Positions 1 to 31,011 of a DNA stretch of 31,011 nucleotides are shown here, piece after piece. Origin of the DNA: a virus; the IMG/VR virus record IMGVR_UViG_3300019889_000112, positions 1-31,011 of that record; one strand, written 5' to 3'. Made by a program: the position numbers and the translations under genes. Under the pieces are notes generated by a model. It was not told the origin of the DNA and made no database searches. It worked only from the letters and a program-made list of their open reading frames with translations. Numbering within the stretch: position 1 is the stretch's first letter; each line of letters begins with the position of its first letter.

Positions 1-126
1 TTCAAAAGCTTTTCCTGCAATCCTGCGCGCTGTTATTTCGTCCGGTGCTTCTACCTCCATATGATAATACAAACCAAAACCGCCCAATTGACCGGAGCCA
101 AATGTAATTATGAATATAGGCTTCAT
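1..126 (-). CDS. Hypothetical protein, 3' end cut by window edge
   Basis: An ATG at 126 opens a minus-strand frame that stays open for 42 codons to the left edge. The protein begins MKPIFIITFGSGQLGG and continues with a segment ending TARRIAGKAFE. The start overlaps the stop of the upstream gene as ATGA (123-126), the usual coupling in this operon. I do not recognise the family. The pattern of a hydrophobic strand, a glycine-rich turn and then an Ala/Arg-rich helix suggests a small alpha/beta domain. Only the N-terminus is visible, so full length is unknown. Confidence 0.6.
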   Translation of the reverse strand, partial: MKPIFIITFGSGQLGGFGLYYHMEVEAPDEITARRIAGKAFE

Positions 127-335
127 GGTTTACTTTCCTCAGCTATCCAATGCACTTTTCTAGTTGCATTTAATATGGTAGCAAGTTTGAATATTAAAGA
201 AGCAGGAACTACTACTTCATCATACTCTTCATCATGTTGATGAGTAAGAGTAATTTTCCCATCTTCTGAGATAGCAAATTCTATTCCTTGATGTTCACCA
301 CTAGTCTTAGTATGCACGAATCTCTTATAGGCCAT
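123..335 (-). CDS. Hypothetical protein, 70 aa
   Basis: A small polar protein with no signal peptide, membrane segment or cysteine motif. The N-terminal part contains alternating strands (EFAISEDGKITLTHQHDEE), and the C-terminal half has a hydrophobic helix (SLIFKLATILNATRK). It ends in ATGA overlap with the next gene, so it is probably translated by coupling. The upstream Shine-Dalgarno is weak (AAAGAAG). It overlaps the end of a 34-codon frame at 325-429. The function is unknown. The operon position suggests a small early accessory protein. Confidence 0.6.
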   Translation of the reverse strand: MAYKRFVHTKTSGEHQGIEFAISEDGKITLTHQHDEEYDEVVVPASLIFKLATILNATRKVHWIAEESKP

Positions 336-429
336 CTTCTTTATACCAGTCTTCTTTTACAGCGATAAAATCATCATGTCTATAATATCTAAAGTATCGA
401 TAGATTTTCCTAAGTATCTTTCTTAGCAT
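325..429 (-). CDS. Candidate small basic protein, 34 aa
   Basis: A short frame fills the only sizeable gap (336-409) of this otherwise packed operon. It starts at an ATG inside the end of the gene at 410-661 and stops inside the start of the gene at 123-335. The product begins MLRKILRKIYRYFRYYRHDD and is strongly basic and aromatic at its N-terminus, then acidic (KEDWYKEDGL). No good ribosome-binding site precedes it. Translation could occur by overlap with the upstream gene. It may equally be a chance frame. Confidence 0.4.
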   Translation of the reverse strand: MLRKILRKIYRYFRYYRHDDFIAVKEDWYKEDGL

Positions 430-661
430 TTTGTATCATCGTTTCTAGAATGTTAGCGGTAGCGCGCAGAACTTCAGGAAACTTTTCATGCTTCATTGGA
501 AATTGATTGATATATAAAACTAACATGAGACTGTTAAGATGACTCATTGCTACATCAATGGTCTCCTCATTCCAGCCTAAATCTTTCATGTGTTCTCTAC
601 ATGCCTTATAGGCCGAGCGCGTTTCTGATTCTATTTTCTTAACTTGATCTTCAAAGTCCAT
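410..661 (-). CDS. Hypothetical helical protein, 83 aa
   Basis: The protein appears all-helical and acidic at the N-terminus (MDFEDQVKKIESETRSAYK), with a hydrophobic stretch around residues 38-55 (HLNSLMLVLYINQF) that is too short and polar for a membrane segment. A good Shine-Dalgarno (GAGGA, about 8 nt upstream) fixes the start. It lies 24 nt downstream of the SLOG-like gene in the same operon. The family is not recognised. Confidence 0.65.
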   Translation of the reverse strand: MDFEDQVKKIESETRSAYKACREHMKDLGWNEETIDVAMSHLNSLMLVLYINQFPMKHEKFPEVLRATANILETMIQNAKKDT

Positions 662-685
662 AATTCAATCCTCTTTCGTAATAAT

Positions 686-1144
686 TCAATCCTTAGGCGG
701 GATTGTTGTAATATCCCTTTTAGTCTTCCACGAATATCTTATCGTAGCCCACGTGCCACTTCTTAATGTGTGCTCAAATTCTTTTGGTGTTGCCAGCATA
801 AGTTCACAGTTTTCTACTATATCTTTATTTCTTTCCAAAGGCTTTTTAGCTGGCATCCATCTAATCCTCATGCCAGAAGGATATAATAAGAATTGGCCAT
901 TTTCTCTTGTAATATCTTTATCTGGATTATACCACCATGCTCTTTTATTAGTAGCAACAAGAGCAGGGCGAATTGTGAATATTCTGATATTGCAAGAAAA
1001 GGCAATATTAGCCGCTTCCACATCTGAACCTACGCAATCACCAAATATAAATTCGGAACAGTTTTTGAGAATAAAAAGTTTTTTCAGTTCTTCCGCTTGC
1101 CAATTTGTCATTCCTTTTTGTGTTCCAGTAAATCCTATTCTCAT
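686..1144 (-). CDS. SLOG-type Rossmann-fold nucleotide-binding protein
   Basis: The 152-residue protein opens with GFTGTQKGMT (residues 4-13), followed by FGDCVGSD (34-41), an ERNKDIV segment (104-110) and LRSGTWATIRY (127-137). This layout is typical of the DprA/LOG-like SLOG superfamily of Rossmann domains found in many phages. The glycine-rich first loop and the later RN and SGT motifs would contact a nucleotide or nucleotide-like ligand. The exact ligand is not known for the phage members. The length matches a stand-alone domain. Its start overlaps the stop of the preceding 44-aa gene (ATGA, 1141-1144). Family placement rests on motif recognition and is fairly secure; a role in nucleotide sensing or metabolism is inference. 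Confidence 0.8.
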   Translation of the reverse strand: MRIGFTGTQKGMTNWQAEELKKLFILKNCSEFIFGDCVGSDVEAANIAFSCNIRIFTIRPALVATNKRAWWYNPDKDITRENGQFLLYPSGMRIRWMPAKKPLERNKDIVENCELMLATPKEFEHTLRSGTWATIRYSWKTKRDITTIPPKD

Positions 1145-1275
1145 TTTTCAATCTGCTCTCTTATTAGTTCTATAATAGCTAATTGTGTTTTGGCAGATTT
1201 CTCAAAATATTCTCTTTGATTTCTAGCTAATTCATCTAATAAATTTAATATTTTTTCTATATTTATAGTAGTCAT
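1141..1275 (-). CDS. Small coiled-coil protein, 44 aa
   Basis: A short frame fills the interval between two longer genes. It is preceded by a strong Shine-Dalgarno (CTGGAG, 8-9 nt before the ATG) and ends in ATGA overlap with the SLOG-like gene. The product begins MTTINIEKILNLLDELARNQ and is one continuous amphipathic helix with Leu/Ile heptads, so it probably forms a coiled coil. Spacing, ribosome site and coupling support a real gene. The function is unknown. Confidence 0.65.
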   Translation of the reverse strand: MTTINIEKILNLLDELARNQREYFEKSAKTQLAIIELIREQIEK

Positions 1276-1277
1276 AA

Positions 1278-1445
1278 TTAATTCTCCAGTTTTTCTTCTA
1301 CTTTTTCTTCTACTTTGCTTTTAATCTTATCCAGTTCTTTATCAATTTCTATCAAAGCATATCTAGAAATACTATACCTAATTAATCTCTTAAGGTTTCT
1401 TACTGATTCCACTATTTCCAGACATTCTTCTCTTGTTAAGCTCAT
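1278..1445 (-). CDS. Small helical protein, 55 aa
   Basis: The frame can be extended to an ATG at 1472, but I prefer the ATG at 1445 (MSLTREECLEIVESV) because GGAT lies at ribosome-binding distance and it reduces the overlap with the preceding gene, whose stop is at 1390. The product is helical with a Lys/Glu-rich repetitive tail (KVEEKVEEKLEN), consistent with a coiled coil. The next gene starts 2 nt downstream. The family is not recognised. Confidence 0.55.
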   Translation of the reverse strand: MSLTREECLEIVESVRNLKRLIRYSISRYALIEIDKELDKIKSKVEEKVEEKLEN

Positions 1446-1659
1446 AATCATCCAATCTTTTTGTAAAAGCAATTACCATAGGGTCAAATTCTGGTGAAAT
1501 ATAGCCAGCGCGCTGGTAGAAATAATCTATTAGAGCTTTGATTTCGTCTTCTGAAAGAAACAGTCCTTTAATTGGTATGTCACATTGAGAGGGATGAAAC
1601 TGCTCGCATTTACAGTTCATAAAATCTTCATGACATCTAGTGCATATTCCTTCCATCAT
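1390..1659 (-). CDS. Small zinc-knuckle protein, 89 aa
   Basis: The N-terminus carries CTRCHEDFMNCKC (Cys at residues 6, 9, 16 and 18), followed by a His and a further Cys, a plausible zinc-binding knuckle. A helical segment rich in Glu and Tyr follows (DEIKALIDYFYQRAGY), then a basic tail. The start is ATGATG and overlaps the stop of the upstream gene as ATGA (1656-1659). The last 56 nt overlap the next gene in another frame. The cysteines suggest a nucleic-acid or protein-binding accessory role; this is inference. Confidence 0.6.
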   Translation of the reverse strand: MMEGICTRCHEDFMNCKCEQFHPSQCDIPIKGLFLSEDEIKALIDYFYQRAGYISPEFDPMVIAFTKRLDDYELNKRRMSGNSGISKKP

Positions 1660-1883
1660 AATTTATTCTCTAATATTCTCTTAAATTTCTTCCACTCAAA
1701 GTCTATTTCTTTATCTGTTCTCTCTTTATTTCTAAGTGCATAAAAGGCATCTTCTACTATAGTAAGAATATGAATCTTCATTAAACGTGCAAGATGAGAT
1801 TCTTCTGTTGAAGCTTGGCTTGGTATTCTTTGAGATAAGCGAGCTTCTTTAATGGCATCTTTCTGAGAGATTCTTATTACCAT
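1656..1883 (-). CDS. Hypothetical protein, 75 aa
   Basis: A basic, mainly helical protein (MVIRISQKDAIKEARLSQRI, then a long helix from about residue 28). Its ATG shares one base with the TAA of the upstream gene (TAATG at 1881-1885), and its stop overlaps the next start. No cysteine motif or membrane segment is present. The family is not recognised. Confidence 0.6.
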   Translation of the reverse strand: MVIRISQKDAIKEARLSQRIPSQASTEESHLARLMKIHILTIVEDAFYALRNKERTDKEIDFEWKKFKRILENKL

Positions 1884-2161
1884 TATCTGATTCTTTGCTC
1901 AGCTTCCCTAAGAATCTCGATATAATGAGTATTCTCATGGGCTAAAGGACCAACTATGAAGTCAGAGATTTCCAAGCCAAGCAGGTCTTCCCTTTTAAGG
2001 ACTAGTATATATACTTGCCCATCAACGGTCGTTAATCGTAACTTGGCAAAATTAATTTCTCTAATTGGCAATCTTTTTCTGAGATAGTCTATCGTCTCAG
2101 TAGGCGAGCAGGTTATTACTGCTATTGGCCTTGGATTAGTAGTCGGAATCTTCACCATCAT
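1883..2161 (-). CDS. Hypothetical protein, 92 aa
   Basis: The open frame extends upstream to 2182, but a clear ribosome site (AGGAAAATA immediately before ATGATG) puts the start at 2161, giving MMVKIPTTNPRPIAVITC. The protein alternates predicted strands and helices and contains VDGQVYILVLKREDLLGLEISDFIVG, a compact alpha/beta pattern. It overlaps the end of the upstream gene by 26 nt and is coupled to the next by TAATG. The function is not recognised. Confidence 0.6.
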   Translation of the reverse strand: MMVKIPTTNPRPIAVITCSPTETIDYLRKRLPIREINFAKLRLTTVDGQVYILVLKREDLLGLEISDFIVGPLAHENTHYIEILREAEQRIR

Positions 2162-2450
2162 TATTTTCCTGCAGATGTGCAAATACTTCTAACATGAAAG
2201 GTTCTACTATATAACCGCTATCAAAGGATTCAATGAAACTATAGAATTTAACTTTATCCTCTACGTAGTAAATCTCTCCTGCATCCAGAGCAAATATTAT
2301 ACTGCCTTCTACTTCTACTGAAATAGGCGTTACGTTAAATGTTTCTATAATAGCTCTAGTAGCTGCTAATGCTATGGGACAATGACTTGAATCCTTTGGT
2401 ATTCCAGCTTTGATATCTTCTTCTGTTACGTCGATAAGTAGTCTTGTCAT
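2136..2450 (-). CDS. Conserved phage hypothetical protein, 104 aa
   Basis: The N-terminus reads MTRLLIDVTEEDIKAGIPKD followed by SSHCPIALAATRAI. A strand, the phrase VTxEDIxxG, and then a Cys-Pro-Ile-Ala-Leu-Ala helix recur in small proteins of phages and plasmids that I recall only as hypothetical. The C-terminal half has alternating strands and an acidic tail (NNDGEDSDY). It lies 8 nt downstream of the SprT-SNF2 gene, and its best ribosome site (GGAG) is rather distant, so it may depend on coupling. No activity is assigned. Confidence 0.65.
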   Translation of the reverse strand: MTRLLIDVTEEDIKAGIPKDSSHCPIALAATRAIIETFNVTPISVEVEGSIIFALDAGEIYYVEDKVKFYSFIESFDSGYIVEPFMLEVFAHLQENNDGEDSDY

Positions 2451-2458
2451 GAATTATT

Positions 2459-4558
2459 TTAAGCTCCTACTAATTGATTCTTATATCTCTTTTTAACAAG
2501 ATACTCTGCTACTTCTCTAATGATATCATTTTCTTCCCAAGTTAATTCAGCATCTTTATCATTCATAGTCTTCTTGAATGCTAGTCTCTTCCTTTCGACT
2601 ATCTCAGTTAGAATGCTATCAACTGTTCCATCTGCTATCATGTATGGAACACGAATGCTTGGTTGTTTGGGAGAATGGTCTTCTTTAAAGAGATGCTCCT
2701 GCAAATAAGGCGGATAGTCTTCCCACGTTAATGGACGGGAAAATCTCAATTCCGCCTGTTCCTCATTGCCCGGATTCCATTGCCTCTCTAGCATGATAGC
2801 ATTCTGGCAGAACTGAATATTCAATCCTTCGCCTGAAGCTAATGTGCTAGCTACTAAGATACGGCATTGAGAATCGTTTTTAAACTTCTGAATAATCCTA
2901 TCTCTTTCTTCTGGACCTTTCCCACCGAATAGTCTCAATGTTTTAGATAATCCCTGAGATTCAAGATACTTATCTAATCCTTCGTAAGTATGCCCATCAC
3001 CTTGTTGTAGATTATCTCCTACATCTATATGATGATGGAAGATAGTCAACTTTTCTGATTCAGGAGTATTGTCAATAAACTCCTGCACATCATCTATGCA
3101 TACTTGGACTTTAGCTAGGCCAGTGATATGCTTTAGTTGCATAATCATGCCTGCTATGTTAGCTAATGGTTGCCCATCTATCATTGCAGCTTTTACGATA
3201 TTCGCTACTTTCTCCTCTGCTTTATCGTAAGCTTGTTTATAGAGAGCTTCCATGTCTATAAAACGGATTTGACGGTTAATTTTTGGAAGATCAGGAAGGA
3301 CATCATCGCGCAGTCTACGAAGTACAATATCCTTTGTATAGTTACGAAATTCTTTTATATTTTTAATTCCGCGTTGAACGTATTTCCCTTTCTTATTGTC
3401 ATACTCATAGTCAACCCAATCATTTTTGAATTTCTCTTGACTGGGGAATCTGACGGCATCGAGCATATTCAATACTGGAAAATATTCTTGTCCTCTATTC
3501 TTCCACGGTGTGCCTGATAAGGGGATAAAATATTCTGCGCTAGTAACTAACTTCCTTAGCTCAGCAGTTCTAGAAGAATCTGGATTTTTGAAGTGTTGTA
3601 TTTCATCTGCTACAACTGTCTTGAATCCTATCTTTTCAATCTTCTCACTTGGCATATTGCGAAGAAGGTCCATTGAGATGATATACATCTTCAGGCCGGG
3701 CAAAATGAATGAGCGCGGGTTCTCAATTATCTGGGCCATAAATGCAGGCCCACACCAGTCTAATGCTTCCTTTAATGCCTGAATCTTTAATGTTGCCTTA
3801 CATACCCATAATACTGGAGTGCATTCATTAGCATGGAAGTATGCAAAGCCTAAAGCTTGGATAGTCTTACCTAATCCTGGTTCATCTGCAATTAATCCTC
3901 TGCCGGAAGCTTGTTCAAGAAACTCTATTCCTTCGGCTTGATAAGGGAATATCGTCTTACTACCACTAATGTTAGTCCAAGACTTATAATCTACTTTCTG
4001 ACTTTGCAACTGTTCATGCTTAACTAGATGGCTGCACTCTAAAAGAGTCCATTTTATTCCATTCATGACTATCGAGCTTTTTTCAATAGCCTTCTTATCG
4101 CATGTAGGACATTTAATGTCTATCCTATGAAATGTTCGCTTTGGTAAGGTTTCACTGGCTTGTATAGCTCTGCCTACATCTATCTTTAGTTTAGGCCCAC
4201 ATGGTTGAGGATTAGATAGGCCAATAGACTTTGCCTTATCTATCCATACTTGCGTATGTCCATGACCGGGACCAACTAGCGCGTGGGCTATTTCATGCAG
4301 AATAGTCTGTGTTAAATCTATCTCACTACATGTATTTAGATGATGAAGATTGATAACTACTCTCTTCTCATCATGATAACATCTAGCGAGCCAATCACTT
4401 GCCTTAGTAAATGTTGTTTTCCATCCTTTAGAGTATAAAGAAACAAACTTTTTGGCTGAACTGTCAGGCCCCATTTCTTCGCTAGGACGGTCTATTTCAT
4501 AACCATGCAATCTCAATAAATCGTCACATTGCTTTTGTGCCGTATATTGGCGAATCAT
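2459..4558 (-). CDS. SprT-like metalloprotease fused to SNF2-family helicase
   Basis: A 699-residue two-part protein. The N-terminal part has a zinc metalloprotease signature, HEIAH (residues 88-92), with further histidines at 99-101 in a GPGHGH loop, as in SprT/Spartan proteins. A zinc ribbon follows (CPTC at 150-153, Cys175, His177). From about residue 195 onward it is an SF2/SNF2 ATPase: GLGKT Walker A (228-232), DEIQH motif II (318-322), SGTPW (348-352), ASGEGLN motif V (574-580) and QWNPGNEEQAELRFSRP motif VI (593-609). The open frame reaches 4573, but the ATG at 4558 overlaps the upstream stop as ATGA and has AAGG at the right distance. It probably remodels or clears proteins on DNA; protease activity is inferred from motifs only. 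Confidence 0.85.
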   Translation of the reverse strand: MIRQYTAQKQCDDLLRLHGYEIDRPSEEMGPDSSAKKFVSLYSKGWKTTFTKASDWLARCYHDEKRVVINLHHLNTCSEIDLTQTILHEIAHALVGPGHGHTQVWIDKAKSIGLSNPQPCGPKLKIDVGRAIQASETLPKRTFHRIDIKCPTCDKKAIEKSSIVMNGIKWTLLECSHLVKHEQLQSQKVDYKSWTNISGSKTIFPYQAEGIEFLEQASGRGLIADEPGLGKTIQALGFAYFHANECTPVLWVCKATLKIQALKEALDWCGPAFMAQIIENPRSFILPGLKMYIISMDLLRNMPSEKIEKIGFKTVVADEIQHFKNPDSSRTAELRKLVTSAEYFIPLSGTPWKNRGQEYFPVLNMLDAVRFPSQEKFKNDWVDYEYDNKKGKYVQRGIKNIKEFRNYTKDIVLRRLRDDVLPDLPKINRQIRFIDMEALYKQAYDKAEEKVANIVKAAMIDGQPLANIAGMIMQLKHITGLAKVQVCIDDVQEFIDNTPESEKLTIFHHHIDVGDNLQQGDGHTYEGLDKYLESQGLSKTLRLFGGKGPEERDRIIQKFKNDSQCRILVASTLASGEGLNIQFCQNAIMLERQWNPGNEEQAELRFSRPLTWEDYPPYLQEHLFKEDHSPKQPSIRVPYMIADGTVDSILTEIVERKRLAFKKTMNDKDAELTWEENDIIREVAEYLVKKRYKNQLVGA

Positions 4559-4683
4559 TTTGAAGCCTTCCATGCTTTATTGATGTAATAAATTGGAAGC
4601 GCCCAGAAAGGCCATACTACCATTAGGAATACTGCAATGTGCGTAATGTCATCTAATAGTTGCCATATATCTACACATCTCAT
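4555..4683 (-). CDS. Small membrane protein, 42 aa
   Basis: A 42-codon frame with a strong ribosome site (GAAAGG, 7 nt spacing) that ends in ATGA overlap with the SprT-SNF2 gene. The product begins MRCVDIWQLLDDITHIAVFL and continues MVVWPFWALPIYYINKAWK. Residues 14-34 are a hydrophobic, Trp-rich span, probably one membrane helix with a basic C-terminus inside the cell. Size and topology would fit a small inner-membrane effector or an accessory lysis peptide, but no family is recognised. Confidence 0.65.
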   Translation of the reverse strand: MRCVDIWQLLDDITHIAVFLMVVWPFWALPIYYINKAWKASK

Positions 4684-4695
4684 AATGAGCCTTTC

Positions 4696-5523
4696 TTAAG
4701 AATTAACAATCTTCTCAAACTCTGATTTCTTTGCAGCTTTGGCCATTTCCAGATATTTCTCTAATGTCATGCCGAGCTGCTTTGCCATCTTCTCATCTTT
4801 GGATTGTTTTACCTTACTCGGCCCTTTTGTATATTCCTTTTCACTCTTCTCTAATCCCTTAAGACCTGCCTTCTCCCTTTCGGCATACTTAACTCTGTTA
4901 ATGTAGTCTTGCCTAGGTTCTATTGCTACCTTAACTTGGAAAAGGATTATTGATAGTTCTTCAATTTGTTTGCTTATCTCAGTAATATCCTTATTGACTA
5001 GCGCAGTCGCATGATGATTGAAGATATCATTACGACTTTTAAGCACATCATCTGACCGGGAAAAACGCAAGTTAGGAGGAATCTCTAGAAGATTGTAAAT
5101 CTGTTCTAGTAAAGGACTTGAATTGTTTAGGTTGGCAGTCTTAACTCTAACGATTTCATTCTCGTTTAAGTTTAGAATGTTGTTTAGGAGGGGCTCAAAG
5201 CATTCGTCACAAATAAAATAATCCGGGCGCCATTCTCTAGTTGCCAACTTTAATGCATTATATCTCTCAATACAAGATTGGCAATACTTAACTCCCGGTA
5301 TCTTCGTTTCACTCGATTTAGAAGGCTCATGAATAGGATCGTTCTTATCCTTTCCTTCCTTTCCTTGGCCTAATTTTACTAATGGTTCTTCTATTGAAAC
5401 TTCTGGAATGGAGACAATAGGTTCAGAAATGTCTCCTTTCACTGGCTCTTTTTTGAAGAAACAAGTAGCACATTTGTTACCTGTTAATTGAGACGTAATA
5501 GGTTTGCCACATTCACAATTCAT
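4696..5523 (-). CDS. Zinc-binding protein of unknown function, 275 aa
   Basis: The protein has two cysteine clusters: C3, C5, C18 and C21 at the N-terminus, and CQSC (81-84) with CDEC (105-108) in the middle. Each is arranged like a treble-clef or zinc-ribbon site. An acidic, low-complexity linker (about 26-72) separates them. The C-terminal half is helical and Lys/Glu-rich, ending in MTLEKYLEMAKAAKKSEFEK. A ribosome site (AAGGA, 8 nt) supports the start. It lies between a 36-aa peptide gene and the membrane peptide gene in the early operon. A nucleic-acid-binding or transcription-related role is possible but unproven. Confidence 0.6.
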   Translation of the reverse strand: MNCECGKPITSQLTGNKCATCFFKKEPVKGDISEPIVSIPEVSIEEPLVKLGQGKEGKDKNDPIHEPSKSSETKIPGVKYCQSCIERYNALKLATREWRPDYFICDECFEPLLNNILNLNENEIVRVKTANLNNSSPLLEQIYNLLEIPPNLRFSRSDDVLKSRNDIFNHHATALVNKDITEISKQIEELSIILFQVKVAIEPRQDYINRVKYAEREKAGLKGLEKSEKEYTKGPSKVKQSKDEKMAKQLGMTLEKYLEMAKAAKKSEFEKIVNS

Positions 5524-5538
5524 AATTTAATTCCTTAA

Positions 5539-5649
5539 TTACTGTCTTTTTGAATTGTGCTCTATTGGCTTTGGATTGCACATCTCACATTTAACTACTA
5601 ATACCTTAGCTTTCATATCCTCTAGGTCTTTTGATTCTTGTTCGTTCAT
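5539..5649 (-). CDS. Small peptide with CxxC, 36 aa
   Basis: A 36-codon frame fills the space between the winged-helix gene and the zinc-binding gene. The product starts MNEQESKDLEDMKAKVLVVK and contains CEMC, half of a zinc knuckle. A GGAAGG sequence lies upstream, about 11 nt before the ATG and overlapping the end of the previous gene. Gap-filling, ribosome site and protein-like composition support it moderately. Confidence 0.5.
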   Translation of the reverse strand: MNEQESKDLEDMKAKVLVVKCEMCNPKPIEHNSKRQ

Positions 5650-5652
5650 AAA

Positions 5653-5955
5653 TCATAATCCTTCCTTACTAATGTAGAAGAATCCTTTTGGTCCTTTGAT
5701 TCTTTTAATCTTCTCTTCCTTAATCAATTTACTTAAATTAGAAGTGATTGAACCGGGATTCTCATCGCGCAGTAATCTTACTATTCCACTTAGTAATAGA
5801 CCATGATTCTTAGATACGATATCTACTATTCTAGATTTTAGCGACTGATTAGAGAATCCAGTAAGCCGTCGGTAATAGCCCGGTAGCTCGCCGGTCTCAG
5901 CCCGGTTCAAGGTCCACGCAGGCTCCGACGCCGTAAGTCGTTCAGGCTCAATCAC
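5653..5955 (-). CDS. Winged-helix DNA-binding protein, 100 aa (first early gene)
   Basis: Translation begins at a GTG (5953-5955) preceded by AGGGGAG at good spacing. Residues 38-97 read as a winged helix-turn-helix: helix (LKSRIVDIVSKNHG), helix (LLSGIVRLLRDE), recognition helix (ITSNLSKLIKEEKIKRI), then a wing with GPKGFFYIS. The first 37 residues are proline- and glycine-rich, and their DNA is much more GC-rich than the rest of the operon because an 11-bp-phased ACCGG array (5858-5906) runs through the coding sequence. This is the first gene after the early promoter. It is the obvious candidate to bind the arrays and regulate its own operon or mark an origin; that is inference. Confidence 0.7.
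   Translation of the reverse strand: MIEPERLTASEPAWTLNRAETGELPGYYRRLTGFSNQSLKSRIVDIVSKNHGLLLSGIVRLLRDENPGSITSNLSKLIKEEKIKRIKGPKGFFYISKEGL
5858..5906 (-). repeat. 11-bp-phased ACCGG iteron array (left arm)
   Basis: On the minus strand ACCGG occurs at 5906-5902, 5895-5891 and 5884-5880, then ACCGA at 5873-5869 and ACTGG at 5862-5858, all exactly 11 bp apart. Eleven is not a multiple of three, so this is a DNA-level signal and not a peptide repeat, although it lies in the winged-helix coding region. The array starts with TTGAACCGGGC, identical to the start of the right array at 6205. Confidence 0.8.
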
Positions 5956-5976
5956 TTAGCTCCCCTAGCACTCTCA

Positions 5977-6161
5977 ACCCTCCCTATCTTACCACTAGCG
6001 ACCCCACCGTGTCAACCCCTCTTTTGGGTAGTGTGGTAGTAGAGTGAGTATTCTTTTATATATATATAATTATATATAGAACAACAAACCACCTCTAATA
6101 TCCTGCCTACTCAAAACAGGGTCTAATAGGGTGGGGTCAGCTTAGCCTAGAGGGAGAGGGT
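5977..6161. other. Large dyad around AT palindrome: candidate origin or partition site
   Basis: A perfect 18-bp palindrome (TATATATAATTATATATA, 6061-6078) is centred at 6069.5. Around it lie a 9-bp exact inverted repeat (GACCCCACC at 6000-6008, GGTGGGGTC at 6130-6138) that extends inward as an imperfect match of about 37 bp per arm (27 identities by eye). Further out are pyrimidine tracts at equal distance (ACCCTCCC at 5977, mirrored by ACCCTCTC ending at 6161). Outward-pointing ACCGG arrays flank this. The arrangement suits an origin with a DNA-unwinding element or a partition locus. The early promoter lies in the left arm. Confidence 0.6.
5986..6015 (-). promoter_or_regulatory. Sigma70-like promoter of the leftward early operon
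   Basis: On the minus strand TTGACA (6015-6010) is followed by an 18-bp spacer and TAAGAT (5991-5986). Transcription would start near 5979, leaving a short leader to the GTG at 5955. The spacer contains one arm of the GACCCCACC inverted repeat (6000-6008), so a protein bound there would block the promoter. Confidence 0.65.
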
Positions 6162-6208
6162 AGGCTGTAAGTCTTTGTCACTCAACGATTTAGCCTTGAT
6201 TCGGTTGA

Positions 6209-6268
6209 ACCGGGCCTGAACCGGCCAAATACCGGGCGTAGACCGGGGCTCTATCGGAATTATACCGG
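6209..6268 (+). repeat. 11-bp-phased ACCGG iteron array (right arm)
   Basis: ACCGG occurs at 6209, 6220, 6231, 6242 and 6264, and ATCGG at 6253. That is six units at an exact 11-bp step. The first three units read ACCGGGC, ACCGGC and ACCGGGC, in the same order as the left array read outward. The spacers between units are otherwise unlike each other. The array lies in intergenic DNA between the early promoter and the terminator of the 188-aa gene. Confidence 0.85.
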
Positions 6269-6303
6269 CGTATATGTGATATTAAATCAGTATATTTTTA
6301 GAC

Positions 6304-6343
6304 GAAAAAATAGGGAAGCTAATCGGTTAAGACTAGCTTCCCT
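6304..6343 (-). terminator. Intrinsic terminator of the 188-aa gene
   Basis: Perfect 10-bp stem AGGGAAGCTA (6312-6321) and TAGCTTCCCT (6334-6343) with a 12-nt loop. Read on the minus strand, the stem is followed by ATTTTTTCG, a proper U-tract. It lies 22 nt past the stop of the gene at 6365-6931 and insulates the origin-like region from that transcript. Confidence 0.85.
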
Positions 6344-6364
6344 TTGGAATTAAACGTTAGTTAA

Positions 6365-6931
6365 TTAACGCTTGCCCTTGTTCGCTCGAAATTCTGCTAC
6401 TGTGTATTCTCCGAAAACTGCTGCGTTGAATTGCTTCAACATATTGATAGCAATTTCGTCGGACACATTGGAAAGTTTCATGAAATTCCTTACCATAGTA
6501 GCCTTGGAATTTCCGATATTTTCTTCCGTCAACGGAGACTTTTCGTTGAACTTCCGCTGATATGCGTTATTCTTTGCAGTCGTTTTCAGGTCGTCATTGA
6601 AAACTTCCACAAGCTTTTTGACTGCCGGTCCAGCTTTTTCACCCTTCAATGCCTCTGCCAAAAATTGCATTTGGTCGTCTGTCAGTTCCGCGCCCAGAAG
6701 ATTCAGAGCGGTAGGAAGAGAGGGAACCTGTTGATATTCGTATGGTTCCTTATCATTGGTATACCAGATGGCAATACCATTCTCTGACAATGTGGCTCCG
6801 TCTGGAAGGTCGTCTCCCTTTTCCCAATCTTCCACTTTTACGGTAATACGAAACGTATCTTTCTTCGTATCTACTTCAGCGGGAACCTGAGAATCGAAAC
6901 GACCACGGAGCGCACGTGTTGAATTACGCAT
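6365..6931 (-). CDS. Hypothetical protein, 188 aa, own transcription unit
   Basis: A soluble acidic protein with no cysteine, signal peptide or membrane segment. Residues 25-60 look like beta strands (DTFRITVKVEDWEKGDDLP, then GIAIWYTND). The rest is mainly helical, with a Lys-rich segment (LKGEKAGPAVKKLVEVF) and a C-terminal KGKR. A GAGG ribosome site 8 nt upstream fixes the start. It is monocistronic, with a strong TTGACA promoter, a leader hairpin and its own terminator, and its base composition is richer in GC than the early operon. This design suggests strong, separately controlled expression, as for an abundant early protein or a transferred cargo gene. The family is not recognised. Confidence 0.75.
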   Translation of the reverse strand: MRNSTRALRGRFDSQVPAEVDTKKDTFRITVKVEDWEKGDDLPDGATLSENGIAIWYTNDKEPYEYQQVPSLPTALNLLGAELTDDQMQFLAEALKGEKAGPAVKKLVEVFNDDLKTTAKNNAYQRKFNEKSPLTEENIGNSKATMVRNFMKLSNVSDEIAINMLKQFNAAVFGEYTVAEFRANKGKR

Positions 6932-6961
6932 TGTGTAACCTCGTAAATTGTCAAACGTCCA

Positions 6962-6982
6962 AGGTCAGAGAGAATCTCCGAC
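6962..6982 (-). promoter_or_regulatory. Hairpin at transcript start of the 188-aa gene
   Basis: GGTC and GAGA (6962-6970, one mismatched base between them) pair with TCTC and GACC (6974-6982) around a 3-nt loop. The element begins within a few bases of the expected start site near 6984, so it is either a repressor operator at +1 or a 5' stabilising hairpin in the leader. Confidence 0.55.
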
Positions 6983-6990
6983 CGACGACT

Positions 6991-7019
6991 TATTGTCTCA
7001 TAACGGAAAATAGGTGTCA
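6991..7019 (-). promoter_or_regulatory. Sigma70-like promoter of the 188-aa gene
   Basis: TTGACA (7019-7014), a 17-bp spacer and GACAAT (6996-6991) on the minus strand. The leader to the ATG at 6931 is about 53 nt. The -35 box and the following bases (TTGACAC) match those of the early operon promoter at 6015. Confidence 0.7.
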
Positions 7020-7381
7020 AGAGAAAACGACAGGGAACGAAAAATATTTCTACTTACAGGTTTGTAATGTGCGCGCGGAATATACTAATTGGGAAATATG
7101 ATAGTCGGTGTGCAATCATATGCAGAGGAAAATTGTTCTGTTATAGTGTGCAAAAGGCAGTTAACTTAACTAGATGCATGATATTGCATAGTCTCGTAAT
7201 GAGTCTACAATAGGCTACCATTCAACGCGCCTGTCATTATGATAGCTGAGCCTAGCACCTTGTCTGTTCTCTCATCCTGGGCCAATTCGATATTCCTCGA
7301 AACACGATATCGTAATGTAGTTTATCTCTCGCCTAACTGGCGCGCTGTATTCTCCTACTTACATAATAGTAATCATATCAT

Positions 7382-7397
7382 TGTGATTTATTTCACA
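7382..7397. promoter_or_regulatory. Consensus CRP/FNR-family binding site
   Basis: TGTGA-N6-TCACA matches the symmetric consensus of the cyclic-AMP receptor protein family in all ten specified bases. It lies about 285 bp upstream of the late promoter and about 365 bp from the promoter of the 188-aa gene. No CRP-family regulator is encoded in the window, so a host protein would be the reader. Confidence 0.5.
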
Positions 7398-7532
7398 GAC
7401 TATCATAGTTCGATTGACTATCATATGCCTCTCCTCTTATCATGCCTATCCCCCCATACCCCGTCCACAGGATAACATCCACACTGCTTCCAGGGCGTAG
7501 GTAGCGCAATCACATAAGGGTTTGATTTTTAG

Positions 7533-7561
7533 TTTAAAAACTTATGGATTCTTTATATAAT
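7533..7561 (+). promoter_or_regulatory. Possible upstream rightward promoter
   Basis: TTTAAA (7533-7538), a 17-bp spacer and a perfect TATAAT (7556-7561). The -10 box abuts the palindrome TTTAAGACTTAAA (7561-7573). The surrounding DNA is very AT-rich, so chance matches are likely and confidence is modest. Confidence 0.4.
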
Positions 7562-7603
7562 TTAAGACTTAAAAGGTAGGAGTCCCATAAATTAGGTAAT
7601 TGA

Positions 7604-7647
7604 ATAGTATAGTATCAAAGTTAAGACTTGTTTTAATACCATACTAT
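7604..7647 (+). repeat. Inverted repeat upstream of late promoter
   Basis: ATAGTATAGTAT (7604-7615) pairs with ATACCATACTAT (7636-7647) with one mismatch in 12, around a 20-nt loop holding TTAAGACTT. No T-run follows on either strand, so it is not a normal terminator. It ends 12 bp before the -35 box at 7660 and may be an operator. Confidence 0.5.
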
Positions 7648-7659
7648 CATTATGAGGAC

Positions 7660-7688
7660 TTGACAAGGCCGCCGAAATTTGATAGACT
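7660..7688 (+). promoter_or_regulatory. Sigma70-like promoter of the rightward structural genes
   Basis: TTGACA (7660-7665), a 17-bp spacer and TAGACT (7683-7688), with start expected near 7695. The leader to the ATG at 7750 contains the palindrome TGAACGTTCA (7711-7720) and a third copy of the TAAGACT motif (7705). No other strong promoter is seen before the terminase genes. Confidence 0.65.
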
Positions 7689-7749
7689 CCTGAGTGGAAA
7701 GTTGTAAGACTGAACGTTCACTTGTGATATTTATAGAACTATAAGAATC

Positions 7750-8250
7750 ATGAAATTATTCATTCAAGATGACGAAGTAATTGAACAAAGAATCGAAGAT
7801 ACTTTAAAATCTCCAGATAATGGAGTAGTCATTAAGTCGCAAGTGGGAATTAAGATTGGTGAGAATCGTTCTGATTTAACTAAAGAGATTACAGCATTAG
7901 ATAGTTTAGAAATTGGCGCGACTAAGGCTGGCGAAATTAATGGAGTTCCACAAAGTTCGGCGAGTAAATATGCGGTTGGAAAAGATATAGCGGATGATGA
8001 GACGCGCGTGAGAGTTTTAAATATTAGAAATCAGATTTCTGATATGGCTACCTCAAAGTTAATGGACACTCTTGATTTATTTGACCCTACTGATATTGAG
8101 AAGCCTAGAGAGCTAATAGCAGCAGCGCGCGACTTATCTACTATCGTTGAAAAGATTTCTGGTAAAGGCGAGAAGGACCAGCAGGTTCATCTTCATATGT
8201 ATATGCCTAATCAGAATAAAGTTGAGAAGTATGAAGTGATTGATGTTTAG
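7750..8250 (+). CDS. Terminase small subunit (probable)
   Basis: The 166-residue protein has a helix-turn-helix at about residues 55-78 (IGATKAGEINGVPQSSASKY), the DNA-recognition type used by small terminase subunits to bind the packaging site. The C-terminal half is helical (oligomerisation), then a tail with HLHMYMPNQ. It is the first gene after the late promoter and lies three genes before the large terminase. The leader has no clear Shine-Dalgarno, which may limit its translation. The assignment rests on the helix-turn-helix, size and position; a transcriptional regulator is the alternative. Confidence 0.65.
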   Translation: MKLFIQDDEVIEQRIEDTLKSPDNGVVIKSQVGIKIGENRSDLTKEITALDSLEIGATKAGEINGVPQSSASKYAVGKDIADDETRVRVLNIRNQISDMATSKLMDTLDLFDPTDIEKPRELIAAARDLSTIVEKISGKGEKDQQVHLHMYMPNQNKVEKYEVIDV

Positions 8251-8261
8251 AAGGAAATCAA

Positions 8262-8489
8262 ATGCCAACAGAGCTTTTAACTATTGGTCCCGTTCATAAT
8301 ATTATACAGAATGTTGTTTATGCTATGCCAACACGTAAGGTGCGTGTGCATTCATTAGCAGTGGTAGAAATATCTGTAGATAGTATTGCATGGGATGTAT
8401 TAACTAATTCTGAAACTATAGGTGCAGAGGCTGCATCTGCATTTATTCGATGTCCTGGTGGAAACACAACTCTTGTTTTGAAGGCTTAA
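8262..8489 (+). CDS. Small phage structural-type protein, 75 aa
   Basis: An all-beta small protein (MPTELLTIGPVHNIIQNVVY, then VRVHSLAVVEISVDSIAWDVL) ending in a short strand TTLVLKA. Proteins with a similar strand pattern occur among small head-associated phage proteins, but I cannot name the family. A good AAGGA ribosome site precedes it. It lies between the two terminase genes. A minor virion role is a guess from composition and location. Confidence 0.6.
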   Translation: MPTELLTIGPVHNIIQNVVYAMPTRKVRVHSLAVVEISVDSIAWDVLTNSETIGAEAASAFIRCPGGNTTLVLKA

Positions 8490-8501
8490 ACTCGTCTCAT
8501 A

Positions 8502-8711
8502 ATGAATGCTATTAGATGCCCAAAATGTTACGAAGAAAACGTAGGTGCTTACAATGTATATTCTTACGCAATTTGTAACGTCTGTGGTAAAAACTTTACT
8601 AGATTTGATGAGGCTAGAGATATCTTCTATCAATTATGGAGATTATCACAGAACAGTCCTGATTACAATAAGAAACTTTGGGGTAGGTTAAGAGAACTTT
8701 TAGGTCTTTGA
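8502..8711 (+). CDS. Small zinc-ribbon protein, 69 aa
   Basis: CPKC (residues 6-9) and CNVC (25-28) form a classic zinc ribbon with an 18-residue hairpin between the pairs. The remainder is a helix with aromatic and Arg residues (LWRLSQNSPDYNKKLWGRLR). The ribosome site is weak. It is located directly before the large terminase and may be an accessory packaging or regulatory protein. No specific family is assigned. Confidence 0.6.
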   Translation: MNAIRCPKCYEENVGAYNVYSYAICNVCGKNFTRFDEARDIFYQLWRLSQNSPDYNKKLWGRLRELLGL

Positions 8712-8719
8712 TTTAGGGA

Positions 8720-10360
8720 ATGAATATTACATTAGGAGATCCAGGCAATGATTTCATTAGAGAAATTAAACCCCACTTACGACAAGAAGACTTCCTTAAA
8801 ATACCCGATGAAGTCTTCGAAGCCTTATATGGTGGGGCAGCTTATGGAGGTAAGAGTTTTCTCCTTACACTCATTCCACTTATTAGAGGCTTTTATAAAT
8901 TTAGAGGATTTAAAGGTATCCTCTTACGACGAAATTACAATGACCTCGAACGAGAAGTTATTAGGCTATCTAAAGATTATTACCCATTAACAGGCGCGAC
9001 TTATAATGAGACTAAGCATAGTTGGACATGGCCTGAATATGGAAGTTATTTCGATTTCGGCCATATCTCACATATGGCTGATGTTAAGAGACAGTATGAC
9101 ACTGCTCAGTATAATTATTGCGCGTTCGATGAACTTACTCACTTTGAAGAACAAATGTATATTTACATGGTTGGATCGCGAGTCCGACCAGGTTCTTCTT
9201 TTAATGTTGCTATTGCAAGGAGTGGAACCAATCCTGGCGGAATAGGCCAGACATTTACCTATAATAGATTTGTTAAACCAGATGAAAATGGTTACAAGAT
9301 TATCAAAGACAAAAGGACGGGACTCCTTAGGATTTATATTCCATGCTTGCCACAGGATAATCCTTATGGCATGCTGTATGACCCACAGTATTTACAAAAG
9401 CTTGAAATACTTCCAGAAGCTGAAAAGCGCGCTAAGAAATATGGCGACTGGCATGCATTCGAAGGTTCTGTATTTCCAGAATTTAGACCTATTAAGTTTC
9501 CTGCCGAGCCAGACAACGCACTCCACGTCATACCAAGCTTTACTATTCCAGAATGGTGGCCTCGCGTTCTATCAATTGACTGGGGCAAAAGGGCAATGTG
9601 CCATGCTATGTGGGCAGCAATTAGTCCAGATAAGCGAGTATACGTTTATAGGGAGAGAGCATGGATAGGACAAGATTTACCTTATTGGGCTTCAGAAATA
9701 AAAGAAGTATCGCACTTAGAGAATATAGTTCATACAGTCTTATGTGGGTCAGCTTGGCAAGATCGTGGAGTGGAAACGATAGCGGACCAATTTCAAAAGT
9801 ATGCTGGACTAGTGCCTTCTTCTAGTGATAATAGTCCAGGCTCTCGTATATCTGGATTGCAATTATGTCACGATTTCCTTAGATGGGAACAACATCATTT
9901 AATGCGGGCGCCCGGTGAAGTTTACGACTTTGAATTAGCACAGCATATATACCGGAACTTTGGTGACGGGGCTCTTATAAGATATAGGAAGCAATTCTTA
10001 GATGAAGAACCAGAAGGGAATTTACCAAGAATACAGTTCTTCGAGCAGGCTTGTCCGGTAATCATTGACACTATTCCAACGGCTGTATATGACGACAAGA
10101 GGACAGAAGACATTAAGGAATTCAATGGAGATGATCCTCTCGATAATTTTCGTTATCTCTGTCGTGCTGTTAATAGATATTGTGAAGGTCTTACAGAAGA
10201 ACTTGAACGTAAGAAGCTTATCCAGGAAGCTGTTACAAAGCTTAATGTTAGTCAAGACCAGACCCAATTCTATAGAACGATGGAAAGAATTGAGTCTAAG
10301 GAAAAGAGTTTTGGAGTAGTTAGAAAATCTAGATTAAATAGGAATAGAAAATATGGTTAG
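8720..10360 (+). CDS. terL: Terminase large subunit
   Basis: The 546-residue packaging motor has an N-terminal ATPase and a C-terminal nuclease. Walker A is GGAAYGGKS (38-46), Walker B with catalytic acid is YCAFDEL (133-139), and the coupling motif SGTNPGG is at 168-174. The RNaseH-like nuclease begins near VLSIDWGK, with Asp287 as the first metal ligand. The length is normal for the family. It pulls DNA into the prohead through the portal and cuts concatemers. An AGGGA ribosome site precedes the ATG; the last 8 bases overlap the next gene. The Asp-Trp-Gly nuclease motif also occurs in terminases of other podovirus-like phages. Confidence 0.95.
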   Translation: MNITLGDPGNDFIREIKPHLRQEDFLKIPDEVFEALYGGAAYGGKSFLLTLIPLIRGFYKFRGFKGILLRRNYNDLEREVIRLSKDYYPLTGATYNETKHSWTWPEYGSYFDFGHISHMADVKRQYDTAQYNYCAFDELTHFEEQMYIYMVGSRVRPGSSFNVAIARSGTNPGGIGQTFTYNRFVKPDENGYKIIKDKRTGLLRIYIPCLPQDNPYGMLYDPQYLQKLEILPEAEKRAKKYGDWHAFEGSVFPEFRPIKFPAEPDNALHVIPSFTIPEWWPRVLSIDWGKRAMCHAMWAAISPDKRVYVYRERAWIGQDLPYWASEIKEVSHLENIVHTVLCGSAWQDRGVETIADQFQKYAGLVPSSSDNSPGSRISGLQLCHDFLRWEQHHLMRAPGEVYDFELAQHIYRNFGDGALIRYRKQFLDEEPEGNLPRIQFFEQACPVIIDTIPTAVYDDKRTEDIKEFNGDDPLDNFRYLCRAVNRYCEGLTEELERKKLIQEAVTKLNVSQDQTQFYRTMERIESKEKSFGVVRKSRLNRNRKYG

Positions 10361-10697
10361 ATTAGTTTTAAGACTTTTAAAAATTAAAGATTATGAACCT
10401 TGCAAAAGTTGTGAAGTTCTTAAGCAGCAACTAGATATCGTAAATCAGGAGCGCGCTGATTTACTTGCGACTATCATGGGCTTGGTAAAGCCTGAAGTAG
10501 TCCAACAGCAAATCACAACGGTAATGCCTACAGATAGAAAAGCTTTACCTTGGGCGCAAAGAAAAAAGATTCTTGAAGAGGAAGATAGAGCTAGAGCTAG
10601 AGTATTAGGTGAAGTAACTAGGAAGATTGAAACAGTTGAGAAAGAAGTAGGACTAGATGAATCTTCTAAGGCAGAAGACTCCAGCCGAGAAGCATAA
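10353..10697 (+). CDS. Coiled-coil protein with CxxC, 114 aa
   Basis: The N-terminus is basic with CKSC at residues 17-20, followed by a leucine-rich coiled coil (LKQQLDIVNQERADLLATIMGL). A second charged helix lies near residue 75 (RKKILEEEDRARARVLGEVTR), and the tail is acidic. It overlaps the end of the large terminase by 8 nt and contains the start of the next small gene. Small coiled-coil proteins between terminase and portal are common in podoviruses, but a precise role is not known. Confidence 0.65.
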   Translation: MVRLVLRLLKIKDYEPCKSCEVLKQQLDIVNQERADLLATIMGLVKPEVVQQQITTVMPTDRKALPWAQRKKILEEEDRARARVLGEVTRKIETVEKEVGLDESSKAEDSSREA

Positions 10698-10836
10698 AGC
10701 TAAGTTTGGTAGTAGAGATAAGGATATTGAACTAAGTTCTAAAGCTATCGGTCCTTCTAAATCTACATTTAAAGAAATGTTTAATCCTGCTAATATGTTA
10801 GCTGGAAAGATTAAGAGGAAGATAAGTGCCCGCTAA
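10657..10836 (+). CDS. Small basic protein, 59 aa
   Basis: A 59-codon frame starting inside the end of the previous gene. AGGA lies 4 nt before the ATG, a tight but usable ribosome site. The product begins MNLLRQKTPAEKHKAKFGSR and is strongly basic, with a C-terminal KIKRKISAR. It ends inside the start of the following GTG-initiated gene, so three genes overlap in series here. It fills otherwise empty sequence between terminase and portal genes. Confidence 0.6.
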   Translation: MNLLRQKTPAEKHKAKFGSRDKDIELSSKAIGPSKSTFKEMFNPANMLAGKIKRKISAR

Positions 10837-10984
10837 ATCTGCTAAGCAATATAGATTTATGCAAATGATGGCTCATAGTCCTGAAAAGAAAAAAGGAAAA
10901 GGAATAGGGCCTTCACCCGAAGTTGCTAAGGAGATGATAGAGAAGACTCCAAAAAATAAAAGAAAACTCTTTTCTAAAAGATAA
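10826..10984 (+). CDS. DUF3008-like small protein, 52 aa, GTG start
   Basis: Translation starts at GTG 10826 with GAGGAAG upstream. The protein begins PAKSAKQYRFMQMMAHSP and contains GIGPSPEVAKEM and TPKNKR, matching the general pattern PAKSxxQxRFM...AHSP...SxxVAKEM of small DUF3008-type proteins found between terminase and portal genes in many phages. The cellular role of the family is unknown to me. The stop overlaps the portal start as TAATG. The family resemblance is from memory of the consensus. Confidence 0.65.
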   Translation: MPAKSAKQYRFMQMMAHSPEKKKGKGIGPSPEVAKEMIEKTPKNKRKLFSKR

Positions 10985-13326
10985 TGCCTCATAAAGAGAT
11001 TCCAGAAGATATTAAAACTAATCTTAAGACGCTCGTAGACCATTTCTGCGCGGAGGACCAAGAAGTCCGTGAACGTCAAATTAGAATATGGCGTAAACTT
11101 AAGCTTTATTGGAATGGATTTACTCGCATTTGGTATTCTGAAGTAGCACATGATTGGCGCGTTTGGGATTATTCTGGAGACTCTAAAAGTTCGGATGATG
11201 ATTACTACGACAAGCCAATCAATGTTTTCAAAGCTTATCTTGAATCTATTATTGCTGCCCTTTCGATTACTATTCCTGCTATTGATTGTGCTCCGGATGA
11301 TGCTGATAATCCTTTGGACGTTAGCACGGCTAAAAGTGGGAACAAGATAGCAGCATTAATTGGCAAACATAATAATGCTTCCTTCCTTTGGTTGCATGCG
11401 CTTTACGTTTATTGCACTGAAGGAATGGTAGCATGTTACTCTTATCCTAAAGAAGATAAGGCTTATGGAACTTATGAGACTAATCGATACGAGGAAGATA
11501 CTAAAGAAGTTCATGTATGTCCAGTATGTAATGAACAGCTCGCCGATGAATTATTTACTCAGGCAGAAGCCGATGAGTTTATGCCTGATGAAGATGATGT
11601 TCTTCTTCATGATCTAGTTCTTAATAAACATATTATCATCTGTCCTCAGTGTGCAGCTACTCTAGATCCCAATCTACAGAAGAGCAAGTTAATAGTTCAG
11701 AGACTTGTAGGAGTTACTAACAATCCTAAGTCTCGGCAGTGCCTAGAAGTATATGGGGGGTTATATGTAAAAGTTCCTAACTACGCAAAGAAGCAGGAAG
11801 ACTGTCCTTATCTTATCTTCTCCTATGAGACACACTACGCTAATGCGTTAGAGATGTATCCAGAATTGAGAGATAAAATAGAAAAGGGCGCTTCTAAAAC
11901 TTTGTCTAGTTCTGGACTAAGTGAACCCTATGAAAGATGGGGCAGACTTTCTCCTCAGTATTATGGGGAGTATCCTGTTAATAATGTTACTATTCGTAAT
12001 TGTTGGTTTCGCCCTGCTGCTTATAATATCTTAGGAAATGAGGAAGATGTAAAGGAACTTAAGGCAAAGTTTCCAGATGGATGCAAAGTAGTATTTATTG
12101 ATGATTGCTTTGCAGCTGCGGAGAATGAAGCTTTAGATGATTGTTGGACTCTTACTCATAATCCTCTGTCTGATTATATCCATCATGACCCTCTGGGCAT
12201 TTTACTTGTATCTGTCCAAGATATAGTAAATGACCTAATCTCCTTGATTGTTCAGACTATCGAACAAGGCATTCCTCAAACATTCATAGACCCTGCTATC
12301 CTAGACTTTGATGCTTACAGACAGATGGAAGCTACTCCAGGTGGAGTATATCCAACTAAGCCTGTAAGTGCAACTAAAAATATCTCAGAAGGTTTCTTCT
12401 CATTTAAGGCAGCAGCTTTAGGAGAAGAGGTTCTTCCTGCACTTAATCAATTCCAGCAACTTGGCCAATTGGCATCTGGCGCTCTGCCTAGTCTATTCGG
12501 AGGAATAGCAGAGGCTGGCTCTAAGACTGCATCTGAATATGCAATGTCCCGCGCGCAGGCACTTCAGCGATTGCAGACTCCTTGGAAGATGCTTTCATTA
12601 TGGTGGAAGGATATCTTTTCTAAGGCTATTACATCTTACATCAAGGAAATGGCAGATGATGAGAGATTAGTAGAGAAGGATAAGCAAGGTAACTACGTAA
12701 ACGTTTTCATTAGAAAATCTGAAGTAGCTGGTAAAATTGGTAATATTGAACTAGAGTCTTCTGAACAATTACCAGCAAGTTGGGCACAACTTAAAGATGT
12801 AATAATGAAGATGGTAGAACTGAATAATCCTCAAGTTCTACAGATTCTTTTCTCTCCTGAAAATATTCATTTATTTGCAGAAGCTACTGGACTTAATGAC
12901 CTTAAGTTGCCAGGAGAAGAAGATAAGATTAAGCAGAATGAAGAGATTCAGCAACTATTAGCATCCCAGCCTATTGTGCAACCGCCTGACCCAATGCAAG
13001 TTCAGATGGCTACAGAATTAGGAATGCAACCTCCGGGAGAAACAGAAATTCCTTCAGTAGAAGTAGATGCTGAATTAGATAATCATCAAGTAGAAGCAGA
13101 TATCTGTCGTAAATTTTTAATCTCAGATGCAGGTAGATTAGCTAAGATTCAAAACCGGCCGGGTTACTATAACGTTCTATTACATTTTAAAGCACATATG
13201 GCTATCATCCAGCAGCAGATGATGGCACAACAACAAGCCTCTGTTGCAGCGGGGGAAAAGAATCCTAAGAAATCTGCACAAACAGGAGAAGAAAATGGCG
13301 CTCCCAATAGACTCCCAATCAAGTGA
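10984..13326 (+). CDS. Portal protein
   Basis: A 780-residue protein in the canonical place after the terminase. The N-terminal part has many aromatic residues and a Trp-rich segment (WNGFTRIWYSEVAHDWRVWD). The centre contains the conserved-looking helical stretch DPLGILLVSVQDIVNDLISL, followed by QGIPQTFIDP. The C-terminal part is Gln- and Met-rich, as in P22-type portals with a long barrel. The length is near that of P22 gp1. It also holds two CxxC knuckles (CPVC 179-182, CPQC 220-223) separated by an acidic loop, a zinc ribbon that is uncommon in portals. It forms the dodecameric DNA gate and the joint to the tail. Confidence 0.85.
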   Translation: MPHKEIPEDIKTNLKTLVDHFCAEDQEVRERQIRIWRKLKLYWNGFTRIWYSEVAHDWRVWDYSGDSKSSDDDYYDKPINVFKAYLESIIAALSITIPAIDCAPDDADNPLDVSTAKSGNKIAALIGKHNNASFLWLHALYVYCTEGMVACYSYPKEDKAYGTYETNRYEEDTKEVHVCPVCNEQLADELFTQAEADEFMPDEDDVLLHDLVLNKHIIICPQCAATLDPNLQKSKLIVQRLVGVTNNPKSRQCLEVYGGLYVKVPNYAKKQEDCPYLIFSYETHYANALEMYPELRDKIEKGASKTLSSSGLSEPYERWGRLSPQYYGEYPVNNVTIRNCWFRPAAYNILGNEEDVKELKAKFPDGCKVVFIDDCFAAAENEALDDCWTLTHNPLSDYIHHDPLGILLVSVQDIVNDLISLIVQTIEQGIPQTFIDPAILDFDAYRQMEATPGGVYPTKPVSATKNISEGFFSFKAAALGEEVLPALNQFQQLGQLASGALPSLFGGIAEAGSKTASEYAMSRAQALQRLQTPWKMLSLWWKDIFSKAITSYIKEMADDERLVEKDKQGNYVNVFIRKSEVAGKIGNIELESSEQLPASWAQLKDVIMKMVELNNPQVLQILFSPENIHLFAEATGLNDLKLPGEEDKIKQNEEIQQLLASQPIVQPPDPMQVQMATELGMQPPGETEIPSVEVDAELDNHQVEADICRKFLISDAGRLAKIQNRPGYYNVLLHFKAHMAIIQQQMMAQQQASVAAGEKNPKKSAQTGEENGAPNRLPIK

Positions 13327-14506
13327 ACTTAGTAAGGATAATATTCTTGACTTACTTAAGGATGAGGAAAAAACTGAAGAAAAGGAAGAGAAACTAGAAA
13401 TTAAGGAGGATGAAGAAGAAGAGGAAGAAAAAGAGGAGAAAGAGGAAAAGGAAGATGATGATGAAGGAGAAGAAGAAAAAGAAGATTTAAAGCTAGATGA
13501 TGATGAATTAGATGAATCTAAGTTTGATTTAATTGCTCCTGTTAGTAAGAAAGAAATACTTGCAGCGTTTCCTGAACTATTCAAGAAGTTTCCACAACTG
13601 GAAGTCTCCTACTATAGGGATAGACAATTCACTGAGATTCTTCCTACTATTGATGATGCTAAGGAAGCAGTAGAGAAATCTCAAACATTAGATAGATATG
13701 AGACGCAATTATTAAAGGGTAATACTTCAGAGATTTTACAGACAGTTAAAGAAAATGATCCTGAAGCATTCAATAGAATTGCCGACAATTACATGGCAGT
13801 TCTGCATAAGGTAGATGAGAAGGCTTACTATAATGTAGTTGGTAATCTTATCAAGTTTACCATTATGAACATGGCCAATGAGGCCAAAGAAAAGAATGAC
13901 GAGAAGTTATTAGAACATGCTACTGCATTAAATGAGTTTGTATTCTCAACTAAGAAATGGACTGGGCCTACTCGGTTAAGTAAAGAGGAAACTAAAGTCG
14001 AGGAAAGTGTTTCAGAAGAGAGGAAAGCATTTCTTCAGGAACGTTTCATGACAGTTCAGTCAGATTTGCAGACAAAAGCTGATAATGCTATCACATCAAC
14101 TATTGATGCAAATATTGACCAGAACAAACAGATGACTCCGTTCGTTAAGAAGCATGCTACTAAAGATGCTTTCGATAAGCTAGAAGAACTATTGGGCCAG
14201 GATAAGCAGTTGAAAGTGGTCCTAAATCGTTTGTGGAAATCGTCACAAGAGGATAAATATTCCAGCTCCTCACTGGATAAAATTAAGTCTGCTTATCTAT
14301 CTCGCGCGAAGACGTTGCTTCCCAGTGTTATCAAGCTTGCTAGACAAGAAGCTTTGAAAGGCATTGGCAAAAAGACTTCCTCTGATGATGAAAAAGACAA
14401 AAGAGGACATATCACAGTAGGTCGGACTTCCTCATCCGAAAAACCTAGAGGAAAGAACGAAATTCCCAAGGGTATGAGTAATAAAGATTTTATTATGGCT
14501 GATTAA
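13295..14506 (+). CDS. Scaffolding/capsid assembly protein
   Basis: The frame is open further upstream to 13244, but AGGAG with 6-7 nt spacing points to ATG 13295 (MALPIDSQSSELSKDN), giving 403 residues and a 32-nt overlap with the portal gene. Residues about 24-75 are an extreme Glu/Lys/Asp tract. The remainder is helical and charged, and the C-terminus ends KGMSNKDFIMAD after a basic segment. Composition, helical nature and position directly before the capsid gene fit a scaffolding protein that nucleates prohead assembly and then leaves. No protease signature is seen. Confidence 0.75.
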   Translation: MALPIDSQSSELSKDNILDLLKDEEKTEEKEEKLEIKEDEEEEEEKEEKEEKEDDDEGEEEKEDLKLDDDELDESKFDLIAPVSKKEILAAFPELFKKFPQLEVSYYRDRQFTEILPTIDDAKEAVEKSQTLDRYETQLLKGNTSEILQTVKENDPEAFNRIADNYMAVLHKVDEKAYYNVVGNLIKFTIMNMANEAKEKNDEKLLEHATALNEFVFSTKKWTGPTRLSKEETKVEESVSEERKAFLQERFMTVQSDLQTKADNAITSTIDANIDQNKQMTPFVKKHATKDAFDKLEELLGQDKQLKVVLNRLWKSSQEDKYSSSSLDKIKSAYLSRAKTLLPSVIKLARQEALKGIGKKTSSDDEKDKRGHITVGRTSSSEKPRGKNEIPKGMSNKDFIMAD

Positions 14507-14547
14507 TTATGAAAGATTACAGACATAATAAAAAATGAGGAGAATAA

Positions 14548-15801
14548 ATGCCTGCTGTCAATGAAGCACAAGTAGCGGCATTAGAACTAGAGCGCGTCCT
14601 TCCAAAAGTTAGAACAGTTTTTGAAAGGGACGATAGGTTCTTTGCCCATATCAAAAAGAGAGATGTAGAGCGCATCAGCAATCGACAGATGCGCATTCCT
14701 CTGGAATTAAGACCTGGAGGTTCTTTCCAGTATTTTAATCCAGATGGTGGCGATTTAGGACGTGGTGGAGGGCCTTCTTGGGATAAGGCAGTAGTAAATT
14801 CAGTATTTCTTTCTGAGAATATTGAATATACTAAGTTATCTCAGTGGGCTACCGACGATGCCAGGAAAGCTGTAATTAATTCTGTTCGTCGTTTAACTGC
14901 AACTGCGCTAGATGAGCTAAGAAGGCAGTTAGATGCTCAGATGATGCAGTCTGGAAATGGTGTTATTGGAACTGTTACCACAGATACTCCTGCTGCTGGA
15001 AGCAATGTTATCACATTGACTACGGATGGTTTTGGTGCGCGTTTGATGCGTTATGGCCAAACTATCCAGGTCTTTGATGCTACATTGGTTACAAACAGAG
15101 GTTCAGGAGTAATTACTCAGTGGGATGTAGAGAATAAAACTATTAGTGTAACTCCCCAGATTGCTGGTGTTGTTGCTGGCGATTTGATTGTAACTAATGG
15201 TATTACTAGTCCATTGAGTCTTCCTGCTTTGTTTGGGGTTCCTTATCATCACTCCAATTCTTCAGTTGGAGCATGGTTAGGATTCTCGCGCGCGGCTACT
15301 CCTGAAATTCGTTCCAATCGTGTAAATGGTGGAAATACTGCACTATCCCTACCATTACCTCGTCTTGCTATTAACAAGATGGGTAATAGGGTAGGGATTG
15401 ACAATAACTTCAAGCCTAATGCTTGGACACATCCTGCGCAGGCACAAGCATATGAAGAGATTGGACAGCTAATTTCTTTCATTCAGAAGTCGCCTAAAGA
15501 AGAATCACTGAATCTCTATTTCAGTGATAATATGCAATTGGCTGGTGCTCCATTAAAGCAAAGCTTTAATTGGAATCCTTCTCGAATTGATTTCGTTTCT
15601 GATGAAGTATGGGGCCGGGGGGAAATTCTTCCTATTGGTTTCTATACCACTGACGGAAGAAAAATATTCGAGATTCGTGGCGCATCTGGTGGTGTGGCAA
15701 CTGCTGATATTTTCTACATGGTGATTGGAACACAATTCTTTGTGAACAATCCAGCAGCTACTGCATACATTGATGATCTGGGCGTTCCTTCTGGTTATTA
15801 A
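14548..15801 (+). CDS. Major capsid protein
   Basis: A 417-residue protein with a strong ribosome site (GAGGAG) directly after the scaffold gene. The N-terminus is helical (LELERVLPKVRTVFERDDRFF), followed by an extended loop rich in Gly and Pro (PGGSFQYFNPDGGDLGRGGG) reminiscent of an E-loop, and a long spine helix (DARKAVINSVRRLTATALDEL). The C-terminal half alternates strands, ending with YMVIGTQFFVNNPAATAYID. This layout suits an HK97-fold coat protein, with a beta insertion around residues 140-230. The assignment is based on position, size and fold pattern, without a database match. Confidence 0.85.
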   Translation: MPAVNEAQVAALELERVLPKVRTVFERDDRFFAHIKKRDVERISNRQMRIPLELRPGGSFQYFNPDGGDLGRGGGPSWDKAVVNSVFLSENIEYTKLSQWATDDARKAVINSVRRLTATALDELRRQLDAQMMQSGNGVIGTVTTDTPAAGSNVITLTTDGFGARLMRYGQTIQVFDATLVTNRGSGVITQWDVENKTISVTPQIAGVVAGDLIVTNGITSPLSLPALFGVPYHHSNSSVGAWLGFSRAATPEIRSNRVNGGNTALSLPLPRLAINKMGNRVGIDNNFKPNAWTHPAQAQAYEEIGQLISFIQKSPKEESLNLYFSDNMQLAGAPLKQSFNWNPSRIDFVSDEVWGRGEILPIGFYTTDGRKIFEIRGASGGVATADIFYMVIGTQFFVNNPAATAYIDDLGVPSGY

Positions 15802-15815
15802 GGAAAGGATTAAAA

Positions 15816-16130
15816 ATGTCAGACCTTAATCACCAAGATTTCAGCACAGTCCAAAGTGAAGCGCAGCAGAAACCTATTACTATGGCATCTGCCACGACTA
15901 TCACTCCTAAAACTAAACTAACCTTCCTTACTGGAACAGTGCAATTGCAGAATATTACACCCCCAGTAACAGGTTATGTTGAAATCACATTATGCTTTAC
16001 GAATGAAGCTCCAGGGTTATTTTTAACTACTGGAAACATTCAGATCGCATATCAGCCAGTGCAGAATAGACCTATTGATTTGTGCTATGATCCTCTTAGT
16101 GCAAAATGGTGGGTTAAGGCTGTAGTATAA
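15816..16130 (+). CDS. Small head protein (decoration candidate), 104 aa
   Basis: A beta-rich protein with a flexible polar N-terminus (MSDLNHQDFSTVQSEAQQKP) and then alternating strands (TKLTFLTGTVQLQNIT, VEITLCFTN). It ends KWWVKAVV. It has a strong AAGGAAAGGA ribosome site and follows the major capsid gene by 14 nt, the usual place for a capsid decoration or cement protein. No family is recognised, so the role is inferred from position. Confidence 0.6.
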   Translation: MSDLNHQDFSTVQSEAQQKPITMASATTITPKTKLTFLTGTVQLQNITPPVTGYVEITLCFTNEAPGLFLTTGNIQIAYQPVQNRPIDLCYDPLSAKWWVKAVV

Positions 16131-16145
16131 GAAAAAGGAAGTAGA

Positions 16146-16433
16146 ATGAGAATAGATGTTTATGTGCATCAGGCTGATTCTACTTCTTCCTTAGAGAAGA
16201 AAGTAGATTTAGTTATCACTAAATTGGGAGGAATAATGGCAAAGGTTGATGAATTGCTTGCAGAGTTGGAAAAGGCGAATACTACTACAAATGAAATTGC
16301 TAATGATATTGCTGACTTAATTGCTAAGCTGGCAAATGGATTATCAGCGGCAGAAGCAGCAGTAGTTCAGGCTAAGTTAGCAGAATTGCAGGCTAAGTTG
16401 GAAGGTGTAGCGGCAACTCATACTCCTAGCTAG
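16146..16433 (+). CDS. Coiled-coil protein with two possible starts, 95 aa
   Basis: The full frame starts at ATG 16146 (AGGAAG ribosome site), but a second in-frame ATG at residue 31 (MAKVDELLAELEKANTTTNE) is preceded by a very strong GGAGGAATA. From residue 31 on, the protein is an Ala/Leu/Lys heptad coiled coil; the N-terminal 30 residues are a separate segment (MRIDVYVHQADSTSSLEKK). Two products from one gene are plausible. Such coiled coils in head modules can be fibrous or trimerising proteins. The function is not known. Confidence 0.6.
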   Translation: MRIDVYVHQADSTSSLEKKVDLVITKLGGIMAKVDELLAELEKANTTTNEIANDIADLIAKLANGLSAAEAAVVQAKLAELQAKLEGVAATHTPS

Positions 16434-16437
16434 AAAA

Positions 16438-16509
16438 GTAAGGCCATATGATTCCAATAGAAAATGTTGAGACCCTCAATAGAAGACTAAAGGAATCATA
16501 TGGCCTTAC
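16438..16509 (+). promoter_or_regulatory. 18-bp perfect inverted repeat over a start codon
   Basis: GTAAGGCCATATGATTCC (16438-16455) pairs perfectly with its reverse complement at 16492-16509 around a 36-nt loop. The left arm contains the AAGG ribosome site and the ATG (16448) of the next gene. In mRNA this hairpin would hide the start. Confidence 0.85.
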
Positions 16510-17011
16510 CAATGACCTTCCTAATTTTAGAATAGTATGGTCGGAAGATCAATGGGAGATGAGGGAGACTGAATATACCAATGAGGGTTTTCAATTACTT
16601 TATCCTGAGGTAAGAAATCTACCTAAATATAAACAGTATATTCATGAGAAGTTTTTACTAGAGAGACTCACAGTAGTTCCTAATTTTCAAGTAAGAGAAT
16701 TAGGGGGTTCGGAATTATCATACGAGTGCATCTGGGTTTTCGAGGATAGTAAAGGTAATCCTTTAAGACCAGTATGGCCCGCAGCTAGATTCGTGATAGA
16801 CCAGATTCATAAAGCCATAGAAGAGAAAACTACTTATACAAAATATAAAGATCCTATGGCTGGCCTAAATACCAAGCAATTGCTAGAGAAAAAGCATGAA
16901 GAAATTACAATATTAGAGCAAATTTTGTTTGAAGGTGAAACGGATATCGGAGATTCCCTAGCCTATAAAGAAGGTGTGGGCTTTACTACTAGTAAAATAA
17001 AGGAAAATTAA
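16448..17011 (+). CDS. Hypothetical phage protein, 187 aa
   Basis: A soluble protein with mixed strands and helices: FRIVWSEDQWEMRET (28-42), then FQVRELGGSELSYECIWVFED and a C-terminal helical region (NTKQLLEKKHEEITILEQILF). No catalytic motif is recognised. Its ribosome site and start codon lie in one arm of an 18-bp perfect inverted repeat whose other arm is inside the coding sequence, so translation is probably regulated, or activated by ribosomes arriving from the previous gene. It lies in the head gene block, just ahead of a zinc-ribbon protein with which it probably acts. Confidence 0.65.
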   Translation: MIPIENVETLNRRLKESYGLTNDLPNFRIVWSEDQWEMRETEYTNEGFQLLYPEVRNLPKYKQYIHEKFLLERLTVVPNFQVRELGGSELSYECIWVFEDSKGNPLRPVWPAARFVIDQIHKAIEEKTTYTKYKDPMAGLNTKQLLEKKHEEITILEQILFEGETDIGDSLAYKEGVGFTTSKIKEN

Positions 17012-17012
17012 A

Positions 17013-17705
17013 ATGGCAGGTAGACTTGTTGGAGAGTTCCCAGATCCTAATTTTAGAACTATCCGTGGGCCTGTTAATCCTATGGATAAATCTACTGTTG
17101 TATCTATTCTTCCTAAATCAATTTCAGAAAAGAAACCTACTATTCAGCCAGGCTTATTTGAAATTGAGGCTGGAAGTTATGAAAAGCCTTCCTTATTGGT
17201 AGTTGGTCCATCTAGTTGGTGGAAGCAATTAGAAGAGAATCAGCCTTTATTAGAAATTCCAACTGGTAGCGTTCAGATTGGAGATTCTATCATTAAAGAT
17301 TATTGCAATGGTCTTCTAGGCTGTAATATGGGCGATGCAATGCCGGGCCTATTTTTCATTCCCGGAGAGATTACTCTAATCCATCTTCTGAAAGACCATA
17401 AGAAGCTTCTTGATAATGCAAGAGAAAATCAGAAGCGTTGGTTTACTGCACTAATTAAAATAGCTGATTCCCTTTGGGCGCGCTCGATGGGAAATCCATT
17501 GGCAGTGCCTGACGATTCTAGGATGGCAGCTAGGGAATTAGGATTTAAGGATAAACCTTGGATTAAGGATATCCAACTGGCAGAGCTTATTCCTTGTAAG
17601 GCATGCGGTGCTATGAGGAATCCAGTATACCCGATTTGCCAGACCTGTAAAGTTGTGATTGATGAGGTAAAGGCAAAAGAACTTAATCTTAGATTTGCGA
17701 GCTAA
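17013..17705 (+). CDS. Phage protein with C-terminal zinc ribbon, 230 aa
   Basis: The start follows AAGGA and lies one base after the previous stop. The C-terminal region has CKACGAMRNPVYPICQTC, two CxxC pairs forming a zinc ribbon at about residues 195-212. The N-terminal part is strand-rich (GLFEIEAGSYEKPSLLVVGPSSWW), and residues 125-155 are helical. Proteins with this kind of C-terminal ribbon occur in head gene clusters of uncultured podovirus-like phages, but the role is not established. Paired with the 187-aa gene by close spacing. Confidence 0.65.
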   Translation: MAGRLVGEFPDPNFRTIRGPVNPMDKSTVVSILPKSISEKKPTIQPGLFEIEAGSYEKPSLLVVGPSSWWKQLEENQPLLEIPTGSVQIGDSIIKDYCNGLLGCNMGDAMPGLFFIPGEITLIHLLKDHKKLLDNARENQKRWFTALIKIADSLWARSMGNPLAVPDDSRMAARELGFKDKPWIKDIQLAELIPCKACGAMRNPVYPICQTCKVVIDEVKAKELNLRFAS

Positions 17706-17708
17706 AAA

Positions 17709-18401
17709 GTGCCATCTCCATCCGCTATAATTAGTATGGTATCATCGCTACAAAATGATACGGCTCAGTCTGTGTATAATAATGTAGCATGTCTACCTTA
17801 TCTGAATATGGCTTTGGATGAATTACAGGAATTATTTGAGGAGAATAATGTTCCTGTAACAAATGAAACTAGTGCAGTTATCAACGCGCCGGCAGGAACT
17901 ACCGCAATTGGTTTTGCAACTGTTGTAGCACTACCTGCAAACTTAATTGAAATCAGACAGTTATGGGAAAGTCCAGAAGGCTTGGACCAATTCCTTCCCA
18001 TGACAAAGAAAGATTTCATACCTCATTATCTAGAGAACAACACAACAATTTCTCAGTTTTTAATCTGGGCTTGGATGAATCAAGAAATTAGATTAATAGC
18101 TGCTGATGCAGATAATGATTTAAAACTTGATTATATCCAATCAATATTTGCTACTCCTATTCTAATTGCAGATATTGATGTAGATATTCCAATTAAGAAT
18201 ATCAAGTCCTATTTAGGATATAAAACTGCTGCTCTCTGTAGTATGTTTATTGGGGAGAATCCTGAAAGGGCATCATCATTAGATGGACAAGCGGGAACAG
18301 CTTTGCAAAGGACTTTAGGTATTTCAACTAAAGGAAGACAAAGTATCTTAACTAGAAGGAGGCCATTTAGAGCATCATTTAAAACGCGTTCAGTTTTCTA
18401 A
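17709..18401 (+). CDS. Head-tail adaptor candidate, 230 aa, GTG start
   Basis: Translation begins at GTG 17709 four bases after the previous gene. The protein has an N-terminal helical domain (YLNMALDELQELFEENN), a strand-rich middle (TTAIGFATVVALPANLIEIRQLW) and a basic C-terminal tail with LTRRRPFRASFKTRSVF. The phrase LPANLIEIRQLWES followed by a long helical part resembles P22 gp4-like head completion proteins that cap the portal. The position between head genes and tail genes agrees. Confidence in the adaptor role is moderate. Confidence 0.6.
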   Translation: MPSPSAIISMVSSLQNDTAQSVYNNVACLPYLNMALDELQELFEENNVPVTNETSAVINAPAGTTAIGFATVVALPANLIEIRQLWESPEGLDQFLPMTKKDFIPHYLENNTTISQFLIWAWMNQEIRLIAADADNDLKLDYIQSIFATPILIADIDVDIPIKNIKSYLGYKTAALCSMFIGENPERASSLDGQAGTALQRTLGISTKGRQSILTRRRPFRASFKTRSVF

Positions 18402-18453
18402 AAATCTCTGGCATCCTAGGATGTTGGTCCCATAAAAAGGACTGGAGAAGAAA

Positions 18454-19368
18454 ATGACTCAGTTTGGTTTCTGGCGTGACTTTCAAGTAACAAATAATAG
18501 AGCTATTCTTACTGGCTTTGGACAGATGAATAGAGTCTTTTATCTATTTCCCCAAGGTGGAGGACCAAGAGGTTCTTTCACTACTTTTACTGATTTAGCT
18601 CCCAATCTACGGTCGCGAGATATCATATATCTAAGCGGTGTTCTACGAGAACAAGCTGTAGCACCCTTAAATGTATATGATGTTCTTGTAGTTGGTGCTG
18701 CTAATACTCCAAGGCAAGCTACATCTGGTGGTGTTCCTACTGGAGGTGGTGCAACTTGGATGCCTCCATTATCTCCTGTAGCAACTACTCCATTAATAGA
18801 ATTAAGAGCAGCAGGATGGGCATTCGAGAATATCGAATTTACTCCTGTAAATGCCTCTGCCGCTATCCGTCTAACACGTTCTGCTGTAATAGATACAATT
18901 GATGCATCACACTTCCGAGCAAGTGGATGTTATTTTGCATCTAACGGAGGAACTACTCAGAATGGTATTGAAGATAATGGCGGTTCTAGTCGAGTATTAA
19001 TTGAAGATTGCAGATTTGAAAGTTTGGCCGGAACTGCAATTCTTTCTCTTAATACTGCTGCTGCTATTCCTTTTGGATGGAGAATCACTAGAAACAGATT
19101 TAACAACAATACTAACTGTATTGCTATCTCATCAACAGAAGGTCTGGTAGATTGGAACTATATTAGACAGACTGCTAATACAGCAGCTAATAAAGTCAAT
19201 CTTGTCTCAGTAGCAGCACAGGGATCCCTTAATCAAGTCATTAAGAATATCTTCCCTGATGCTACAGCCAATGTAGTTATTGCTAAAGGATACAAGCCAG
19301 GAACTACAGATGTCTGGAGAAACTGGGTTACTGATGCTGCAGATGAAGTAGTAGCGGTCCCAATCTAG
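18454..19368 (+). CDS. Right-handed beta-helix virion protein, 304 aa
   Basis: The protein has the recurrent short strand/turn pattern of a beta-helix: IDTIDASHFRASGCYFAS, GIEDNGGSSRVLIEDCRF, WRITRNRFNNNTNCIAIS, GLVDWNYIRQTAN. The N-terminal 60 residues are a separate aromatic domain. Beta-helix proteins in virions act as tailspikes, fibres or exposed decorations that bind or cut surface glycans. No catalytic acids can be assigned by eye. A GGAG ribosome site precedes it. The 52-nt gap before it holds a 12-bp palindrome CATCCTAGGATG (18412-18423) and a small GTCC/GGAC hairpin. Confidence 0.7.
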   Translation: MTQFGFWRDFQVTNNRAILTGFGQMNRVFYLFPQGGGPRGSFTTFTDLAPNLRSRDIIYLSGVLREQAVAPLNVYDVLVVGAANTPRQATSGGVPTGGGATWMPPLSPVATTPLIELRAAGWAFENIEFTPVNASAAIRLTRSAVIDTIDASHFRASGCYFASNGGTTQNGIEDNGGSSRVLIEDCRFESLAGTAILSLNTAAAIPFGWRITRNRFNNNTNCIAISSTEGLVDWNYIRQTANTAANKVNLVSVAAQGSLNQVIKNIFPDATANVVIAKGYKPGTTDVWRNWVTDAADEVVAVPI

Positions 19369-19387
19369 TAAACATAAGGAGTATCAA

Positions 19388-19579
19388 ATGCCTGTAGTAT
19401 CAGATAGAATTCAGTCTCAGTTTGAAGTTGGAAATATTGTTAATGTTCCTATTCTTGTGACTGCTATTGGAGGAACTCCAGCACAGCCTACAGTGACAGG
19501 AACAACTAAGTATGCTGGATTCGATGGTAATACTGATAATATTACTGTCGATGCTATTCAGGTAATTGAGGACAAGTAA
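19388..19579 (+). CDS. Small beta-rich virion protein, 63 aa
   Basis: A 63-residue protein (MPVVSDRIQSQFEVGNIVNV, then VTAIGGTPAQPTVTGTTKYAG) with alternating strands and no charge clusters. AAGGAG with good spacing suggests high translation. A strong terminator hairpin follows immediately (19588-19621), which would make it the last gene of a head-proximal transcript and could raise its level over downstream tail genes. A head or tail decoration protein is plausible; the family is not recognised. Confidence 0.6.
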   Translation: MPVVSDRIQSQFEVGNIVNVPILVTAIGGTPAQPTVTGTTKYAGFDGNTDNITVDAIQVIEDK

Positions 19580-19587
19580 TATTGAGA

Positions 19588-19621
19588 TGGACTGCCTAGA
19601 GAAACCAGGCTAGGCAGTCCA
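19588..19621 (+). terminator. Intrinsic terminator or attenuator between head and tail genes
   Basis: A perfect 12-bp stem, TGGACTGCCTAG (19588-19599) and CTAGGCAGTCCA (19610-19621), with a 10-nt loop, then ATTTTAAAT. The T-run is short, so read-through is likely, which suits partial termination in a long late operon. The next ATG follows only 9 nt after the stem. Confidence 0.75.
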
Positions 19622-19630
19622 ATTTTAAAT

Positions 19631-21160
19631 ATGACACTAAGAGAACATCAGCCTATAGTTCTCGAAGAATTTAATGGTCTCTATCGTAGAGGAGATGCAG
19701 ATTCTTGTCCTCCAGATCATTTCACTGATTGTGAAAATATTAAATTTATAGGAACTACAGGATTTGGAACTAGAGATGGAGTAGATATTCATCAGAACGT
19801 GGCAGTTCCATTAGGAAACATTATAAGAATTTATAATTTTATTACTCAAGATAAAAATACTCTTCTTGTTCTTGTACAAAACACTACGACATTAAATTAT
19901 GAAATTTATCATGTAGTAGATAGTATTACAGTTCTTGGTCCTATACTAACACGCGCAGGTATGACTGACTTCGCTATGACTCCATATGCAGGTCGAGCAT
20001 ATATTACTCCTTTCGCAAGTTATGGAACTGCTCCTAATAGATTTGAAAAAGGGATGCAGAATGAGTTCCTTTATGTTTATTTAGGAGATGGAACTCCTGC
20101 TAGAAAGGCTGCTGGAAGTCCTCCATCTGCTACTCCAGTAATGACAATAGTAAATGGAACGGGAAATACAGATCCTGGATTTCATCTATTTGCTGTTTTA
20201 TATGAAACTAATACTGGATTTCTTACGGCGCCTGGGAGATTTACTGGTTTTACTACTGTTTCTAATAATGGTGTTTCTTTTAGTGGAATACCTATTTCGG
20301 GTGATACTTTCGTAGTAGCGCGTCGATTGGTTGCAACTAAAGTTATTCTTAATTATAATGGAGATGTAACAGGTTATCAATACTTTTTTATTCCTGATGG
20401 ACGTATTCCTAATAATACTGCTACTACTTTAACTAACATTACTTTCTTTGATGCTGATCTTCTCGAAGATGCTTCTCATCTTGTAGATAATTTTTCTGAT
20501 ATTCCTGCGGGTGCAGCTATTACTATTTATCATGATCGTCTTTGTTTAGCTACTTCATTTACTGATATTTCTCTCATAAGAGTTTCAGAAGCTGGCGAGC
20601 CCGAAGCTATCAATCAAGTTGATGGACTAATCGTTGCACCTTTAGATGGTAATCCTCTTACTCAGATTCAAGAACTGCGCGACGTATTATATGGTTTCAA
20701 AAGAAATAGAACATTTGCATGGGTAGATAATGGAGAAGTTCCTTCTTCTTGGCCTCTTACTGTAATAGATTATGGACTAGGATGTCCTATTCATGGAGTA
20801 GCTACTGTAGTAGATTCTGGCTCGGCTAGTGTTGATTTTTTAATTACTGCCTCCTATCGTGGAATAATGTTATTCAATGGTCGCTACTTTGACCCTGAAT
20901 TATCCTGGAAAATATTAGATTTTTGGATGGAACAAGATAATGAAGAATTTAGAAGAATTCAATTTCTCAATGATTCTGTTAATAAAGTGTTATACTGCGC
21001 GTTGCCTGACAGGCGTCTATTAGTGGGAGATTATCGGAATGGTCTAGACCCTAAGAAGATTAAATGGACTCCATTGAGATTTGATGTGCAAGTAACTACT
21101 ATAGCTCTAATAAATACTAGCGAATTGATAATTGGTTCGGAAAGAAGACTTTTCAGTTAG
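19631..21160 (+). CDS. P22 gp10-like tail-hub / DNA stabilisation protein (probable)
   Basis: A 509-residue beta-rich protein beginning with EEFNGLYRRGDADSCPPDHF and CENIKFIG, then GFGTRDGVD. This opening (a short strand, NGLYRRGD, a Cys, a glycine turn) recurs in phage proteins annotated as packaged-DNA stabilisation or tail-hub proteins. The rest has repeated strand blocks consistent with a beta-propeller (ISLIRVSEAGEPEAI, VDFLITASYRGIMLFNGRYF). Unlike its neighbours it lacks a Shine-Dalgarno: the ATG lies directly after the terminator stem, so its translation may be low or depend on structure. Confidence 0.65.
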   Translation: MTLREHQPIVLEEFNGLYRRGDADSCPPDHFTDCENIKFIGTTGFGTRDGVDIHQNVAVPLGNIIRIYNFITQDKNTLLVLVQNTTTLNYEIYHVVDSITVLGPILTRAGMTDFAMTPYAGRAYITPFASYGTAPNRFEKGMQNEFLYVYLGDGTPARKAAGSPPSATPVMTIVNGTGNTDPGFHLFAVLYETNTGFLTAPGRFTGFTTVSNNGVSFSGIPISGDTFVVARRLVATKVILNYNGDVTGYQYFFIPDGRIPNNTATTLTNITFFDADLLEDASHLVDNFSDIPAGAAITIYHDRLCLATSFTDISLIRVSEAGEPEAINQVDGLIVAPLDGNPLTQIQELRDVLYGFKRNRTFAWVDNGEVPSSWPLTVIDYGLGCPIHGVATVVDSGSASVDFLITASYRGIMLFNGRYFDPELSWKILDFWMEQDNEEFRRIQFLNDSVNKVLYCALPDRRLLVGDYRNGLDPKKIKWTPLRFDVQVTTIALINTSELIIGSERRLFS

Positions 21161-21169
21161 GAATTTCAA

Positions 21170-21577
21170 ATGACATTGGTAGTCCCTCAAGTAGGCTCAG
21201 TAGAACAATTAGCTAAATATCTTAATCAAATCTTTTCATTAAGATTATATTCAAATAATATAACTCCTGGTATTACAGATGTAGCTGCTGATTACACTGT
21301 AGTAACAGGAGGGGGATATGCTAATATTCCTTTAAATTTTGTAGAATGGGCAATTAGTCCAGGAACTCCTGCTGTAGCACTTTATTCTGATTTCCAAGAC
21401 TTTCAATTTACTGGAGCTACAGGGGCGCCTGGAACAATTTATGGATATTATCTTCTAGATGCAGAAGGAATTTTAGCTTGGGCTGAAAGATTTGCTCCAG
21501 GAGATGTTCCTTTCACTCCTATTAATGGTTCATTAATTAGAGTTCGTCCACGACTTACTAATACTAATCTAGTGTAA
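21170..21577 (+). CDS. Small tail-associated protein, 135 aa
   Basis: A beta-rich protein following the tail hub by 9 nt with an AGGA ribosome site. The N-terminus is helical (VEQLAKYLNQIFSLRLYSNN). The rest is strands and glycine turns (FTGATGAPGTIYGYYLLDAEGILAWAERF). It is coupled to the next gene by TAATG. Position and composition suggest a tail-fibre or tail-tip component. No family is named. Confidence 0.6.
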   Translation: MTLVVPQVGSVEQLAKYLNQIFSLRLYSNNITPGITDVAADYTVVTGGGYANIPLNFVEWAISPGTPAVALYSDFQDFQFTGATGAPGTIYGYYLLDAEGILAWAERFAPGDVPFTPINGSLIRVRPRLTNTNLV

Positions 21578-22344
21578 TGTCTCAATCTCTTCTTCCTTTC
21601 GATATATCTCTTATTAGTCCTGTATCTAATCAATGGGCAGGAGTTGGTCCTGGACCATTAGCTAATTTAGCACAGTTTATTAATACTTTTGGCTCAGATA
21701 TTGAGTATATAACTTTTAATGGAAGTTGGAATTTTGAAACAAATGTTTCATTCAAAATGGATTTTGCGGCTGATGTGCCGGGTTCATTTAATGGATGGAA
21801 AGTAAATTTAAGATTTAGATATACAGGAACTGCCCCTAATGCTACATTAACAATTAGAGTAGGTGCTGCAGGTCCTGGGTTATCTACTATTATTCAGGTA
21901 ATAGATTCTTTAACTGCACCAGGAGCATTTAATACAATTGAATATCCTATATCAGCCATAGAAGCGGCGTCTATAGGAGCAACAATACAATATATAGTAG
22001 CTTTTGAACAAACTGCCGATACAGATCCTTTTCCTATGTGGGATATTGCCACTGTGGAATTGATTATTGCGGATGGAGGAACACCAGCAGATATTGAAGT
22101 AATTGGAAGTGGAGGGGTAGAGGTTAACAGCTTTGCTGCTACATTTGATAATATGATTACTGGCTCAGGAGGAGTTGAAGTAAATGGAGCCGCAGTTTTA
22201 GTTTTATCAGTCAATGCATCAGGAATCTATACGTTAATTCCTAATAAGACCGACGATACTCTTTATCAGCGTGCTTCCAGTGAAGATACTATAGATGTTA
22301 AGATTCCTAATCCTTTTGTTAAGACTGCATACTTAGGTGGATAA
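21577..22344 (+). CDS. Tail-fibre-type protein with GSGGVEVN repeats, 255 aa
   Basis: The centre looks like a jelly-roll carbohydrate-binding module (GSWNFETNVSFKMDFAADVP, then WKVNLRFRYTGTAPNATLTI). The C-terminal part has two copies of GSGGVEVN about 22 residues apart, in VIGSGGVEVNSFAATF and ITGSGGVEVNGAAVL. Start and stop both overlap neighbours (TAATG). A role in receptor binding at the tail tip is inferred from the fold pattern and cluster. Confidence 0.6.
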   Translation: MSQSLLPFDISLISPVSNQWAGVGPGPLANLAQFINTFGSDIEYITFNGSWNFETNVSFKMDFAADVPGSFNGWKVNLRFRYTGTAPNATLTIRVGAAGPGLSTIIQVIDSLTAPGAFNTIEYPISAIEAASIGATIQYIVAFEQTADTDPFPMWDIATVELIIADGGTPADIEVIGSGGVEVNSFAATFDNMITGSGGVEVNGAAVLVLSVNASGIYTLIPNKTDDTLYQRASSEDTIDVKIPNPFVKTAYLGG

Positions 22345-22649
22345 TGGCTAAAACATTTGCTGGAATGTCTTCTAAAGGAGAAAGCATAAGCCATTTTAAT
22401 GCTGTTAGGATACGAGTTACAGGAGCAGGTAATCTTAAATTACAGTTCCAGTCTTCAGACGATATAGAAATACAGACTTTAGTTCCTTTTGTTTTGGAGT
22501 TGCAAACGAACAAACAGCCTACTAGATTAGCTAATTTTAAGCAGCAACGCGCTCGATTAGAAATTAAGACTACTGAGATAAATGAAATTTTTAGTATTAA
22601 TCGTATTATAGTCTTTGCTAAACCTCTTTTTACTTCTTATCCTGCTTAA
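22344..22649 (+). CDS. Tail cluster protein, 101 aa
   Basis: A beta-sandwich-like small protein (FNAVRIRVTGAGNLKLQFQS, IEIQTLVPFVLELQTN) with a strand-rich end. It starts in TAATG overlap with the previous gene and ends immediately before the next ATG at 22650. It is probably co-assembled with its neighbours in the tail-fibre cluster. The family is not recognised. Confidence 0.6.
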   Translation: MAKTFAGMSSKGESISHFNAVRIRVTGAGNLKLQFQSSDDIEIQTLVPFVLELQTNKQPTRLANFKQQRARLEIKTTEINEIFSINRIIVFAKPLFTSYPA

Positions 22650-23078
22650 ATGGCAAGTAGATTTGGAGAAACAGGACAGCCTGATTTAGATAGATTATTA
22701 TCTATTTTAAATACTTCTGGTCTTCAGATGAAAGACCAGCCATTATATCAAGTTATTAAGCAATTAATAGAGGCAGTTAGGCAATTTCAATCAATTACTA
22801 ACGCTAGTATTACAGGTTCTGGAAACACAGTAACTGGACTTGAAAACGCAGATTTTTTAACTCATGCAGACGATTCAGTCTTGCTTCCTAATAGTAGACA
22901 GTTAATAGCCGGAACTAATGTTTCATTTGATGATACTATTGTTAATCAAAGAGTTATTAATGCAACCTCTAGTGGTAGTAGTAATGACTATGTTGTCATG
23001 TCAGATGGAGTTATTCCTATTCCAGCTCCCGTAGATGATGGTTTTGGTAATTTCATTTACATCATGTATACTCCATGA
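22650..23078 (+). CDS. Tail cluster protein with N-terminal helix, 142 aa
   Basis: Residues 10-45 form an amphipathic helix (DLDRLLSILNTSGLQMKDQP, LYQVIKQLIEAVRQFQSI) that could trimerise as a fibre stalk. The remainder is beta-rich with TGSGNTVTGLENADFLTHAD and a short acidic end. No ribosome site is evident, and translation is likely coupled to the previous gene, which ends at the preceding base. It overlaps the next gene by 4 nt (ATGA). Confidence 0.6.
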   Translation: MASRFGETGQPDLDRLLSILNTSGLQMKDQPLYQVIKQLIEAVRQFQSITNASITGSGNTVTGLENADFLTHADDSVLLPNSRQLIAGTNVSFDDTIVNQRVINATSSGSSNDYVVMSDGVIPIPAPVDDGFGNFIYIMYTP

Positions 23079-23818
23079 GCGATACATCTCTAAATACCAT
23101 CATTCAATATGGAACTGCTGCAGAAAGAGTAGCATTTGTTCCTACGCCTGCTATTGGTTCTCAAGTTCTATACATCTGGTTTGAAACTGATAATCCACCT
23201 GATACTTATGTATGGGATAGTGCTGCATGGGTTCAAATTAATCCTGCTGGCGGAGGGGGAGATGTAGTTGGTCCTGTTGTTGCAGTAGATGAGAGTATAG
23301 CAGTATTTGATGGAACTACAGGAAAATTAATTAAGGACGGCGGAGCTACTATTGCTGATGTTATAGCATTAATTCCTCCTCCTGCTATTACTGAATTAAC
23401 AGGAGATGTAACTGCTGGGCCTGGTAGTGGAAGTCAAGCAGCTACGTTAGCTAGTGCATATAAAACACAAACTATTGGCATTACTGTAGATGGAGCTGGA
23501 GCAGTATTAACTACAGGAATTAAAGGGTATCGTTCATTTCCTGTAAATGGAACTATTATCAAATGGAGATTATTAGCGGATGTAGCCGGTAATATAGAAT
23601 TTGATGTATTTCTGGATGCATTTGCATCATATCCTCCTACTACATCGATAGTTGCTGTTGCTCCTCCAGAATTAGTAGGAGTAGATTCTGATGAAGATAG
23701 TGTTTTAACTGGATGGACTACAGCAATTGCAGCTGGTGAAGTATTAGGTTTTGAAATTACTGGTGTTCCTGCTACCATAACTAGAGTCACTCTTGAACTC
23801 ACAATCTTATTAACATAA
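23075..23818 (+). CDS. Tail fibre protein with classic fibre motifs, 247 aa
   Basis: It contains VVGPVVAVDESIAVFDGTTG followed by KLIKDGGA (about residues 64-91), and ITELTGDVTAGPGSGSQAAT. Both motifs recur in tail fibres of many phages and prophages as trimerising beta segments. The N-terminus has WFETDNPPDTYVWDSAAWVQ, a domain often seen before fibre repeats. The C-terminal domain (PVNGTIIKWRLLADVAGNIEF, then strands) is probably a receptor-binding jelly roll. It overlaps both neighbours by a few bases. Confidence 0.75.
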   Translation: MSDTSLNTIIQYGTAAERVAFVPTPAIGSQVLYIWFETDNPPDTYVWDSAAWVQINPAGGGGDVVGPVVAVDESIAVFDGTTGKLIKDGGATIADVIALIPPPAITELTGDVTAGPGSGSQAATLASAYKTQTIGITVDGAGAVLTTGIKGYRSFPVNGTIIKWRLLADVAGNIEFDVFLDAFASYPPTTSIVAVAPPELVGVDSDEDSVLTGWTTAIAAGEVLGFEITGVPATITRVTLELTILLT

Positions 23819-25176
23819 TGGCTATATCAGCAAATGCTGTGTGGGAAGTAAGAACTGCTGGTAATGATACCAATGGAGGGGGGTTCATTACTGGTGCTAC
23901 TGGTGTAGATTACTCACAACAAAATGCCAAAAATACTGTCGGTAACAATATCTCCACGACAGATGTCGTAGCTAATGGAACTACTACACTTACATCAGCA
24001 ACTGCATCATTTACAGCTGATATTGTTGGAAACATAATTTATCTTCAAGGAGGAACTGGAACTCTTGCAATTACACGAAAACAAGTAGCTACATTTGTTA
24101 ATTCTACAACCATAACAGTAGATGCTGGTGTTATTGCGGCCGGAATTGGTATAACTATGAATATTGGAGGTGCCCTTGCATCTATTGGGGAAATGGGAAG
24201 AAATTGGATAGGTGGTAATACCGGTTGGATTTTAGCTGGTTCATATACAATTACACTAACTACTATTAATGTTTCCGGAGGAGTTTTTTCCAAGTCTAAC
24301 ATTAGTGGTAGTGTAATAGGTTATCAAACTAGTAGAGGGGATTTTGGGACTAGGCCAGTTATTACTGCTAGTGGTATTTCGACCTTTACTATGATTACTC
24401 TTGGAACCAGCACTGGAAATAATTTTATTGGTAATATTGAATTGGATGGAGCATCTCTAACTTCATCTAAAGGATTTAATGCTACTGGTAGAACTACTAT
24501 ATATCGATGTATCGCAAGAAATTGCACTAATAATGGATTTTTAGGAACTGGTGATTCCGCATTTATTAATTGCTATGCTACCGGCTGTTCTACTGCAACA
24601 GCAATGACTGGTAGTGCTTATTATGTTAATTGTCTAGCTAAAAGTAATACTATTACTGGTATTACTGTTAGCACAGGCACTGCAATAAATTGTATTTCAG
24701 CTAATAATTCAGGCGCAACTAGTGATGGTTTTCTCATTTCAGGCGGTTCTACTAGAATTCAAAATTGTACTGCATATCTAAATGGTCGTGATGGATTTAG
24801 GTTTAATGGAGATACCCAAATTGGTATAAATTGTATTGCTGAAGCTAATGTAGGAATCGGTTTCAACGGTTTGACTAATGCTTCATTACTTTGGCTTAAT
24901 AATGCTGCATTCAATAATGGAACAGATTTTGTCCCTGGAACGGGCAAAGCAGTATTTAATTTAGATTCTATAATAGGTTCCGGAACATTTTTTACTAATG
25001 CTACTGCTGGAGATTTTAGTCTAAATAATACAGCAGGTGCAGGTGCTGCAGCAAGAGCTACTGGAACGCCTGGAGTATTTCCTGATGGATTAACTACGTC
25101 ATTTTTAGATAGAGGTGCTGCACAACATCAAGATTCAGGAGGTGGCGGAAGTTCCGAACATTCCGCTGTTTTTTAA
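23818..25176 (+). CDS. Large beta-helix tailspike candidate, 452 aa
   Basis: Residues about 160-400 repeat the pattern Ile-x-x-Cys-x-Ala of a right-handed beta-helix with a cysteine ladder: IYRCIARNCTNNGFLG, FINCYATGCSTATAM, YVNCLAKSNTITGI, INCISANNSGATSDG, IQNCTAYLNGRDGF, INCIAEANVGIGF. The N-terminal 150 residues form a separate beta domain. The tail ends with SFLDRGAAQH and a Gly/Ser linker. Such proteins act as receptor-binding spikes or polysaccharide depolymerases. No catalytic residues can be assigned from sequence alone. It starts in TAATG overlap with the fibre gene. Confidence 0.75.
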   Translation: MAISANAVWEVRTAGNDTNGGGFITGATGVDYSQQNAKNTVGNNISTTDVVANGTTTLTSATASFTADIVGNIIYLQGGTGTLAITRKQVATFVNSTTITVDAGVIAAGIGITMNIGGALASIGEMGRNWIGGNTGWILAGSYTITLTTINVSGGVFSKSNISGSVIGYQTSRGDFGTRPVITASGISTFTMITLGTSTGNNFIGNIELDGASLTSSKGFNATGRTTIYRCIARNCTNNGFLGTGDSAFINCYATGCSTATAMTGSAYYVNCLAKSNTITGITVSTGTAINCISANNSGATSDGFLISGGSTRIQNCTAYLNGRDGFRFNGDTQIGINCIAEANVGIGFNGLTNASLLWLNNAAFNNGTDFVPGTGKAVFNLDSIIGSGTFFTNATAGDFSLNNTAGAGAAARATGTPGVFPDGLTTSFLDRGAAQHQDSGGGGSSEHSAVF

Positions 25177-25179
25177 TAT

Positions 25180-25518
25180 ATGACACTTAGACAAAAACAA
25201 TCCCTTTTTGCATCATTAATTCCTGGATTAATAAATCAGGCAATTAAACTAGGATTTGAAATTACTTTAGGTGAAGCATATCGTTCTCCAGAAGAAGCTG
25301 CGCGCCTAGCTAAACTTGGTAAAGGAATTAAAAATTCCAATCATACTATTAAATTAGCAATTGATCTTAATCTTTTTAAGAATGGTAAATATTTATCATC
25401 TACTAAATCTCATAAAGAATTAGGGGAGTGGTGGGAATCCCAATCTACTTTATGTGCGTGGGGTGGTAGATTTGGAGATGGTAATCATTATAGTTTAGAA
25501 CACTCTGGTCGTAAATAA
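25180..25518 (+). CDS. Endolysin, M15-family L-Ala-D-Glu/D-Ala peptidase
   Basis: The 112-residue enzyme has EAYRSPEEAARLAKLGKGI (32-50), SNHTIKLAIDLNLF (53-66) and WGGRFGDGNHYSLEH (94-108). This is the M15 peptidase layout: zinc ligands His55, Asp62 and His103, and a catalytic acid at Asp100, spaced three residues before the last His as in the T5 endolysin. It cuts peptide bonds in host peptidoglycan at lysis or entry. There is no cell-wall-binding domain or signal peptide, so a holin or entry from the virion would be needed; no holin is recognised in the window. The ribosome site is poor. Its place inside the virion cluster allows a tail-lysin role. Confidence 0.85.
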   Translation: MTLRQKQSLFASLIPGLINQAIKLGFEITLGEAYRSPEEAARLAKLGKGIKNSNHTIKLAIDLNLFKNGKYLSSTKSHKELGEWWESQSTLCAWGGRFGDGNHYSLEHSGRK

Positions 25519-25530
25519 AAGGATTCTACA

Positions 25531-26445
25531 ATGGCATATGGTGATGATAGGCGCGCTAGAAATCAAATAGATTATCAAGGAGATTTTGCTCAAGAAGGTC
25601 TCACTAATCTTCGCCAAGGTGCCACTGAACCTCTATATAGTAAAATATTAGGGGAATATTATGGGCCAGCCGCAGACCGTCAAATGGCGGACTATGGCGA
25701 CATAATGAATCAGTATAAATCTATTGCTGGTAGCTTCAATCCTAATGTTCAAGCAGATTCTGTAAATTATCAGAGAAGTCCTGAAATGCAATCTGCAATG
25801 TCAGGATATCAGAATTTTGCAGATACAGGAGGATTTAGCGAAGGTGATATCGGCTCGATGAGAGCGCGCGCTATTAGTCCAATAAGGTCAGTATACTCAA
25901 ATGCTCAGAATGAACTTAAAAGACAAAGAGCTTTACAAGGAGGATACTCTCCTAACTATACCGCTGCAACTGCTAAAATGGCAGGAGGCTTAGCGGGCCA
26001 GATATCAGATAGAGTCTCTGATACTAATGCTCAATTAGCCCAGATGATTCAATCTGGTAAGCTTTCAGGTCTAGGAGGATTAGGTAATCTATCTACTCAA
26101 GATACACAATTCGGACAAAATGCTCAATTAGCTAATCAATCTGCTAGATTACAAGCAGCAGGTATGAATCAGAATGCTAATCAAAATAGATTACAAGCTG
26201 TTGCTGGGCAAGCTTCATTGTTTGGAACTACTCCAGGATTAGCATCTACATTTGGCAACCATACTATGCAAGCATTAGGATCTAATTTAGAGTCTCAGCA
26301 GATGCAAAATCAACTTGGATTGGGAATTATGAATGCTCAAAATCAAGCAGCCCAAATTCCAGGAAGAACTGATGTTGTCTTAGGAAATATTGGTAAAGGT
26401 ATGGACCTTGCCAAAAAAGGTGCTGAATTTGCTAGGGGATTCTAA
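25531..26445 (+). CDS. Ejection/internal virion protein candidate, 304 aa
   Basis: A Gln/Ala/Asn/Ser-rich, low-cysteine protein, helical throughout (AQLANQSARLQAAGMNQNAN, GLGIMNAQNQAAQIPGRTD) with a Gly-rich middle (SGKLSGLGGLGNLSTQ). This composition is typical of short-tailed-phage proteins packaged in the capsid and ejected to form a conduit, such as P22 gp7 or gp20. It has AAGGA before the ATG and overlaps the next gene by one base. Assignment rests on composition and location after the tail genes. Confidence 0.65.
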   Translation: MAYGDDRRARNQIDYQGDFAQEGLTNLRQGATEPLYSKILGEYYGPAADRQMADYGDIMNQYKSIAGSFNPNVQADSVNYQRSPEMQSAMSGYQNFADTGGFSEGDIGSMRARAISPIRSVYSNAQNELKRQRALQGGYSPNYTAATAKMAGGLAGQISDRVSDTNAQLAQMIQSGKLSGLGGLGNLSTQDTQFGQNAQLANQSARLQAAGMNQNANQNRLQAVAGQASLFGTTPGLASTFGNHTMQALGSNLESQQMQNQLGLGIMNAQNQAAQIPGRTDVVLGNIGKGMDLAKKGAEFARGF

Positions 26446-27653
26446 TGCCAAATCCTTTTGAAAATAATTTATTACAGGGTATCCGAAGACAGAATTTATT
26501 TGGTGTAGATTCTGGTCCTTTTGCTACTCAAGTTCCACAGGAAGAAAATAATATGTTCGAGCCTCCTCCAATTAGGCAGAGGAGTCGAATGGAAGAGTTA
26601 TATTCTCCTGAAACTCAGGCTACTGAACAATTTAATGATTTATTAGGACAATATCCTGAAAGAAATAAACCTGGATTCTTCCGTAAACTAATGGCAGGAA
26701 TGGCTGGCGATGATCAAGCAGAAGTAGAAAGTATAAGGCATGCTCCATTTTATAGAGAATTAGAAGACTGGAAGAATAAAATGGTTCCTTCTACTACTGC
26801 TATGACTAATGAAAGATTAGGTAATACTAATTCTCGAATGGCAGCTAGTCAATTACTTTCTCAAGAAACCAGAGATGCTCAATTAAATAGACAAGTTGAT
26901 AGGGATGATGTTCTTAGAAGGCAAGGAGAAGAAAGATTAAGTCAAGCAGATGATAGGATTAAGCAAGCTAATCAGCGCATGGAAATAGCTAGGGCAGTAG
27001 CTAAGGGAGGACAATTAGTTACTGATAATACTGGCAGCTATATGGTTTATAGAGATGGTAGTAAGGCTCCAGTTGATTTAAGTCTTTTATCTCAGGAAGA
27101 ATTAGAGGATTTAAGGCAAGATAATGCGCTTGAGAGAATTAAAGCACAGGGTAGGGAAACTAGAGATACTCAATCTGAGCGCCCAGGTAATAGAGATAGA
27201 TTAAGAACTGAAGTTATTGAAGACCCTGATAATCCAGGTAAGAAGATTTTAGTAACTATTAATTTAGATACTAATGAAGTTAAGCCTGCTACTCTTAATA
27301 GACAATCAGTTACTCCTGGAGTAAGAACTCCTGAAAGTGAAACTCAAAAAAGAGTAGGAGCTTTAAATAGGGCGCGCTCGGTAAAGTTGAGTAATCCACA
27401 ATGGTCCAAATGGATTAAGATTAAAGGGAATGACCTCGAGATTCAACGTCCTAATATTATGTTGCCTGGAGGTATTCCTCAAGCTGAATACGATAAGATT
27501 TATCAAGCTATTTCTGGGACTACTGCGCCTAAATTACCCAATAATCCTGCATCTAGAACCGGAACAATTAGAATTAAGGCTCCTGATGGTGTAGAAGGAA
27601 ATTGGGATTTAAGTAGAGGACCTATTCCTTCCGGCTTCACGGAGATTAAGTAA
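26445..27653 (+). CDS. Ejection/internal virion protein candidate, 402 aa
   Basis: A polar protein rich in Arg, Gln and Glu. The N-terminus reads MPNPFENNLLQGIRRQN, and a long charged coiled coil spans about 120-185 (ERLGNTNSRMAASQLLSQET, DDVLRRQGEERLSQADDRI). A small beta-type region is present near the end (TGTIRIKAPDGVEGNWDLSR). A GGGGA ribosome site precedes its start within the previous gene. The type and position suggest the second of a series of ejected internal proteins. Confidence 0.6.
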   Translation: MPNPFENNLLQGIRRQNLFGVDSGPFATQVPQEENNMFEPPPIRQRSRMEELYSPETQATEQFNDLLGQYPERNKPGFFRKLMAGMAGDDQAEVESIRHAPFYRELEDWKNKMVPSTTAMTNERLGNTNSRMAASQLLSQETRDAQLNRQVDRDDVLRRQGEERLSQADDRIKQANQRMEIARAVAKGGQLVTDNTGSYMVYRDGSKAPVDLSLLSQEELEDLRQDNALERIKAQGRETRDTQSERPGNRDRLRTEVIEDPDNPGKKILVTINLDTNEVKPATLNRQSVTPGVRTPESETQKRVGALNRARSVKLSNPQWSKWIKIKGNDLEIQRPNIMLPGGIPQAEYDKIYQAISGTTAPKLPNNPASRTGTIRIKAPDGVEGNWDLSRGPIPSGFTEIK

Positions 27654-28297
27654 TGCCTGGAGAGCTTTTTAAGAAGATCGTTAATCCTCTAACTAACAAG
27701 CCTAGAGAAGTAGCAGATTGGCTTGCTAATAAAATAGATCCTCTTGAAGGCCAATCAGGAGGAGATAGAGGAATGATTAGGCCAGCTATTGCAGGAGGAC
27801 TGCAAGGTGTTGGTCAAATGATGAGTGAAGCTACTAGTCCTTTATCATTAGGATTAGCTGTCGCTGGACCTGCATTTAATTCTATTAAAAATCTTGCAGG
27901 ACTTAGAAAACTTGCTCCTATGGCTGGTAGAGTTGAAGATGCAGGAGCAGATTTTTTGGGTTGGCAAGAGGGTGGTGGAGTAATGGACGATTTTCCATTA
28001 TTCAATCTTAAGGGTGGACCTAATTCTGGTTCTACTGTGGGAATAGAAGATTTGGAAAAATTAGGTATTAAGATTCCTACTCATCCTCCTAATCCTAATA
28101 TTCCTGCTCCTAATATTAATGATGTTCATTATGCAGAACGTATGGCTGAAGAATTAAATAGAGCTAGAAAAGTAGATATGGACCCCCTCAGGCCAGCAGT
28201 TGGAAGGCAACCTAGTATAGACCAAAGTAGATTTGACCCTATTTCGGGTAAAGCAAGAGAAATCTTAAGACCTCCTTCTCATTTATTTAGGAAATAA
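27653..28297 (+). CDS. Ejection/internal virion protein candidate, 214 aa
   Basis: The protein begins MPGELFKKIVNPLTNKPREV and has a weakly hydrophobic, Gly/Ala-rich stretch at about residues 45-80 (AGGLQGVGQMMSEATSPLSL, GLAVAGPAF) that could insert into membranes, then a proline-rich segment (PTHPPNPNIPAPNIND) and a basic tail. GGAG at 8 nt and TAATG overlap support the start. An ejected membrane-active protein is a reasonable guess. It has no recognised catalytic motif. Confidence 0.6.
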   Translation: MPGELFKKIVNPLTNKPREVADWLANKIDPLEGQSGGDRGMIRPAIAGGLQGVGQMMSEATSPLSLGLAVAGPAFNSIKNLAGLRKLAPMAGRVEDAGADFLGWQEGGGVMDDFPLFNLKGGPNSGSTVGIEDLEKLGIKIPTHPPNPNIPAPNINDVHYAERMAEELNRARKVDMDPLRPAVGRQPSIDQSRFDPISGKAREILRPPSHLFRK

Positions 28298-28298
28298 G

Positions 28299-31011
28299 AT
28301 GCCTCAGTATCCTGCTGGATTTACTCCAGATTCTAAGTATCCTGAAGGGTTTACTCCAGATCCTGGAGGAGTATCTAAGTATCCTAGTGGATTTACTCCA
28401 GATGAAGAAGATAGAGGTTTCTTTGCTAAATATCCTAGAATTAGAGAATTAGGCCAAAGACTTCTAACTGGTAGTTCTCCTGAATCTGAAGAACAAATGA
28501 GGCAGTCTGCTATTCAAAAATTAGAGGAAAGTTCTGGAGAATTTCCATCTAGAGAATGGCTATATCCTGGTAGTAATCAAAAAGAATTAGAAAGATTAAG
28601 AGGTGGTGGAAACGTAAGAATTATAGGAACCCCAGAATCAGAAGGTTCTATTCTTCCTAGAATGGGAGAGAATCAAGAGACTTATATGGGTGGATTTTTG
28701 AGAAGCCTATATAATGATTTTGTTGTTCCATTAGGTAGTCCTTCTGGCGCGTTGGGTATGTCCACTCCTAGAGGAATTGCTAGATTTACTCCTCCTAAAA
28801 ATATTCCTAGAATTATACCTGGAACAACTAAAAAAGCTCAGAAATTATTACCTGCTGGCAGAGGAGAAGAACCATTTATAGGTGGTCCTGCAGGAGGTTC
28901 AGGATTAGTAGAACCTAAATCTAATGTAACTCCACAAGTAGAAGAGTTCTTAGGTTCTGGCCAATCTACTTATGGGCGCGCTGGAGATGTGCCACCTAAA
29001 TTTGCTGACTTAGATACTTTAAGAGAACAAGAGCGTTTGAAGGCATTAAATTATACAGACTTTGAATTGCAAGGAGGAAAAGCATTAGACATCCCAGATA
29101 GACCTATTATGGAAGCACCTTCTACTAGTGGAGAAACTGGGATGGGTTTTTCTCCCACTGCTAGAACCGGAGGACTACCATATCCCTTAGATTTTATGCC
29201 TGAAGCTGTTCGTCCCCGTTCTACTCAGGAAGTAACTAGAGCATTAGGAGGGGAAAGATTTTCTAGTCCCTTAAGGGAAGGCGAGCCTATTGGATTTGGT
29301 AACGAACTACCACCTAAATCTATAAAGCCTAAAGTTCCATTAAGAGATCCTACCCGCGCGTTGGAGCCCGGCGAGCCCATAATGCCTAGTGCTCTAAAGA
29401 ATGCAGCTAAAAAAGCTAGAGAGAATACTAAGCTTAATATTGACGAAATGGCAGTTGAATCTGCTCCTTCTCAATTAAGAGAACCTTTAGCAAAACTAAT
29501 AGCACAAGAATCCAAGATGCCTTCTCCTTGGAGGTCTACTAGAACTGTGCTTAATGATCTTAGTCCTGAATTAGCACGTAGGGATAAAAGGGCAGTTCAG
29601 ATTACTAGACAGTATGATGCTCAGTATGTTCCTGAATTTGAGAAGGCTGTAAGAGGATTAACTAATAAAGAAAAAGAAAACTTAGGAGCATATGTAGAAG
29701 GTTCCGTTCCTATTACTAGTCCCAGCGTACAGAAAGCTGTTAATATTTGGAAACAAATTGAGTCTTCAATTGGAGATGAAGCTTCTAGAGTAGGCTTGCG
29801 ATTATTTACTGAGGGAAAGAAGTTCGTTCCTTTCCAGAAGAATACTCAGAACTATTGGCCTCATATTCCCAAGGAAAGACTAGCCGAGGCTGGACTTAGA
29901 GAAAGATTAATGGATTCTGGAATGACTCGTGCCGAAGCTGAACGAGTTATTAAACATTATCAAAAAGAAGGCGAATTAATTATTGGTCCTCAGCATGCTC
30001 GTAAAGTTGGAAGTGAAATTCCCTATAGGTTAGATGCAGATGTAGGTATCACTCATATTAGGGCAATGTCTAAAAGAATGGCACAGCATAGAGAATTTGG
30101 TCCTATGGATATTGCAGGTAAGGGAATTGAGGGTATTGCTGATTTAATTGAAGCTACCAAAGATCCTGATTTAGCTCTTAAGATAATGAAGAGACTTATT
30201 GGTAGAGAGGAGAAGTCTAATCCTATTTTAACTAAATGGTTGGATAGAAGTAGAAAGTATGCCGCGCTCACGAAGCTGCAGAACTTTACTTTGCCTAATA
30301 TGATACTTGGTCAGGGGCCTACTTCTCTTAAAGGAAGTTCTTATCCTATTGAAGCAGGTAAGGAAATATTCAAGCTATTCTCTAAACGTTATAGAGATGA
30401 TCTTGCAAAATCAGGGATATGGCAGAATTTCAGTCACACTCTTGCAGAAGAAATGTCTCATCTAGACCCTTATCTTATTGGTGCAGGTGAAACATTTAAT
30501 AGGGGAATTGCAGGTGCAGTAGGTAAGGCAGTCGCACGAGAAGCACATAGAGAATTAAAAAGGAATCCTAATTCTGCAAGGGCAGCTAAAGAGTTAGGAG
30601 AATTAGTTCTTGAAGATATTAATAAGTTGGTTAGTCAGGACCAATTAACAAATAATCAATTAAATATGGCTGCTGGTAGAATGGCAGAAACTACTCAGGG
30701 ACTTAATGTTCCAGGTAATTTACCCTTCTGGGCCTCAGATCCTTTAACCGGACCTATGAGTTTTATAGGACAGTTAATGACTCAATTTAAGAAGATGGGC
30801 TATCAGGCTACTAAATCAGTATGGGATAGCATGGCGGCCAATCCTAAGGTTAATATTCCATTATGGCTTGCTGTGTCGCAAATTGGTGGAGAATTGACTG
30901 GAGATACTAAGGCATTACTTAGAGGACTATGGAAAGGAACCTCTGAGGAAGATATTGCTAAAAGAGGAGATTGGTGGCTAGGAGAATCAGGAATATCTGG
31001 GCCTGCGATAG
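28299..31011 (+). CDS. Very large ejection/virion protein, C-terminus beyond window
   Basis: An ATG at 28299 (AGGA, 6 nt upstream) opens a frame with no stop to the right edge, giving at least 904 residues. The N-terminus has three copies of YPxGFTPD (residues 4-11, 14-21, 28-35). A proline-rich, disordered region reaches to about residue 370. After that the protein is helical, with segments such as VPEFEKAVRGLTNKEKENLG and FVPFQKNTQNYWPHIPKE. Giant, partly disordered proteins of this type follow the tail genes of podoviruses and are ejected into the host or act as internal-core proteins. No lysozyme or polymerase motif is visible in the part seen. Confidence 0.7.
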   Translation, partial: MPQYPAGFTPDSKYPEGFTPDPGGVSKYPSGFTPDEEDRGFFAKYPRIRELGQRLLTGSSPESEEQMRQSAIQKLEESSGEFPSREWLYPGSNQKELERLRGGGNVRIIGTPESEGSILPRMGENQETYMGGFLRSLYNDFVVPLGSPSGALGMSTPRGIARFTPPKNIPRIIPGTTKKAQKLLPAGRGEEPFIGGPAGGSGLVEPKSNVTPQVEEFLGSGQSTYGRAGDVPPKFADLDTLREQERLKALNYTDFELQGGKALDIPDRPIMEAPSTSGETGMGFSPTARTGGLPYPLDFMPEAVRPRSTQEVTRALGGERFSSPLREGEPIGFGNELPPKSIKPKVPLRDPTRALEPGEPIMPSALKNAAKKARENTKLNIDEMAVESAPSQLREPLAKLIAQESKMPSPWRSTRTVLNDLSPELARRDKRAVQITRQYDAQYVPEFEKAVRGLTNKEKENLGAYVEGSVPITSPSVQKAVNIWKQIESSIGDEASRVGLRLFTEGKKFVPFQKNTQNYWPHIPKERLAEAGLRERLMDSGMTRAEAERVIKHYQKEGELIIGPQHARKVGSEIPYRLDADVGITHIRAMSKRMAQHREFGPMDIAGKGIEGIADLIEATKDPDLALKIMKRLIGREEKSNPILTKWLDRSRKYAALTKLQNFTLPNMILGQGPTSLKGSSYPIEAGKEIFKLFSKRYRDDLAKSGIWQNFSHTLAEEMSHLDPYLIGAGETFNRGIAGAVGKAVAREAHRELKRNPNSARAAKELGELVLEDINKLVSQDQLTNNQLNMAAGRMAETTQGLNVPGNLPFWASDPLTGPMSFIGQLMTQFKKMGYQATKSVWDSMAANPKVNIPLWLAVSQIGGELTGDTKALLRGLWKGTSEEDIAKRGDWWLGESGISGPAI

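Follow-up and report, generated by a model that had tools for sequence, protein, structure and literature searches.

Two outward-facing arrays in the early region

The window (the whole stretch of DNA analyzed) is a 31-kb IMG/VR virus record from an incomplete tailed phage, in which the plus strand carries the terminase and structural genes from 7.7 kb onward and the minus strand, to the left of these, the early genes. The SNF2-type helicase among the early genes has an N-terminal SprT-like domain of the metallopeptidase type, and a small-terminase-like gene lies near the arrays (7750-8250). The arrays themselves sit between the gene for a 188-aa early protein, which ends in a terminator-like hairpin, and the remaining early operon (Table 1).

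Table 1. Features of the array locus and its neighborhood in the window.
Feature	Position	Strand	Remarks
SNF2-type helicase with SprT-like N-terminal domain	2459-4573	-	Anchor for finding relatives
Conserved early protein with CxxC pairs (zinc-ribbon-like)	4696-5523	-	Next conserved gene on the other side of the array
ORF with winged-helix-like C-terminal part	5653-5955	-	GTG start in palindrome; 5' third over left array
Left array	5858-5910	-	Five 11-bp units, reading outward: TTGAACCGGGC TGAGACCGGCG AGCTACCGGGC TATTACCGACG GCTTACTGG
Left palindrome, GTAAGTC-N13-CACTTAG	5933-5959		Phase-locked to left array
Sigma-70-like promoter, TTGACA-18-TAAGAT	5986-6015 (read 6015-5986)	-	Towards early operon
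AT-rich core	6050-6085		Poly-T/AT tract at the same place in relatives
Right palindrome, GTAAGTC-N13-GATTTAG	6167-6193		Phase-locked to right array
Right array	6205-6270	+	Six 11-bp units, reading outward: TTGAACCGGGC CTGAACCGGCC AAATACCGGGC GTAGACCGGGG CTCTATCGGAA TTATACCGGCG
Terminator-like hairpin	6312-6343	-	3' of the 188-aa gene, before right array
188-aa early protein	6365-6931	-	Family beside arrays in 13/18 array loci

The two arrays of ACCGG at an exact 11-bp step that a first-pass annotation had reported were both present. On the minus strand three exact units (5902-5906, 5891-5895 and 5880-5884) are followed, still in 11-bp step, by two units with one mismatch each (ACCGA, 5869-5873; ACTGG, 5858-5862), and on the plus strand five exact units start at 6209, 6220, 6231, 6242 and 6264 with a single mismatched unit, ATCGG, at 6253. 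Both arrays begin with TTGAACCGGGC and have the order ACCGGGC/ACCGGC/ACCGGGC in common, again as first described. Runs of six and five units compare with a maximum of three in 500 dinucleotide-preserving shuffles of the window, these are the only two period-11 arrays in the window, and the array locus was single in each of nine other complete or long relatives. A peptide repeat cannot account for the step, as had been argued before, since 11 is no multiple of 3. The placement of the left array inside a gene, which formed part of the same annotation, is doubtful: the GTG of the overlapping ORF, its only canonical start, is part of the CTAAGTG of a conserved palindrome, which makes translation of the array doubtful, and a gene overlapping the array is no conserved feature in most relatives.

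Just inside each array lies a 27-bp palindrome, CTAAGTS-N13-SACTTAG (consensus CTAAGTC-ntTgannntcAan-GACTTAG), that had not been noticed before, and the array and palindrome system is larger than the two arrays first described. The half-site centers of the palindrome are 20 bp apart, about two helical turns. The space between the arms contains an AT-rich or poly-T tract and inverted C-rich/G-rich blocks, and many phages also have a sigma-70 promoter there that is directed towards the helicase. TTGAC was found at the best -35 site of the helicase-side half in 24/40 loci compared to four for the other half, and the promoter occupies the same place in relatives with ACC-type arrays and in those without arrays. 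The clade with GGAA-type arrays has lost the sigma-70 promoter consensus; in this clade (L142-L200) all array phages are without the early-promoter consensus that array-less and ACC-type relatives retain, and their promoter may depend on an activator or their host may use promoters of another type.

Conserved geometry and changing motifs in relatives

Relatives were collected by a TerL search (33) and by alignment of the SNF2 helicase (80 loci, approximately 33-66% identity), many of them contigs of about 40-50 kb and some with terminal repeats. Searches with the 188-aa protein found none with a single sequence as query and four already known relatives with an alignment. The phage collection contained no close isolate, with isolated phages giving distant TerL and helicase homologues only, and the bacterial genomes searched gave one distant helicase only. 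Gene order is kept in the relatives as TerS, 188-aa family, array-core-array, zinc-ribbon-like protein and SNF2 helicase, and the odd repeat of one record turns out to be a conserved part of the anatomy of a phage clan that is widespread but has no isolate. This clan has replication genes of its own, namely UDG-PolA, DUF3987/primase-like and exonuclease genes; the PolA region is absent from the window's contig.

Some further details were noted in individual relatives. In one genome (G002; L103:4509-7016) a DNA polymerase A is fused to an N-terminal domain of the uracil-DNA-glycosylase superfamily, and homologues of this protein were found in nearly all relatives. Another genome (G014, the 62,483-base record of L173) contains two different PolA genes (13722-16217 and 58229-60724) and, given these, may be a chimeric or joined contig. 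In L134 the 188-aa family gene (7362-7778) has the reverse of its orientation in other relatives and diverges from the array, and in L172 the place of the first gene next to the array is taken by an HNH-like endonuclease ORF (7890-8324).

In 81 loci, a motif-blind scan for inverted pairs of four-unit arrays spaced 250-520 bp apart recovered an outward-facing pair in 20 loci at period 11 and, with the threshold unchanged, in none at periods of 7-10 or 12-17. A second scan covered 86 arms from 46 loci that were chosen by their poly-T/AT core with the arrays disregarded; a period-11 array was present in 43 arms (36 at a stricter cut), compared to 0-3 for other periods except the 22-bp harmonic (15), and control regions had no arrays at period 11. 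The first-pass annotation had proposed checking relatives with the same genes for the 11-bp phase, and the phase is indeed kept in those 43 of the 86 arms, but a large clade has kept the core and promoter and lost the arrays, the palindromes and a helix-turn-helix (HTH) protein described below. The arrays are thus not required by every such phage.

The array motif differs between phages and the geometry is constant, with approximately 5-7 units per array at an exact 11-bp step. Reading outward, the motifs included ACCGG (the window), GACCGA, CGACCG, CCGAT, CCCGAA, AGTAGGGAAAC, CACGGAA, ACAGGAAT, AAGAAAC, TAGAATC, GAGCGGGA, TTTAGGG, TTGGGATT, GGTAAGAATG and ACGAGAAA. Left and right arrays nevertheless agreed in motif and outward polarity in all 21 of the 21 phages with both arrays called; mean left-right motif similarity was 2.74, whereas different phages scored 1.35 against one another and the opposite polarity scored 0.68, and the left-right agreement was reached in 0 of 10,000 permutations.

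The palindrome, by comparison, is nearly invariant across phages with differing array motifs. Its gap was 13 bp in 22/27 array phages, with 0-2 for other gaps, and the gap-13 form was present in only 3/19 array-less phages (Fisher P = 1.4e-5). We compared the palindrome-to-array distance on both arms in the 18 phages with both palindromes, the two arrays being registered on each other. Modulo 11, the arms differed by 0 in 12 of these phages and by 1 bp in the other six (Rayleigh P about 1e-7). The distances themselves, 23 and 34 bp in the window, are often unequal by one full turn, indicating that phase is kept and not length. Across the center the two palindromes are 211-297 bp apart with no preferred phase. 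Phase-locking inside the arm together with free phase across the center indicates that each arm, an inner palindrome plus an outward-pointing array, behaves as one rigid nucleoprotein unit and the two arms as independent mirror images around the AT/poly-T core. These rules (11-bp step, 13-bp palindrome gap, phase-lock) are strict enough for direct testing. We found no description of such a site in the open-access literature, and the two mirrored arms look like an undescribed element.

Candidate binding proteins

The neighboring winged-helix protein had been put forward as the obvious binder. Its ORF adjoins the arrays of the window and of G002 but is absent in G001, in G004 and at most array loci. 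Since array-bearing relatives do without the gene, and its GTG start is part of the palindrome, we rejected it as the general binder, which it probably is not. The 188-aa family comprises early proteins of about 110-215 aa with a predicted beta-hairpin and helices (pLDDT 87). It was absent by BLAST from six array-less genomes. This protein was also rejected as the binder, its C-terminal part being nearly constant across differing motifs, a probable distant homologue occupying the same place in array-less phages and its model having no fold match in PDB or BFVD.

Many relatives encode, beside PolA, a stand-alone HTH protein of 80-93 aa. Its model (pLDDT 95) best matched the HTH domain of ParB/Noc/Spo0J/KorB (VIA-align Z 7.6, rmsd 2.2, 76/84 residues; Foldseek E above 1), and the top ten matches all belonged to the ParB/Noc/KorB family at Z 7.6 to approximately 6, which is below the level that settles kinship. 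The likeness is one of predicted fold; unlike those proteins, the phage protein is only an HTH unit and lacks a CTPase or dimerization domain. The HTH protein was associated with arrays (16/7 compared to 2/11; P = 0.005) in a statistic that ignores relatedness, and on the tree this is largely one co-loss. Arrays were present and the HTH protein was not detected in G002 and G013, and some phages with the HTH protein are without arrays. Array motif similarity was correlated with HTH similarity (r = 0.47; P = 0.0006), but the correlation vanished once helicase relatedness was removed (partial r = -0.08; P = 0.75), and the HTH protein was rejected as the determinant of specificity. A scan of other protein families gave no robust tracker of the array motif. 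The ParB-like HTH protein beside PolA, which tends to be lost together with the arrays, is the first candidate for a binder of the palindrome or the array, and a better, if unproven, one than the winged-helix ORF.

Possible functions of the two-armed site

Our preferred but tentative reading is that positions 5858-6270 form a two-armed site of nucleoprotein assembly, most likely a replication origin combined with an early control region. The fixed geometry, the concerted drift of the two arrays and the phase-locked palindrome suggest one protein complex extending from the palindrome outward in 11-bp steps. A phage DNA-binding protein would nucleate on the palindrome and polymerize outward along the array, with one subunit per turn on nearly one face of the DNA. 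The two opposed complexes would act on the AT core between them, opening it and loading replication proteins in both directions, and/or would determine how active the early promoter is. On both arms the array sequence drifts fast and in concert, leaving each phage lineage with its own code. A bidirectional origin is favored because of the mirror symmetry around the AT core, the placement in the replication/early region and the absence of phasing between the arms, and the clan's own replication genes also speak for this reading. GC-skew minima near the core were rejected as proof of an origin, being confounded by gene strand and by the local C-rich/G-rich blocks.

In structure the site comes nearest to iteron-type origins (lambda ori, plasmid iterons), which have tandem initiator sites next to an AT-rich stretch in a replication or early region, and in the relatives tandem repeats (putative initiator sites) do flank the AT/poly-T core. 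These origins differ from the phage site, where the arrays are mirrored on both sides of the core, keep an exact 11-bp step, have a motif private to the lineage and enclose an invariant inner palindrome. Herpesvirus-type origins have inverted initiator boxes on both sides of an AT-rich center; this likeness is one of layout only, the viruses being unrelated and the phages having arrays in place of single boxes.

An operator of the early promoter only, with a regulator that coats both arrays and represses the promoter (in one clade activates it) and no role in replication, is a serious if somewhat less probable alternative, ranked below an origin with early control. It is favored by the promoter between the arms: a conserved sigma-70 promoter is enclosed by the arms in the window and in several relatives, with TTGACA near -35 on the early-gene half and none on the other half. 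The one array clade without a promoter consensus, that with GGAA-type arrays, is what would be expected if an array-bound activator had replaced the promoter, and repression by a promoter loop has a precedent in plasmid R1 (PMC5016525). The promoter, however, is one-directional, whereas the arms mirror each other and lie about equally far from the AT core on either side. The lack of phasing between the arms is also easier to reconcile with two mirrored complexes than with a tight loop, and array-less phages retain the same promoter. Reading of the arrays at the RNA level was disfavored, as only one arm is downstream of a recognizable promoter.

Two further explanations are improbable. The arrays could be a site for a host factor that recognizes tandem repeats, used or evaded by the phage, with the motif differences reflecting different hosts. 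MraZ, which forms rings, binds short tandem repeats about one turn apart, and motif turnover convincingly tracks no phage protein among those examined, but the near-invariant, phase-locked palindrome fits one phage-encoded complex better. Slightly less probable still is a centromere-like partition site (ParR/TubR-type) of a plasmid-like phage. The repeats of R1 parC are 11 bp long, and the HTH protein has a ParB-type HTH fold. R1 parC is the nearest functional analogy: it is split by a promoter, which loops out and is repressed on ParR binding (PMC5016525), and the short phage repeats in two clusters around a promoter resemble it, such that the parallel drawn in the first-pass annotation holds for this anatomy. 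It differs in that ten direct repeats are described for R1 parC (Dam and Gerdes, 1994, cited in PMC5016525) and the phage clusters are inverted, outward-facing and approximately 300 bp apart, each with a phase-locked palindrome, in that the phage promoter serves replication genes and one array clade lacks its consensus, and in that no motor protein was found. The binding specificity of ParR is likewise described as drifting between relatives (PMC9426499).

Neither ParM nor ParR was found. TubZ (PF00091) had no match in ten genomes, the window's own record being incomplete, compared to 13 of 14 control genomes; ParM (PF06406) had none in ten genomes and none in the control genomes either; and a ParA-like gene was absent among the early proteins scanned, a subset of the ORFs. 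The iterons of tubC in TubZRC are likewise blocks of direct repeats, read by the small winged-helix TubR (PMC5016525), but the ten genomes gave no tubulin homologue and the winged-helix ORF is not conserved with the arrays. A partition, replication or repression site had been suggested originally; a phased, paired, putative protein-binding site in a replication/control region, with phase kept over sequence, bears out the general proposal, and partition is the unlikely member of the three.

Least probable of all is a packaging (pac) site recognized by the small terminase, since the ring of this protein could wrap repeats in helical phase: HTH domains occur in TerS proteins and a TerS-like gene is close by, but TerS is also found in array-less phages, motif differences do not follow TerS divergence (partial r = -0.41), and two mirrored arrays separated by about 300 bp with an AT core between them match no known pac design.

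If an origin with early control is correct, these phages would have their origin or master control site here, and the relatives would form a natural series with diverging DNA specificity at constant nucleoprotein geometry, of use in studying how a protein-DNA code evolves. It is possible, though we rate it no higher than the operator, that the two mirrored arms represent an undescribed phage origin/control class, in which a fixed palindrome nucleates a protein that spreads along the phase-locked array, the array code turns over rapidly and in concert, and the private specificity of each lineage resembles plasmid incompatibility groups.

Exact ACCGG arrays of four units elsewhere in IMG/VR were mostly minisatellites or other designs. 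Two unrelated prophage-like records (L028:4696-4770 and L055:854-920) have a single 11-bp ACCGG array each, for which a distant inverted partner array was not seen. These arrays consist of about seven and 4-6 units, respectively, with variable linkers, lie 3' of a small ORF and 5' of a tRNA-like sequence, and are possibly an independent use of 11-bp phased sites.

Follow-up and report, generated by a model that had tools for sequence, protein, structure and literature searches.

Phage replication origins are seldom found from sequence. Two sites that do not serve replication are also built from repeats: in the R1 centromere parC, the iteron unit is 11 bp and the arrays are direct, and P1 pac is a short site with repeats at either end. 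In R1 parC, a type II partition site, a promoter is flanked by two iteron arrays (PMC5016525); in the origins of lambda and of iteron plasmids, phased replicon-specific initiator repeats stand beside an A+T-rich region, and transcription can help the opening (PMC5043065); in HSV OriS, inverted initiator sites flank an AT spacer (PMC12543377). Here, we describe a large imperfect dyad in IMGVR_UViG_3300019889_000112, a contig of an uncultivated tailed phage that was analysed over its whole length of 31,011 bp (the window), and we propose, with moderate confidence, that replication starts here in both directions, at an origin that also contains an early promoter.

The terminase gene terL lies at 8720-10360 with the virion genes to its right, and the early operon runs leftwards from ~6.9 kb to the left contig end. 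The collections searched contain no cultured phage closely related to this group: TerL shares only ~28-32% identity with the closest cultured phages, in which the 188-aa early gene adjoining the dyad had no match, and many relatives of the contig are present in IMG/VR. The family of this 188-aa protein gave no significant match in Pfam, PHROG, cultured phages or the PDB despite a confident structure prediction. No plausible gene spans the dyad. The ORF that reaches into it from the left has its first GTG inside the left arm, so that its true start is probably further in; its product matched nothing in Pfam or PHROG. Further along the operon, the SNF2-type helicase carries its SprT-like domain at the N-terminus and is kept in all 14 clustered genomes.

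We aligned the dyad region with its own reverse complement and obtained 63% identity over 418 gapped columns (score 66, E 7e-21), whereas 200 dinucleotide shuffles of the 900-bp region scored no higher than 30 and a second control, 100 shuffles of a 700-bp region, no higher than 23. No other local dyad of the contig comes near it: it scores 96.8 bits, versus 46.8 for the runner-up. The dyad is thereby confirmed as a real element with symmetry far above chance. It is also larger than in the first-pass annotation, which had given it 139-185 bp: the arms at 5878-5910 and 6205-6237 carry the symmetry beyond that span. The parts named there were all recovered. The central 18-bp AT palindrome, TATATATAATTATATATA, is perfect; the 9-bp arms, GACCCCACC (6000-6008) and GGTGGGGTC (6130-6138), are exact reverse complements, and their imperfect extension was returned by the repeat search as 32-nt arms with 78% complementarity; the mirrored tracts are pyrimidine on the left and purine on the right, with comparable tracts also in relatives; and the outer iterons are 11-bp units on opposite strands. 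From the outside inwards, the layers are thus the 11-bp iterons, a 25-bp box, the pyrimidine/purine tract, the 32-nt inner stems and the AT core (Table 1). Within the window's own group, the core takes the form of an AT palindrome; in many other relatives, it is a T16-T24 tract followed by AATAATATA.

Table 1. Coordinates of the dyad, its component parts and the neighbouring genes in the window
Feature	Position	Strand	Description
SprT-like + SNF2 helicase	2459-4573	-	Syntenic anchor for finding relatives
275-aa cysteine-rich early protein	4696-5523	-	Syntenic, downstream of dyad
ORF with winged-helix-like region	5653-5955	-	Region called by eye; first GTG start within left dyad arm
Complete imperfect dyad	5867-6270	.	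404 bp, noncoding; self reverse-complement alignment
Left iteron array	5869-5912	+	4 contiguous 11-bp units: TCGGTAATAGC CCGGTAGCTCG CCGGTCTCAGC CCGGTTCAAGG; 11/22-bp periodicity
Left 25-bp box	5934-5958	+	TAAGT-N15-ACTTA
Pyrimidine tract	5978-5989	+	CCCTCCCTATCT; mirrored by purine tract 6150-6160
Sigma70-like promoter	5986-6015	-	TTGACA-18-TAAGAT, TG before -10; points outward into leftward early operon
Inner left stem	6000-6031	+	GACCCCACC...; pairs with 6107-6138
AT core	6061-6078	.	Perfect 18-bp palindrome, read directly
Inner right stem	6107-6138	+	...GGTGGGGTC; pairs with 6000-6031
Right 25-bp box	6168-6192	-	Mirror of left box, 1 mismatch
Right iteron array	6203-6268	-	Inverted, 6 contiguous units: CCGGTATAATT CCGATAGAGCC CCGGTCTACGC CCGGTATTTGG CCGGTTCAGGC CCGGTTCAACC
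Intrinsic terminator	6312-6343	-	Between 188-aa gene and dyad
188-aa conserved early protein	6365-6931	-	Adjoins dyad; AlphaFold pLDDT 90
TerS-like gene	7750-8250		Identified solely by position and HTH-like sequence

With an alignment of SNF2 helicases as the query, we recovered 80 loci, about twenty of which bear dyads, mostly of 370-480 bp and located a few kb upstream of the helicase gene; helicase identity among the diverged dyad-bearing relatives is 33-66%. The order 188-aa gene, dyad, cysteine-rich protein, SNF2 helicase is kept in G008/G006 and in the circular G007, where the dyads span 423 and 458 bp (scores 72 and 66), and the same layout is found with weaker overall symmetry in G010 and G012. 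In distant members, the gene context is unchanged and the 188-aa homologue is shorter. Judged from these comparisons, the place and the architecture of the dyad are conserved in about 20 related contigs, with differing sequence. Some of the loci retrieved with SNF2 showed no dyad detectable by the scan; part of these are truncated, and others may have lost the dyad or have a version of it that escapes the scan. The same alignment, run against a species-genome collection, returned one remote helicase and no clue to the host.

Of all stretches of the contig with 11/22-bp periodicity, the two strongest are those that contain the iteron arrays, the right array ranking first; the right array mirrors the left one with a similarity of 0.85. 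Over both arms of 18 dyads, which were not chosen for periodicity, the mean match was 0.478 at lag 11 and 0.454 at lag 22, for a background of ~0.26. When 28 contigs were scanned for 11/22-bp periodicity, the two dyad arms came out on top in about a dozen; a pair of periodic arrays 200-520 bp apart was present in 14 of the 28, and the best pair corresponded to the dyad arms in 12 of these 14. We then compared the consensus of each array with that of its partner in the same genome (positions in G010 and G023 being picked by hand): similarity was 0.78 in inverted and 0.23 in direct orientation, versus 0.30 between genomes, and among arrays found by periodicity the own partner ranked first in 11 of 12 cases. 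The iteron motif is thus lineage-specific, both arms of one genome changing together. Such a concerted change is expected if one sequence-specific protein reads both arms, and mirroring within a genome is as expected for the sites of a replicon-specific initiator.

The 25-bp box, unlike the iteron sequence, is common to the lineages. With at most one mismatch, it was found in 30 of 46 arms versus about 4% of random 230-bp background windows, and its distance from the dyad centre is near-constant across elements. Elements L105, L130 and L132 are without the box and may be something else. Single extra copies, of the variant form TAAGTCCTTT...AACTTA and similar, were observed outside the dyad in G025 (27342-27366, ~1 kb from its dyad), G010 (6409-6433), G028 (2311-2335) and G020 (1947-1971); the box may also serve in regulation.

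These phages encode their own replication genes. A family A polymerase was present in 16 of 16 genomes tested, and all 14 clustered genomes have a DUF3987 primase/helicase-like protein, a RecA-like ATPase (called by eye) and a PD-(D/E)XK nuclease besides the SNF2 helicase; such phages need an origin. One contig, G025, is longer (62,483 bp) than its ~46-kb relatives and has two PolA and two HTH genes, possibly from a chimeric assembly or a real duplication. Iteron origins combine multiple phased repeats of one motif with an adjacent A+T-rich opening region; here, both arms have the 11-bp periodicity, and an AT palindrome or a T tract occupies the centre. The first-pass annotation had proposed an origin with a DNA-unwinding element, for which GC skew was to serve as a check. 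The anatomical side of that proposal stands, since the melting-prone core, the symmetric flanks and the iterons are present and conserved, and the skew argument is weak: GC skew does flip near the dyad, and in four complete genomes its cumulative minimum is 0.1-3 kb away, but it follows the divergence of the coding strands, and the early gene beyond the dyad retains the skew of its coding strand. GC skew was thus set aside as proof of an origin, being confounded by gene direction. With the anatomy borne out and conserved in about 20 relatives, an origin fits better than the other readings tested.

In the mechanism that we propose, replication of the theta type would start at the dyad and proceed bidirectionally. 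A phage-encoded, lineage-specific initiator would bind the 11-bp iterons, one per helical turn, on both sides and form two opposed nucleoprotein arrays, and a more conserved factor, of phage or host, would bind the 25-bp boxes. The AT core would be opened by the arrays and the box factor, acting with negative supercoiling and with transcription that starts at the promoter in one arm, and the DUF3987 protein and UDG-PolA would then be loaded onto it in both directions.

As for the initiator, no known family was found by Pfam, and no O, RepA or DnaA homologue was identified, among the proteins scanned. A candidate is a conserved HTH protein of ~84 aa whose gene immediately precedes that of UDG-PolA (42128-42409 in G007); clustering placed it in 12 of 14 genomes, and AlphaFold predicted it with a pLDDT of 96. 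In a structure search, the DNA-binding domains of ParB/Spo0J/KorB came out on top with a Z of only 7.3 and a Foldseek E >0.8, values too weak for an assignment to the ParB/KorB family, which we keep as a lead only. This ParB-like protein is a putative initiator or iteron binder; the 188-aa neighbour is likewise a candidate for a dyad binder. We also looked for the iteron binder through the co-divergence of iterons and proteins, an approach that was dropped as early, TerS-like and TerL families were indistinguishable over nine genomes (all 0.5-0.67).

The early promoter raises the question of whether the dyad serves transcription alone. In such a symmetric control region without origin function, a regulator would bind the iterons, loop the two arrays and control the promoter within the arm. 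That promoter indeed faces the early operon, 8 of 21 elements have a counterpart placed comparably, at +36 to +70 from the centre, and in several relatives a terminator keeps upstream transcription out of the dyad, with clear equivalents in G007, G008 and several others. However, the 13 remaining elements have no strong sigma70-like promoter there (note that the sigma70 consensus may not be that of the host), and the long AT or T-tract core, the 400-bp symmetry and the mirror array off the promoter side exceed the needs of known operators. We thus regard control of transcription alone as unlikely, and an origin and a promoter may share one site, the two readings not being exclusive.

The transcription signals also bear on folded forms of the dyad. 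With a terminator before the dyad and a promoter inside it, the two halves are probably not copied as one transcript, which argues against an RNA hairpin. The fold z-score of the region, about -6, is a value that any dyad yields, and no Rfam model matched in the window; a structured RNA or a cruciform was thus rejected as the main reading. The cruciform or single-stranded form that had been suggested earlier is not needed, the arms being only 63% complementary.

If the dyad were instead a headful packaging (pac) site, TerS would bind the repeats and the core would be cut to begin packaging. The circular assemblies, such as those of G007, G017 and G034, are compatible with permuted, headful-packaged genomes, and a TerS-like gene lies within a few kb of the dyad across the group. 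The dyad, however, adjoins early genes, the 188-aa gene and a noncoding stretch lie between it and the TerS-like gene, terL is ~11 kb off in G007, and mirror symmetry is unexpected for packaging in one direction; moreover, iteron similarity tracks TerS-like divergence no better than that of other genes, in a nine-genome comparison that is underpowered. Taken together, these points make a pac site improbable.

A plasmid-type centromere (parC/tubC-like) of a phage-plasmid, with a ribbon-helix-helix or HTH protein occupying the ~11-bp iterons, would account for the similar iteron length and for two arrays with a promoter between them, likewise found in R1 parC (PMC5016525). We consider it very improbable: ParA (AAA_31, PF13614) was not found in 16 genomes while the family was detected in controls, no tyrosine integrase was detected, and the inverted arrays of the dyad differ from the direct ones of R1. 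The model for ParM (PF06406) matched nothing in the genomes and was also silent in the controls, and thus says little. Least probable of all, to the point of being hardly credible, is a telomere-resolution site of the N15 type or another physical genome end at the AT core: the dyad is large with a palindromic core and the long contigs G020, G023 and G029 end in or near it, but these ends lie at long A runs, which explain them, both ends of G020 extend past the core, several circular assemblies have the dyad internal and read through the core, and no protelomerase of the ResT/TelK type (PF16684) was found in 16 genomes, the control being detected. A phage attachment site was rejected, as the tyrosine integrase PF00589 was not found in 16 genomes and the control was detected in 14.

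Literature searches returned no description of such a phage element, and cultured phages searched with the dyad DNA gave short low-complexity matches only. Four cultured phages with related PolA/DUF3987 genes showed no comparable element by automatic scan. Inspection by eye, however, showed inverted repeats around a T tract, shorter than the dyad, where early and late genes meet in Microcystis phage Mel-JY34 and Vibrio phage VS-ABTNL-3. In cultured phages that carry such PolA/DUF3987 genes, shorter inverted repeats with T8-T9 tracts at their centre were observed at the early/late boundary, at the end of the record in L210 (~44.2 kb) and at 40665-40796 in L213; in L212 (Desulfofustis phage OP947158), direct repeats TTACCAGGATAAGATTA at ~41.5 kb, near the cumulative GC-skew minimum (41466), are a possible iteron origin.

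We see it as an even call whether the dyad defines a distinct class of phage origin, common in this uncultivated clade: symmetric over ~400 bp, with opposed one-turn iteron arrays that change together, 25-bp boxes, an AT core and an initiator of unassigned family. Being recognisable by anatomy alone, through its paired inverted 11-bp arrays, the element could serve as an origin marker for metagenomic genomes; its lineage-specific iterons should point to an initiator family missed by homology searches, and it offers a test of the co-evolution of initiator and origin.

Among known systems, P1 pac resembles the dyad in having repeats at both ends, and differs by lacking the mirror symmetry, the AT core and the early-gene location. 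Compared with R1 parC, the dyad has inverted arrays and an AT core, and no partition ATPase was found (the ParM search being uninformative). HSV OriS and OriL share with it inverted sites about a central AT spacer; the dyad, however, is from a phage, is much longer and has iteron arrays rather than single boxes. With the lambda origin and the iteron plasmids P1, F and RK2, it has in common helically phased, replicon-specific repeats and an A+T-rich opening region and, with lambda, nearby transcription; it departs from them in that two opposed arrays, each of single-turn 11-bp units, are set ~300 bp apart, that the AT sequence lies exactly in the middle and that 25-bp boxes are conserved. Overall, none of lambda, the iteron plasmids, HSV OriS and R1 parC has this combination of features, and by analogy it is plausible that the dyad works like an iteron origin.
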